Origin: Nitrosovibrio sp. Nv4
Lineage (GTDB): Bacteria; Bdellovibrionota; UBA1018; CAIMNF01
NCBI GenBank assembly: GCA_943327105.2
Contig: CALPVV020000004.1
Coordinates: 1-56,317, forward strand
Direction: 5' to 3'
Length of the DNA: 56,317 bases
Positions 1 to 56,317 of the stretch are shown piece by piece; the first letter of the stretch is position 1, and every line of letters starts with the position of its first letter. The notes below the pieces were generated by a model. That model worked only from the letters and a program-made list of their open reading frames with translations. It was not told the origin of the DNA and searched no databases. The translations under genes were made by a program, and so were the position numbers.

Positions 1-399
1 CAAGGCGGCTTCATGGGTTTTGATGTATTGATTGCTACTCCAGATATGATGGTGGCGCTCTCAAAAGTGGCAAAAGTACTTGGACCTCGTGGTTTGATGC
101 CTAACCCTAAATTGGGAACTGTAACTGTCGATGTTGCTAAAGCAATTAACGAGCAGAAAAAAGGTAAAGTTGAATACCGTGCTGAAAAAGCAGGTATCGT
201 TCACGTAAAAATTGGTAAAAAATCATTCGGTGCACAGAAGTTGAAAGAAAACTTCATGGCTGTTGCAAGCGCAGTTTTGCGTGCGAAGCCGCCAACAAGT
301 AAAGGTGTGTACATGAGAGGTATCACCATTTCTGCAACTATGAGCCCAGGTGTTCGCATGGAAGTTTCTGATGCGATTGCTGGTGCGTCTAACAACTAA
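1..399 (+). CDS. rplA: 50S ribosomal protein L1, C-terminal part (5' end outside window)
   Basis: The open frame enters from the left edge and gives the last 132 residues of L1, roughly the final 57% of a protein that is usually about 230 residues. The conserved L1 stretch GPRGLMPNPKLGTVT is present, followed by the typical KxGKVEYRAEKAGIVHVKIG region. L1 binds 23S rRNA at the mobile stalk beside the E site and, in many bacteria, represses its own operon. It is followed after 22 bases by rplJ on the same strand, the usual L1-L10-L7/L12 order. No start can be assigned because the N-terminus lies outside the window. Confidence 0.97.
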   Translation, partial: QGGFMGFDVLIATPDMMVALSKVAKVLGPRGLMPNPKLGTVTVDVAKAINEQKKGKVEYRAEKAGIVHVKIGKKSFGAQKLKENFMAVASAVLRAKPPTSKGVYMRGITISATMSPGVRMEVSDAIAGASNN

Positions 400-421
400 T
401 TAAGATTTAGGAGAATAGATC

Positions 422-952
422 ATGGATCGTTCAGGTAAAGAAGCTTTAGCAACAGAGTTGAAAGACAAGTTTTCTAAAGCAAAAGTAACAATGTTTGCTG
501 ACTATAAAGGCTTGAAGGCTGCTGAAGCAGACGAACTTCGTCGTGCTCTTCGTGCTCAACAAACAGAAGTAAAAGTATTGAAAAACAACATCGGCCGCTT
601 AATTTCTAAAGACGGCGCACTCGGTGAAGATGCAAAAAAATTGTTGGACGTTACAGTTGGTCCTACAATGATTGCATTCTCATACGGTGACCCTGCTGCA
701 TCTGCTAAAGTTTTTAGCACATTTGCAAAGAGTCACGAAGCACTCAAAATTAAGGACAGTCTTTTGGATGGGAAGCTTCTTCCCTCAGCTCAACTCGTTG
801 AGTTGGGTGATCTCCCTTCAAGAGAAGTTCTTTTGGCGAAACTCCTTTCTGTGTTCAACGGACCTGCCTCTGCGTTTGTTAGATTGCTCGACGCAGTTGA
901 AAAGAAAAAAGGCGGAGCTCCAACTGAATCAGCTGAAGGCGTTCAAAATTAA
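422..952 (+). CDS. rplJ: 50S ribosomal protein L10
   Basis: This 176-residue protein matches L10, the base of the L7/L12 stalk, in length, position and sequence (N-terminal DYKGLKAAEADELRRALR region, VLKNNIGRL, VGPTMIAFSYGDP). The N-terminal domain binds 23S rRNA and L11; the C-terminal helix, here ending near a Lys/Gly-rich tail, carries the L7/L12 dimers. The start has a good ribosome-binding site (AGGAG at about 410-414). Only 22 bases separate it from rplA, so the long L10 leader found in some bacteria has no room here. The start and function are secure. Confidence 0.97.
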   Translation: MDRSGKEALATELKDKFSKAKVTMFADYKGLKAAEADELRRALRAQQTEVKVLKNNIGRLISKDGALGEDAKKLLDVTVGPTMIAFSYGDPAASAKVFSTFAKSHEALKIKDSLLDGKLLPSAQLVELGDLPSREVLLAKLLSVFNGPASAFVRLLDAVEKKKGGAPTESAEGVQN

Positions 953-1009
953 ATTACTTAGTCCGGCATAGTGCCTGGCTAAAACAAATAAAAGGAAGAG
1001 GATAATAAA

Positions 1010-1381
1010 ATGTCATCTGTATCTAAAGAACAAGTAGTATCATTCATCGAAAACATGTCAGTTCTCGAGCTTTCTAAGCTCGTTAAAGAACTTGAAGAGA
1101 AATTTGGCGTATCCGCTGCTGCTCCAGTAGCAGTAATGGGTGCGGCTGCTGGCGCTGCTGCAGTAGAACAAACTGAATTCACAGTAGTTCTTACAGCTGC
1201 TGGCGATAACAAAATCAACGTGATTAAAGAAGTTCGCGCTATCACAGGCCTCGGCTTGAAAGAAGCGAAAGACCTCGTTGAAGGTGCTCCAAAGCCAGTT
1301 AAAGAAGGCGTAGCGAAAAAAGACGCTGAAGATATGAAGAAGAAGCTCGAAGCTGCGGGCGCTAAAGTAGAACTTAAGTAA
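1010..1381 (+). CDS. rplL: 50S ribosomal protein L7/L12
   Basis: This 123-residue acidic protein shows the L7/L12 layout: an N-terminal dimerisation helix (residues 1-35), an Ala/Val/Gly-rich hinge (about 36-52, [16 protein letters not shown]) and a C-terminal factor-binding domain with [21 protein letters not shown]. It recruits EF-Tu, EF-G and other GTPases to the ribosome. An AGGAAGAGGA ribosome-binding site precedes the ATG. It lies 57 bases after rplJ and is followed by a hairpin (1423-1462) that probably reduces read-through into rpoB, as expected because L7/L12 is needed in larger amounts than RNA polymerase. Confidence 0.97.
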
Positions 1382-1422
1382 TTGATTTTAGGGGTTATTC
1401 TTTAATCCCTTTCTTCTTCCGG

Positions 1423-1477
1423 AATAGGCACGAACTCTATAGAAGCATGGTTCGTGCCTATTTCTATTGTATTTTTA
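1423..1477 (+). terminator. Hairpin between rplL and rpoB (attenuator/partial terminator)
   Basis: A perfect 13-bp inverted repeat, AATAGGCACGAAC at 1423-1435 and its complement at 1450-1462, encloses a 14-base loop and is followed by a T-rich stretch with interruptions. In many bacteria a partial terminator or RNase processing site lies exactly here to lower rpoBC expression relative to rplL; that role is inferred from position. The rest of the 311-base gap holds a promoter candidate (1513-1541), a small AGCCC/GGGCT hairpin (1641-1655) and the rpoB ribosome-binding site. Confidence 0.7.
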
Positions 1478-1512
1478 TTCCAAAAATGTAAAGTTCATAG
1501 GACTCGGAGAGT

Positions 1513-1541
1513 TCTAAGTAGTTCTTTAGCCAGTATATAAT
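1513..1541 (+). promoter_or_regulatory. Candidate sigma-70-type promoter for rpoBC
   Basis: A perfect -10 hexamer TATAAT (1536-1541) lies 17 bases after TTCTAA (1513-1518), a weak -35. It is downstream of the rplL hairpin and about 150 bases before the rpoB start, so it could give rpoBC a supply independent of the ribosomal-protein transcript. The -10 is strong and the -35 poor. Confidence 0.4.
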
Positions 1542-1692
1542 ATGGCTTATCGTTTTCAGTGCAGGAAGCTTCTGGATTCAGGTAAGCGAAGTAACAGTCT
1601 GGCAAGACAAAACATGGCGTACTTTAAGTGCGTAAAATTCAGCCCCAAAAGGGCTCATCATAACCATTTGTTTTTAGGCTAAAGGAGATTCC

Positions 1693-4600
1693 ATGATCGC
1701 ACCATTCACTGAAGGGCAGCGGGTAAGACGTGAGTTTTCGAAAATTAAAACTCCACTAGAGATTCCAAACTTAATTGAACTTCAGAGGCGATCATACGAT
1801 AAGTTCCTCCAAGCGGATGTTCCAGCAGACAAGAGAGCCAATGTAGGTCTCCAAGCTGTTTTCAAATCCATTTTTCCAATCGAAGATTTCGATAAAACTG
1901 CAGCTCTCGAATTCGAAAGCTACATGCTTGAAACACCTAAATATGATGTTCAAGAATGTCGCCAACGTGGAATGACGTTTGCCGCTCCATTAAAGATCAC
2001 CGTTCGTTTGGTTGTTTTTGATGTTGAAGAAGAAACTGGCAACCGCAATATCCGCGACATTAAAGAACAAGAAGTTTATATGGGTGAAATTCCACTCATG
2101 ACTGACTCTGGTTCTTTTATCATTAACGGTACTGAGCGCGTAATCGTATCTCAGTTGCATCGTTCACCAGGTGTTATTTTCACTCACGACCAAGGTAAAT
2201 CTCACTCTTCAGGTAAAATTCTTTACTCTGCGCGTGTAATTCCTCATCGTGGTTCATGGCTTGATTTCGAATTCGACCATAAAGATCTTCTTTATGCTCG
2301 TATTGACCGTAAACGTAAATTGCCAGCTACGACTCTCTTGAAAGCACTCGACATGAGTGTTGTTGAGATTTTGAACTTCTTCTACAAAGTAGAAAAAATT
2401 CAAATTGAAAACGATGGTAAAACAACCAAGTACTTCAAGGTTGTTGATCTTGATATTCTTGCTGGTCAGCGCGCTGAAGACGACATCATTGATCCAAAAA
2501 CCAAAGAAGTTCTCGTTAAGAAAAACCGCAAATTCACAAAAGCAGTTTTGAAAAAAGTTGAAGATGCGGGCATCAAGCATCTTGAAGTTCCTGTTGAGGC
2601 GGTAATTGGTCGAGTTGCTTCTGAAGACCTTGTTGACAATAAAACAGGCGAAGTTCTTTTCGAAGCAAACGAAGAGCTCTCTGAGTCTAAACTCAAAGAT
2701 CTTGTTGCTCGTAAAATCAAAGAAGTAAAAGTTATCTATACCGACAATCTTACCCACGGTTCTTTCGTGCGTGAAACGTTGTTGGTAGACAAGATCAATA
2801 CGCCGGAAGAAGCGCTTCTTGATATCTACAAGAGAATGCGTCCAGGTGATCCTCCAACACTTGATGCTTCTAAAGCATTATTCGAAAATCTTTTCTTCAA
2901 TGCTGACCGTTACGATCTTTCACTCGTTGGTCGTTTGAAGTTGAACTATAAATTTCCTGAGAACAAAAATAGCCGTGAGTCTACAACTCTCACTAAAGAA
3001 GATATTCTCAGCACTTTGTACTATCTCTGCGAATTGAACAACGGCCGTGGAACCATCGATGATATCGATCACCTTGGTAACCGTCGTGTTCGTGCCGTAG
3101 GTGAGTTGGTTGAAAACCAATTCCGCATCGGTCTCGTTCGTATGGAGCGCGCAGTGAAAGAGCGTATGAGTATTCAAGAAATTGAAACTCTCATGCCTCA
3201 TGACCTCATTAACCAAAAACCAGTATCTGCTGTAGTGAAAGAGTTCTTCGGCTCAAGCCAACTCTCTCAATTCATGGATCAGACCAACCCGCTTTCAGAA
3301 GTGACGCACAAACGTCGTCTTTCTGCCCTCGGGCCCGGTGGTTTGACTCGTGATCGCGCGGGCTTCGAAGTTCGTGACGTACACAATACCCACTACGGTC
3401 GTATTTGTCCGATTGAGACTCCAGAAGGACCAAACATTGGTTTGATCGCGTCTCTCTCTACCTTTGCTCGCGTGAATGAGTTCGGTTTCATCGAAACTCC
3501 TTACCGTGTGATTAAAGAAAGAAAAGTAACTGACGAGATTCAATTCTTCACCGCAACTGAAGAAGAGAACAAAATCATCGCTCAAGCAAATGCAGAAGCA
3601 CTCAACAAGAAGAAATTCGAAGGTGAACACGCTCCTGCCCGTCGTAAGGGTGAATTTGCTCTCGTTAACCCAGATGACCTCGAGTTGATGGATGTATCTT
3701 CCAATCAGCTCGTTTCAATCGCGGCTTCATTGATTCCGTTCCTCGAACACGATGATGCGAACCGTGCATTGATGGGTTCAAACATGCAACGTCAAGCGGT
3801 ACCTCTTCTCCGTTCTAAGGCCCCTATGGTCGGAACCGGAATCGAGCGAATTGTTGCCCGCGACTCTGGTCACCTCATCGCTGCTAAGCACGATGGTGAT
3901 GTAATCATGGTTGATGGTGGCAAGATCGTTGTTCGTCGTACTGACGAAGTAATGGACGATGAGTCTGGTGTAGATATCTATAACCTCACTAAATACATGC
4001 GTTCTAACCAAAACACCTGCATCAACCAGCGCGTTGTTGTTCGTGTTGGTGACAAAGTGAAAGTAGGCGATGTTCTCGCAGACGGTCCTTCCACCGACGC
4101 TGGTGAATTGGCACTCGGACAAAACATGCTCGTGGCGTTCATGCCATGGGGCGGTTATAACTTCGAGGACTCCATCCTCATTTCTGAACGCGTAATCAAA
4201 GACGACGTATTCACATCTGTACACATCGAAGAATTCGAGTGTGTGGCTCGTGATACCAAGCTTGGTAAAGAAGAAATCACCCGCGATATTCCAAACGTAG
4301 GTGAAGAAGCACTGAAAGACATCGACGAAAGCGGTATCATCCGCATCGGTGCTGAAGTGAAGCCTGGCGATATTCTCGTCGGTAAAGTGACTCCAAAAGG
4401 TGAAACTCAACTTTCACCGGAAGAGAAACTCCTTCGCGCAATCTTCGGAGAAAAAGCTGGTGACGTTCGTGATTCATCCCTCCGCGCTCCATCGGGCGTT
4501 TACGGAACAATCATCAACGCACAAGTATTTGCACGTGAAGGTACTGATCTTGACGAGCGCTCCAAACAGATCCTCGAAGAGGCGATTGCTAAAATCCGCC

Positions 4601-5835
4601 GCGACGAGAAGATCGAAATCGATGCGATCAAACGCACCGTTTATGAGCGTGTTGCCAAAGTACTTAATGGCGCTGTAACTACCGGCAAACTTCTTTCTGA
4701 AGATGGTTCTGAAGAGCTTCTTTCTAAAGGACAGAAACTTGATCTTGAAACAATCGAGAAAGTTCCATTCGAACTCCTCGGCTTCATTCCAGTGAAGAGC
4801 GAACTCGAGCAAGAGATCACCAAACTCGTAAAAGGTTCTAAGAACCGTATCGAGTCTGTTCGTTTCGTGTTCAAAGAAAAAATCGAAAAATTGAAACGCG
4901 GAGATGAACTTGCTCCAGGCGTGATCAAAATGGTTAAAGTCCAGATCGCGATCAAGCGTAAGCTTCAAGTCGGTGACAAGATGGCGGGTCGCCACGGTAA
5001 CAAAGGGGTTATTTCCCGTATTATGCCGATGGAAGACATGCCGTTCACAGCAGATGGCCGTCCAGTTGACGTTGTATTGAACCCACTTGGGGTTCCTTCA
5101 CGTATGAACATCGGTCAGCTTCTTGAGGTTACCCTTGGTTGGGCAGCTAAAGGTCTTGGTGACAAAGTTACTGAATACCTCGAGCAATACAAACCAGAGA
5201 ATATTCGCAAACTCTTGAAAGAGATTTACCCAGATAAGTCAGTTCATGACTATCTCGGTAAAGCTTCTGATGAAGAAGTTGTTAAGATGGCGTCTCACTT
5301 GAAAGATGGCGTTCACTTTGCATCACCAGTATTTGATGGTGCATCTGAAGTGGATGTCGACAAAGTGTTGAAGCTTGCTGATCTTCCAACACTCGGTAAG
5401 ACCACTCTTTACGATGGTGTTACGGGTGAGCCATTCGCCGAGGAAGTGACAATCGGGGTGATGTACATCCTGAAACTTCACCACTTGGTAGAAGAAAAGA
5501 TCCACGCTCGAAGCATCGGACCATACAGCCTTGTGACTCAACAGCCACTTGGCGGTAAGGCTCAATTCGGTGGTCAGCGTCTCGGAGAGATGGAAGTTTG
5601 GGCACTTGAAGCTTATGGCGCAGCTTATGCGCTTCAAGAGTTCCTGACAGTTAAATCGGACGATGTAACTGGTCGTAACCGTATGTATGAAGCGATTGTG
5701 AAGGGTGAGCAGCTCCTTGAGCCGGGTCTCCCTGAATCCTTCAACGTATTGGTGAAAGAGTTACAATCTCTTGCTCTCAACGTTGAGTTGATTGAAGAAG
5801 AAGAAGACAAAGAACTGAAAGCGGACTTGCTTTAA
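1693..5835 (+). CDS. rpoB: DNA-directed RNA polymerase subunit beta
   Basis: This 1380-residue protein is full-length RpoB, which with beta' forms the catalytic core of RNA polymerase. The rifampicin pocket is recognisable ([19 protein letters not shown] then [16 protein letters not shown]), with the usual susceptible-type Asp, His and Ser residues. [17 protein letters not shown], the [15 protein letters not shown] block near the C-terminus and the final [18 protein letters not shown] stretch are also present. An AAAGGAGA ribosome-binding site lies just before the ATG. A proteobacterial-type lineage insertion is visible at about residues 255-360. rpoC follows after 22 bases. Codon use is strongly biased, as in highly expressed genes. 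Confidence 0.99.
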
Positions 5836-5857
5836 TTCATAAGAAGAGGACATTTAC

Positions 5858-9997
<4,140 letters not shown>

Positions 9998-10026
9998 GAG
10001 TCGGTGAAATAATAATTAAATGATTC

Positions 10027-10066
10027 AGAGGGGTTAGTGGTTCACTAACCCCTCTTCTTTTTTTCT
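10027..10066 (+). terminator. Rho-independent terminator of the rplA-rpoC operon
   Basis: A perfect 13-bp stem (AGAGGGGTTAGTG at 10027-10039 with its complement at 10043-10055) has a three-base loop and is followed by a T-rich run TTCTTTTTTTCT. It is a textbook intrinsic terminator directly after rpoC. Confidence 0.95.
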
Positions 10067-10094
10067 AGACTCAGTGTAGTTTTCAGTGGATTTT

Positions 10095-10123
10095 TTGCTC
10101 AAGAATCAGTATAAAAATCAAAT
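10095..10123 (+). promoter_or_regulatory. Candidate promoter for tRNA-Val
   Basis: TTGCTC (10095-10100) and TCAAAT (10118-10123) are separated by 17 bases, placing a transcript start about 6 bases before the tRNA. An alternative -10, TATAAA, is at 10110-10115. Some promoter is needed here because the rpoC terminator lies upstream; which hexamers are used is uncertain. Confidence 0.3.
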
Positions 10124-10135
10124 CGAATTTTATTC

Positions 10136-10211
10136 GGGCGATTAGCTCAGTTGGTAGAGCAGGATGTTTACACCGTCAAGGTCGGGAGTTCGAGCCTCTC
10201 ATCGCCCACCA
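10136..10211 (+). tRNA. tRNA-Val (anticodon UAC), CCA encoded
   Basis: The 76-base sequence folds into a standard cloverleaf: acceptor stem GGGCGAT/ATCGCCC, D arm GCTC/GAGC, a seven-base anticodon loop TTTACAC giving anticodon TAC (valine), five-base variable loop, T arm GGGAG/CTCTC with loop TTCGAGC, discriminator A, and an encoded CCA. The outermost anticodon-stem pair (27-43) is G-A and 30-40 is T-G, so that stem is weaker than usual. It is flanked by terminators on both sides and is a single-gene transcription unit. Confidence 0.96.
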
Positions 10212-10217
10212 AATTTT

Positions 10218-10251
10218 AAAAAAGCCTCAGTCTTCTGACTGGGGCTTTTTT
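10218..10251 (+). terminator. Terminator of the tRNA-Val gene
   Basis: AAAAAAGCCTCAGTC pairs with GACTGGGGCTTTTTT (one G-T pair) around a four-base loop, with the T run within and after the 3' arm. It begins 7 bases after the tRNA CCA. The A-run on the 5' side means it could also work for the hydrolase gene arriving from the right. Confidence 0.9.
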
Positions 10252-10310
10252 CATATCTAAAACCAACAATGAAACAGGATATATGGTGATCGACTGTTTT
10301 GGATTACTGA

Positions 10311-11177
10311 TCAAAGGGAATTAAACAGTGAGGTCATTCGCTTCTGTTGTTCTGGATTTTGATCGCTAATTGATCCCAGATGGGTTCCTTCATTGAACTC
10401 CCAGAATTCTTTTCTTCCTGTCAGCAGGTGATAAACTTCTTTGCCTGATTCGAAATCGATCACCGGGTCAAGGTGATCATGAAGGACAAGCGAACGTCCC
10501 TGAAAAGATCTGAGAGAATTGCTGGACTCACCGGCATCAGAAGCGAGCAACCAAGCGACCCATTGAAACGGCCACAGATACCATTGTTTTGCGAAAAGTT
10601 GTCTTGCAACAGTTTTGTAACTGGAAAAGGTCGAATCTAAAATCAGCAAATCAATCTTGTTTCGATGTTCGAATTTCAGGATCGATCGTGGGGCGATGGC
10701 ACCACCAATACTTTGTCCCCAAACGATGAAGTGCTGTCCCTGTCGGTTTTGATAGGCGAAATTCAAGGCCGCCACTCCATCTTCAATCACGCCGTTGGGA
10801 TCTGGAGTTCCCTCTGAGCCCCCGTAACCGCGATAATCCCAGGTCCAGATCGCATAACCCTCTTTCAAAAGCCAAATGATGAAGTGAACGTGACTGCTCA
10901 TGTTTTCAGCATTGCCATGAAATTGAACGATGGTTCCTTTTGATTTTCCATATGGAGTGATCATCCAGCCCTTGAGTTTTGTTTTTCGGTCAGTAGATAG
11001 AAAGTCAAATTCTTGAATGGCTTTCGCATGATTAAATTGTTGGGGGCGTGAATAGAGAATGCGATCGGGTTGATAGTAAAGGCTTGAGCAAGAGCTAATG
11101 CAAAAAAGATAAAAGAGCATGGAAAGGTTCCATGCTCTTTTTTTTAAATTGATGAAATTCAGTTCAGAACTGCGCAT
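10311..11177 (-). CDS. Alpha/beta hydrolase lipoprotein (BEM46/ABHD13-like)
   Basis: The protein has an alpha/beta-hydrolase fold: oxyanion-side motif FHGNAENM (about residue 86), WDYRGYGGSEG, nucleophile elbow GQSIG with Ser156, and a plausible Asp (HDHLDP) and His (NEGTHLG) near the C-terminus. It resembles the BEM46/YfhR group, whose substrates are mostly unknown. The N-terminus has a lipobox-like ISSC at residues 27-30, suggesting an outer-membrane lipoprotein. Two starts are possible: ATG at 11177, which overlaps the end of the upstream gene and supplies a KKR charged n-region, or ATG at 11120. The 11120 start lies inside a terminator hairpin and would give an uncharged signal. I prefer 11177. 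Confidence 0.85.
   Translation of the reverse strand: MRSSELNFINLKKRAWNLSMLFYLFCISSCSSLYYQPDRILYSRPQQFNHAKAIQEFDFLSTDRKTKLKGWMITPYGKSKGTIVQFHGNAENMSSHVHFIIWLLKEGYAIWTWDYRGYGGSEGTPDPNGVIEDGVAALNFAYQNRQGQHFIVWGQSIGGAIAPRSILKFEHRNKIDLLILDSTFSSYKTVARQLFAKQWYLWPFQWVAWLLASDAGESSNSLRSFQGRSLVLHDHLDPVIDFESGKEVYHLLTGRKEFWEFNEGTHLGSISDQNPEQQKRMTSLFNSL
11102..11145 (-). terminator. Terminator hairpin overlapping the hydrolase 5' end
   Basis: A perfect 14-bp inverted repeat (11111-11124 and 11128-11141, three-base loop) has A/T runs on both sides. On the minus strand it follows the DUF3015 stop codon by about 18 bases and continues into ATCTTTTTTG, so it is a good terminator for that gene. It lies inside the reading frame of the next gene, the hydrolase, near codons 13-23. 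Confidence 0.8.
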
Positions 11178-11695
11178 TGACCAGAAAGCGCCGAGTCTGT
11201 GGAAATGATCTGGCGTACACCATTATAGAGCTCAAATCCGTTCTGTGCTGAACCGATCTTACCGTAGTTGTTTTGGAGCGCGCGTCCAAGTTCCTGAGAC
11301 GAGGAAGTGCATCCCATGACGAAGGCAAGTCCCTGAACAGTTTCACCCGAACCTTGTGCCAGCTCGTTAGAAAGTGTCTGATAATTTGCTACCACATAAG
11401 TTGCCGCTTTTTGTTCTTTCTTCGCGATATCGTGCTGGTCGCATCCGATAGTTCCTGAAGTCATCCCTAAAGTCGGAGGAACTAATCCATTCGTTGTTCC
11501 TCGCGTGGTGGTACCAAGCATGGTTTTCTTATCGGTCACTTGCCATCCAAGTCCGCATCCATCTGATCCACCTCCGACGCTTCCAGATTGTAAAATTGCA
11601 GGCGCGGAATAAGGTGCTGATTTAGCGCCTGCTGCCTGTGCGTTAGTGAGAAAACTGAGTGAGAGTAATGCAATCAATGCGAGATTTGTTTTCAT
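11159..11695 (-). CDS. DUF3015 family secreted protein
   Basis: This 178-residue protein has a clear signal peptide (MKTNLALIALLSLSFLTNAQA) and the DUF3015 pattern: GCGLGWQ, repeated TTRGTTNG and MTSGTIGCDQ, then a helical C-terminal half with a second conserved cysteine pair. The family is periplasmic or outer-membrane associated in proteobacteria with no established function. The ATG at 11695 is chosen because GGAGGT lies seven bases upstream and the signal peptide begins there; the frame is open for a further 20 codons upstream. A promoter candidate is at 11727-11755 and a terminator follows the stop codon, so it is probably transcribed mainly alone. Confidence 0.85.
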   Translation of the reverse strand: MKTNLALIALLSLSFLTNAQAAGAKSAPYSAPAILQSGSVGGGSDGCGLGWQVTDKKTMLGTTTRGTTNGLVPPTLGMTSGTIGCDQHDIAKKEQKAATYVVANYQTLSNELAQGSGETVQGLAFVMGCTSSSQELGRALQNNYGKIGSAQNGFELYNGVRQIISTDSALSGQCAVLN

Positions 11696-11726
11696 AGATG
11701 GACCTCCAGTGGTCTTGTTTATATAA

Positions 11727-11755
11727 ATTTTATTTAAAAATGTTTCACGAGTCAA
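11727..11755 (-). promoter_or_regulatory. Promoter of the DUF3015 gene
   Basis: Read on the minus strand, TTGACT (11755-11750) and TAAAAT (11732-11727) are separated by exactly 17 bases, 31 bases before the start codon and upstream of a GGAGGT ribosome-binding site. Both hexamers are close to consensus. Confidence 0.6.
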
Positions 11756-11816
11756 TCATCGCCAATAAAAATAATGACAACCAGAATGCGGGATGGATAT
11801 TCAATGTCGTAAGTGC

Positions 11817-13667
11817 TCAGAAATACTGATGCAGTGTCAGCTGTGACTCGGTATGGGTAGCAGCACTGGTGAATACGTGACTTGCTCTATTGAAAGTTGC
11901 ACGAACTTCCAGATCCTTATTGATTCGATATGCAATACCCGTTTCCTGAGTCCAGAACGATGCGTTTCTCTTGTTTTGAAATGCATCAAGCCCCCAAGCA
12001 AGATTCGCAAGGCCCTTGAAATTACCTGCTTGCAAAACACTCAGCCACTCGACCTTGGTGCCGATGCGCGCGCCATCGAGTGCTTTGCCCGCTTCCGAGT
12101 ATACTGAGGTGAAAAACGAGGTGACCGCTTTTTTCGTAAATGGATGAAGAGCAATACCAAAGCCGATGTCTCCGTGTGCGATCATGCAGGTGTTGCAGGC
12201 GAGATCGTTCGCTCTTCTGATGTCGAGTGCGAGTTTCCAAGAACGACTTTTTTCAAGATTAGTCCACGGGTAAAGGGAGGTGATTGCCACTAGTCCCAGT
12301 TTATCGAGAATCAATCCCTTGCCTTCAATCACTCTCAGGTGAATCGATGGAAAATCTATCTGTGAAAATGGTTCATAGCCTTGGTCATTGTTAAGAAGGT
12401 CGTGGAATGCAAATTTATATCCAAGAGTGAAATGAGGTTTCTGATCGGAGAATCCACCACCGAGTGAAACCATAGATGGTGAGTGCCCTTGTTCAGGTTG
12501 GTTTTGGCCGACTGGTACCATAACAATCTGTTCGATCGGTTTGGTCTTGAGTTTGCTCCTCGCGTGTTGGACCTCTCTATTCAAAGCTACATCTGCAACT
12601 TTCAAATACTGGATTTTAACCATTGCGGTATCTAGAACGGCCGAGCTCTGGATTGCTTCTGCTTTTAACTCTCCGTTCATGAGTTGATCAAGTTCGATTT
12701 TCTCTTTCTGATCCAGGCTTGAAATAAATGCATCAAGCTTACGGCGAAGAGAAGGTCTGAATCCGGTTTTACGAATGGCATTGAGTGTGGAATGAAGCGT
12801 CCTGACAGTTGATCCTGGTATTGTGAATAATTTCTGATCCATCAGGTTCCACTCTGGTTTGGCAACTTCGATCGCACGCAAAACCACGTAGGAGCAATTT
12901 TCATCGAAGAAATAATAATCAAAGCCGGCATTGGACTGGAGTTCCCAGAGGTGCAAGGTAAGGGTCCTGACCTCATCGGCATCCAGGTTTAGTTCGTATT
13001 CCCAGAGGTCACGGCTTTCCGAGCGGACATACTCGTTTATTTTTGCGTAGTAAGGCGTCAAATCAAATGCCCCTTGGTAGCCACCGAAAAGCCCACGGGT
13101 CATGTAAATGAAGCCATCATCATGACCGACAAACGCCGCATAACTCGCGGATGGTTGAAACAGATCAGGAGTGTTCTTCTGGATGAATTTGAGGAAAGTG
13201 TGACCGAACATCGATCCGGGGTTGTTCGGATAAGCAGTCGAAAAAACCAGTTGAACCGCGTCTGCCATTGTCTCATCCAGATACACATTTAGTTTTGGGC
13301 AGTCCGCATCAGGAAATTTCCGGTTCAGTTTTTTTTCAAGAAATTTCCGACGAGCGGGAAACGCACAGACTGCCGATGTTTGTTCCTTTCCTGTTTTTAG
13401 TGATGGGTTTTGAAACGCTTCTAGATCTGCCTTGAGTTCGGAGACAGGATTGGTTTTTCCTTGTTGGGAAATGAAAAAGTGTGAGGAGTCAGCACGACTT
13501 TGATCTTCTGAAATCAACCAACCGTCACCATAGTGAAGAAGGTTCTTCCATTCTCTTGAGTTACCGATATTGTTCAGTTCATTTTCGGATTGGGCATGAG
13601 ATGAAGATGGGGTAATCAAAAGTCCGCATAACAATATTGAACTTACCAACCAATTTTTAGTCATCAT
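11817..13667 (-). CDS. DUF4105 (Lnb-type N-terminal) periplasmic protein with barrel-like C-terminal region
   Basis: The protein begins with a signal peptide (MMTKNWLVSSILLCGLL, cleavage after SHA-Q). The middle carries the DUF4105 features PGSMFGHTFLKF (about residues 148-160) and DYYFFDENCSY (about 250-260), with His, Asp/Glu and Cys in positions typical of this papain-like family. The last 200 or so residues alternate polar and hydrophobic residues and end in QYF, like an outer-membrane barrel. Function is unknown; related proteins are predicted envelope peptidases or lipid amidases. ATG 13667 is chosen for the signal peptide and because a promoter ends seven bases before it. It is 50 bases after the CBS gene on the same strand. 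Confidence 0.8.
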   Translation of the reverse strand: MMTKNWLVSSILLCGLLITPSSSHAQSENELNNIGNSREWKNLLHYGDGWLISEDQSRADSSHFFISQQGKTNPVSELKADLEAFQNPSLKTGKEQTSAVCAFPARRKFLEKKLNRKFPDADCPKLNVYLDETMADAVQLVFSTAYPNNPGSMFGHTFLKFIQKNTPDLFQPSASYAAFVGHDDGFIYMTRGLFGGYQGAFDLTPYYAKINEYVRSESRDLWEYELNLDADEVRTLTLHLWELQSNAGFDYYFFDENCSYVVLRAIEVAKPEWNLMDQKLFTIPGSTVRTLHSTLNAIRKTGFRPSLRRKLDAFISSLDQKEKIELDQLMNGELKAEAIQSSAVLDTAMVKIQYLKVADVALNREVQHARSKLKTKPIEQIVMVPVGQNQPEQGHSPSMVSLGGGFSDQKPHFTLGYKFAFHDLLNNDQGYEPFSQIDFPSIHLRVIEGKGLILDKLGLVAITSLYPWTNLEKSRSWKLALDIRRANDLACNTCMIAHGDIGFGIALHPFTKKAVTSFFTSVYSEAGKALDGARIGTKVEWLSVLQAGNFKGLANLAWGLDAFQNKRNASFWTQETGIAYRINKDLEVRATFNRASHVFTSAATHTESQLTLHQYF

Positions 13668-13674
13668 AGTTAGA

Positions 13675-13704
13675 ATTATCCTCTCATCCGACGTGGATTG
13701 ACAA
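13675..13704 (-). promoter_or_regulatory. Promoter directly before the DUF4105 gene (leaderless arrangement)
   Basis: Minus-strand TTGTCA (13704-13699) and GATAAT (13680-13675) are 18 bases apart. The -10 ends seven bases before the ATG at 13667, so transcription would start at or beside the start codon. Confidence 0.45.
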
Positions 13705-13717
13705 TTCAAAGTTATGC

Positions 13718-14527
13718 TTAAAGCGATTGAAGGGATGCATCGATCCGCTCGAGATAAGTGATTAGGTTGATGGGTTTGTGGAACACGTTCAGTACATTTG
13801 CTGAATGCATGGTTTGAAGGGTGTCAGTTGCCTTCTGGTCATGTTGTTTGGGGTCCATGATGATGTAAAGATCAGGATGTTTTTCTGAATCGAGAACCGC
13901 TTTCAATATCTTGACCCACTCGGAATTCGGGTAAGTGTCGATATCAAAAACAAAGGCTTGGCTGTTCTGAAGTTGATTCCGAACTTCCTGGATACCGGAA
14001 TTTTCAGGAAGGAACTGGAGGTTGGCCCGGTTACTCAGTAGCGACGACTGGAGTTTTCGGGGCGGACCGCTTTTCGCCAGGACGATGATATTGGGTTTCT
14101 GTTCAATTTCGGTCAAAAGTTCACGTATCGATTTGTTCTCTTCGACGAGGCGGTTAAATGCATCTCGCATGGAGATGATTCCTGCTAAACGGGAAACGCC
14201 ATCATCATCTTGGTAAACAACTGGCAAGTGTCGGATGTGGTTTTGGATCATTAAATCATTTGCCTGATCCAACTGTTCGGTCGTGATGGTGATCAGTCCC
14301 TTGGTCATGATGTTGCCAATCGCGGTTGCCCAAAGGTTGCTATTGCCGAATTTCAAGACCCACTTGAGAAGATCCCGCTCGGTAAAAATACCGACGGGCT
14401 TGTTCGGGTCATTGTAGGCGGTGATGATGACTGACCCAACTTTGTGTTCTATTAAAAAAGAAACAGTGTCACCGATAGAGGTGTGTTCACTCAAAGTCAA
14501 TGCCGGTGAGGGTTTGATCAGGGTCAT
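13718..14527 (-). CDS. CBS-pair protein with a degenerate receiver-like C-terminal domain
   Basis: Residues 8-130 form two CBS motifs (VGSVIITAYNDPNKPVGIFT and the HLPVVYQDDDG-to-GIISMRDAF stretch), a module that binds adenine nucleotides and senses energy or ligands. Residues 145-269 resemble a response-regulator receiver: VFDID with Asp195/Asp197 at the phosphorylation strand and a VFHKPI motif with Lys251-Pro252. The usual N-terminal acidic pair is replaced by AKSG, so phosphorylation is doubtful. No transmembrane segment or DNA-binding domain is seen. The start has no clear ribosome-binding site. It is transcribed away from the small secreted-protein gene at 14643. A regulatory role is an inference. 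Confidence 0.75.
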   Translation of the reverse strand: MTLIKPSPALTLSEHTSIGDTVSFLIEHKVGSVIITAYNDPNKPVGIFTERDLLKWVLKFGNSNLWATAIGNIMTKGLITITTEQLDQANDLMIQNHIRHLPVVYQDDDGVSRLAGIISMRDAFNRLVEENKSIRELLTEIEQKPNIIVLAKSGPPRKLQSSLLSNRANLQFLPENSGIQEVRNQLQNSQAFVFDIDTYPNSEWVKILKAVLDSEKHPDLYIIMDPKQHDQKATDTLQTMHSANVLNVFHKPINLITYLERIDASLQSL

Positions 14528-14589
14528 ATCATGATGCTAACAAAGGCTGGTTAAAGTTTGTTCAAAAAAGCTCATTTTTGAATCTACTC

Positions 14590-14618
14590 TTGGATTATTG
14601 AAGCTGCTTTGATTTAAT
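14590..14618 (+). promoter_or_regulatory. Promoter of the small secreted protein gene
   Basis: TTGGAT (14590-14595) and TTTAAT (14613-14618) have a 17-base spacer, 24 bases before the ATG, with a strong ribosome-binding site (AGGGGGAA) between. Confidence 0.45.
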
Positions 14619-14642
14619 CGGGGAATCCATTTAGGGGGAACC

Positions 14643-15053
14643 ATGTTTTTAATCGCATTGTTAATGAATCTTGTACCTAGCGCATCAGCAGCCTATTGCA
14701 CCTACCATTTGAATGATGTCGGTGTTTATGTTGGCAATCAGTATCTTTATTTCGGTGAAGAGTTGGGCATGAAGCTTTTAGATCAAGGCTATGATTTGGT
14801 TGCAGATGTTGATGAAGCAGATTACGAAATTGAAGTGACCTTGGAGACTTATCAAAAGGGTCAATTTGAGCATGCAAAGTCTGTGATTTCAGTAAAGGAC
14901 CGTGAAGAAAAACTGGTCACTAGTAAGTCTGCTGACACTTATTGTTTTACCCAGCTTTGCGGATCAAAAGATGGCTACAAGGTAATTCGTAAAACCATCA
15001 AGCAAGTCGTGGGCGCGCTTCCAAAATGTTTGCCTGACCAAAAGTCAATTTAA
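14643..15053 (+). CDS. Small secreted protein with four cysteines, unrecognised
   Basis: I do not recognise this 136-residue protein. It starts with a short signal peptide (MFLIALLMNLVPSASA) after a strong AGGGGGAA ribosome-binding site. The mature part is a mix of strands and helices with four cysteines (CTYHLND, CFTQLCG, LPKCLP), suggesting two disulfides in the periplasm. The middle (EADYEIEVTLETYQKG) resembles the strand pattern of small periplasmic alpha/beta proteins, but no family can be named. It is a single gene, divergent from the CBS gene and convergent with the DUF493 gene. Confidence 0.7.
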   Translation: MFLIALLMNLVPSASAAYCTYHLNDVGVYVGNQYLYFGEELGMKLLDQGYDLVADVDEADYEIEVTLETYQKGQFEHAKSVISVKDREEKLVTSKSADTYCFTQLCGSKDGYKVIRKTIKQVVGALPKCLPDQKSI

Positions 15054-15064
15054 GCAATTACTGA

Positions 15065-15349
15065 TTACAGGATATAAATCAGGTCGTTCAATTTTTGAGT
15101 TTCGATCATTAATTGAACCACATCTTCAGAACTGGCTGCCTGATATTCGAAAGTCAGGGAAATGTGTTTGCCAGAAGCGCTAAGGCGTTCAGCAGTTTTT
15201 GTCAGACCGATGAATTTGGCTTCAAGTTCTGCAACTGAGTTTTTAAAAAGAGTTGAATTCGCCCCGATAATTTTGTGGGTATAAGCGCAAGGGAATAGGA
15301 AGTTGCTTTCAAGCAGGCTTCTGAATTTAGCGAATTGATCTTCTTGCAT
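15065..15349 (-). CDS. DUF493 (YbeD-like) protein
   Basis: This 94-residue protein fits DUF493: the FPCAYTHKIIGANSTLF opening, SASGKHISLTFEYQAAS in the middle and a final helix ending in DLIYIL, with the ferredoxin-like alpha/beta fold typical of the family. The E. coli homologue YbeD is a small cytoplasmic protein adjacent to lipB; its biochemical role is not firmly known. A weak AGG ribosome-binding site precedes ATG 15349. A 15-bp palindrome (15371-15385) overlaps its likely promoter. Confidence 0.8.
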   Translation of the reverse strand: MQEDQFAKFRSLLESNFLFPCAYTHKIIGANSTLFKNSVAELEAKFIGLTKTAERLSASGKHISLTFEYQAASSEDVVQLMIETQKLNDLIYIL

Positions 15350-15370
15350 GCTCTGAACCTAATGTAAATT

Positions 15371-15385
15371 GATGAAAATTTCATC
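15371..15385. promoter_or_regulatory. 15-bp palindrome upstream of the DUF493 gene
   Basis: GATGAAA and TTTCATC flank a single A. The palindrome overlaps the spacer of a possible minus-strand promoter (TTGATG, 17 bases, CATTAG) for the DUF493 gene, so it may be an operator. It also abuts the terminator at 15386-15422 and could be part of that structure. Confidence 0.25.
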
Positions 15386-15422
15386 AAAAAAGCCCGCAGG
15401 ATTCGCTCCCGCGGGCTTTTTT
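15386..15422 (-). terminator. Bidirectional-looking terminator after the Ser/Thr-rich OMP gene
   Basis: AAAAAAGCCCGC (15386-15397) pairs with GCGGGCTTTTTT (15411-15422). It lies 22 bases beyond the stop of the gene at 15445-16056, which it should terminate. Confidence 0.9.
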
Positions 15423-15444
15423 GTTTCAAATGATAAACTAAAAA

Positions 15445-16056
15445 TTAGAAGTTCATACCGACGCTTGGGAAAATGCAAAATGCATTGCCAAGAGTTCCAA
15501 GTGGAAGTTCCGCGTAGTATTTGCCACCGCTGAAGTTAACGCCGCCTTTAACGAGCATGGCGAAGTCAGTAGCGGTGTTAGAAACGCTTGATGTTGTTCC
15601 AGTGAATGGATTGGTTGAGCTGATCGATGCATGTCCAATTCCGACGCCCATTGCAAGGCCTGCGTATGGAGTCATGTTAGCTGTTTGTTTAAAGGTCAGT
15701 TGGCCTGCAGCCATGATGGGAATAATCCACTGGGTAACTGTGCCTGGGTGAAGGAGAAAACCGGTTTGGCCACCAACGGTGATTTCACCGAGTTCTGTAT
15801 TTGCCACAGAAATCATGCCGCCACCCAATACGCCAAAGTGGAATGCGCTACCGGCAGTGCCGAGACCGAAGCCAGCATTGAATTTCACTTTTGATTCTGA
15901 GTGAGAGCTTTCAGAAGAAGTGCTGGTGGATTCAGTTGCTTTTGGTGCTGGTGTTGAAGTGGTTGTTTTAGTCGCTTTTGCAGATGCTTTTTTAGTTGCT
16001 GCAAAAGATGGAGTTGCCATCATGATGAGGGCTGCGAGAGTTGCGATTGATTTCAT
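15445..16056 (-). CDS. Outer-membrane beta-barrel protein with Ser/Thr/Lys-rich N-terminal segment
   Basis: The 203-residue protein has a signal peptide (MKSIATLAALIMMATPSFA), a low-complexity stretch of Lys, Ala, Thr and Ser (residues 21-55), then about 145 residues of glycine-rich alternating strands (FNAGFGLGTAGSAFHFGVLGG) ending in the outer-membrane C-terminal signature VGMNF. This is the pattern of a small opacity-type barrel with an extended periplasmic tether. It has a strong AGGAGGT ribosome-binding site, a promoter candidate at 16087-16115 and its own terminator, so it is a single-gene unit and probably well expressed. The specific role is unknown. Confidence 0.75.
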   Translation of the reverse strand: MKSIATLAALIMMATPSFAATKKASAKATKTTTSTPAPKATESTSTSSESSHSESKVKFNAGFGLGTAGSAFHFGVLGGGMISVANTELGEITVGGQTGFLLHPGTVTQWIIPIMAAGQLTFKQTANMTPYAGLAMGVGIGHASISSTNPFTGTTSSVSNTATDFAMLVKGGVNFSGGKYYAELPLGTLGNAFCIFPSVGMNF

Positions 16057-16086
16057 AAGTTGATTACCTCCTAAAGTAATGCAGAA

Positions 16087-16115
16087 ATGTAATCAGACGA
16101 GCATCAAAAAGACAA
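16087..16115 (-). promoter_or_regulatory. Promoter of the Ser/Thr-rich OMP gene
   Basis: Minus-strand TTGTCT (16115-16110) and TTACAT (16092-16087) are 17 bases apart, about 30 bases before the start codon, with a strong ribosome-binding site in between. Confidence 0.45.
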
Positions 16116-16149
16116 ATGATTTTAAGGGGTTCAGCTGATGTTGGTTATT

Positions 16150-16455
16150 TTAAATGTTGTGAGATTTTAATAAAAAAACCACGGTGTTGAAGTTGGCTTC
16201 AATACAGAGGTTTTTTTGGCGAGAGGTTTCACCGCTTAACAGGTGGATGTTTTTTTTAGGGGTTTTTAAAAACTTTGATAAAAACTCAATCACGGCCTCG
16301 TTGGCAGCTCCTTCTACGGGTGGGGCCTGTACACTGAGCTTGAGTCTGTCTTGAAAAATACCCTTAAAAGCGGTCTTAGAGGCCCCAGGTTGAATATAAA
16401 GCAGGAGGAGGGTGCCTAATTTCCCTTTGATTTCATGCGGTTTTGCCCAAGTCAT
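16150..16455 (-). CDS. DUF167 (YggU family) protein
   Basis: This 101-residue protein matches DUF167/YggU: YIQPGASKTAFKGI, the signature APPVEGAANEAVIEFL and a late LLSGETSRQKNLCI. The family has a small alpha/beta fold and no established function; it is often next to cell-division or membrane genes. Here it diverges from rpsB, about 245 bases away, and no ribosome-binding site is obvious before ATG 16455. The reading frame is intact. Confidence 0.85.
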   Translation of the reverse strand: MTWAKPHEIKGKLGTLLLLYIQPGASKTAFKGIFQDRLKLSVQAPPVEGAANEAVIEFLSKFLKTPKKNIHLLSGETSRQKNLCIEANFNTVVFLLKSHNI

Positions 16456-16469
16456 CTTGAAAATAATTA

Positions 16470-16498
16470 TTGCCGAAAGTCGGCTTTTCAGCTATAAG
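16470..16498 (+). promoter_or_regulatory. Promoter of the rpsB-tsf unit
   Basis: TTGCCG (16470-16475) and TATAAG (16493-16498) have a 17-base spacer. The expected start near 16505 gives a leader of about 195 bases before rpsB. The spacer contains a small GCCGA/TCGGC inverted repeat. Confidence 0.5.
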
Positions 16499-16530
16499 TT
16501 TATGAAACAAAACACACACTTCCGCGCTGT

Positions 16531-16654
16531 CGGACATAAGGTCCGGTAGTTTAAAACGTGGTGTTCGGCTGATCAATCGATTTGCCGAATTAAGGAAGTG
16601 GAGGAAAAAACCGCGGGTATTTTCAAGCCTCACTCCAGCACTCGAAAGAGTGCT
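16531..16654 (+). promoter_or_regulatory. Structured 5' leader of rpsB
   Basis: Within the leader are CGGAC/GTCCG (16531-16545) and a perfect 7-bp hairpin AGCACTC/GAGTGCT capped by a GAAA tetraloop (16637-16654). The gap from 16456 to 16700 has no gene. A GNRA-capped hairpin close to a ribosomal-protein start is typical of autoregulatory leaders, and S2 is known to control rpsB-tsf in E. coli. Whether this leader binds S2 is an inference. Confidence 0.4.
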
Positions 16655-16700
16655 CAAAGCGAACTCGATTTCCCGCCTTCATTAAACAGAAGGAAGCAAT

Positions 16701-17597
16701 ATGCCAACAATCAGTATGAAAGAAATGCTCGAAGCGGGCGTTCACTATGGTCACCAAACCAATCACTGGAACCCAAGAATGAAGAAATACGTTTACGGTG
16801 CACGCAACGGTATCTATATCGTTGACCTCGAGCAAACCGTAGAGCGCGCTAAAAAAGCTGCTGACTTTATTAAAAGTGTAGCTGCTGAAGGCAAAAAAGT
16901 AATTTTCGTTGGAACTAAAAAACAAGCTAAAGAAGTTATCGCTCAAGAAGCTCAACGTGCAGGTCAATACTATGTGACTGAACGTTGGTTGGGCGGAATG
17001 CTCACCAACTTCCAAACCGTGAAAGCATCAATCGATCGTTTGAAAAAACTCGAAGCATTGAAACTTTCTGAAAACTGGAACGACTACACTAAAAAAGAAC
17101 AATCTGGTTTCGATCGTGAATTGGCTAAGCTCCGTAAGGGCTTGGGCGGAATTCAAGACATGAAGAAACTTCCAGGCGCGATCTTCTTGATCGACACTTC
17201 TAAAGAGCACATTGCAATTAAAGAAGCAAAACGCCTTCACATTCCAACTGTGGCAATCGTTGATACCAACTGTGACCCTACAGGAATTGACTACATGATC
17301 CCTGGTAACGATGATGCTTTCCGTAGCGTTAGCCTCTTCGCTAAATTGATGGCAGATGCATGTCTCGAAGGAACTCAACAGTTCCAAGAGAAACTTCGCG
17401 CATCTGGCGGAGCAATGGGCGATAAGAACGAAGACGGTTCTGAGAAGAAAACTTCTCGTTTCGAAGGCGATATCGACCTTAAAGGTGTTGATGCTGCAGA
17501 ACTCGAAGCAATGGAACAGCCAGCAGTTGAAGAAGCAGATGCAGCTACAGTAGCAGCAGTATTGGCTAAAGCAGCTGAAACAGCTAAAAAGAAATAA
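16701..17597 (+). CDS. rpsB: 30S ribosomal protein S2
   Basis: Residues 1-230 are canonical S2: ISMKEMLEAGVHYGHQT, the NPRMKKYVYGARNGIYIVDL stretch, FVGTKKQAKE, ERWLGGMLTNF and the final DTNCDPTGIDYMIPGNDDA. The protein binds the 30S head-platform junction and helps hold S1. At 298 residues it is longer than the E. coli protein (241), due to a charged, Ala-rich tail of about 60 residues ending in KKK. An AGGAAG ribosome-binding site precedes the ATG. tsf follows after 12 bases. Confidence 0.97.
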   Translation: MPTISMKEMLEAGVHYGHQTNHWNPRMKKYVYGARNGIYIVDLEQTVERAKKAADFIKSVAAEGKKVIFVGTKKQAKEVIAQEAQRAGQYYVTERWLGGMLTNFQTVKASIDRLKKLEALKLSENWNDYTKKEQSGFDRELAKLRKGLGGIQDMKKLPGAIFLIDTSKEHIAIKEAKRLHIPTVAIVDTNCDPTGIDYMIPGNDDAFRSVSLFAKLMADACLEGTQQFQEKLRASGGAMGDKNEDGSEKKTSRFEGDIDLKGVDAAELEAMEQPAVEEADAATVAAVLAKAAETAKKK

Positions 17598-17609
17598 GGA
17601 TCAATCACG

Positions 17610-18521
17610 ATGCAAATTACCGCTGAACAAGTAGCAAAACTACGTGAGCGCACTGGCGCCGGAATGATGGAATGTAAAAAAGCCCTCACTGAACATGGTG
17701 GGGACATTGAAAAAGCGATCGAGCACCTTCGTAAAAAGGGTATTGCTTCTGCTTCTAAAAAAGCAGGACGTACCGCTAAAGAAGGTACCGTATTCTCTTT
17801 TGCTGATGCTGCTGCAGGCGCGGCTGTATTGGTGGAAGTGAACTGCGAAACCGATTTCGTGGCAGCGACCGACAATTTCAAGAATTTCGTGAAAGATGTT
17901 GCAGCTCACATTGCAAAATCAAATCCAGAAAACCCAACTGCACTTCTTTCTCAAAAGTACGTTGGTGATACCTCTAAAACCATGGATGAGTTCTTGAAAG
18001 AAACCATCGCTAAGGTTGGTGAGAACATCACTATTCGTCGCTTTATCCGTTACCCACTCGGTGGCGGCAAGCAAGTGAAGAGCTACATCCATATGGGTGG
18101 AAAAATGGGCGTGATCGTAGAAGTGAATATGGCTAACGATGCTAAAGCATCTGACGAAATGTTCTCTACCTACATGACCGACTTGGCTATGCACATCGCT
18201 GCAACTGGTCCTCAATTCTTGAAGCAAGAAGAAATTCCTGCTGAACTTGTTGCGAAAGAAAAAGAAATCGCAATGGCTCAATTGATGACTCAGAACAAGC
18301 CAGCTGATGTTCTTGAGAAGATCGCGATCGGTAAGATCAATAAATACTTCGAAGAAAACTGCCTGATTAAGCAGAAATTCATCAAAGACGACAAGAAAAC
18401 TGTTGAAGCTTTGACGAATGAAACCAGTAAGGCAATGGGTGAAACTCTTGCTATTACACGTTTCGCGAGATTCGTTCTCGGTGAAGGCGTGGAAGTAGTT
18501 GCTGAAGAAACCCAGCACTAA
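17610..18521 (+). CDS. tsf: Elongation factor Ts
   Basis: This 303-residue protein is EF-Ts, the guanine-nucleotide exchange factor for EF-Tu. The N-terminal module has the signature LRERTGAGMMECKKAL, followed by the core with EVNCETDFVA, the HIAATGPQFL region and the C-terminal ENCLIKQKFIKDD stretch. The start is 12 bases after rpsB with an AAGGA ribosome-binding site inside the rpsB stop region. A strong terminator follows the stop at 18528. The order rpsB-tsf-pyrH-frr is the usual one in proteobacteria. Confidence 0.98.
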   Translation: MQITAEQVAKLRERTGAGMMECKKALTEHGGDIEKAIEHLRKKGIASASKKAGRTAKEGTVFSFADAAAGAAVLVEVNCETDFVAATDNFKNFVKDVAAHIAKSNPENPTALLSQKYVGDTSKTMDEFLKETIAKVGENITIRRFIRYPLGGGKQVKSYIHMGGKMGVIVEVNMANDAKASDEMFSTYMTDLAMHIAATGPQFLKQEEIPAELVAKEKEIAMAQLMTQNKPADVLEKIAIGKINKYFEENCLIKQKFIKDDKKTVEALTNETSKAMGETLAITRFARFVLGEGVEVVAEETQH

Positions 18522-18527
18522 AAAATC

Positions 18528-18563
18528 AAGGAGCCTTGGTCTCAAGCCAAGGCTCCTTTTTTG
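18528..18563 (+). terminator. Terminator after tsf
   Basis: AAGGAGCCTTGG (18528-18539) pairs with CCAAGGCTCCTT (18547-18558) around a seven-base loop and ends in TTTTTT. It separates rpsB-tsf from pyrH, which starts 40 bases later with no clear promoter of its own, so some read-through is likely. Confidence 0.93.
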
Positions 18564-18602
18564 TATCCAGCGCAAAAAATCAGCGCAACTTTGAGGCAGC
18601 AA

Positions 18603-19325
18603 ATGAAACGTGAAAAATACAAAAGAGTCCTGTTGAAACTTTCCGGTGAAGCACTTGCCGGAGATGCCGGATATGGAATCGATACCGACGTACTTGAAGT
18701 CATTGCCAACGAAATCAAGTCAATGAGAGAAGCCGGTGTTGAAGTCTGTATTGTTGTTGGCGGCGGAAATATTTTCCGTGGTGTAAAGGGCGCAACCAAA
18801 GGTATGGACCGCGCATCTGCTGACTACATGGGCATGCTTGCGACAGTATTGAATTGTATTGCACTTCAAGATGCGCTTGAGCGTAAAAAAGTGAATACCC
18901 GCGTTCAGTCTGCAATTGAAATGCGCGCGATCGCAGAACCTTACATTCGTAGAAAAGCCATTCGTCACCTGGAAAAAGGTCGCGTGGTGATTTTTGCAGC
19001 GGGCGTTGGTAGTCCATATTTTACTACTGACACCACAGCCGCACTTCGTGCGATGGAAATGAACTGCAATGTTCTGATCAAGGGTACCAGTGTTGATGGT
19101 ATTTATACCGCTGACCCTAAACTCGATAAAACCGCAACCCGTTTTGATGAGATCACCTATATGGATGTTCTTCAAAGAGGGTTGAAAGTCATGGATACCA
19201 CTGCAATCACGCTTTGTATGGATAACAAACTTCCAATCATTGTTTTCAATCTGCGTGAAACAGGAACGATGTTGAAAGTGGTTCAAGGCGATCACGTCGG
19301 AACCCTCGTTCATAAAACCAACTAA
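18603..19325 (+). CDS. pyrH: UMP kinase
   Basis: The 240-residue protein phosphorylates UMP to UDP with ATP in pyrimidine nucleotide synthesis. It shows the bacterial amino-acid-kinase-fold signatures: [12 protein letters not shown] at the N-terminus, [10 protein letters not shown], the [20 protein letters not shown] phosphate/nucleotide loop and the DGIYTADP loop. The ATG at 18603 is chosen because GAGG lies about seven bases upstream and the protein then has the usual family length. An in-frame TTG at 18561 lies inside the tsf terminator and is unlikely. frr follows after 27 bases. Confidence 0.97.
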
Positions 19326-19352
19326 TTAATTAGAAAGAGAAAGGACACTATC

Positions 19353-19907
19353 ATGTCAAACGTACTTACTGATGCATCCGCAGCAATGGATAAATGCATT
19401 CAATCCCTTCAAAAAGATCTTTTGAAAGTTCGCACCGGTCGCGCGTCTACCGCGTTGATCGATCATATTCATGTTGATTACTACGGTTCTAAAACTCCAA
19501 TCACACAAGTTGCAAACATGACCACTCCCGATGCGCGTACGATTCAGATCGCTGCATGGGAGCCAGCGATGCTTGGTGCAATTGAAAAAGCCATTCTTGA
19601 AGCGAACGTTGGCTTTACGCCTCAAAACGACGGTAAAGTGGTTCGCATTACCATGCCTCCACTGACTGAAGACCGCCGTAAAGAGATGGTCAAAATGATT
19701 AAAAAAATGGGTGAAGATGCAAAAATTGCAATTCGTAACTCACGTCGTGATGCAAACGAAGAAGTGAAAAAACAAGAGAAGGCTAAAACCATCTCTGAAG
19801 ATGAGTCTAAAAAACTTCAAGAACAGATTCAAAAGAAGACCGATGAAAAAGTGGCAGAAACTGACAAAGTGATTGCCACTAAAGAAAAAGAGATCATGAC
19901 CATCTAG
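19353..19907 (+). CDS. frr: Ribosome recycling factor
   Basis: At 184 residues this is the usual size for RRF, which with EF-G splits post-termination ribosomes. Recognisable regions are LLKVRTGRAST, the hinge near VDYYGSKTPITQVAN, the VRITMPPLTEDRRKEMVK stretch and the long coiled-coil C-terminal helix ending in KEKEIMTI. An AGAAAGGA ribosome-binding site is present. uppS begins only five bases after the stop codon, so the two are probably translated from the same message. Confidence 0.97.
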   Translation: MSNVLTDASAAMDKCIQSLQKDLLKVRTGRASTALIDHIHVDYYGSKTPITQVANMTTPDARTIQIAAWEPAMLGAIEKAILEANVGFTPQNDGKVVRITMPPLTEDRRKEMVKMIKKMGEDAKIAIRNSRRDANEEVKKQEKAKTISEDESKKLQEQIQKKTDEKVAETDKVIATKEKEIMTI

Positions 19908-19912
19908 GTTCA

Positions 19913-20626
19913 ATGAGCGCTCTAGTTCCAAAGCATATCGCAATCATTATGGACGGTAATGGCCGCTGGGCGCAAGCCCGCGGCTATCCGCGTTTTTATG
20001 GGCACCTTCGTGGAAGTAACCGCGTAAAGGAAATTGTCCGTGAAGCCCGTAGGCTTGGTGTTTCGGCTCTGACCTTGTACGCATTTTCTACGGAAAACTG
20101 GAAGCGACCTGAAGAAGAGCTGAGCGTGCTTTGGAAGACACTGAAAAAGTACGTCCATCGACAAATCAAGGACATGAAAAAAAATGGCATTCGATTGCAC
20201 GTGATCGGCGAAATCGAACGTTTGCCTACGGATGTCAGAGATGAGTTGAAGCGTGCGATGAATGAGTTGAAGGACGGGAATCAAATGATTCTTACTTTCG
20301 CTCTTTCTTATGGTGGAAGGGCTGAAATCATTCAGGCAGCTACTCAATTTGCAAAAGATTGCATGAATGGTATCGCGACGCCTGAATCGTTAAATGAGAA
20401 AAAATTTGAAGAATACCTTTGGACCAGCCCGCTAGGTGAAAATTCAGATGTCGATTTATTGATTAGAACGAGTGGTGAGAAGCGCATCAGCAATTATTTG
20501 CTGTGGCAGGCATCTTATGCTGAATTCGATTTTCCAGAGTTGAATTGGCCGGATTATTCAGTTGAAGAATTTCATAAATCACTTGAGAATTTCAAGAACA
20601 GGAAAAGAAGATTCGGGGCTGTCTGA
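19913..20626 (+). CDS. uppS: Isoprenyl transferase (undecaprenyl diphosphate synthase)
   Basis: This 237-residue cis-prenyltransferase condenses isopentenyl diphosphate onto farnesyl diphosphate to give undecaprenyl diphosphate, the lipid carrier for peptidoglycan and O-antigen. The catalytic block IIMDGNGRWAQARG holds Asp14. LTLYAFSTENWKRP, DLLIRTSGEKRISNYLLWQ and YAEFDFPELNWPDY are all family hallmarks. It sits five bases after frr and 18 before cdsA. Its FPP substrate may come from the prenyl synthase at 46780-47589. Confidence 0.96.
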   Translation: MSALVPKHIAIIMDGNGRWAQARGYPRFYGHLRGSNRVKEIVREARRLGVSALTLYAFSTENWKRPEEELSVLWKTLKKYVHRQIKDMKKNGIRLHVIGEIERLPTDVRDELKRAMNELKDGNQMILTFALSYGGRAEIIQAATQFAKDCMNGIATPESLNEKKFEEYLWTSPLGENSDVDLLIRTSGEKRISNYLLWQASYAEFDFPELNWPDYSVEEFHKSLENFKNRKRRFGAV

Positions 20627-20644
20627 CCCGTTTTGTAGGTAAAT

Positions 20645-21511
20645 ATGAATCAGAATCTCAAATTAAGAATCATGACCGCAGCTATCGGTGTACCCCTCAT
20701 TTTGGTGTTGCTGACTAGTTTGGGTATCGAAGGTGTTGCATTGTTTTCCTGGATTGTTTCAATGGGCATGCTTTTCGAGTTTTGCCGCTTATTTTTTTCG
20801 CTTCCGGATGCCGGTGCCAAGACCGCAATGATGCTCTTACTGAATACCGTTTTTCATTTTTTGAATTACTGGATGTCGATTGGTTTAAGTTCTTCATTTC
20901 TTGGTTTGATGCCCCTTTTCCTTTTGTTTATTGTGTTTTTATTGATGGTTCCGCGTCTTTTGAACTATGAAGGTTCTGCCGCATTGGCTACTGAAGAGGG
21001 TACCCAGAAGCTTTCAAAGCATATTCAGGAACTGATGGCAGCTTGTTTCGGTATGATCTATGCCAGCTGGATACCGATGCTGATGGTTACCATTCGTCAA
21101 TCCAATCAAGGTAAATACTGGTTGATCTTTGCCATGTTAGTGGTTTGGTCATCAGATACGTTTGCTTATTTTGGTGGCAAATATTTTGGAAAACGTCTTT
21201 TCTTTGAAACCGTCAGTCCTAAGAAAACTTGGGAAGGCGCACTTACAGGTAGTATTGGTGCGTTGATTGTTTCTTTGGTTTTTGCCCAAATTTACATCAA
21301 CGGAGTTAGTTTCATTGAAATCGGTGTCATGTCTTTGACCATCAGTGTTGCTTCCATGCTGGGTGATTTGTGTGAAAGCATGATGAAAAGGGCTGCAAAC
21401 GTAAAGGATTCCGGCAGTATTTTGCCTGGTCATGGCGGCTTTTTGGACCGTTTTGACGGAGTCGTGTTTGCGCTTCCTGTTATGCTTGCATTTCTTTGGC
21501 TTCTTTCCTGA
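20645..21511 (+). CDS. cdsA: Phosphatidate cytidylyltransferase
   Basis: The 288-residue membrane protein makes CDP-diacylglycerol from CTP and phosphatidic acid. It has about seven or eight hydrophobic segments and the C-terminal CDP-DAG synthase signature, MKRAANVKDSGSILPGHGG followed by FLDRFDG. The second Asp region before it (WSSDTFAYFGGKYFGK) also fits. It follows uppS by 18 bases. The product feeds PssA encoded at 24136. Confidence 0.95.
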   Translation: MNQNLKLRIMTAAIGVPLILVLLTSLGIEGVALFSWIVSMGMLFEFCRLFFSLPDAGAKTAMMLLLNTVFHFLNYWMSIGLSSSFLGLMPLFLLFIVFLLMVPRLLNYEGSAALATEEGTQKLSKHIQELMAACFGMIYASWIPMLMVTIRQSNQGKYWLIFAMLVVWSSDTFAYFGGKYFGKRLFFETVSPKKTWEGALTGSIGALIVSLVFAQIYINGVSFIEIGVMSLTISVASMLGDLCESMMKRAANVKDSGSILPGHGGFLDRFDGVVFALPVMLAFLWLLS

Positions 21512-21580
21512 AAACTCATTGTTTTCGTAGCGATATTCAGTCTGTTTTGAGATACTCTTCCTCATAGAAAGAGGCTGACT

Positions 21581-23218
21581 ATGTCATCTATTTTAGGGTT
21601 CATTCTTGTACTCATTCCGCTCGTAATCATTCATGAGTTCGGACACTTTCTTTTTGCAAAACTTTTCAATGTGAGAGCGGATGCTTTCTCAGTTGGATTC
21701 GGACCGGTTTTGTTTTCCAAGAAAATTGGAGAAACCGATTTCCGCGTTTCGGCAATTCCACTTGGCGGTTATGTAAAGCTGCTAGGCGAAGATCCAACAA
21801 CTGAATTAACAGCTGAAGAAAAAGCACGAGCGCTACATCATCAGGCCCCATGGAAGCGTTTCTTTGTTTTCTTTGGTGGACCTCTTTTTAATTTTCTTTG
21901 GGCGATCATTGTATTCATGGCGATGATGGCAATCGGTGAACCACAGATGTCGACAAAATTTGGCAGAGTGCTTCTAGATTCGCCTGCACAAAAAGCAGGT
22001 TTCGTCGCTGGTGATAAAATAACCAGCATTGATGGCGAACCTATTTTGAAATTCGAAGATATGGTGATCAAGCTAACCGATAAAGCGGATAAAGATGTCG
22101 CTTTTGGCATTGATCGTGCTGGTGTAGTTAAAACCATCAATTACAAAACCCAATCTGAAGATGGTTTCAGTATTTACGGCGAAAATAAAAAAGTCGGTGT
22201 AATTGAAGGTTTGGTTCCAAACGCGAGAATGACCAAGATTGCCATTTCAAACCCTGAGTCGCTTGCTGCTAAAGCTGGATTCAAAAATGGTGATGAGATC
22301 TCAGTAATCAATGGCCAGAAGGTGGAAAGTTTTGAAGCGCTTGAATCAGCATACCAAGCGATGCAATCAACAGTTGAAATTTCAAAACCAATATCTCTTG
22401 CTCTTGAAATTAAACGTGGAGCTACAGAAGTACTTAATCTCACTTTGGTAGGCACATATTCGGGTAATCTTGCCACTGATTTTGGCCTTCATTCATCTGA
22501 GTTGTTTGTTGAACAGACGATGCCTGAGTCACCTGCTGAAAAAGCAGGGATTCAAAAAGGCGATCGTTTGGTATCGGTGAATGATTTTACGGTTAGAAGC
22601 TTTTTCGAGTTAAGAATGAAAATTCAAAAAGCGGGCGAAGAGAAGGGCAAAGTAAGCCTTGTTCTTGAACGAGCAGGCAAAATCATTCCTCTTGAAATCA
22701 TTCCTACCGTGAGTACGGAACGTGACCCGATGATGAAAAAGATGAAGCAATTCACTGTGGGAGTAATGCCTATTCCTTCAATGTTTGAGCCAGACATGAT
22801 CAAAGAACAAATTTGGAACCCGTTCAAACTTGTTTATCTGGGTACAGCACGCATGTTTGATCTTACTGCAAAAAACTTCATCTCTATTTCGAAGATGCTT
22901 CAAGGGCAGGTTTCAGTGAAATCATTGGGCGGACCGATTTTGATCGGAAAACTCGCAGGTGATTCGATCAATCGCGGATTAATCGATTTCTTAAAGATGA
23001 TGGCGATTCTTTCTATTGGTTTAGGGGTGTTGAATATTCTCCCAATTCCGGTACTCGATGGCGGTCATATTGTTCTTCTCGGTATCGAAGCGATTCGAGG
23101 TAAGGCTCTGAGTCTCAAGCAGGTTGAAATCGCTCAGCAGGTAGGTTTGGTCTTCATTCTTGGAATCATGGCTATCGTGATGAAGAATGACATTTCAAGA
23201 TTACCAATCTTCAATTAA
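21581..23218 (+). CDS. rseP: RIP metalloprotease RseP (site-2 protease) with three PDZ domains
   Basis: An intramembrane zinc protease of 545 residues, longer than the roughly 450 of E. coli RseP. The zinc motif HEFGH is at residues 18-22 in the first transmembrane segment, and the third ligand motif PVLDGGH lies near residue 490 in the last third. Between them are three PDZ-like units, each opening with a carboxylate loop and an AGF/AGI turn (SPAQKAGF, SLAAKAGF, SPAEKAGI), at about residues 125-205, 215-295 and 305-385. Two is usual in proteobacteria. In known cases RseP cleaves anti-sigma factors and signal-peptide remnants. It starts 69 bases after cdsA. Confidence 0.95.
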   Translation: MSSILGFILVLIPLVIIHEFGHFLFAKLFNVRADAFSVGFGPVLFSKKIGETDFRVSAIPLGGYVKLLGEDPTTELTAEEKARALHHQAPWKRFFVFFGGPLFNFLWAIIVFMAMMAIGEPQMSTKFGRVLLDSPAQKAGFVAGDKITSIDGEPILKFEDMVIKLTDKADKDVAFGIDRAGVVKTINYKTQSEDGFSIYGENKKVGVIEGLVPNARMTKIAISNPESLAAKAGFKNGDEISVINGQKVESFEALESAYQAMQSTVEISKPISLALEIKRGATEVLNLTLVGTYSGNLATDFGLHSSELFVEQTMPESPAEKAGIQKGDRLVSVNDFTVRSFFELRMKIQKAGEEKGKVSLVLERAGKIIPLEIIPTVSTERDPMMKKMKQFTVGVMPIPSMFEPDMIKEQIWNPFKLVYLGTARMFDLTAKNFISISKMLQGQVSVKSLGGPILIGKLAGDSINRGLIDFLKMMAILSIGLGVLNILPIPVLDGGHIVLLGIEAIRGKALSLKQVEIAQQVGLVFILGIMAIVMKNDISRLPIFN

Positions 23219-23244
23219 CCCTAAAAAGGACCAAGGCTTAACTC

Positions 23245-24084
23245 ATGTCTCAGAAATACATCGCATGGGATACTTCATCGGCCTCGGGTGTAGTCGTAGC
23301 ATTCGAAGTTGTAGATCAGCGTTTACGTCTGGTTTCAGAATGGTCTTTGAGTTTTGAAACGGGTAAGCACTCTGAACGCCTGCTTTGGACCATCGATATC
23401 GTGTTGAAAAGTGCTGGTTGGAAACTTTCTGATTTAGCTGCGATTGGCGTTGGTGTTGGTCCCGGTTCTTTCACTGGTCTTCGTATCGGCATCACCACGG
23501 CTAAAATTCTTGCCGAACAATTGAAAATTCCTACCGTGGCAATCTCCAGTCTTGCGTTTTTGGCGCGAGGATTGGTTTCACTTCTGGGTGACGACAAGAA
23601 AAATGACAAGACTTTGCTTGTGGCGTGTACGGATGCCACTAAGGGTGAGTGGTTTACGCTGCTCGGACCTGTGAAAGCGGTAAGAGATTGTGTTTCAATG
23701 GCTGATGGTGATTCTTCCGGTCTATGGGCTCGTGGCGTTACTGAGATGACCCTTACGCCAGAAGAAGTGATTGAATCGGTGAAGACCTATTTGAGTAAAA
23801 ATCCGAAAAGTATGTGGGTTGCGATTGGTCAGTCGATCGAGCGCTATCCGGATGTTTTCAAGCTGCTTCCTGTAAAACGTAGAATCGAAGTACATGCGCA
23901 TGGGTTACATCAGCCACAACCTCGAATTTTGGCGACTCTGATGTGGGAGTCGTTACAACAAACAGTAACGCGAAAACCTTTATTGCTCAGACCACGTTAT
24001 TTGAGAGATTCAGAGGCTGAAGTCAAGTTAAGAAAAGGGTTGCTAAAGGCTGCGCCCGTTGCCCTGCGAGGCGGAATTGCATAA
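23245..24084 (+). CDS. tsaB: tRNA threonylcarbamoyladenosine biosynthesis protein TsaB
   Basis: The 279-residue protein has the ASKHA-fold opening YIAWDTSSASGVVVAF and the TsaB signature GVGVGPGSFTGLRIGITTAK, followed by LKIPTVAISSLAFLA. With TsaD, TsaE and TsaC, TsaB makes the t6A37 modification on ANN-reading tRNAs. It is a bit longer than usual (about 230), with extra residues in the C-terminal half (DGDSSGLWARG and the final basic tail). The start has AAAGGA 20 bases upstream and AAGG nearer. It lies 26 bases after rseP. Confidence 0.92.
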   Translation: MSQKYIAWDTSSASGVVVAFEVVDQRLRLVSEWSLSFETGKHSERLLWTIDIVLKSAGWKLSDLAAIGVGVGPGSFTGLRIGITTAKILAEQLKIPTVAISSLAFLARGLVSLLGDDKKNDKTLLVACTDATKGEWFTLLGPVKAVRDCVSMADGDSSGLWARGVTEMTLTPEEVIESVKTYLSKNPKSMWVAIGQSIERYPDVFKLLPVKRRIEVHAHGLHQPQPRILATLMWESLQQTVTRKPLLLRPRYLRDSEAEVKLRKGLLKAAPVALRGGIA

Positions 24085-24135
24085 CGAGTCAAACGTGTGC
24101 TAGCCTGAATTTATTAGGGAAAGATCCAGGACCTC

Positions 24136-24900
24136 ATGAAAAAAATTTATATTCTTCCGAACATGATTACGACCGCAAACCTGGTTTGTGGCTTTCTTTC
24201 GATGATTCATTCGATTCAAGGTGATTTCGTCAAGGCAACTTGGTTGATCATTGTTGCGGCGATTTTTGATTCACTGGATGGTCGAGTGGCTCGAATGGCG
24301 AAAGCAACTTCTGCTTTTGGTGTTCAGTATGATTCTTTGTCAGATTTGACTTCATTTGGTATTGCGCCGGCAATCATGCTTTATTCTTATGTGTTGAATG
24401 GGCTTGGTGGTTTTGGAATTAGCGTTGCAGCATTCTATTCCATTTGTGCAGCATTGAGATTGGCCCGATTCAACGTAAGTGCGGAAGAAAAGGACCCGAC
24501 TAAACTGGCTAAAATCCGTAAAGGCTATTTTCAGGGAATGCCATCTCCTGCATCGGCTGGAATTGTGGTTACCAGCGTGATGCTTCAAGTAGAGACCTCA
24601 TATTTTTCTGATTCCTTCATTCAAGTTTTTTTCGCTATCATCGGGGCTTTACTTGCATTGCTGATGGTAAGCAATATTCCTTTTCCTTCATTTAAAGAAG
24701 TGAACTGGAGATCAAAGGGCAAGGCCTGGATTTTGTTGATCCCTGTTGTTTTCATTCTTAGTGTTGTTCAAATGCCAGAAATCACCCTATTTGTCTGCGG
24801 TTTTGCATATTTGGTTTTGGGCATGATGTGGGCTGGATACATGTGTTTTATTCGTGATAAAAAACAAAAGACCGGAGTGAATGGTGTTGCGCAAGTTTGA
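24136..24900 (+). CDS. pssA: CDP-diacylglycerol-serine O-phosphatidyltransferase
   Basis: The 254-residue membrane protein carries the CDP-alcohol phosphatidyltransferase motif D-G-x2-A-R-x7-G-x3-D-x3-D with Asp45, Asp48, Gly49, Arg53, Gly61, Asp65 and Asp69. The opening ILPNMITTANLVCGF and the overall eight-segment membrane pattern fit the type II phosphatidylserine synthase subclass. It makes phosphatidylserine, the precursor of phosphatidylethanolamine, from the CDP-DAG produced by CdsA. An AGGA ribosome-binding site precedes the ATG. The stop codon overlaps the next gene by 20 bases. Confidence 0.93.
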   Translation: MKKIYILPNMITTANLVCGFLSMIHSIQGDFVKATWLIIVAAIFDSLDGRVARMAKATSAFGVQYDSLSDLTSFGIAPAIMLYSYVLNGLGGFGISVAAFYSICAALRLARFNVSAEEKDPTKLAKIRKGYFQGMPSPASAGIVVTSVMLQVETSYFSDSFIQVFFAIIGALLALLMVSNIPFPSFKEVNWRSKGKAWILLIPVVFILSVVQMPEITLFVCGFAYLVLGMMWAGYMCFIRDKKQKTGVNGVAQV

Positions 24901-27064
24901 ACTCTTAGTCGCTTTACTTGCTTTTTCAATTACGGCAGATGCCGCAGAAATTCTGGTCAATCCTCCGGCTCCATTGCCTCAAAAGGTAATGGGTGATTCC
25001 AATATCAAAATTTATTTTCCTGGTAGAAACGGTTCAGCTCCTACGGCCCCAGCTGTATTGCACCCTGATTATCGCTATATCAATGCTTCGGCAAATGATC
25101 TGATTTATATCGATGTCAGTACCAACCATAAATTTACGGTCACCACAGGACAGCGAATTGCAGTGGCATTAAAAGCAGGAAGTGGTTATGTCACTCTGAC
25201 CGGAGCAAGCCAAGTCGTTGGAGATTCCGCTCCGAGTGATTGCAGTTCAAATAGCGGCGGGTGTCTCAGTACGAATACGGGTGCTTATTATTCTGAAAAC
25301 TCGACATTAAGACTGTCGTTTACTCTTTCTCAGCTTTGTTCACCAGTGACCACTTCATCTGCCTCCGCACTCTGCTCTTCTTCGAATGCTCAAGATGCGA
25401 CCAATTTAACTTTAACCCAGGAAGTAGATGTTTATTTCGGGGTGGTCAATCCTTCTGCTACCACGGGAAGTGATGTCGGGAATTCAACAGGTGCAATTCA
25501 TGAAATAACGACTTTAGGCTTGACCGATGAGGCGCCTTCGATCACTGCAACTTGTCCGTCGAACCACTATTTTCCTGGTGATTCATCGATTTTTTTGAAT
25601 GTGGGTCAGTTCACTCCGAATATTACTATTGGAACTGGAGCTGCACTTCAATATTTGCTGGTATTGGCCAAAGATGGGGCTGCTGTAGATGCTCCTCCGG
25701 GCGGACTTACCAGCAATTCTATCGTCTCTAGGGTTTCATCTTCAGGAACTTCGGAAGTCATTAAAGGTTTCGTCAATACGACTAATGGTACTGACCATGC
25801 TTATAACCTTGATGTATATCTGCAAAATATTGCGGGGATTATTTCGGGTACCAAGTCATCGTGCGTGGTTCAATCTCAAAGCATCAACGGAATGTTGTCC
25901 GAAAGTAAGTGTTTCATCGCTACGGCCGCATATCATGATGGTAGAGCTGCTCCGGTGATGATGCTTCGTCGTTTCAGAGATCAGGTACTTTCAAAATTTG
26001 ATTTGGGCCGAGATTTCATCAAAAATTATTATCATTACTCTCCGGCGCTTGCCGAATGGGCTTGGGATAAACCAATCATTCGATCGTTGGCCCTGAAGGT
26101 GCTGACGCCGATTGAACTCATGGCCTGGGCAATTTTAAAGGTTTCGAGCGCTGATGAACCTATTCAACCCTATCTTGATCGTATTAAAAAACAGATTGGT
26201 GATGAAAAGGTTTCGACTAGTGAAAGTTACAGTGAAATAGAAAAAAAGAAACTGGAAACGGAAAATCCGACTCCGGCTAATGCGAATGAATCCTATATCG
26301 GCAGAATCAAGAAAACGCTTCCACCTGATGAGAGTGAAGAGGCTGCAAAGGATTATTCAAAAAAAGAAAAAACAAAGTTACCGAGTGAGACTGATCGTGA
26401 GAGCCCGATAAAAGTGGTTAAAGATGGGCGTGATGACAAGCTTGGTTTTGGAGATAAGCCATCAATTAAAAACGCAGCCAGCTTGAAACTGGGTCTTTCT
26501 ACAGGCATGAATGTCAGTGTTGCAAATGCCACACATTCATTTGAAGAAATTTATGGTTCAGGCTACCAGCCCGAAATGATTCTTCATTATGAGCGCCAGT
26601 TATTTCACTCCGAGAATTTTGGAAGTTTCGGGATCGGCGGCGATTTCGGTATCGCCTATTCCGGCGGAAAAGGTCTCTTTCAGTTCGGGTATTCAGGCTC
26701 GAATGTTTCTCAAACCGGTTTCGGTTTTTTTCAAGTTCCGGTCGTTCTTACCGGGACTTATCGTTTTAATTTACTTCGTATCTTAAGACCATATGCTTCA
26801 GCCGGTGGTGGAGCGATTTTTTATAATGAAACCCGTGAAGATTCCGTTTCAGACAAGAAGGGCTACAGTTTTGTTTACCAAACCAGCCTTGGGGCATCTT
26901 TGCTGCTCGATTTTCTAGATACAAAAACTTCACGCGACAGTTACCTTGCAGATGGTATTCAGCATACCTACTTTTTTCTTGAGTACCTTTATCTCAATTC
27001 CCTCAAGTCTAGCGTGATGTTCAAACGCGCCGGTTTATATGCCGGTTTTACATTCGAGTTTTAG
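24881..27064 (+). CDS. Secreted CFI-box protein fused to a C-terminal outer-membrane barrel
   Basis: This 727-residue protein has a signal peptide (MVLRKFELLVALLAFSI), a Ser/Thr/Gly-rich beta region to residue 340, and a CFI box, CFIATAAY, at residues 344-351. Residues 352-422 match the conserved helices that follow CFI boxes (VMMLRRFRDQVLSKFDLGRD). Residues 430-509 hold two degenerate repeats of about 41 residues (Y-x2-RIKK ... YS-x2-EK-x-KL), and the last 200 residues look like an outer-membrane barrel ending in GFTFEF. CFI boxes are normally near the C-terminus of surface proteins. It starts inside pssA with GGAG upstream. Function is unknown. Confidence 0.8.
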   Translation: MVLRKFELLVALLAFSITADAAEILVNPPAPLPQKVMGDSNIKIYFPGRNGSAPTAPAVLHPDYRYINASANDLIYIDVSTNHKFTVTTGQRIAVALKAGSGYVTLTGASQVVGDSAPSDCSSNSGGCLSTNTGAYYSENSTLRLSFTLSQLCSPVTTSSASALCSSSNAQDATNLTLTQEVDVYFGVVNPSATTGSDVGNSTGAIHEITTLGLTDEAPSITATCPSNHYFPGDSSIFLNVGQFTPNITIGTGAALQYLLVLAKDGAAVDAPPGGLTSNSIVSRVSSSGTSEVIKGFVNTTNGTDHAYNLDVYLQNIAGIISGTKSSCVVQSQSINGMLSESKCFIATAAYHDGRAAPVMMLRRFRDQVLSKFDLGRDFIKNYYHYSPALAEWAWDKPIIRSLALKVLTPIELMAWAILKVSSADEPIQPYLDRIKKQIGDEKVSTSESYSEIEKKKLETENPTPANANESYIGRIKKTLPPDESEEAAKDYSKKEKTKLPSETDRESPIKVVKDGRDDKLGFGDKPSIKNAASLKLGLSTGMNVSVANATHSFEEIYGSGYQPEMILHYERQLFHSENFGSFGIGGDFGIAYSGGKGLFQFGYSGSNVSQTGFGFFQVPVVLTGTYRFNLLRILRPYASAGGGAIFYNETREDSVSDKKGYSFVYQTSLGASLLLDFLDTKTSRDSYLADGIQHTYFFLEYLYLNSLKSSVMFKRAGLYAGFTFEF
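26168..26407 (+). repeat. Two degenerate copies of a 41-residue coding repeat
   Basis: Within the CFI-box protein, Y-x2-RIKK recurs at residues 431-437 and 472-478, and YS-x2-EK-x-KL at 450-458 and 492-500, so the copies are 41-42 codons apart. The segment is rich in Lys, Glu, Pro and Ser and probably forms a flexible linker between the CFI-box domain and the barrel. Confidence 0.55.
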
Positions 27065-27065
27065 G

Positions 27066-27878
27066 ATGAATCATAAGTTTGCATTTAGAGTCGCATATCT
27101 CGGCAAGAACTATTGCGGATGGCAGCGCCAATCAAAAGGTGGTCCTGAATCTCCCGTGTTACCGGCAATTCAAGAAACTCTTGAAGATGCGATTAGTAGA
27201 ATTACCAATGAAAAAATTGTGGTAGTCGGCAGTGGTCGCACCGATGCGGGTGTAAATTCAGTGGGACAGGTTGCTCACTTTCGAACTTCAAATACCAAGC
27301 TCACTGAAGAGAATTTAAAGCGTGGAATGAATACCTATCTTCCGTCTGACATTCGGGTGATGCGTGTGGACCGTGTCGCAGATGATTTTCATGCTCAGCG
27401 ATCAGCTATTAAGAAGCAGTATAGTTATTATTTTCAGCAAGGCCCGAGCCCCTTGCCTCACTTGATGGACACGACGTGGTGGATTTACCGAACGCTTGAT
27501 ATCGATGCGATGAAAAAGGCAGTGGTTCATCTACGTGGTGAACATGATTTCAAGGCGTTTCAGGCATCAGATGCAAACCCGCTGAAATCGACCGTTCGTG
27601 AGATTCTCGAAGCAGAAGTTACTCACGAAATCATGCCCGCTTTTCCAGGGGCCGACCTCAGTGATGAGGGGTATTCTGTGATCCGGGTTCGGCTGGTGGG
27701 AACCGGTTTTTTGAAGCAAATGGTACGTGGAATCGCCGGGACCCTCCTCAAGGTGGGTGAGGGACGTCGTAATCCTGAAGAAATGCTTGATATCATAGAG
27801 AAAAAAGACCGCTCCCTTGTGGGTACCACAGCCCCTCCAAAAGGGCTGACATTAGAGCGGGTTTGGTATACTTTATAG
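27066..27878 (+). CDS. truA: tRNA pseudouridine(38-40) synthase
   Basis: This 270-residue enzyme converts U38-U40 in the anticodon arm to pseudouridine. With ATG 27066 as start, the catalytic aspartate in SGRTDAGVNS is residue 60, the same number as in E. coli TruA. YLGKNYCGWQRQ, HLRGEHDFKAFQ and the C-terminal FLKQMVRGIAGTLLKVGEG all fit. The start is one base after the preceding stop; an in-frame ATG at 27039 would add nine residues not found in the family. The gene is eight bases before tig. Confidence 0.95.
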   Translation: MNHKFAFRVAYLGKNYCGWQRQSKGGPESPVLPAIQETLEDAISRITNEKIVVVGSGRTDAGVNSVGQVAHFRTSNTKLTEENLKRGMNTYLPSDIRVMRVDRVADDFHAQRSAIKKQYSYYFQQGPSPLPHLMDTTWWIYRTLDIDAMKKAVVHLRGEHDFKAFQASDANPLKSTVREILEAEVTHEIMPAFPGADLSDEGYSVIRVRLVGTGFLKQMVRGIAGTLLKVGEGRRNPEEMLDIIEKKDRSLVGTTAPPKGLTLERVWYTL

Positions 27879-27885
27879 GGCTCAT

Positions 27886-29214
27886 ATGGAAACACAAATT
27901 AAACTAGAAAACGTATCGACCGTTCAGAAAAAATTTATTGTGACTATCCCTGCTGGGAAAGTCAGCCAGACCGTAGAGAAGAAATTTGCTGAAGCTCAAA
28001 AAACTGCAAAAATCAAAGGCTTCCGTCCAGGTAAAGTACCTCTCAACTTGGTTAAGCAATATTATAAAGAAGAAGTGAATCAAAGCGCTCTCAACTCTTT
28101 GATCAACGAAACTTACAACGAAGCATTGAAAAAACATGAACTTCGTATTGTAGGTGAGCCATCTTTCGAAGGTGCCAAAGAAAAAGAACACATTCACATT
28201 GCTGAAGGCCAAGAGCTTTCATACGTTGCAACTGTTGAAGTGGTGCCTGAAGTTGACCCTAAAGATTACAAAGGTCTCTCAGTTGAAAAAGTTTCTGCTG
28301 AAGTGACCGCAGAAGACATTGAGAAAGTGAAAAAGAACCTTCTTGATCGTAAAGCCGAAATCACTCCAGCTGCTCGTGCGGCAAAAACCGGTGACTTCGT
28401 TGACTTCAAATACGAAGGTAAAATCAAGACCGATAAAGGAATGGAATCTCAGCCAAACTTGAGCGGTGAGCGCAATGCCGAAATCGGTAGCGGTCAATTG
28501 TTGCCTGAGTTTGAGAAAAACCTCATTGGCCTTAAAGCAGGTGAAAACAAAACTTTCAAAATGAACTATGATAAAGAGTTCACGGATGCAAACCTTGCGG
28601 GCAAAGAAGCTGAATACACAGTTGACGTTCGTGAAGTGAAGGAAAAAGTTCTTCCTGCGTTCACCGAAGAACTCGTGAAGGAATTCGGTTACGAAAGTCT
28701 TGCTGACTTCGAAACCAAGTCAAAAGAGATGTTGGCGAAAAATAAAGCTGAAGAATCTGATAATTCACTTCGCAATAACATGATTGAAAAGCTGATCGAG
28801 AAAAACGCGATCGAAGTTCCACAAGGTCTTGTTTATTCACAAATGCGTGCATTGGCAGATGATTATTCAAACGAGCTTAAGCGTTATGGTTTTAATGATC
28901 AGATGGTTCAATCTGCGATTGTCAGCCAGCTTCAAGACTTCAAGAAGCGCGCTGAAACCCAAGTTCGTGCGGGCATTCTTCTTGATGCAATTGCGAAAAA
29001 AGAAAAAATCGTTGCTAAACCTGCCGACATCGAAGCTGAAATGGCTAAAATGGCAGCAAGTTACGGCGTAGAAGTAAAAATGCTGAAAGACCGTTTGGAT
29101 GCAAATCCTCGTGACCTTTCGAACTTTGAATACCGCGTGCGTGAAGAGCTCACCATTCAGATGATCTTGGGTGCTGCGAAAGTAGCCACCGCAAAAGAAG
29201 CGAAAAAGAAATAA
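27886..29214 (+). CDS. tig: Trigger factor (ribosome-associated chaperone)
   Basis: The 442-residue protein has the three-domain layout of trigger factor: an N-terminal ribosome-binding domain with KGFRPGKVP (about residues 44-52), an FKBP-type peptidyl-prolyl isomerase domain (about 160-250, GDFVDFKYEGKI) and a long helical C-terminal arm. It shelters nascent chains at the tunnel exit. It follows truA by eight bases and ends in a strong terminator. It is not followed by clpP-clpX-lon, which often accompany it. Confidence 0.97.
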   Translation: METQIKLENVSTVQKKFIVTIPAGKVSQTVEKKFAEAQKTAKIKGFRPGKVPLNLVKQYYKEEVNQSALNSLINETYNEALKKHELRIVGEPSFEGAKEKEHIHIAEGQELSYVATVEVVPEVDPKDYKGLSVEKVSAEVTAEDIEKVKKNLLDRKAEITPAARAAKTGDFVDFKYEGKIKTDKGMESQPNLSGERNAEIGSGQLLPEFEKNLIGLKAGENKTFKMNYDKEFTDANLAGKEAEYTVDVREVKEKVLPAFTEELVKEFGYESLADFETKSKEMLAKNKAEESDNSLRNNMIEKLIEKNAIEVPQGLVYSQMRALADDYSNELKRYGFNDQMVQSAIVSQLQDFKKRAETQVRAGILLDAIAKKEKIVAKPADIEAEMAKMAASYGVEVKMLKDRLDANPRDLSNFEYRVREELTIQMILGAAKVATAKEAKKK

Positions 29215-29236
29215 TCTTTTCTGAAGAATGAAATTG

Positions 29237-29274
29237 AAAAAGCCCCGGGTGATTCACTCGGGGCTTTTTTATTT
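29237..29274 (+). terminator. Terminator after tig
   Basis: AAAAAGCCCCG (29237-29247) pairs with CGGGGCTTTTT (29259-29269), with an inner GTGA/TCAC, and continues into T and A. It also faces the ABC permease gene ending at 29302 on the other strand, for which the A-run could serve as T tract. Confidence 0.92.
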
Positions 29275-29301
29275 TAATTTATAGATGAAAATTTCTTGGA
29301 A

Positions 29302-30090
29302 TCAGGAACTGGCACTTTGATAGCGTTTTAAACCGCGTTTCCAAAGGGTACGAGCCAGGAAGGTATAGACCACAAGAACAACTGCTACGAGGAGGTAGTC
29401 TTGCAATGGTAATTTACCGGTAACTGAAAGTACGGGTAGGCTACCCATGAATGCAAATGGCAATGCCGTCTTGATTACAAAACGGATCGATGCCGGATAA
29501 AGACCCGATGGTTTGTTTGCCAGTGCGTAAAGCTGGTAATAGAGAGCCGATACAGTAATTCCTCTTTCAAGCCAGAACGCCCAGACCACTGATACAAAGC
29601 GCATCAGATACTGAGTCGCAAGGCCGATGATGATCCAGAAAAATACAGCAAGCCATGCAAGTCCGCCATCAAAGCCTGCGGCAGGACCATAGTGAGCGAT
29701 GATCCAGAAACCCAAAATAAGGTTAAGAACTTGGGTGAAGTTGATGCTTTTCATGGTTGCTAAAAAGACAGGTGATACCGGTTTCGTCAGCAATACATCA
29801 AGGTCGCCCCTGTTGATCAGCATCGGAAACTCCCAAAAGCTGCGTTGAAAGAATGTGGTGAAGAGTGCATCACTTGAAACAAAGATTCCTAAAAAGAAAA
29901 AACACTGTTCACGGCCCCAGCCATTGATGTTGGCGATATTGCTGTAAATCACTTCAAAAAAAGCAAGTTCCACCACAACCCAGATCAGATCAGCAAAGGT
30001 CATCGCAAAGGCATTCGTGCGATAGATGAATTCTTTTACAAAGTTATTTTTAAAAATCGTCTTGAAGACATCCCAGTAAATGGCAATCAT
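29302..30090 (-). CDS. ABC-2 family permease, second subunit
   Basis: This 262-residue protein has about six transmembrane segments and the ABC2_membrane_6 (DUF990) style: IYRTNAFAMTFADLIWV near the start, LINRGDLDVLLTKPVSP in the middle, and RSLWKRGL-like basic end (ARTLWKRGLKRYQ). It pairs with the 30092-30904 permease and the ATPase at 30915. Such permease pairs form exporters of unknown substrate. The ATG at 30090 is one base after the previous stop. No neighbour names the substrate. Confidence 0.87.
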   Translation of the reverse strand: MIAIYWDVFKTIFKNNFVKEFIYRTNAFAMTFADLIWVVVELAFFEVIYSNIANINGWGREQCFFFLGIFVSSDALFTTFFQRSFWEFPMLINRGDLDVLLTKPVSPVFLATMKSINFTQVLNLILGFWIIAHYGPAAGFDGGLAWLAVFFWIIIGLATQYLMRFVSVVWAFWLERGITVSALYYQLYALANKPSGLYPASIRFVIKTALPFAFMGSLPVLSVTGKLPLQDYLLVAVVLVVYTFLARTLWKRGLKRYQSASS

Positions 30091-30091
30091 C

Positions 30092-30904
30092 TTAACCCCC
30101 GATTCCTTGATATTGACGAATCGAACGGCTCCAGGTGATCTTCAATAGAATCGCAAACGCGATACACCAGCCAAAACCGATCATCATGTGATGAGCCCAG
30201 ACTTCAGGTGACCATTTACCAAGTGCAACCTGAGTTGGTCCATAAACATAAAGATAGAAGGGAGTCGATTCCCAAATCCATGAGTATTTTGCGGGAAACA
30301 CGCTGAGTGGCATGACTTCACCTGAAAGCAAGCTGACCATCATGTTCTTGACCAGCAAGATTGCAAAAGCGTTTTCCCAATAAAATGCCACTGCAGCAAG
30401 GGTGGCTCCGAAAAGGTAGTGAATCACATTACCCAGTACAGCAAGCATCATTGCCAGTAACAGATTGAGTACAGAGCGATCAGCAAAGTATGAAGCGAGA
30501 AGACCTAGAAAAAGGCAAAAGGCAGCGGTAAAAATCTTTTCACCGAAACCTCGCCAGAAAACGAACTCAACCGGCCCAACGGGTCTCAACAATGATTGGC
30601 TCAGTGATCCGGTACGAATCATTTCAATCAGTGCAAAGTCGTAGTTTCCTCCCCGTACCTGACTGAAGAGAATTGATGTCCAAGTGTATGCAAGAAGCTC
30701 GGTATACTTCATTCCACCGAAAACGGTGGTACCGCTTTGGGTGAAAATGGAATGCCACAAAATAAGCTGGATGCCGACGGGTACAAAGGCCTGAGTGAAA
30801 AAATCAATCAGAAAGTCCCAGCGATAAGCAAGCGCGTCTTTCATTCCATTCCGGACCGCAGCCAGTCGCCACTCCATCATCCATTTGATGCGAATCATGT
30901 TCAT
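30092..30904 (-). CDS. ABC-2 family permease, first subunit
   Basis: The 270-residue protein has six predicted membrane segments and the paired-permease signature ALIEMIRTGSLSQSLLRPVGP, which matches LINRGDLDVLLTKPVSP in its partner; the two are probably paralogues. The ATG at 30904 is selected because AGGA lies eight bases upstream, just after the ATPase stop. An open extension to 30973 overlaps the ATPase gene and is unlikely to be translated. The three genes at 29302-31913 form one operon with gaps of 1 and 10 bases. Confidence 0.87.
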   Translation of the reverse strand: MNMIRIKWMMEWRLAAVRNGMKDALAYRWDFLIDFFTQAFVPVGIQLILWHSIFTQSGTTVFGGMKYTELLAYTWTSILFSQVRGGNYDFALIEMIRTGSLSQSLLRPVGPVEFVFWRGFGEKIFTAAFCLFLGLLASYFADRSVLNLLLAMMLAVLGNVIHYLFGATLAAVAFYWENAFAILLVKNMMVSLLSGEVMPLSVFPAKYSWIWESTPFYLYVYGPTQVALGKWSPEVWAHHMMIGFGWCIAFAILLKITWSRSIRQYQGIGG

Positions 30905-30914
30905 TGCATTAGTC

Positions 30915-31913
30915 CTATTGCTGATAAATCTGTTGAATGATTCGTTCAAGAGAAGGTTCTTGAATGGCCACATCAGCGATACTGTAGCGTTGAAAAAGGA
31001 TTTGAAACGATTCAGCGATTTTTGCCCGAGGAATCGTAATCAGAAAAGTCGAATCTGATGCCTCATCCTTGCTGATGCGTGCTTCAACTGAAGTGAGTGA
31101 TTGTTGAAGGTCATCGATGGAAGTTTCGTTGATCATTTGTACTTTCAACTGACATTCGTTTCTTTGGCCCAATTTGTCGGCATCACCATCGTAGATGAGC
31201 TCTCCTTCTTTGATCAGAAGAATGCGTTTGCAGAGCTGGGAAATGTCATCCATGTTGTGACTGGTGAGAATGATGGTTGCTCCTTCTTTTTGATTATGTT
31301 CTTTCAAAAAGCCGCGTAGTTTATGGGCGGCAAGGACATCCAAACCAATGGTAGGTTCATCGAGGAAAATCACTTTCGGTAAATGAAGGATTGCCCCGAT
31401 CACTTCCATTTTCATGCGTTCACCGAGCGATAGTCGACGAATTTGTGTGTTGAGAAGCTTGGTGACATCGAGAAGGTTGGTTAGTTCATCAACGCGTTTT
31501 TGGTAAACATCCCGGGGAATTTGATAAACAGCACGCAGAAGATCAAAAGCCTCAAGGGCTGGTAAATCCCACCAGAGTTGTGCCTTCTGACCCATGACGA
31601 GTGAAATCTGTTTTCTGAATTCAAGCTTTCGATCGAAGGGCTCGTAGCCCAGAACAACGGCTTCGCCACTGGTTGGTGGAATGAGGCCGGATAAAATTTT
31701 AAGAAGTGTGGTTTTACCGGCACCATTTGCTCCGATTAAACCGACAAACTCACCGGTTTCAATTTTAAAGTTGATTCCTTTTAAGGCGTCGTGAGTGATG
31801 TATTCGGGATTGGTGAGAAGCTTGAGGGTTCCTCTCCAGCCGGATTCTTTTTTGACCGATTTGAAACTACGTTTAAGATTAGTGACTTCAATACTAGTTT
31901 GTGGGTTTTTCAT
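30915..31913 (-). CDS. ABC transporter ATP-binding protein (NatA-like)
   Basis: This 332-residue ATPase has Walker A GANGAGKTT, a Q-loop region, signature LSLGERMKM, Walker B VIFLDEPT and an H-loop histidine in ILTSHNMDD. The N-terminal GWRGTLKLLTNPEYITHDALKGI stretch and a C-terminal 90-residue extension resemble the ATPases that pair with DUF990 permeases. It drives the exporter made by the two permeases downstream. ATG 31913 overlaps the upstream gene by 20 bases; a TTG at 31934 is a possible earlier start. No strong ribosome-binding site is seen, so translation may be coupled. Confidence 0.9.
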   Translation of the reverse strand: MKNPQTSIEVTNLKRSFKSVKKESGWRGTLKLLTNPEYITHDALKGINFKIETGEFVGLIGANGAGKTTLLKILSGLIPPTSGEAVVLGYEPFDRKLEFRKQISLVMGQKAQLWWDLPALEAFDLLRAVYQIPRDVYQKRVDELTNLLDVTKLLNTQIRRLSLGERMKMEVIGAILHLPKVIFLDEPTIGLDVLAAHKLRGFLKEHNQKEGATIILTSHNMDDISQLCKRILLIKEGELIYDGDADKLGQRNECQLKVQMINETSIDDLQQSLTSVEARISKDEASDSTFLITIPRAKIAESFQILFQRYSIADVAIQEPSLERIIQQIYQQ

Positions 31914-32850
31914 CAGCGATGAACCGTTTTCCAATCATTTTTTCTGCAGGAATGGATACCGGAAGTGCCGCATTGTATTTCAGGCGGATGTGCTCTCGCT
32001 CACCCAGACCAGAAGGTGCAAACACTCCGTCCATGAATCCCTTTTGTACCGGAAATACGGTGATGAGTCTAGGTTGAGAATCTTGACCGCGAGCGTGATA
32101 ATCAATTGAATAGATCAACAGGTGCGTGTTGCGACCATGATTGTTATTATTGGGGAACGGAACAATGTCAGTTCTCAGTTCAAGAAAGAACTCATCGTCA
32201 CGAATACGCTCAATGAGGCGCTTGGGTTGAAGGTTTTGATAGGGGTAATTTGCAATTTCGGGAATACGACACGTAAGCCCATTCAATACCCGATTGTGAT
32301 CGCGAAACGCAATGGTTCCAGCGAAGTGAGTCAAATTTGAAAGAAGAGTTCCCTTGTTGGAAAGACCAGAAAAAAGGGCTTCTGAAAAACCAAAGCCGGC
32401 TTCGATTTCACCCGCAACATATCGAGCGCGTTTAAACCCAAAAGGGGTTTGAAGATTACTCATTAAATACCCGTAAGTATGCGTAAGCCCCGCATGGCCA
32501 AAAACGAAGTTATCGTCGTATTGAACTTTCAAAATGGATTGCAGAAATTGAATCACATTCGCAGGAACGGTTCTGGTTCCATCAGAAAGGTGGCTTTCAT
32601 CGATATTGCGTGAAAGTCCCCAAAGGTTGAGGAGTTCACGATTTTGTTTTGAATCTTGTTCTACCGTGGCGAGAAACCCAGGAACGGTTTCATTCAGAAT
32701 TAATCTCATTTCATCTTGAGATGTGGCTTGAGCCATTCGACGAGCGGTTTCAAACCAGGTTTTTTCAGTCTCTTGGGCATAAGATGAGTACCCAAAAAGG
32801 GAAAGGATCAGACTGAATAAAGCGTTGAAAATCGTTCGTTTTTTCATCAT
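31894..32850 (-). CDS. Secreted protein of unknown function, translationally coupled to an ABC exporter
   Basis: I do not recognise this protein of about 318 residues. It begins with a signal peptide (MMKKRTIFNALFSLILSLFG, cleavage near SYA-Q). A central part contains FGHAGLTHTYGYLMSNLQTPFGF and a Gly/Phe-rich EIEAGFGFSEALFSG, then LELRTDIVPFPNNNNHGRNTHLLIYSIDYHA. It ends with a predicted alternating strand segment. It overlaps the ABC ATPase by 20 bases, suggesting an envelope partner or substrate of that exporter; this is inferred from linkage only. The start is set by the signal peptide; no Shine-Dalgarno sequence is visible. Confidence 0.7.
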   Translation of the reverse strand: MMKKRTIFNALFSLILSLFGYSSYAQETEKTWFETARRMAQATSQDEMRLILNETVPGFLATVEQDSKQNRELLNLWGLSRNIDESHLSDGTRTVPANVIQFLQSILKVQYDDNFVFGHAGLTHTYGYLMSNLQTPFGFKRARYVAGEIEAGFGFSEALFSGLSNKGTLLSNLTHFAGTIAFRDHNRVLNGLTCRIPEIANYPYQNLQPKRLIERIRDDEFFLELRTDIVPFPNNNNHGRNTHLLIYSIDYHARGQDSQPRLITVFPVQKGFMDGVFAPSGLGEREHIRLKYNAALPVSIPAEKMIGKRFIADEKPTN

Positions 32851-32906
32851 GATGAAGGGAGATCTATCAGAGTTGACACGCATAGACAACCACTTTGCTA
32901 AACATT

Positions 32907-33542
32907 ATGAACCCATCATTTTCCGATCATTCCCCATACTATAATCTTCAAGCCCGGGACTTTCACCAGAAGTGGTTAAAGGAAAAGTCACCCGCAGATT
33001 TATTGCCTTTTATTGAAATGTTAGAACCTGGCGCTCGGGTATTGGACCTCGGCTGTGGAAACGGGTTGGATCTGGCTTGGTTGTATAAGGCGGGGTTTTC
33101 AGGCGTGGGTATCGAGTCTTCTTCTGAATTGGCCGCCGCAGCCAGTGCCGTTCATGCAAGTACAGGTGTGGTGATTGAAGAGAAAAACTTTCTTTTTCTC
33201 AGTTTGAAAGAAGCGGAGTACGGCGGTGTTTGGGCGAATCTATCGTTCTCGGAGTTACCGGCGGAAACTTTACAGCGGTTGCTCGCCATTTGTTTCAAGG
33301 GTGTGAAAGTCGGTGGAGTCATCGGTGCTGTTTTATACGAAGGAACAGGCAGCTTTGAAGAAGCTGCGATTATGTCTGAGGCGGTTGATATGCAGAAATT
33401 ACCAACACGCAAGATTCACCTTTATAGCGAGAAAGCGCTCTGCTCGATGTTTGATCAGACCGGATTTCAAGTGGAGCGGGTGGGACGCAAAACGGATTCC
33501 AACGGTGCAAACCAAATTTTGATTCTTGCAAAAAGAATCTGA
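32907..33542 (+). CDS. Class I SAM-dependent methyltransferase
   Basis: The protein of about 211 residues has SAM-binding motif I VLDLGCGNGLDLAWLYKAGF, an acidic post-I residue (GIESS) and weaker later motifs (GGVWANLSFSELP), a Rossmann-type methyltransferase. Its substrate cannot be told. The ATG at 32907 is preferred over TTG at 32895. TTGACA (32873-32878) followed by a poor -10 lies just upstream, so the transcript may begin at or near the ATG; no ribosome-binding site is visible. It diverges from the secreted-protein gene. Confidence 0.82.
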   Translation: MNPSFSDHSPYYNLQARDFHQKWLKEKSPADLLPFIEMLEPGARVLDLGCGNGLDLAWLYKAGFSGVGIESSSELAAAASAVHASTGVVIEEKNFLFLSLKEAEYGGVWANLSFSELPAETLQRLLAICFKGVKVGGVIGAVLYEGTGSFEEAAIMSEAVDMQKLPTRKIHLYSEKALCSMFDQTGFQVERVGRKTDSNGANQILILAKRI

Positions 33543-33562
33543 TTTTAGCTGAAAATTGATAA

Positions 33563-33598
33563 AAAAAAGGACAAACACGAGAGTGTCTGTCCTTTTTT
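33563..33598. terminator. Bidirectional terminator between methyltransferase and Lys-rich gene
   Basis: AAAAAAGGACA pairs with TGTCCTTTTTT, extended by an inner ACAC/GTGT after one mismatch, with a GAGA loop. T runs are present on both strands, so it can serve both convergent genes. Confidence 0.9.
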
Positions 33599-33617
33599 AT
33601 TAAACTGATAATCGAAC

Positions 33618-34070
33618 TCAGTGTGCCTTTGCTTTTGCTGCTCTCATGGTTTTGAGAGTTTCACGTTGAGACATCATTGCGTCGATGATTTCAAGACCTT
33701 CATAGCGAAGATCGTTTTCGAAAATAAAACGGTAGAAGTTTTCGATATCTGGATGATGACGGAAGTTTTTCAAAGAGCCTGCATTCGCTTCCGAAGTAGC
33801 GGCTGCAATTGCAAGTCCCGCATCGTTTGCACTGCTACGAGCAGCTGCGGCACTTTCCATCGCTTCTTCTTCTTCTTCAACTGCTTCAGCAGTTTTCACT
33901 ACTTCTTCAGCGATGATTTCAATTGATTCTGATTTTTTGGAAACAGAAAGTTTCACCTTTGGTTCTGCTTTTTTAGTCGATTTTGCCATAGGTTTTCCTG
34001 TAACAGCTTCTGCTGCTTTTACTTTTTTAGCTGGTTCTGCTTTTTTAGCTGGTTTCACTGCTTTTTTCAT
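33618..34070 (-). CDS. Lys/Ala-rich N-terminal tail protein with a conserved-looking C-terminal helix domain
   Basis: Residues 1-50 of this 150-residue protein are rich in Lys, Ala and Pro in histone-H1-like runs (MKKAVKPAKKAEPAKKVK). An acidic segment (VEEEEEAMES) follows, then an Ala-rich helix and a distinct C-terminal part LKNFRHHPDIENFYRFIFEN, about residues 100-150. It has a strong GGAGG ribosome-binding site and lies 22 bases downstream of the sigma-54 activator, with its own terminator. I do not know its function. The basic tail suggests nucleic-acid or nucleoid binding, which is an inference from composition only. Confidence 0.75.
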   Translation of the reverse strand: MKKAVKPAKKAEPAKKVKAAEAVTGKPMAKSTKKAEPKVKLSVSKKSESIEIIAEEVVKTAEAVEEEEEAMESAAAARSSANDAGLAIAAATSEANAGSLKNFRHHPDIENFYRFIFENDLRYEGLEIIDAMMSQRETLKTMRAAKAKAH

Positions 34071-34092
34071 GTTTCCTCCGAGAGTAGTTGTT

Positions 34093-35124
34093 TTACAGGT
34101 TTGCTTCTGATTTGTCCAAAATTCCGTATCGATGAAGCTTGTTATAGAGAGTTTTAATAGTAATTCCTAAAGATTGCGCGGCGCGGGTCTTATTGCCTTC
34201 AAAGTGTTCAAGACAACGAAGAATGTGTAACCGTTCCAATTCTTCCAGAGTTAAGTGAATTGAAGTAATGTCTTTTAATTTCAATTCGTTATGAGGTGAA
34301 CTGGGATTTCGAATTGAAGTAGGTAGCTCTTGTACTGAAATCTTGCTTCCGCCTGATAGTACCCGCATGCGTTCAACTGTGTTTTGAAGCTCACGAATAT
34401 TGCCTGGCCATTGATAGCGAAGCAGGCAATCCGTTGCATCTGGGGACAAATCACCAAGAATTCCTGGTGAAAAGTGCTCCATGAGGGCGCCCAGGTCTTC
34501 CTTGCGGTCTCTGAGGGCTGGAGAGCGAATGGAAATGGTATTCAGACGATAATAAAGGTCTTCGCGAAACTTGCCTGTTTGAACTTCATTTTCAAGGTCA
34601 CGATTGGTAGCGCTCAGGATGCGCACGTTGACGTGAATTGGTTCTTTACCGCCGACGCGATAAATTTCGCCCTCTTGTAGAAAACGAAGGAGTTTTGCTT
34701 GAAGTGAGAGTGGCATTTCACCGATTTCATCAAGAAAAAGGGTTCCGCCCTCAGCGGTTTCAACCAAACCTTGTTTGGTGTTCACTGCGCCGGTAAATGC
34801 GCCTTTTTCATGGCCAAAAAGTTCACTTTCAAGAAGTGATTCAGTCAGGGCGCCACAGTTGATGGCTACAAAATTTGAAGCGGCTCTTTGGCTTTTTGTG
34901 TGAATACGGCGAGCAATGAGCTCTTTTCCGGTACCGCTCTCACCAAGAATCAAGATGGATGCTTGAGTTGGAGCCACACGATCAGCGATGCTGAGCATTT
35001 GTTTTAATTTTTCACTATTTCCGATGATCTCAAGATTGCTCGAAGAGCCACCTTTCAGGTTTTGCTTCAAGGTCAGTCCTGGACTGTTCGAACTTTTCAG
35101 TTTGTTTGAAGTCGTGTGATTCAT
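34093..35124 (-). CDS. Sigma-54-dependent transcriptional activator without receiver domain
   Basis: The 343-residue protein has a short N-terminal tail, an AAA+ domain with Walker A GESGTGKE, the sigma-54 contact loop GAFTGA ([10 protein letters not shown]), Walker [14 protein letters not shown] and arginine fingers, then a Fis-type helix-turn-helix ([20 protein letters not shown]). It should remodel RNAP-sigma54 at GG-N10-GC promoters. It lacks a receiver, GAF or PAS domain, so control may be by partner proteins or expression level. ATG 35124 is chosen because GGGAG and a promoter lie directly upstream; the frame stays open to 35214. Confidence 0.9.
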
Positions 35125-35133
35125 CGCTCCCGG

Positions 35134-35162
35134 ATTATATAGTGACCATGTAAAAATTGCAA
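35134..35162 (-). promoter_or_regulatory. Promoter of the sigma-54 activator gene (nearly leaderless)
   Basis: Minus-strand TTGCAA (35162-35157) and perfect TATAAT (35139-35134) have a 17-base spacer. The ATG at 35124 begins nine bases after the -10, leaving a leader of about three bases. Confidence 0.6.
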
Positions 35163-35250
35163 ACAAAAAATTGATTAAAACAGTCAAGTGATGCGTTTTT
35201 TTTACAACTAACATCGTTTAAACTGAAAGAAAGCCATTTAAGATCGATGT

Positions 35251-35607
35251 ATGGCAGCACGATTTGTACTGATGCTTTTTGTATTGTTCGGATTTTGGAT
35301 TCAACACTTCGATCCAAAAGAGATTGAGAAGATGTTGCACCTGTTGCCTTACCGTTGTCCGTTGCTTTTATTTACAGGGTTGAAGTGCGCTTTTTGTGGA
35401 ATGACTCATTCCTGGATCGCGATGTTTCGAGGTGAAATCAAAAGTGCATTCAATGAAAATGCGATGGGACCCGTGCTTTGGGTTTTGTTCTTTTTGATTC
35501 TGGTGATCAAATCGTTTGGAAAAAAACTCTCGATCGACTCAAAAAGAATTGCACTTCCGACCATGATCTTCCTGCTTGCCTTCGCCATTGCGAGGAACTT
35601 TATTTAA
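35251..35607 (+). CDS. DUF2752 membrane protein
   Basis: This 118-residue protein shows the DUF2752 signature: YRCPLLLFTGLKCAFCGMTH, then MFRGEIKSAFNENAMGPVL, between hydrophobic segments (about 1-17, 28-45, 75-93 and 98-115). The family is made of small inner-membrane proteins of unknown function. Its start has only weak AAGA upstream. The last four bases overlap the end of the convergent peptidase gene. Confidence 0.85.
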   Translation: MAARFVLMLFVLFGFWIQHFDPKEIEKMLHLLPYRCPLLLFTGLKCAFCGMTHSWIAMFRGEIKSAFNENAMGPVLWVLFFLILVIKSFGKKLSIDSKRIALPTMIFLLAFAIARNFI

Positions 35608-38483
35608 AGAGCTGAAGATGACATGGAGATGAAGTAACTCAAGTCACCGCCAACTTGTTTGTTGGTTCCATATTGAACTTCAAGGTTGAAGCTGATTGGC
35701 GCCAACCAGACCAATGTGGTGTCACTGGTGATTCCCAGACCGACTGAAGGAAGAGATTTTTTCGAAATCAACGATTCAGCGCTGTCGAGAATGTATGTGT
35801 TTTCTGCAAATATAAAACCATGTGTTTGTTGCAAAAAGAAAGGGCCACTTCCTGCAAAAGTAGTCTTCAGCGGAAAGTGAAAATCAAGTCCGAGTTGAGA
35901 TGCTGATTTTAAATCAAAGTTTAGATTGGTGTAACCACGCAATTTCATTCTTGTCAGATTGATGCCCGAACCGCGATCTACGATGCTTTCCGGGTCTCTT
36001 CCTGCGATCAGCCCGATATAATCAGAAGATTGATATTGTCTTAATCTGGGGTTCAAGACCTTGTGTTCTCCCAAGGGTAAATAGTGCGAATACTCGGCTG
36101 CAAATTTAACCAATGTTGAATCACTAAAACTGCGTGTCTCGGTCAAAGTTGAAAATTGAAATCCTTTTTCAGGCATGAAACCCAATTTCGATGTGTAAAG
36201 ATTTCGATAAGTCAGGCTTAATCCGCCAAGCGGAATGACAGCAGGGGTGGTTTCAGCAATTTTTTGATGAGAAGAAATTCGGTATCTGCTGGTTGAAGAG
36301 GCAAGAATGTAGGGTGTGACTTGAAGATCTTGCCAGGTCCAGCGGTTAGTAAAATCAAATTGAAGGCCAGCTTCATGTTTTCTTAAGTAAGTCGTGTTGC
36401 CGATCGTTGTGGTGCTACCGCCCAAAAAAGTAATCGAAGGTCTAAAACCATAATAGGTATAAGAAAGATCGCCATCGACGGTTGAAGATTTGAAGTTGTA
36501 CAAGGCATCGGCAAGATACTGGTGTTTTCCGCTGGCATCAAATCCTAGAATCATGCCGCCGACCGAAAGGTCTGAGACATTATTAAAATTGATTTCTGCT
36601 ATAGGTGCCCACTGGCGTGGTGCCATGCTTTTGATTGGAGAATATTCACTGATTTCGAAAGTGCTCTGTTTTAAGTCTGGTGACTGAAGTGCTTCATTGA
36701 TGCTTTCAGGAGCATCAGGGGTTGCCATCTTTTTGTTAGAAAGTCTGGAAGAGGCAGAAGGTTTCAATGTAAATTGGACTACTTCAAAACCATTTGCGGT
36801 CAGAAGGCTGCCAAAGAGCTGTCCATCGCTTGAACAGAATGGAAACTGAACGGCAGTGATTGCATTGGTGATGCGTTGATTGCCTTCGTAGATATTGTCG
36901 ATACCAGTCTCGTCAGAGACGTGCAAAATTCGATTTCCGCAGCGAATGGGGAAGCGGTTCATCTTTCCATTCGCGACCAAATCAATAGGTGATTTTGATG
37001 TTGATGTGGAAGTTTTCATGATTTTTGATTCAGAAGAATTCAGTTTTTGTAGTGCAAAAATGATTTCAACATCGTTCAACCAGCGAGGGGTGGCAAGAAT
37101 TGAAAATTCTTCCGGCTCATGAACGGTGCGAATGTTCTCAATTCCAGGTTTGCTTCCATCTAGAACCAAGTCACCGATTTTGAGAATATTGGTACCATGG
37201 TCTGATACGACAAATGTCACCTGTTTGCCATTTGGTGAGACATCAGGGTCTTTTGCACGAGCCCCCATGGTCAATTGGTGAAACTGATGCGATTCAAGAT
37301 CGTAGGCGAAAAGATCTGAAAACAAAGTAAAAGTGGTGTTTCTTTCAAGAGAGCTAAAAATGAGTTTTTTGCTGTCGGGGGTAAATGATAATGAAGCGCC
37401 CTGGACCTTATCCCTGATCTTGATCGAATGTGAATGGTTACGAAGGTCAACCAGTATCAAACCGGGACGTTCATCAAGTCTGGTTTCAGTATAGGCAAGC
37501 CAGCGCCCGTCAGGTGAAATGGCTCCGCCGATCGAACTGTATTTTGAGTCACTGATTTGTTTGAAGGGTGTTTCACCTTCTGATTTGACCTGCTTGATTT
37601 GTTCCGAATAGCGATTGTTTCCATCGGCCACAAATGCCCGCCAATAGTCATTCCATTGTTTGCCAGTGACTTGGTCTAGGTTGCCATCAATGAAGAAAGG
37701 AAACCGATGAGAGGAATTGATAGAGTAGGTTCCCGTTTTTGAATCGTCTTTTTGATCTTTTTCAAATTGGTTCCAGAGGTGATAGCCGAAAAGATAGGGT
37801 ACTTCTCCGCTTGGGAAATAGGGCCAGTTCCCACTAAGGGTTCCATAATTGAAAATGTCACGATCGGAAGAGCCGATGAGGCCTTCGTTGAAGAAAGATC
37901 TCACAATCGCGTCGTAATAAGGGCTTCTGCCCCGGCCAAGAATTGAGGTTCTCGTTTCAAAATAGACAGCAAGCCCCTCAAGCATCCAGCGTGGCCAAAG
38001 TCCGTTTGGACGAATGACATCACCAAAGATCAGTCTTAATGTCTCCATCCATTTGGTGGTCGGATCGATATTGAGAATGTGAACGTACTCGTGAAACGCA
38101 AGCAACTTGATCCAGTTGTCTGAATAAGAGGTCGAGTACCATTGATCTGGGGGAGTGGCAATCAGAACCATGCCGACTCGTAGTGAAGGCATGGCAAAAC
38201 CGTTTGCGCTATCTTCATTGTCAGCAATCAGTACATGAATCTTTGTGCGTGGTTTCCATTGAAGTATCGGGGAAAGAACTGTGTGAACATGTTCAAAGTG
38301 CTTGGCTGCTTCTTTTGTGAAATGAAGATATCCTTCCTGAAAATCAAACTCAAAGTGTTCGGTTTCAAAGTGCTGATATCGAGCAGAAGGGGTTAGCCCT
38401 GCCATCTCTAAAAAGCTTTGTGCTTTTGCTTGCACCGAAGAAAGAAAGAGAATGGAGAGAGCGAAGAGCAGGGTTGATTTCAT
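35604..38483 (-). CDS. Secreted metallopeptidase/beta-propeller/outer-membrane barrel fusion
   Basis: A 959-residue protein with three recognisable parts. After a signal peptide (MKSTLLFALSILFLSS), residues about 40-260 form a gluzincin-type peptidase with zinc motif H131-E132-Y-V-H135 and a downstream WMLEGLAVYFE giving Glu169 as probable third ligand. Residues about 310-600 hold TolB/PD40-like propeller repeats (ISPDGRWLAYTET, TPDSKKLIFSS, SPNGKQVTFVVSD). The last 330 residues are alternating strands resembling an outer-membrane surface-antigen barrel. It is co-transcribed with the YgfZ-like gene by a four-base ATGA overlap. Substrate unknown. Confidence 0.85.
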   Translation of the reverse strand: MKSTLLFALSILFLSSVQAKAQSFLEMAGLTPSARYQHFETEHFEFDFQEGYLHFTKEAAKHFEHVHTVLSPILQWKPRTKIHVLIADNEDSANGFAMPSLRVGMVLIATPPDQWYSTSYSDNWIKLLAFHEYVHILNIDPTTKWMETLRLIFGDVIRPNGLWPRWMLEGLAVYFETRTSILGRGRSPYYDAIVRSFFNEGLIGSSDRDIFNYGTLSGNWPYFPSGEVPYLFGYHLWNQFEKDQKDDSKTGTYSINSSHRFPFFIDGNLDQVTGKQWNDYWRAFVADGNNRYSEQIKQVKSEGETPFKQISDSKYSSIGGAISPDGRWLAYTETRLDERPGLILVDLRNHSHSIKIRDKVQGASLSFTPDSKKLIFSSLERNTTFTLFSDLFAYDLESHQFHQLTMGARAKDPDVSPNGKQVTFVVSDHGTNILKIGDLVLDGSKPGIENIRTVHEPEEFSILATPRWLNDVEIIFALQKLNSSESKIMKTSTSTSKSPIDLVANGKMNRFPIRCGNRILHVSDETGIDNIYEGNQRITNAITAVQFPFCSSDGQLFGSLLTANGFEVVQFTLKPSASSRLSNKKMATPDAPESINEALQSPDLKQSTFEISEYSPIKSMAPRQWAPIAEINFNNVSDLSVGGMILGFDASGKHQYLADALYNFKSSTVDGDLSYTYYGFRPSITFLGGSTTTIGNTTYLRKHEAGLQFDFTNRWTWQDLQVTPYILASSTSRYRISSHQKIAETTPAVIPLGGLSLTYRNLYTSKLGFMPEKGFQFSTLTETRSFSDSTLVKFAAEYSHYLPLGEHKVLNPRLRQYQSSDYIGLIAGRDPESIVDRGSGINLTRMKLRGYTNLNFDLKSASQLGLDFHFPLKTTFAGSGPFFLQQTHGFIFAENTYILDSAESLISKKSLPSVGLGITSDTTLVWLAPISFNLEVQYGTNKQVGGDLSYFISMSSSAL

Positions 38484-39142
38484 TCTTCATTTACCACTTC
38501 GAAATTAAAACCGTTACCCGACACAACGGAGCCGGGTGCTGCGTGGGTTTTTCTGATGACAGCCAGTCCGAAAGGATATTCAAAACTAGTCAGTTTTCCA
38601 AAATCAAGATCCATTGGAAGATTTATTTTTTGAGGTGCATCACCGATCAATCTGACCATGCACAGCCGTTTTGATGGTGAACCGATTGCAATGATTTTTT
38701 CGATTACTTCTTGTCCCGGGTAGCAGCCCTTTTGATCATGAATTGCAGATTGCAGATTGATCTCGAGAGGATTACTTTCACCGTTGCAGAAGAATTCATT
38801 TCCTTCCTTTGGGGATCGTTTTTTTATGCGTTCACTTTCAGTGATTGTGTTTTCGGACGTGTTTGAATCAAGTTTTTCGATTTGATATCGTTCACTGAAA
38901 GTATATTGATCGAGCAATTCAAGAAATTGATTTTCAAAAGTGACTTCAATCTGGTCATGGAGCGGTTTCTTGACGGCTTCGAAATAGCACAGGATTTTTC
39001 CTTGCGCGTTCAGAAACAGACCTGGGTGGGGTATGCCTTCCTCAAGTCGCTTGAAGTCGAGTGTGGTAATGCGTTGAAGTAGGTCGATTCCGTCTTTGCC
39101 CGAGAGTAAAATTCTTTGTTTCATCGCCATTTTAGAGTACAT
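38480..39142 (-). CDS. ygfZ: YgfZ/GcvT-like folate-binding protein, short form
   Basis: At about 218 residues this is shorter than E. coli YgfZ (326). The diagnostic motif KGCYPGQEVIEK is present near residue 140, and the start GKDGIDLLQRITTLDF fits the N-terminal fold; the central region of the longer homologues is mostly absent. YgfZ takes part in iron-sulfur cluster maintenance with tetrahydrofolate. ATG 39142 has GGTG upstream; ATGs at 39130 and 39124 are alternatives. It overlaps the peptidase-fusion start by four bases and diverges from the YhaM-like gene. Confidence 0.8.
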   Translation of the reverse strand: MYSKMAMKQRILLSGKDGIDLLQRITTLDFKRLEEGIPHPGLFLNAQGKILCYFEAVKKPLHDQIEVTFENQFLELLDQYTFSERYQIEKLDSNTSENTITESERIKKRSPKEGNEFFCNGESNPLEINLQSAIHDQKGCYPGQEVIEKIIAIGSPSKRLCMVRLIGDAPQKINLPMDLDFGKLTSFEYPFGLAVIRKTHAAPGSVVSGNGFNFEVVNEE

Positions 39143-39154
39143 TAATTTTCACCT

Positions 39155-40153
39155 ATGAAATACCCAAAAACTCAGTATTCAAAGTCGATTCATGATCAGG
39201 ACCGTATCTCCAGCCCCTTTCTGATCAAATATGCCGCAGTCGCTACCGGCAAAACCGGGAAGCCATACATGAATGTCATTTTGACTGACAAGAGTGGTGA
39301 TGTTGAAGCACGGGTTTTTGACAATGTACCTAAATTTCATTCTCAAGCGGTGAAGGATACTTTTGTTCAAGTTGAAGGAAACGCACAAAGTTTCAACGGT
39401 CGTATCCAGATTCATATCAAAGACATGATGGTACTTCGTGAAGATGAAGTCTCACTTGATGAGTTCTTACCGCCTACGTTCTTGAGCCCTGAAAAAATTT
39501 ATGCAGAATTGACTGCGCTCATTCATTCAATGAAAGACCCTTTTTACAAGGCATTGATGGAATCGATCTTTCTAGAAGATGCCGAGATTGCAACAAGAAT
39601 GAAAAAGGCACCTGCAGCCAAATCGATGCACCATGCATATCCGGTCGGTTTACTAGAGCACGTGGTATCGATTTGTAAGACGCTTGATTTCTTGTCTCAA
39701 AATTATTCACCGTACGTTGACCGTGACTTGTTGTTCGTGGGCGGTATGATGCATGACCTTGGAAAGATCTGGGAGCTTCAATATGAAAAAACCACAGACT
39801 ACACCACAGAAGGACGTCTGATCGGTCATTTGGTGATGGGTTCTGAATTGATTGAACAAAAGGTTCAATTGCTCGAGTCGGTCGAAGGTCGTTTGCCAGG
39901 AAAGTTTCCGATTGAAAAGAAACTGCTCGCGAAACACATGGTTCTAGCCCACCACGGTAAGCTTGAATACGGATCTCCGAAAGAACCTGCGTGTCTTGAA
40001 GCGCAAATCGTTCATATGATTGATGATCTTGATTCGAAGGTGAATGCGATCAGGGTTTTCATTGAAAATGATGCTCAGGCGGGTTCTTGGACTCTTCTCA
40101 ATAAACAATTTGAACGGTTCTTTTATAAGCCAGAGTGGGCTCGCAAGGGTTAA
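39155..40153 (+). CDS. YhaM-like OB-fold/HD-domain protein
   Basis: The 332-residue protein combines an N-terminal OB fold (residues 1-95, GKPYMNVILTDKSGDVEARVFD) with an HD domain (about 150-310): MHHAYPVGLLEHVVSI, MMHDLGKIWEL, GHLVMGSELI and the AHHGKLEYGSP motif. It closely follows the layout of YhaM, a 3'-5' exoribonuclease of Firmicutes, and similar proteins occur in other bacteria. No ribosome-binding site is seen, and a possible -10 (TACATT, 39138-39143) sits only 11 bases before the ATG. The next gene starts immediately after it. Confidence 0.88.
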   Translation: MKYPKTQYSKSIHDQDRISSPFLIKYAAVATGKTGKPYMNVILTDKSGDVEARVFDNVPKFHSQAVKDTFVQVEGNAQSFNGRIQIHIKDMMVLREDEVSLDEFLPPTFLSPEKIYAELTALIHSMKDPFYKALMESIFLEDAEIATRMKKAPAAKSMHHAYPVGLLEHVVSICKTLDFLSQNYSPYVDRDLLFVGGMMHDLGKIWELQYEKTTDYTTEGRLIGHLVMGSELIEQKVQLLESVEGRLPGKFPIEKKLLAKHMVLAHHGKLEYGSPKEPACLEAQIVHMIDDLDSKVNAIRVFIENDAQAGSWTLLNKQFERFFYKPEWARKG

Positions 40154-40156
40154 TTG

Positions 40157-40849
40157 GTGAAAGCCTCAATCAACGAGCGAGTGTTATTCCTTTATGATTT
40201 AGCCTCTGCCATTCCGCCTGCGGATGCTGGCCATGACTTTTCACACATCGAGCGTGTTTCCAACTTGGCAATTCGCCTTTTTGAAGAAGAAGTTCATTTG
40301 CGTGAAGGTCGGAAGTTAAGTGCTGATGAGCACGATGCTATTTTTGCCGCAGCTCTTTTGCATGATTGTGTACCCGTTCCTAAAAATTCTCCCCTTCGTA
40401 AAGAGAGCTCACGGCTAGCGAGTGAAAAGGCGATTGAAATTCTGAATTCCCAGAGAATTGAATCCGGTGAAAGAGCTTGGTCTCGAGACTGGGTTTCGGA
40501 AATCACCGAAGCAATTCATGACCATAGTTTTTCGGCAGGAAGAACTCCCCGCTCACTTTTGGGAGAATGTCTTCAAGACGCCGACAGGTTGGAAGCACTA
40601 GGTGCAATTGGTTTGTATCGGACCATAGCAACTGGGGTTTCAATGGGTGCGCAATTGTTTCATGCGACTGACCCTTGGGCGCAGCAGCGCGAGCTCGATG
40701 ACAAGCGTTATTCGATCGATCATTTTTTCACCAAGCTTCTTAAGCTTCCTGAGACGTTTCGCACTGAATCTGGACGCAAAGAAGCGTTGATTCGTGCTGG
40801 TTATTTGAGGGGTTTCGTTGAACAATTAAAGTCGGAGATCAGTTTATGA
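40157..40849 (+). CDS. HD-domain phosphohydrolase
   Basis: This 230-residue protein is an HD-superfamily phosphohydrolase: GHDFSHIERV (first His), AALLHDCVPVP with HD, and ALHDHSF-like IHDHSFSAGR and LQDADRLEALG (last Asp). The pattern is similar to the E. coli YedJ group, whose substrates are unclear. The start is GTG 40157 with AAGGG seven bases upstream; TTG 40154 is a possible alternative. It touches the YhaM-like gene and its stop overlaps the glutathione peroxidase start (ATGA), forming a three-gene operon. Confidence 0.85.
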   Translation: MKASINERVLFLYDLASAIPPADAGHDFSHIERVSNLAIRLFEEEVHLREGRKLSADEHDAIFAAALLHDCVPVPKNSPLRKESSRLASEKAIEILNSQRIESGERAWSRDWVSEITEAIHDHSFSAGRTPRSLLGECLQDADRLEALGAIGLYRTIATGVSMGAQLFHATDPWAQQRELDDKRYSIDHFFTKLLKLPETFRTESGRKEALIRAGYLRGFVEQLKSEISL

Positions 40850-41394
40850 ATCATTCACTTTTTCAAAAAATTTCTATTGTTGCTTTTGCATCTTTTATTT
40901 CAGTGGCGGCGACTGCGGCATCAATTTATGAAATTCCACTTAAAACAATCGACGGTAAAGATACTACCTTGAAAGAATACAAGGGTAAAACCTTGTTGAT
41001 TGTGAATACGGCCTCAGAGTGTGGTTACACCTCCCAATACAAGGGACTTCAACAGACATATCTCAAGTACAAAGACAAAGGCCTAGTGGTTCTCGGGTTT
41101 CCTTCGAATGATTTTGGCGGCCAGGAGCCAGGGTCCAATAAAGAGATCAAAAAGTTTTGTGAGTTGAAGTTTAAAACTACGTTTCCAATGTTTGAGAAAA
41201 ATCCGGTTAAGGGCTCAAACAAACAACCGCTTTATCAATTCTTGATTTCGAACTCGAAAGAAAAGGGTGAAATCGGTTGGAATTTTGAAAAATTTTTGGT
41301 CGATCGAACCGGCCGCATTGCAGGTCGATTCAAATCAAGTGTAGAGCCTGACAATCATGTTTTGCTCGACGCAATTGAGTTGGAACTAAAGTAA
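40846..41394 (+). CDS. Exported glutathione peroxidase family protein
   Basis: The 182-residue protein has an apparent signal peptide (MNHSLFQKISIVAFASFISV) and the glutathione-peroxidase fold: NTASECGYTSQYKGL with catalytic Cys59, FPSNDFGGQEPG with the Gln, and WNFEKFLVDR with Trp and Asn of the catalytic tetrad. A cysteine rather than selenocysteine is used, so it probably works with thioredoxin-like donors. Its start overlaps the HD gene stop by four bases and its end overlaps the convergent YiiX-like gene by nine bases. Confidence 0.93.
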   Translation: MNHSLFQKISIVAFASFISVAATAASIYEIPLKTIDGKDTTLKEYKGKTLLIVNTASECGYTSQYKGLQQTYLKYKDKGLVVLGFPSNDFGGQEPGSNKEIKKFCELKFKTTFPMFEKNPVKGSNKQPLYQFLISNSKEKGEIGWNFEKFLVDRTGRIAGRFKSSVEPDNHVLLDAIELELK

Positions 41395-42003
41395 GCCGAC
41401 TTTTTTAAAGAGCGGTGAGCGTTCAAAATCACCCGGTGACATTCCCGGAAGTCCGTCTGGTGGATTGCCTCTAAAGTAATGAAACCAAGCTTCACGGTTT
41501 TTTTCAAAGTGCATTGCCTTTGGACGAAGACTGTTGCCAACCAGTGGATTGATGAATTTTGCTACGAATTCCGAGCAGTAAAGCGTTTCACCGTTTTCAT
41601 CACGGTTATTCCATAAAAAATCCGGGTCATACGATTTTCCAGCGAAGTATGAAGTGAATTGATTCATCAAATCTATTGATGAGGCGCTTGCTAGTTTGAG
41701 TTGTTCTTGTGGACGAAGGATTAAGGATTGGGTTGATTTTTTTCTTCGAGACAGAAAAACGGACAAGGGTGTGTTTTGCGTGATTCCCCAAGCTTCAAGC
41801 ACTTGTGGTTCTCCGAGATTTGGTGTGATGACTACCCCGATGTGCGAGTAGATTGAATTTTCTTCAGCTTCGATGAGTTGACAGACAAAGCAGGGATTCG
41901 ATTGCAAGATGAGATCACCTGATTTCAGTTCAGTTGCATCCATGGCGAATGCTGATCGACTCAACAATAATAGTAGAATGATTGAACCAGCTCGTTTCAT
42001 CAT
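41386..42003 (-). CDS. YiiX/YebB-like NlpC/P60-superfamily cysteine hydrolase
   Basis: This 205-residue exported protein (signal MMKRAGSIILLLLLSRSAFA) resembles YiiX: SGDLILQSNPCF, YSHIGVVITPN with the active His, and TLYCSEFVAKFI with the active Cys. Circularly permuted NlpC/P60 enzymes of this kind act on amide bonds in lipids or cell-wall peptides; the substrate here is unknown. No ribosome-binding site is clear before ATG 42003. It overlaps the glutathione peroxidase gene at the 3' ends. Confidence 0.85.
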   Translation of the reverse strand: MMKRAGSIILLLLLSRSAFAMDATELKSGDLILQSNPCFVCQLIEAEENSIYSHIGVVITPNLGEPQVLEAWGITQNTPLSVFLSRRKKSTQSLILRPQEQLKLASASSIDLMNQFTSYFAGKSYDPDFLWNNRDENGETLYCSEFVAKFINPLVGNSLRPKAMHFEKNREAWFHYFRGNPPDGLPGMSPGDFERSPLFKKVGLL

Positions 42004-42149
42004 TCTCGGACTATGCCACAGTGGCCAAGGTGGAACAAGCTGCTAAACCCTGATTCTAAGATGAAAAGGGGCTTCGTTTTTCAGGTAACTAGTTGAAACT
42101 CAATACTTAAAAAAACCCTACCCATGCGTATGATTTCGGGACTTCCTCC

Positions 42150-42178
42150 TTGACTTGACTTTAGTTATCAACTATAGT
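42150..42178 (+). promoter_or_regulatory. Promoter of the yajQ-rimO-queG operon
   Basis: TTGACT (42150-42155) and TATAGT (42173-42178) are 17 bases apart, with a start expected near 42185 and a leader of about 27 bases. This is one of the best sigma-70 matches in the window. Confidence 0.7.
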
Positions 42179-42211
42179 GCGTCACACCAAACTTCTGAAA
42201 GGAAAAGAGAA

Positions 42212-42709
42212 ATGCCTTCATTTGATATTACATCTGATGTGGACTGGCAGGAGATCGACAACGCCGTTACCCAGGCGACGAAAGAACTCACCACCCGCTT
42301 TGATTTCAAGGGAATCAAAACAGAGATCACCTTCGACAAAAAAGTTAAAACCATCACTCTTGTTTGTTCAGAAGAAGGAAAACTCGACAACTTGAAAGAA
42401 GTGATTCAGACCAAGCTCATTAAGCGTGGTATCTCTCTTATGTCGCTCAATTATAAAAAAACAGAAGGCGCATTTGGCGGAAGCGTTCGTCAAGTGATTG
42501 AAGTGCAAGCGGGGATCTCAAAAGAAAAAGGCAAGGAAGTCATTGCCTCTGTCAAAGATTCAAAACTTAAAGTTCAGGCTCAAATTCAAGATGAGAAAGT
42601 CCGCGTAACCGGTAAGAACCGCGACGATCTTCAAGATGCGATTGCAATGCTCAAGAGCAAGCAAGATGAACTCAAATTACCTATGCAATTTGGAAACTTC
42701 CGAGATTAA
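42212..42709 (+). CDS. yajQ: YajQ family cyclic-di-GMP-binding protein
   Basis: The 165-residue protein is YajQ-like: [47 protein letters not shown] and the final [10 protein letters not shown] are characteristic. It is a small nucleotide-binding protein; some members bind cyclic-di-GMP and act as transcriptional co-regulators. ATG 42212 is chosen because GGAAAAGAG precedes it and the family begins MPSFDI; the frame is open to 42155, but that would place the start inside the promoter. rimO starts three bases after the stop. Confidence 0.94.
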
Positions 42710-42712
42710 TTT

Positions 42713-44200
42713 ATGGAAAATAATTCAACAGAAAATAAAAAACCGTCAGTTTACTTCGTGTCCTTGGGTTGTCCGAAAAACCTCGTAGACTCTCAAGTGA
42801 TGCTTGGAAAACTGGAAGGTCAGGAATATCAAATCACCCAGTCGCCGGAAGATGCCGAAGTGATCATTGTGAATACCTGCTCATTCATTCAGGCCGCAAA
42901 AGAAGAATCAATTGAGACGGTTCTTGAAATGGCGTCTTATAAGGATTCAGGCAAGTGTAAAGCACTCGTAATGTCAGGTTGTTTGCCACAGCGTTACTCG
43001 AAAGAAGTGGAAGCGGAAATGCCGGAAGTCGATCTTCTGATCGGTACAGGCCAATACCACAAGATCACTGAGTTGCTGGATGCACATAAAAAAGCTCAAG
43101 AAGAAGGCGCTCCATTGCCTCAGCGGACTTACGTTGATTTTCCTGCGTTCATCCATACTGAAAAAGATGAGCGTTTGCACACTGGCCCTCAGTTTTCAGG
43201 ATACCTCAAGCTTTCTGAAGGTTGTAACCGTCGTTGCGCGTTCTGCATCATTCCAAAACTTCGCGGAAACGTTCGTTCTCGCACGATCGCTTCACTTGTT
43301 GAAGAGGCAACCCAGATGGCGGCAAACGGCGTGCGCGAGTTGAACCTCGTTGCGCAAGATCTTACCGAATACGGCATGGAATGGAAGTACAAGGAAAATC
43401 TTGAAATGTTGCTTCCTCAGCTTTGCAAGATCGAAGGTATCGAGTGGATTCGACTTCACTACGTTTACCCGGATGCATTCAGTGATGAACTGGTAGACAT
43501 CATCGCACGTGAACCGAAAATCGTAAAATATCTTGATATGCCTATTCAGCACACCAATGACCGCGTTCTTGGCGTGATGAATCGTCGTTTGACCAAAGTG
43601 AAGCTCTTTGACTTGATGGAAAAGCTCCGCGCTCGTATTCCGGGACTGGTAGTTCGTACTTCAATGATCGTCGGGTTCCCGACCGAGACAGAAGAAGAGT
43701 TCAAGGAACTTTGCGATGATCTGGTCAAGCTTGATCTTGATCACGTCGGCGTGTTCAGTTTCTCAAAAGAAGAAGGAACAAAAGCTGCCGAGATGGATGG
43801 TCATTTGCACCCATCCGTAAAGCGTCGCCGTAAGAAAACGTTGATTGAAATCTTGCAGAACCAACGTTCTGAAAAACTTTCAGCACTCATTGGCCAACAG
43901 GTCGAAGTGATGATTGAAGGTGCTGCTCCTGAGAGCGAATTGCTCATTCAATCTCGTATGGCAACTCAAGCTCAAGAAATTGATGGTCGTGTTCTGATCA
44001 ATGATCTTCGTGAAAATGAAGATGTTCAATTGGTACCAGGAGATTTCGTTCTCGTTGAAATCACAGAACTTGCCCAACAAGATCTTGTTGCGAAGTTGAT
44101 CAAAGTGACGAAACCGATGAGTTTGGAACGTCCAGGACTTACCACCGCTATTGCCAAAGGTGTTGAACACCGTGATGACCAACGCTCAGAAAAAGTTTGA
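42713..44200 (+). CDS. rimO: Ribosomal protein S12 methylthiotransferase RimO
   Basis: This 495-residue radical-SAM protein has the methylthiotransferase N-domain (FVSLGCPKNLVDSQVMLG, VNTCSFIQAAKEES), the SAM-cluster motif EGCNRRCAFCIIPKLRG, and a C-terminal TRAM-like part (RVLINDLRENEDVQLVPG). VSLGCPKNLVDS points to RimO rather than MiaB. It adds a methylthio group to Asp89 of S12. The length exceeds the usual 430-440 residues by a tail of about 50 residues. The Cys residues of both clusters are intact. It overlaps queG by 26 bases. Confidence 0.93.
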   Translation: MENNSTENKKPSVYFVSLGCPKNLVDSQVMLGKLEGQEYQITQSPEDAEVIIVNTCSFIQAAKEESIETVLEMASYKDSGKCKALVMSGCLPQRYSKEVEAEMPEVDLLIGTGQYHKITELLDAHKKAQEEGAPLPQRTYVDFPAFIHTEKDERLHTGPQFSGYLKLSEGCNRRCAFCIIPKLRGNVRSRTIASLVEEATQMAANGVRELNLVAQDLTEYGMEWKYKENLEMLLPQLCKIEGIEWIRLHYVYPDAFSDELVDIIAREPKIVKYLDMPIQHTNDRVLGVMNRRLTKVKLFDLMEKLRARIPGLVVRTSMIVGFPTETEEEFKELCDDLVKLDLDHVGVFSFSKEEGTKAAEMDGHLHPSVKRRRKKTLIEILQNQRSEKLSALIGQQVEVMIEGAAPESELLIQSRMATQAQEIDGRVLINDLRENEDVQLVPGDFVLVEITELAQQDLVAKLIKVTKPMSLERPGLTTAIAKGVEHRDDQRSEKV

Positions 44201-45089
44201 TGATCTCAAACTCCGACTGACTGAAAATAACTTTCCTCTTGTGGGAGCGGTTGATTATGAATCAATCGCTCCTCTTTATTCTGAGCACGGTGAGCGCTAC
44301 CGCAGTTGGATTGACCGCTCTTTTCATGGTGATATGGCATATTTGCAGCGTGGGTTGGAGCGCAGGCTGGATCCAAAACTGGTTTTTCCCGAATTACAAA
44401 GTGCTGTGGTTGTTGCCCGGCCTTATGCTGTACAGCAGGTGGGTGACACCTCACTTCGCTATGCACGGTATTTGAACGGTGAGGATTATCATGAGCGCAT
44501 GAAGTCTGATCTTGAAGATGTGTTTCGTGGTTCTGACTTCAAATACAAGATCTGTGTTGATACCAGCGCGGTGCTTGAGCGAACATGGGCTGCACTTGCC
44601 GGCCTCGGCTGGATCGGTAAAAACACCTTGCTCATCAATCCTCAATACGGAAGTTATCTTTTTTTGGGTGTGGTTTTCACCGATCAAAAATTCGAACAGA
44701 AATTCGAGCCCAAAAAAGACTTTTGCGGAAATTGCGAGCGTTGCCTGAAGGTGTGCCCTACGCAGGCGATCGTTGCCCCTCATGATCTTGATGCTCGTAA
44801 ATGCATCAGTTATCTCACCCTAGAAAAAAGAGGAAGCTGGGATCAGGAGTACGACACCAAGGGGTTTCTTGCAGGTTGTGATCTTTGTCAGGAAATCTGT
44901 CCCTATAATACAAAACCAGTGAGATACAATACAGAGACTGGAACAACTTCTTACTTGATGTTTGATGAAGAAAAGTTATTGGCTGAAACTGAAACTGAGT
45001 ACCGCCAACGGGTGAAAGGTACGGCTCTGACCCGGGTAAAATTCGCAGATTTCAAGCGCAATTTGAAGGCCGCCCTTAAGCGGCCTTGA
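44175..45089 (+). CDS. queG: Epoxyqueuosine reductase
   Basis: The 304-residue protein reduces epoxyqueuosine to queuosine in tRNA using cobalamin and two [4Fe-4S] clusters. CGNCERCLKVCPTQA and CDLCQEICPYN are the cluster ligands, and GLGWIGKNTLLINPQYGS is the QueG signature. ATG 44175 is preferred; a TTG at 44151 would overlap rimO further. With yajQ and rimO it forms an operon of translation-related modification genes. No other queuosine gene is in the window. The end overlaps the convergent gene at 45076 by 14 bases. Confidence 0.94.
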   Translation: MTNAQKKFDDLKLRLTENNFPLVGAVDYESIAPLYSEHGERYRSWIDRSFHGDMAYLQRGLERRLDPKLVFPELQSAVVVARPYAVQQVGDTSLRYARYLNGEDYHERMKSDLEDVFRGSDFKYKICVDTSAVLERTWAALAGLGWIGKNTLLINPQYGSYLFLGVVFTDQKFEQKFEPKKDFCGNCERCLKVCPTQAIVAPHDLDARKCISYLTLEKRGSWDQEYDTKGFLAGCDLCQEICPYNTKPVRYNTETGTTSYLMFDEEKLLAETETEYRQRVKGTALTRVKFADFKRNLKAALKRP

Positions 45090-46008
45090 ATCCGTAAAAA
45101 ATGACTCCGATATCATAAACATTTAGAAAAGTGATTTTAACGATGCCGGTAAGTTCATGATCAGAATGAATCAAATCATAGTTACCGATAATTTTGTTGA
45201 TTTCAAAGATGCTGTTGCCGCTATTGTCGTCATGAATGAGAGACCCTTGAATTCCATTATAAAGTGACTTGTCGTTAAAAGTGATAGAGGCTTTGATCGG
45301 TTCGAGTGAATTTGGATGAGCCATGGCTACCATTCTCAAGTGTTTGCCTTTGAACGGGACAGAAATAACGGAATTATTGTTTTCCGTAAATAGCATTGCA
45401 TCGTTGCCTGTCCATTCACCTACGGTAGTTACTGATGACGGTAAAACCATGGTTTGCTGCATGGGTGCGCCTTTTTTTGACCATTTCTCTGCAATCTGCA
45501 AGGGAAGACCGGCATCATCAAACCGAAGTGCTTTTTGAAGTTCGCCCTCAAGCTTGAGAAGACTTCCGCTAAGATCTGGAAGTAGAGGCATGCTGGATAC
45601 CATTTGTCCGTTTTTCAATAGAACCGCAACGGGTTCCTTGCCTGAACCAAAGCGGTCAAAAAGATCGCCAAAAACATCGATGAATATTTTGTGATTGCGA
45701 TAACGGTCAAGAAATTTCGTGTTTTTCAGGAATGCGTATTTTTGCTGAAATGCAATGACGGGAGACCAAGGTAGTTTTGCATATTTTGATGACCATAGTT
45801 GCATGGCTTCACAGATGCGTTCTGTGGTGAAGTCGCCGGCATCGAGTAGAAAAATGATGGTGATTTCTTTTGCGAAGCTTTCTGCAACCGGATAAAGGTT
45901 GGCGCCGAATAGAACTTCTGAATTGAGCCAGAAAGGTCGATAATCTTTCTGAAATTTTTCTTTGATCTGATCCGCGGTTAATTCTTTTTCCCGTTTTTTG
46001 ATTGCCAT
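45076..46008 (-). CDS. Degenerate thioredoxin-like protein with a DipZ-type C-terminal domain
   Basis: I do not recognise a named family for the whole 310-residue protein. Residues 1-180 look like a thioredoxin fold (ITIIFLLDAGDF, VAVLLKNGQMVSSMPL) but no CxxC exists and only one cysteine is seen there. Residues 190-310 (VGEWTGNDAMLF, ISVPFKGKHLRMVAMA, ending in FLNVYDIGVIFYGFKAA) resemble the C-terminal domain found after the redoxin part of DipZ-like proteins. There is no signal peptide. An AGGAG ribosome-binding site precedes ATG 46008, overlapping the previous gene's stop, so it is operonic with 46018-46725. Confidence 0.6.
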   Translation of the reverse strand: MAIKKREKELTADQIKEKFQKDYRPFWLNSEVLFGANLYPVAESFAKEITIIFLLDAGDFTTERICEAMQLWSSKYAKLPWSPVIAFQQKYAFLKNTKFLDRYRNHKIFIDVFGDLFDRFGSGKEPVAVLLKNGQMVSSMPLLPDLSGSLLKLEGELQKALRFDDAGLPLQIAEKWSKKGAPMQQTMVLPSSVTTVGEWTGNDAMLFTENNNSVISVPFKGKHLRMVAMAHPNSLEPIKASITFNDKSLYNGIQGSLIHDDNSGNSIFEINKIIGNYDLIHSDHELTGIVKITFLNVYDIGVIFYGFKAA

Positions 46009-46017
46009 GATGTTCTC

Positions 46018-46725
46018 CTAAAAGTTGAAGCGATACTCTATTCTCGTGTTCTGGTCGAATCGACTTGCGCCGAAAGTCAGATCTACATTTGGTGCGAGTT
46101 TGTGTCTTACTTCAGTTGTAACGGATTGATTTCGGACATTGTAATTTAACATTGCGTCTGTTTTGAATGGTTCGAAACGACGGGTTACCCCGAGCTCAAC
46201 CCCGGATTGATTGTCATATTTCATTTTCCCATTTAAAAGAGGTGATTCCATCGAGAATTCACTTCTTCTATATCTACCCTCGATTTTTGCAGAAAAACGA
46301 AATGATTCCTGTTGAAACAGATTCATGGTTTTTCCTGCCCAGAAGGCAGCTGCACCCGAAATGATAGCAAGTGGAGCTCGTATTCCAGGATTTTCACGGA
46401 GTGTTTTATTTCCACCTTCCGTGATTTTTTTGAATGCTTTTGAAAGCTCTTCATCTTGCAAAAGGTTGATCATCTGTTGGGCACGATTTTTATTCTGACT
46501 GTATTCGACTGCCGATTCTGAAACTGAACTAGGTTTTGATTCCCTGTTTTTTAAATTTTGTTCAGCTTCGGTTGGAAAGTTTTTTGCTGTTTTTAGCGGC
46601 AATATTCCTGGAGAAGGAGGTGGAGCCGCAACTGGAATCAAGGTATAGCTCCACGCTAACGAATCTTTCAAAAGAATCGCTGCCATGAATAATAAATACT
46701 TCGCGATGACTCGAGGTCGAAGCAT
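46018..46725 (-). CDS. Exported protein with barrel-like C-terminal half, unrecognised
   Basis: This 235-residue protein has a signal-like N-terminus (VIAKYLLFMAAILLKDSLA), a Pro-rich and polar linker to about residue 115, one hydrophobic segment (PLAIISGAAAFWAG) and about 100 residues of alternating strands ending in RIEYRFNF, an outer-membrane C-terminal signature. The family is unknown to me. GGGAG directly abuts ATG 46725. It lies 54 bases after the prenyl synthase gene and ten before the thioredoxin-like gene. Confidence 0.65.
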   Translation of the reverse strand: MLRPRVIAKYLLFMAAILLKDSLAWSYTLIPVAAPPPSPGILPLKTAKNFPTEAEQNLKNRESKPSSVSESAVEYSQNKNRAQQMINLLQDEELSKAFKKITEGGNKTLRENPGIRAPLAIISGAAAFWAGKTMNLFQQESFRFSAKIEGRYRRSEFSMESPLLNGKMKYDNQSGVELGVTRRFEPFKTDAMLNYNVRNQSVTTEVRHKLAPNVDLTFGASRFDQNTRIEYRFNF

Positions 46726-46779
46726 CTCCCATTCTGATCGGGTAAAAGACGAATTTGGTTGATCGTGATCTTTTTGACG

Positions 46780-47589
46780 TTATTTCAATTTGGATAAGAG
46801 CAGTTCGGTGGCGGAAAATTGACGAGCGACTGATGTATCAAGAAGTTTTTGTTTTGCTAGTTCAATTGCCGATTCTTGCCCCATTAGTGAAAGAATGTTT
46901 TTCACCCCTTGAATACGATCTTGTTCACTGTCTTCAAGGTCGTCAGCAATTTGAAATGCAAATCCAAAACCTGACGCGAATTTTTCACACTCGATAAACA
47001 GGTGATCGTTTTTTGAAAGTCCTGCAAGTAAAAGTGGACAGAGGATCGATGCCTTAAACAGTTCACCTGTTTTAAGAGATTGAATTCGAAGCAACTGTTC
47101 AAGATTCGGGTCGGTAAGGAAAAGTTCTTCTGATTGGCCAAGAATCATTCCCGCGATTGATTGGGCGAAATATTGAAAGGCTCTTTGAAAAAATGTTGGT
47201 TCAATCGTGTGTGCACATTCAAAAAAAGTTTGGTTTGCAAAATTAAGTAGGGCATCACCAGCGAGCAAGGCTTGTGCTTCACCAAACTTGCGATGGGTGG
47301 TTGGTTTGCCTCTTCTGAAATCGTCGTTATCCATCGAAGGAAGATCGTCATGTACCAATGAAAAACCGTGAACAATTTCTAGTGCATACGCGCAGGCTTC
47401 CGTGGCTGATGTGGATAAAGAAACCAAGCCAGCCGATTCAAAAACAAATAATGGACGAATCCTTTTTCCCCCGTTGAGAAGCGAGTATTTCATGGCTGAG
47501 TGAAGGGGGGATGAACCCGAAAGTCGACGATTCAAGTATGATTCAAAGTTTTGCTCAAAATCGGCTATCGGGCTTGTTTTTGGGTCCAT
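46780..47589 (-). CDS. ispA: Polyprenyl synthetase (farnesyl diphosphate synthase-like)
   Basis: The 269-residue trans-prenyltransferase has the first Asp-rich motif in VHDDLPSMDNDDFRRG, the second in FQIADDLEDSEQD, the LLNGGKRIRP start motif and RGKPTTHRKFGEAQALLAGDAL. The short-chain IspA type normally makes farnesyl diphosphate (C15) from IPP and DMAPP, and feeds UppS. It diverges from fni with about 96 bases between the start codons. ispA versus another short-chain synthase cannot be settled by sequence alone, so the symbol is provisional. Confidence 0.9.
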   Translation of the reverse strand: MDPKTSPIADFEQNFESYLNRRLSGSSPLHSAMKYSLLNGGKRIRPLFVFESAGLVSLSTSATEACAYALEIVHGFSLVHDDLPSMDNDDFRRGKPTTHRKFGEAQALLAGDALLNFANQTFFECAHTIEPTFFQRAFQYFAQSIAGMILGQSEELFLTDPNLEQLLRIQSLKTGELFKASILCPLLLAGLSKNDHLFIECEKFASGFGFAFQIADDLEDSEQDRIQGVKNILSLMGQESAIELAKQKLLDTSVARQFSATELLLSKLK

Positions 47590-47666
47590 TGGCCTAACTT
47601 ACTGAAAAAACAATGAAATATCAATTATTCCCCTATCATTTAAGGCTTTTAGCATTGCGTAAAATG

Positions 47667-47675
47667 TGCTATAAA
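47667..47675 (+). promoter_or_regulatory. Extended -10 promoter element of fni (nearly leaderless)
   Basis: TGC followed by TATAAA (47667-47675) forms an extended -10; the -35 region (TTTTAG at 47647-47652) is poor. The ATG at 47686 starts ten bases after the -10, so the expected leader is three or four bases, and no ribosome-binding site is present. Confidence 0.4.
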
Positions 47676-47685
47676 GACCTTCCTA

Positions 47686-48732
47686 ATGGATCAACAATTC
47701 ATCCAACGAAAAGAAGACCATCTCCAGTATTCCCTGAGCCCGGAATCGCAGACTTCTCTGCATTCCCGCTGGGAGCATTTAGACCTAATTCATGATTCAT
47801 TACCTGACCTTGATTTGGCAGACGTTTCAATTCATTCAGCTTTTCTTGACTATCAAATCGAGACTCCGTTTTTTGTTCCCGGCATGACGGCTGGACATGA
47901 AAACGCAACCTTGATCAATGACCGTATTGCGGGCATGGCCTCTGAGCGGGGTTGGTTGATGGGCGTCGGTTCACAACGACGTGAGCTTGATTCTGAATAT
48001 CAGGACTACGCGCTTCAAAAGATCGCGTCTCGATTTCCAAAATTAAAATTGATTTCAAACCTTGGTTTGTCACAGTTGATCGAATTGCATCAGCAGGGCG
48101 AGTTTGCCAAGTTGCAAGCGCTTGTTGAAAATACTGGTGCTGCGATGATTGCGATTCATTTGAACCCTCTTCAAGAGGCGGTCCAGGCTGAAGGAACACC
48201 GAACTTTCGTGGAGGCTACGAAGCGTTAAAGGCTTGGTGTGATATTTCACCGATACCCGTGATCGTAAAAGAAACGGGTTCGGGCATGAGTGAGGCAACG
48301 CTTCAAAAACTGAAAAATTTGAATTTGTTTGCGGTCGATGTGAGCGGAATGGGTGGAACGCATTGGGGTCGAGTAGAGGGGTTGCGTGCGAAAAAAGAAA
48401 GCGCCTCTTCACGCTACGGAAAAACTTTTGGTAACTGGGGAATTTCAACCGTCGATTCATTGCGTTTTGCTGCAAAGGTATTTGAGGGGACCCAGACAGA
48501 AGTTTGGGCAAGTGGAGGAATGCGCACGGGGCTTGATGCAGCGAAAGCGATCGCACTTGGAGCAAAGCGCGTCGGATTCGCACAGCCGGTACTTGCAGCT
48601 GCACTGACCAGCAAAGTCGCACTTTCCGAGTGGGCATTGCAAACCGAACAGGAATTGAAAATTGCGATGTTTTGTACGAATTCAGCGAATTTGTCGGCGC
48701 TGAATTTGCAGAAACTGAAAGGACATTGGTAG
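47686..48732 (+). CDS. fni: Type 2 isopentenyl diphosphate delta-isomerase
   Basis: This 348-residue FMN-dependent isomerase interconverts IPP and DMAPP. The RKEDHLQYSL opening, FFVPGMTAGHENATLIN, GVGSQRRELD, IPVIVKETGSGMSEA, GMGGTHWGRVEG and the flavin-phosphate site WASGGMRTGLDAAKAIALGA are all typical. It lies six bases before the HMG-CoA reductase gene and diverges from the prenyl synthase. Type 2 isomerases usually accompany the mevalonate pathway. Confidence 0.95.
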   Translation: MDQQFIQRKEDHLQYSLSPESQTSLHSRWEHLDLIHDSLPDLDLADVSIHSAFLDYQIETPFFVPGMTAGHENATLINDRIAGMASERGWLMGVGSQRRELDSEYQDYALQKIASRFPKLKLISNLGLSQLIELHQQGEFAKLQALVENTGAAMIAIHLNPLQEAVQAEGTPNFRGGYEALKAWCDISPIPVIVKETGSGMSEATLQKLKNLNLFAVDVSGMGGTHWGRVEGLRAKKESASSRYGKTFGNWGISTVDSLRFAAKVFEGTQTEVWASGGMRTGLDAAKAIALGAKRVGFAQPVLAAALTSKVALSEWALQTEQELKIAMFCTNSANLSALNLQKLKGHW

Positions 48733-48738
48733 GGCTTC

Positions 48739-50025
48739 ATGGATCGTTTTGAATTTTTACTCGAAAATTTCCACCGTATTTCTTTTGAAGAACGTCAAGG
48801 GCGACTTGCCCAATGGTGTGACCTTGACCCGCAAGAACTTCAGATTTTAAAGGGTGTGAATGCACTTCCGATGGAAACCGCCGAACATTTCATTGAGAAT
48901 GTGGTGGGGATTTTTCCGATGCCCCTAGGTGTCGCTTCTTATTTCAATGTTGATGGCAAGGACTTGCTGATCCCAATGGCAGTTGAAGAGACTTCGATCA
49001 TTGCCGCGGTCAGTTCCACCGCGAAATGGATTCGAAAAATGGGTGGAAGCATAACCACTGAACTTCGAGGCCGTTTGATTATCGGTCAGATTCAAATTCC
49101 ACTGGTTAAAAATCCGGAACAGACACTTTCAATTTTAAATGAGAACAAACTCGAACTCATCTCTGATGCGGATCAATTCATTCCCGGGTTGGTTGCTCGA
49201 GGTGGTGGTGTGCGTGATCTCGAGTTCCGTTTGCTTGATCGTGAAGATGACACCGGTAAAATGCTGGTGATTCACATTCATTGTGACCCGTGTGATGCGA
49301 TGGGTGCCAACCTCATCAATCAGATTTGTGAAGGCCTGAAACCTGAAATTGAGGAACTCACCGGTGAAAAGGTTGGTTTGTGCATTCTCTCAAATCTTAC
49401 TGACGGTAAATTGGTTTATTCTAAAATAGAAATTCCAGGTATTGATGAAGAAACGGCGATGGGTATTCAAGAGGCTGCGCAGTTTGCGAAGACTGACCCA
49501 TACCGAGCATCCACTCACAACAAAGGTGTGATGAACGGAATTGATCCGATCTTGATTGCTACCGGTAATGATTGGCGTGCAGTTGAGGCAGGCGTTCACG
49601 CGTATGCGGCAAAGACAGGCAAGTACCAACCGATCACCGATTGGAAATATGCAAACGGAACGCTGACTGGTGAATTTCTCGCGCCACTTTCGGTCGGAAC
49701 AGTAGGCGGTGTGACCATGCTTCATCCTACGGCAAGATTGTCCCTCAAGATCATGGGGGTTCAGAACTCAGAACAGCTCTCAAGAATTTGTGCTGCGTCC
49801 GGATTGGTTCAGAATCTTGGAGCCTTGAAGGCGTTGGCAACAGTTGGAATCGTAAAGGGTCACATGCGTTTGCATGCTGCAAACTTGGCGATGGCTGCAG
49901 GTGCAAGTGACCGTGAATTGCCGCACTTGAAAGAAGAGCTGGCAAGGGCATTGGCAAAAGAGAAGAGAATCAATCTGACTCGAGCAAAACAGATCCTAGA
50001 ACAGATCCGCGAAAATCTGAATTGA
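48739..50025 (+). CDS. mvaA: Hydroxymethylglutaryl-CoA reductase (class II type)
   Basis: At 428 residues, the protein has the same length and residue numbering as the Pseudomonas mevalonii enzyme: Glu83 in VEETS, Lys267 in HNKG, Asp283 in GNDWRA and His381 in MRLHAANLA. ENVVGIFPMPLGVA and GVMNGID fit the CoA and mevalonate sites. In a biosynthetic setting it reduces HMG-CoA to mevalonate; next to fni that role is more likely than degradation. Cofactor choice (NADH or NADPH) cannot be judged. It is six bases after fni, so they are co-transcribed. Confidence 0.93.
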   Translation: MDRFEFLLENFHRISFEERQGRLAQWCDLDPQELQILKGVNALPMETAEHFIENVVGIFPMPLGVASYFNVDGKDLLIPMAVEETSIIAAVSSTAKWIRKMGGSITTELRGRLIIGQIQIPLVKNPEQTLSILNENKLELISDADQFIPGLVARGGGVRDLEFRLLDREDDTGKMLVIHIHCDPCDAMGANLINQICEGLKPEIEELTGEKVGLCILSNLTDGKLVYSKIEIPGIDEETAMGIQEAAQFAKTDPYRASTHNKGVMNGIDPILIATGNDWRAVEAGVHAYAAKTGKYQPITDWKYANGTLTGEFLAPLSVGTVGGVTMLHPTARLSLKIMGVQNSEQLSRICAASGLVQNLGALKALATVGIVKGHMRLHAANLAMAAGASDRELPHLKEELARALAKEKRINLTRAKQILEQIRENLN

Positions 50026-50030
50026 TAGCT

Positions 50031-51767
50031 TCAACTTGAAAGTTGGCAAAGACGGTAGAACTCACCTTTGGTATCCAGAAGCTCTTGGTCTGTCCCGCTT
50101 TCGACCATTTTTCCTTCTCGAATGACAATGATCTGATCGGCATTGCGAATCGTTGAAAGGCGATGTGCGATGACGACAGTCGTTTTTCCTTTCATCAGGG
50201 TTTCCAATGTGTCTTGAACGATTTTTTCAGATTCCTGATCGAGGTTTGAAGTCGCTTCATCGAGAATCAGTAGGTTCGAATTGCGTAAAAACGCGCGTGC
50301 AATCGAAATGCGCTGACGTTCACCACCCGACAACTTCATGCCCCGATCGCCAACTACGGTGTCAAATCCTTCCGGCATTCTTTGAATGAAGTCATATGCA
50401 AATGCTTTCCGTGCGGCTTCAACGATCTGTTCGCGTGTTGCATCGGGATTGCCCAAAGAGATATTGTTGTAAATCGTATCGTGAAAAAGAAAAACATCTT
50501 GGCTGACTACGGCAACTTGCTTGCGCCAGTCATCAAGGTTGATGTTACGCAGATCGGTACCATCAATGAAGATTCCCGAATTGGCTTGATCAGCATTGAT
50601 GTCATAGGTGCGAGTCAGTAGTTGTGCGATCGAACTTTTGCCCGAACCGCTTTGACCAACAAGGGCGATGGTCTTACCTGCGGGAACAATAAAAGAAACA
50701 TGGTCCAAAACCTTGCGGTCAAGTGAGTTTGGATAGGTGAATGATACATTTCGAAGTTCGATTTTTTGCTGAAGAGTCGCATGTCTTGCATTCGGGGCAT
50801 CAACAATATGGCTTTCCCAAGAGAGAAATTCATTGATTCGATCCATCGCTGCCGAGGCAGAATGGATTTTGGTATTGATGTCTGACAGTTGGCGAATCGG
50901 GTTAATCATCATTCCGAAGGCGGTGAAGAAGGCGATGAGATCACCTGATGACATTTCTCCAGAAAGTACTGCTTTTCCGCCTGAATAGAGAATTAATGCG
51001 ATTGCAAATGAAGTGACCAACTCAACCATTGGCGATGAAAGTTCTTCGATTTTGCTGATTTTCAAAAGCATCTTCTCCATGTCCTTTGATTGCTCTTTGA
51101 ACTTGTTCAGCATGAAGTCTTTTAAGCCGAACAAATGGATTACACGGATGCCTGAAATAGATTCCTGAATCGTTGCGTAAGATTCTCCATTCATTTTCTG
51201 GAACTCTGCGATCCTTCCCTTCACATAGCGACCGGTCTTGCTGAAAACAAGGCCAAGTAAAGGAACGATACTGAAGGTGATCAGGGTCAGTTTCCAATTG
51301 GTATAAAACACATAACCTAAGAGTGCGGCAAAGGTAACCGGTTCACGAATGAGTACATTCAGCGAAGCAATTCCTTGATCGAGTTGTGAAGGGTCGGCCG
51401 TTACTCTGGAAAGAAGTACACCTGTTTTTTGTTGTGAGTAATAGTCTGATGAGAGCGTGATCAAGTGTTGATAGAGTTTTTCTTTGATCATTCGGTTCGC
51501 ACCGACCACGACAATTCGAATTGCGTAGTAATGCAAAAAGCGAACGACCAGGTTCAATACGTAAATGCCGATGACGCCGATCGGGACCAAAATCAGCTTG
51601 CTCTCATTTTTATTGGTCAGAATCTCATCGATCAAATACTTGACGAGTGGAATTGGTCCAATACGTAGGGCAGACAAAGGAATGGCCATGAGAAGGCTAA
51701 ATGCCAGCCATTTACGATTAGGCCATATGAAGGGTTTCAGACTTTTCAGTGAATTTAGAGAAAACAT
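50031..51767 (-). CDS. msbA: MsbA-like lipid A ABC exporter
   Basis: A 578-residue half transporter with an N-terminal six-helix exporter domain (residues 20-310) and a C-terminal ATPase: Walker A GQSGSGKSS, Q-loop AVVSQDVFLF, signature LSGGERQRISIARA, Walker B LLILDEAT and H-loop VIAHRLST. It forms homodimers; length and sequence fit MsbA, which flips lipid A core at the inner membrane, but other lipid or peptide exporters share the fold. It diverges from gmhB, also an LPS gene, across a 36-base gap. No ribosome-binding site is visible at ATG 51767. Confidence 0.85.
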   Translation of the reverse strand: MFSLNSLKSLKPFIWPNRKWLAFSLLMAIPLSALRIGPIPLVKYLIDEILTNKNESKLILVPIGVIGIYVLNLVVRFLHYYAIRIVVVGANRMIKEKLYQHLITLSSDYYSQQKTGVLLSRVTADPSQLDQGIASLNVLIREPVTFAALLGYVFYTNWKLTLITFSIVPLLGLVFSKTGRYVKGRIAEFQKMNGESYATIQESISGIRVIHLFGLKDFMLNKFKEQSKDMEKMLLKISKIEELSSPMVELVTSFAIALILYSGGKAVLSGEMSSGDLIAFFTAFGMMINPIRQLSDINTKIHSASAAMDRINEFLSWESHIVDAPNARHATLQQKIELRNVSFTYPNSLDRKVLDHVSFIVPAGKTIALVGQSGSGKSSIAQLLTRTYDINADQANSGIFIDGTDLRNINLDDWRKQVAVVSQDVFLFHDTIYNNISLGNPDATREQIVEAARKAFAYDFIQRMPEGFDTVVGDRGMKLSGGERQRISIARAFLRNSNLLILDEATSNLDQESEKIVQDTLETLMKGKTTVVIAHRLSTIRNADQIIVIREGKMVESGTDQELLDTKGEFYRLCQLSS

Positions 51768-51781
51768 GGTTCGGTAAAATC

Positions 51782-51796
51782 AGCTTATGATAAGCT
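51782..51796. promoter_or_regulatory. 15-bp palindrome between msbA-like and gmhB genes
   Basis: AGCTTAT and ATAAGCT flank a single G. The centre holds TATGAT (plus strand, 51786-51791) and TATCAT (minus strand), possible back-to-back -10 elements for the two divergent genes 36 bases apart. It could be an operator or symmetric promoter core; matching -35 hexamers are not seen. Confidence 0.3.
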
Positions 51797-51803
51797 TTCA
51801 GAT

Positions 51804-52298
51804 ATGGCAAAGGCCGTTTTTCTAGATCGCGATCATACCTTGAACCCAGATTCCGGTTATATCAGTGATCCAAACAAATTTGATCTTTATCCCTGGGTTC
51901 CGGAAGAGCTGAAGAAACTCAAGCTGAAGGGGTTTTTGTTGATTGTGGTGAGTAATCAGTCGGGCATTGCGCGAGGCTTGATCACTTGGGAGCAGTTGAA
52001 TTTAATTCACCGTAAAATGGATGAAATTCTGGATCAAAAAGTGAATATCAAAATCGACTCGTATCAGGTTTGCCCTCATCATCCTGACGAAGGTTGTGAC
52101 TGCCGGAAACCGAAGCCCAAATTACTGATTGCCGCCGCCCAAGCATTTCAGATCGATCTTTCCGAATCGTTCATGGTTGGTGATCGGGATAGCGACATGA
52201 ATGCCGGAAAAAAAGCGGGAGTGAAGCAGGCCTTATTGGTCACGCCTGATGATGAACTTTCCTTTAGATCTGCCGTTCAGCAAATTCTAAATTCCTGA
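51804..52298 (+). CDS. gmhB: D-glycero-beta-D-manno-heptose 1,7-bisphosphate 7-phosphatase
   Basis: This 164-residue HAD-family enzyme has nucleophile Asp8 and acid Asp10 in VFLDRDHTLN, SNQSGIARG, the zinc-binding CPHHPDEGCDCRKPKP loop and MVGDRDSDMNAGKKAG. It removes the 7-phosphate in ADP-heptose synthesis for LPS inner core. The zinc loop separates it from histidinol phosphatase. The ATG is about 12 bases after a possible -10, so the leader is short. It overlaps recO at the 3' ends by 12 bases. Confidence 0.92.
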   Translation: MAKAVFLDRDHTLNPDSGYISDPNKFDLYPWVPEELKKLKLKGFLLIVVSNQSGIARGLITWEQLNLIHRKMDEILDQKVNIKIDSYQVCPHHPDEGCDCRKPKPKLLIAAAQAFQIDLSESFMVGDRDSDMNAGKKAGVKQALLVTPDDELSFRSAVQQILNS

Positions 52299-53084
52299 CT
52301 TTAAAAACTGATAAGAACCGATCGGTTTACGCTCTAAACCATTCACGTGATAAAGCATATGTTGTTCAAGGTATTGCAGCAGTTCAAGGTGCTCGCGTTC
52401 ACTGGCGCTAAAGGTGGTTTTTCTCACTGGGTTCAATATGGCTTGGTAGGCATCAAAAATCACATCTTTTGATAGAGTATGGTCTCGACTCTCGGTTGCG
52501 CATCCGGTGCAGGCCCAGCCCCCGCGTGCCACTTGACCGAGTACATGATCGCCGGAAATTTCTGATAACGATTTTTCACAAGTAAGGCAGCGAGTGACCG
52601 ATGGTTGAACTCCAAGCCACTGGGTGAGTTTTAAAACAAACGCGTTTGAAATCGCCAGAATCATCTGGCGAGACTCATTTTCTCGAATCATCACCAGGCA
52701 GTTACTGTAGAGCTTGAAAAGCTCAGGCGCATTTCGATGGTTCGGAATCGTTCTTAAAATCAATTCATTCATTGCCGAAGCGGCCGACATTTTGTCGAAA
52801 TTTTTTGCGATGTCAGCGAATGACTGTCTAATGATTGCCGACTGCAAACCCACTAATTTCTCATCGGTTTCTTCGCTGACCTTGATGCTCCTGGAGTCAA
52901 GCTCGACTTCAGATGCGGTAAAGAGGTTCAGGCAGCCACCAAAGCGTCTGGACTGAACGCTGTTACGGGCAATGGCGTGAATTTTACCTTTGTTTTCCGT
53001 TAAAAGAACGACGATCTGATCGCGTTCGCGAAAAGGCATTGCGCGCAATACAAAACAAAGTTCTCGTTGGGTGGTGGAAGTCAC
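52287..53084 (-). CDS. recO: DNA repair protein RecO
   Basis: The 265-residue protein has an N-terminal OB fold (CFVLRAMPFRERDQIVVLLT, GKIHAIARNSVQSRRFGG) and a C-terminal helical part with a four-Cys zinc site (CLTCEKSL and ACTGC). RecO loads RecA with RecR during recombinational repair. The start is GTG 53084 with AGGG eight bases upstream. It faces gmhB tail to tail. A possible promoter (TTGACC, 19-base spacer, TAGGGT) lies upstream but is weak. Confidence 0.9.
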   Translation of the reverse strand: MTSTTQRELCFVLRAMPFRERDQIVVLLTENKGKIHAIARNSVQSRRFGGCLNLFTASEVELDSRSIKVSEETDEKLVGLQSAIIRQSFADIAKNFDKMSAASAMNELILRTIPNHRNAPELFKLYSNCLVMIRENESRQMILAISNAFVLKLTQWLGVQPSVTRCLTCEKSLSEISGDHVLGQVARGGWACTGCATESRDHTLSKDVIFDAYQAILNPVRKTTFSASEREHLELLQYLEQHMLYHVNGLERKPIGSYQFLKSGI

Positions 53085-53123
53085 TGTTCAGACCCTACCA
53101 AAAATGCAGAAAAAACGGTCAAA

Positions 53124-53158
53124 AAAAAGCCCCGATGGAAGTACCACCGAGGCTTTTT
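53124..53158 (-). terminator. Terminator after the cysteine-ladder gene
   Basis: AAAAAGCC (53124-53131) pairs with GGCTTTTT (53151-53158), with an inner CGATGG/CCACCG arm containing one mismatch. On the minus strand it is followed by a run of eight T. It is 20 bases beyond the stop of the gene at 53178. Confidence 0.88.
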
Positions 53159-53177
53159 GAGTTGATTGAACGAATGC

Positions 53178-54341
53178 TTAGTTGGCTGGGGTTGCCTCAA
53201 AGGAGGTAACCACTACTTTGTTAGCAATTCGTGACAGAGCTTCAGTATTAATCAGACCTTGTTTCAGTTTTTCTTGATCCAGTTTCAAGGTCAGTTCAAC
53301 AGAATACTTGGCACTCTTGAGAGAGTTGACGCCGAATGCATTGAATGCAATCGACTGCACCCCGTTACGGCCAACGATCGCCGATGGGCCGAAGTCCTGA
53401 TTGATGATCATTTTGTCTGAAATGACGTGGCGTCTTTGAAGGATCATCAGGCTGCCCTTGAATGGTGCATCAAGTGAGCTAAAAGTGTTGAACTCGAGTC
53501 GGTCAAAATACAGTTTTGATTGGTTGATTTGGGTTTCCAGGAAAGCATTGAGTTTTTGAATAGAAATTGCTTTCACGCGGAACTGATAGTTCACCTGTTT
53601 TTCGGTCGAGCTGATGACTTGCTCAGTGCGATCTTGTTTCACTACTTGGTAAAGGTAAGCATTGGAAGCCTGGTTTAGGGCTCCTAAGGTTACGATTCCA
53701 CCATTCAGGCTGGCGCTTAGCTGATCAGTTGTTTGTCCTGTTTCAGAGAAGTTTTCGAGTTGAATCGAGACTTGGGCAACGGTGTGAAGTTTGATTTGTT
53801 GACCAATAGGTACTTGAACCGGACGAGTACATGCGTAAGAGACTTTTACGATGTTTGGAACCTGCATGCAGGCTTGGCGAGGAATGTCCTGGCAATATTG
53901 ACGAGGAACAGTCTGGCATTCGTAGCGTTGTTGATTGTGGCAAACTTGGTCCATTTGAGTATTGCAGCGTTGAACGGGGTTGCAAACTCGGCGAGGAATG
54001 GTGCGGCACCCAGAGCTGTTGCAGACTTGGTCCATTTGAGTGGTGCATTGATTGTCGGTGTGACAGACATTCCGAGGAATGTTTTGGCAAACTGGATAGT
54101 TACGAAAGTAACATTGTTGTTCAAAGCGAGTATCGCATTGGCGATCGTACTCGGTGTGGCACTCTGTTTTGGTGCCCTGAATTTCATCTCGATAGCAAGT
54201 GTCCGGCACTTGATCAGTTCGATAGATGGTTTCAAACTCTTTTTGATCAAGACTGATTACCTGGTTTGCTTGGTTGAAGATAAAGGTTTCGGCAAGTGCA
54301 GGTGTGGAAAGTCCAAAAAACAACGCGACAAGTAATTTCAT
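53178..54341 (-). CDS. Secreted cysteine-ladder protein with Cx7C repeats, unrecognised
   Basis: I do not know this 387-residue protein. A signal peptide (MKLLVALFFGLSTPALA) leads to residues 49-171, which hold 16 cysteines; ten of the fifteen spacings are exactly eight residues. Two unit types recur: C-x2-[IV]-PR-x2-C (CQNIPRNVC, CRTIPRRVC, CQTVPRQYC, CQDIPRQAC) and C-x-TQMDQVC. Residues 172-387 contain no cysteine and look like beta-rich domains with a final helix. Periplasmic disulfide stapling is expected. The start has GGAG five bases upstream and the gene ends in its own terminator. The opposite strand is stop-poor only because of the repeats. Confidence 0.75.
   Translation of the reverse strand: MKLLVALFFGLSTPALAETFIFNQANQVISLDQKEFETIYRTDQVPDTCYRDEIQGTKTECHTEYDRQCDTRFEQQCYFRNYPVCQNIPRNVCHTDNQCTTQMDQVCNSSGCRTIPRRVCNPVQRCNTQMDQVCHNQQRYECQTVPRQYCQDIPRQACMQVPNIVKVSYACTRPVQVPIGQQIKLHTVAQVSIQLENFSETGQTTDQLSASLNGGIVTLGALNQASNAYLYQVVKQDRTEQVISSTEKQVNYQFRVKAISIQKLNAFLETQINQSKLYFDRLEFNTFSSLDAPFKGSLMILQRRHVISDKMIINQDFGPSAIVGRNGVQSIAFNAFGVNSLKSAKYSVELTLKLDQEKLKQGLINTEALSRIANKVVVTSFEATPAN
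53826..54197 (-). repeat. 24-base coding periodicity (Cx7C units)
   Basis: The cysteine codons of the gene above repeat at a spacing of 24 bases for most of this stretch, corresponding to residues 49-171 of the protein. The units are related but not identical, so this is an old, diverged tandem repeat rather than a recent duplication. Confidence 0.6.
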
Positions 54342-54360
54342 TTTTTCTCCCGGAGCTAGT

Positions 54361-54375
54361 GTCCGGTTTCCGGAC
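54361..54375 (-). promoter_or_regulatory. Hairpin in the leader of the cysteine-ladder gene
   Basis: GTCCGG and CCGGAC with a three-base loop, 20 bases before the start codon and adjacent to the CCGGGAG ribosome-binding site. It could alter translation; no T run follows, so it is not a terminator. Confidence 0.35.
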
Positions 54376-54394
54376 GAGCAAGCTTTGTACCAGG

Positions 54395-54448
54395 CTCATA
54401 TCGCAAAAAAACATGAACTTGCAATAAGATAATGCAAGGCATTAAAAT
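54395..54448. promoter_or_regulatory. Candidate back-to-back promoters sharing one TTGCAA element
   Basis: The self-complementary hexamer TTGCAA (54419-54424) is 18 bases from TAAAAT (54443-54448) on the plus strand and 18 bases from TATGAG (54400-54395) on the minus strand. It also sits in an inverted repeat CTTGCA/TGCAAG (54418-54438). The pair would serve the transglycosylase and the cysteine-ladder gene. The 215-base gap between those genes holds nothing else I can support. Confidence 0.3.
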
Positions 54449-54556
54449 AAGTTCAGTAAGTGGTGCCATTTCAGCATCTTCTTTTTTCAGGTTGCCTTCA
54501 GTGTGTAACGCAGTGCGGTTGGCTTATCTGGAGGTGAGCGATACGGTCGACCCCGC

Positions 54557-55249
54557 ATGTTTTTCAAAGTGCTTTCATTATTATGGCTGGTATACGGAGC
54601 TCCCATCGGTCAAATCATGTCTTCTTACTGGTTTCATCAAAACAACGACCAGCGATTGATTCGCTCTGCTGTATTGGCTGCAAATACCGATCGAGGGTTG
54701 GTAGCGCAGTTACAAGCCAAAGCCCTTTCTAAGAAAATTATTCATATCTCTCAGTGTTTTGAAATTGATCCGATTCTATTTACGGCACTGGTCTGGAGGG
54801 AATCACATTTTCGCCAACAGTCTAAAAGTGAAACCGGAGCGGTCGGCCTCACTCAGCTCACCACTTCAGGTATTCATGAAGTATTAGATCGCTTATCGGC
54901 GGACTCGCGGAGAAAGAAAGATCAACTTCGTCAACAATTGGCGAAATGTTACCCCAGAACCTTGAAAACAATTCCGCGACAGATTGAGCAGGTTGATTTT
55001 TCAAGCTGGAAAAAGAAGATCGCAGGATCTCCTGAATTGGCTTTGATCTTTGGAGCTGTTCTTTTCAAGTCATACCAGTCAGGTGAAGTCAGGATTGCCC
55101 TGGAAAGATACAATGGAGATCCAAAAGTAAAAGTGAAGTTTGCTAATGATGTATTGGCGCTCTCTTATTGGATCAAATCCTCGTTCAAGGTGATTCCTGA
55201 AATTCCCGGAGGCAATTCAAAATTTCTGGCGTCGATCCAAGACCTTTAA
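54557..55249 (+). CDS. Lytic transglycosylase (SLT domain) protein
   Basis: The 230-residue protein has an N-terminal hydrophobic stretch (MFFKVLSLLWLVYGAPIG) and a lysozyme-like SLT domain: FTALVWRESHFRQQSKSETG with catalytic Glu82, and GAVGLTQLT. The C-terminal helices (ALERYNGDPKVK) match the GxxRYNG-type motif. It cleaves peptidoglycan between MurNAc and GlcNAc to give anhydro ends. The start is uncertain: no ribosome-binding site is next to ATG 54557, while a strong GGAGGTGA lies at 54530-54537, 19 bases upstream, without a good start near it. It overlaps the dus gene by 65 bases at the 3' ends. Confidence 0.85.
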   Translation: MFFKVLSLLWLVYGAPIGQIMSSYWFHQNNDQRLIRSAVLAANTDRGLVAQLQAKALSKKIIHISQCFEIDPILFTALVWRESHFRQQSKSETGAVGLTQLTTSGIHEVLDRLSADSRRKKDQLRQQLAKCYPRTLKTIPRQIEQVDFSSWKKKIAGSPELALIFGAVLFKSYQSGEVRIALERYNGDPKVKVKFANDVLALSYWIKSSFKVIPEIPGGNSKFLASIQDL

Positions 55250-56165
55250 TCGGTTCCCACCAGGCAACTGGTCTTTGGTGGGCTAAATAACGTACCCATT
55301 GTTTGATTCGTTTTTCAGAGGGTTGAACTTCAGCGTAGTTTTCAAAGATTCCAGACCAAGTTTGCGGGTCAAGACCTTCCGTAAATGAATACGCCTGTGA
55401 TTCAGGTAAACAAAGAGGTAGTCCAAGCTCTTTGCGCATTTGTTTGGCTAGCGTTGGCCTCGCCAGCGCAGCCCGGCCAATCATGAAATGAATCGACCCG
55501 GTTTCTTCACGACATTTTCGAAAATCTTCGATCGTCCAGATTTCTCCGTTGGCCACAACAGGAATGGAAAGGCTCTCGCGTACTTTTCCGATGGGTTTCC
55601 AATAAGCGGGTGGAATGTAGCCTTGAACTTTGGTTCGACCGTGAATGGTGATCCAGCTGGCCCCGGCTTGTTCCGCTCTCTTTGCGTTTTCGTAAATCGC
55701 TTCAGGGTCTGCAAAGCCAAGGCGCATTTTTGCACTAACTGGTAAATGTGTTGGAACCCTGTCTCTGACAGCTCGAATGATTTTTTCAAGACGGTCAGGA
55801 TATTGAAGCAATGTCGCTCCTCCATCATGACGGTTCACGGTAGGAGCAGGACAACCGAAGTTCAGGTCGATGCCCATGGCGCCCGCTTCAATTGCATTCA
55901 TCGCGCTTTCAGCAAGTCGGTCAGGATCGCCACCGAGAAGTTGAATTTGGACAGGGGTGCCAGAACGTGTTTTAGATTCATGTAAGAGTTCGGGAATGTG
56001 TCGTCGTAATACTTTGTCAGAAAGTACGGTCGCGCTGACACGTACAAATTCACTCACGCAGTAATCGTAGTATCCGGTGCGGGTGATGAATTCCCGAAAT
56101 GGTGCATCGGTGATGCCTTCCATCGGCGCGAGAATCACAGCGGGTTTTTCGGGATTTAAAAACAT
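55185..56165 (-). CDS. dusC: tRNA-dihydrouridine synthase (DusC-like)
   Basis: This 326-residue FMN enzyme reduces uridines in tRNA D loops. The fold opens with ILAPMEGITDAPFRE; LNFGCPAPTVNRHDGGA holds active-site Cys105; SAKMRLGF, ITIHGRTKVQGY and VVANGEIWTIEDF, the FMN-binding parts, are intact. The C-terminal helical domain with KQWVRYL fits the DusC rather than DusA or DusB subgroup, though this subgroup call is provisional. ATG 56165 has no strong ribosome-binding site. Confidence 0.9.
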   Translation of the reverse strand: MFLNPEKPAVILAPMEGITDAPFREFITRTGYYDYCVSEFVRVSATVLSDKVLRRHIPELLHESKTRSGTPVQIQLLGGDPDRLAESAMNAIEAGAMGIDLNFGCPAPTVNRHDGGATLLQYPDRLEKIIRAVRDRVPTHLPVSAKMRLGFADPEAIYENAKRAEQAGASWITIHGRTKVQGYIPPAYWKPIGKVRESLSIPVVANGEIWTIEDFRKCREETGSIHFMIGRAALARPTLAKQMRKELGLPLCLPESQAYSFTEGLDPQTWSGIFENYAEVQPSEKRIKQWVRYLAHQRPVAWWEPIKGLGSTPEILNCLREFQESP

Positions 56166-56201
56166 GGTTTGGACTCTAGCAGGGTTTCGTAAATTGAAAA
56201 A

Positions 56202-56253
56202 CCACTTTCAGGAACTGTGGGATTGAGGGGGAGAGGGCAGTTCCTGAAAGTGG
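56202..56253 (-). terminator. 16-bp inverted repeat terminator of the right-edge gene
   Basis: A perfect 16-bp inverted repeat (56202-56217 with 56238-56253) encloses 20 bases and is followed on the minus strand by TTTTT. It lies 17 bases beyond the stop of the cut-off gene at 56271 and upstream of the dus start. Confidence 0.75.
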
Positions 56254-56270
56254 GTATTTGGGATAACTTT

Positions 56271-56317
56271 TTATTCCATGTAGTAGCCGTCAACTTGGTA
56301 AGCGACTTTGAAACTTG
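56271..56317 (-). CDS. C-terminal end of a gene cut by the right window edge
   Basis: On the minus strand the frame ends SFKVAYQVDGYYME and a TAA at 56273-56271, followed by a good terminator. Only 14 residues are visible, so the product cannot be named; the alternating pattern would suit a strand-rich protein. Confidence 0.55.
   Translation of the reverse strand, partial: SFKVAYQVDGYYME

Follow-up and report, generated by a model that had tools for sequence, protein, structure and literature searches.

The window, by which we mean the whole stretch of 56,317 nucleotides that was analyzed, contains on its minus strand an open reading frame for a cysteine-rich protein, and the plus-strand translation of the same interval is interrupted by stops (Table 1). 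Secretion had been proposed in the original prediction, and inspection of the N terminus bore this out by revealing a Sec signal peptide, MKLLVALFFGLSTPALA, followed by E. Where the flanks of the orthologous genes could be read, the order was Dus, usually SLT, the ladder gene, RecO, HAD, ABC, HMGR (HMG-CoA reductase), and IPP isomerase, indicating that the neighborhood is conserved in the genus and mostly composed of housekeeping genes. In one other family of this phylum, the ladder gene is frequently flanked by ATP-synthase-like genes on one side and riboflavin-like genes on the other, as judged by eye. Gene context provided no functional clue in the genus neighborhoods or in this other family. 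At positions 47686 to 50025, a gene for an FMN-dependent (type 2-like) IPP isomerase adjoins the HMG-CoA reductase gene; these mevalonate-pathway genes of a Bdellovibrionales-type genome are conserved across the genus. Convergent genes overlap at two places in the window, by 65 bases for SLT and Dus (55185 to 55249) and by 12 bases for the HAD phosphatase and RecO (52287 to 52298).

Table 1. Features of the ladder gene and of its predicted product (positions in the window)
Feature	Positions	Strand	Evidence
Open reading frame of the 387-aa predicted exported cystine-ladder protein	53178..54341	-	Open frame conserved; same gene order in orthologs
Sec signal peptide, residues 1-17 (MKLLVALFFGLSTPALA, cleavage before E18)	54291..54341	-	By inspection; orthologs alike
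Predicted beta-hairpin, residues 26-195	53757..54266	-	AlphaFold2 model, block-mean pLDDT about 76-93 along the strands
Up arm of the ladder, C49-C107, 8 Cys	54021..54197	-	Mirror-symmetric spacing
Predicted hairpin tip, C107-NSSG-C112	54006..54023	-	Midpoint of the palindromic spacing; turn predicted at 109-110; turn motif enriched in central units
Down arm of the ladder, C112-C171, 8 Cys	53829..54008	-	Mirror spacing; pairing inferred
Duplicated block, copy A, residues 86-107	54021..54086	-	Sequence comparison with copy B
Duplicated block, copy B, residues 113-134	53940..54005	-	13/22 residues and 46/66 bases matching copy A
C-terminal cysteine-free region, residues 196-387	53181..53756	-	Beta-rich in AlphaFold2, mostly pLDDT >80; Ig/FN3-like similarity in Foldseek

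The 16 cysteines are located exactly where they had been reported, at residues 49, 61, 69, 77, 85, 93, 99, 107, 112, 120, 126, 134, 142, 150, 158, and 171, and a recount confirmed that 10 of the 15 intervals are of eight residues. The spacings are 12 and 13 at the two ends and 8-8-8-8-6-8-5-8-6-8-8-8-8 between them. The smallest spacing is five and the CxxCH motif is absent, as originally noted, which rejects a multihaem cytochrome. The alternation of two unit types had been taken to imply duplication of a two-unit block. A duplication does exist, but the block comprises three spacings (8-6-8) in 22 residues and is local, with one copy on either side of the tip; 9 of the 13 residues shared by the copies are specified by the same codon. 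Scanning of the window with Tandem Repeats Finder revealed no tandem array at the DNA level.

Orthologs encoded by nine other genomes of the genus, mostly recorded under the name of Bdellovibrionales MAGs, display 42 to 59% identity and an identical cysteine pattern, and relatives in the phylum retain a modified form of it, indicating that the array is real rather than fortuitous. The family profile matched 111 of the 369 genomes of the phylum, including the family that contains a Bacteriovorax sp. MAG, and some genomes encode several ladder paralogs. Two paralogs (L024 and L025) have lipobox-like N termini in place of a plain Sec signal peptide. Short members with four to six cysteines also occur (L082, L083, and L089); the ladder is replaced by a Gly/Pro-rich loop in L083 and L089, whose C-terminal region is similar. 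Two further proteins, which have a longer C-terminal part and perfectly palindromic spacings, 8-6-8-6-8-6-9-6-10-6-9-6-8-6-8-6-8 (L041:2937-4625) and 8-6-10-6-10-6-10-6-8 (L020:1399-2949), perhaps form a second family of laddered hairpins.

No known cysteine-rich family accommodates the protein, which had no match in Pfam, NCBIfam, or the sequences of the PDB. Comparison of 20 family members with Pfam gave no convincing hit, the best E value being 0.017 for one member. A weak local match of a Cys- and VP-containing stretch (residues 136 to 159) to the animal domain LDLRAD1_C (PF25241) had an E value of 0.7 and a score of 10 bits, below the cut-off of 29.2, so that membership was rejected. A CASP16 match naming Bdellovibrio was to a different protein. 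Relatives of the ladder protein were not found in viral contigs, phages, or plasmids, and a Foldseek comparison of the model with viral models returned no match at an E value of 0.001. The C-terminal region resembled FN3 domains in Foldseek (probability 0.98 to 0.99, target TM about 0.4 to 0.5 over about 120 columns, E values of 0.02 to 0.08); this likeness to FN3/Ig-like domains was not accompanied by a Pfam FN3 or Ig sequence match. Our literature search found no paper on palindromic cysteine spacing or on the ladder family, which may nevertheless have been described elsewhere.

The main property of the array, absent from the original prediction, is the mirror symmetry of its spacing. For the window protein considered alone, the palindrome had a shuffle P value of 0.007. 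Among the 32 distinct spacing lists of the family, 10 of 241 mirror pairs were mismatched versus 130.1 ± 5.9 in shuffles, the lowest count being 106 in 20,000 trials, although the relatedness of the sequences implies that these pooled statistics overstate independence. Spacing was palindromic in 38 of 45 non-redundant ladders. The remaining seven, among which L030 is truncated at the end of its contig, each contained at least one mismatched mirror pair. The symmetry spans relatives with 8 to 38 cysteines (38 in L074) across the phylum (Bdellovibrionota and kin). The palindromes include spacings as different as 8 (11 times)-6-8-9-8-6-8 (11 times) between ends of 12 and 13 (L023), and 10-9-8-10-9-10-9-9-9-9-9-10-9-10-8-9-10 between ends of 11 and 13 (L015). 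Pairing of neighboring cysteines does not require a palindrome, whereas a single antiparallel hairpin does. The mirrored spacings therefore point to one antiparallel hairpin with cross-strand disulfides connecting Cys i to Cys N+1-i. For the window protein, the putative pairs would be 49-171, 61-158, 69-150, 77-142, 85-134, 93-126, 99-120, and 107-112.

Several features of the sequences are those of a hairpin. The number of cysteines was even in all 44 complete ladders, and a turn motif (N/D/S-G or N/D/S-x-G) was present in 37 of 44 central units versus 24 of 634 other units. In the window protein, the [IV]PR and TQMDQV unit types would lie opposite each other across the arms. Mirrored units were charge-complementary in exact register (z of 4.8, matched by 0 of 2,000 shuffles), whereas registers -1 and +1 showed no excess, a result that kinship among the sequences makes less independent than it appears. 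Hydrophobic pairs across the arms and the overall P4 test did not reach significance; P4 avoided P4 across the arms in the 8-residue subset only. Cross-strand disulfides prefer non-hydrogen-bonded pairs, and at even offsets from such cysteines the backbone NH is directed away from the partner strand, where proline is tolerated and edge growth is blocked. In 8-residue units, proline was at an even offset from cysteine in 110 of 111 cases.

Structure prediction, a check proposed along with the original prediction, gave one long two-strand hairpin. The AlphaFold2 model, obtained with the window protein and ten relatives, contains strands 26-108 and 111-195 connected by a two-residue turn (109-110), with a mean pLDDT of 83.9 and a pTM of only 0.53. 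Since the cysteine pattern may itself influence AlphaFold2, the model is support for the hairpin rather than proof. The model of a 30-cysteine relative (L040) had a pLDDT of 35, probably because a usable alignment was lacking. The two antiparallel strands and turn predicted for the window protein are those of the cystine-ladder beta-hairpin class, and the cysteines occupy mirrored strand positions, as in that class. The hairpin is hydrophilic on either face, with mean Kyte-Doolittle values of -2.2 and -1.2.

Sequence statistics and prediction support the view that the protein is conserved, carries an export signal, has mirror-symmetric cysteine spacing, and forms a hairpin. We consider it probable that this is an exported envelope protein dominated by one long disulfide-laddered antiparallel hairpin, with a stalk or spacer as the leading candidate role. 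Following Sec export, the cysteines would be oxidized in the periplasm, each cysteine of the rising arm forming a bond with its mirror partner of the falling arm, which would generate 8 rungs in the window protein and 4 to 19 rungs in relatives. The disulfide-forming system is likely a VKOR-DsbA fusion encoded by the genome of the window (G000:C115, L106:87-1220). This genome also encodes a second DsbA-like protein, and DsbB was not found in its assembly, which is about 92% complete. The arms would join in the tight turn CNSSGC, and the base would continue into the C-terminal Ig/FN3-like region. The resulting rod should be stiff and hydrophilic, with a length, from the outermost rung to the tip, of about 19 to 20 nm (58 residues per arm at 0.33 nm per residue) and of 9 to 54 nm in relatives. 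Prolines with an outward NH should prevent strand addition at the edges, and the rod would probably stay single. The disulfide-stapled rod anchored by C-terminal domains envisaged in the original prediction comes close to this evidence, except that a single hairpin, in place of successive two-unit repeats, would make up the rod. Its role could plausibly be to keep the tip at a distance from the base, as a length-tuned spacer or stalk within the envelope or at the cell surface.

The main rival of the stalk role is that the hairpin is a subunit of an extracellular filament or matrix, assembled by edge-to-edge or C-terminal association. Two-stranded sheets have open edges, some genomes encode multiple paralogs, and part of the model had a weak structural match to the biofilm matrix protein RbmA in Foldseek. 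Edge growth is nevertheless disfavored by the prolines that both arms place where the NH points outward, and adjoining pilin, usher, or secretion genes were not recognized, making such assembly unlikely. Much less probable still is a beads-on-a-string rod in which neighboring cysteines close C-x7-C loops generated by duplication of a short block. That arrangement would account for the 10 spacings of eight, for the likeness of units of the same arm, as expected from tandem duplication, and for the duplicated 22-residue block. It leaves unpredicted the mirror symmetry, the equal length of the arms, the central turn motif, the parity of the prolines, and the pairing of charges in mirror register, and AlphaFold2 yields a hairpin instead. 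The best structural matches in the PDB were pore-forming proteins with long hairpins (Foldseek E values of 1e-5 to 1e-3), but TM values of 0.06 to 0.19 and an rmsd above 30 Å reduce this likeness to hairpin shape. The hydrophilic character of both faces argues against membrane insertion, and rungs every eight residues are unlike transmembrane hairpins, so that participation of the hairpin in an oligomeric membrane barrel is most improbable. Equally hard to credit is a reservoir of reduced cysteines that binds metal or buffers periplasmic redox stress, as might be expected of an exported protein dense in cysteine, since CxxC and CxxCH motifs are absent, mirror-symmetric spacings of 5 to 13 serve a fold rather than a metal site, and the genome encodes the oxidizing VKOR-DsbA fusion.

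The comparison of relatives shows how a laddered hairpin might change in length. Parsimony on a tree built from the C-terminal region, in which several forks are weakly supported, indicated 17 changes in cysteine number among 40 members, and the symmetry was kept despite these changes. The ladder of L076 contains one more unit per arm than that of L075; the ladder has 31 units, and the additional ones, 9 and 23, mirror each other exactly. L077 likewise contains one more unit per arm than L078, at units 11 and 18, the exact mirror of the former being 19; units adjoining the inserted ones are nearly identical. One relative of 615 residues, encoded on the minus strand (L081, G289:C4), has, where the tip would be expected, a repetitive Pro-rich insert exceeding 200 residues, and the half-ladders flanking the insert are still mirrored (11-8-6-8 and 8-6-8-13). 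Mean identity was 0.34 to 0.35 between units of the same arm versus 0.20 between mirror partners. This greater resemblance within arms suggests that an arm grows by duplication of its own units and that the other arm is matched to it, which raises the question of how two distant insertions of the same size become fixed together. More tentatively, the family might represent an undescribed class of envelope proteins of predatory-type bacteria, in which single zippered hairpins of up to about 50 nm act as molecular rulers and are lengthened by matched mirrored insertions. Predatory bacteria gain a widespread unnamed family of putative envelope proteins. Cysteine spacing by itself was enough to read out the predicted fold, and testing for a palindrome offers a simple means of finding further laddered hairpins where genomes are unannotated. 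With the disulfides paired as proposed, the family would also provide a natural, length-programmable stiff rod that would be useful to protein engineers.

Tachyplesin, protegrin, and gomesin are single hairpins of about 18 residues with two nested cross-strand disulfide rungs, and are cationic and membrane active. The nested-disulfide hairpin of such antimicrobial peptides (reviewed in PMC13001179) is shared by the window protein, which differs in being a near-neutral (14 positive and 12 negative charges) predicted structural rod. In the cystine ladder of theta-defensins, a cyclic peptide (PMC10096437) of 18 residues (PMC6327110) carries three parallel disulfides, which, as proposed for the window protein, connect an antiparallel pair of strands. 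These primate peptides have three rungs, whereas the bacterial protein is linear, comprises 387 residues and 16 cysteines that would form 8 rungs (4 to 19 in relatives), and shows no homology to them; a linear open reading frame of this size is not a head-to-tail cyclic peptide of 18 residues, and membership was rejected. Three parallel disulfides also form a ladder-like inserted module in the extracellular protein HAP2 of algae (PMC6327110), which, unlike the window ladder, is an EGF-like loop of 37 residues restricted to green algae. Theta-defensin and HAP2 ladders share a principle with the window family, but neither ancestry nor scale. The window family appears to be a cystine-ladder hairpin far larger than known examples and, with disulfides paired as we propose, its longest members would far exceed the three-rung cystine ladders described previously (PMC10096437 and PMC6327110).
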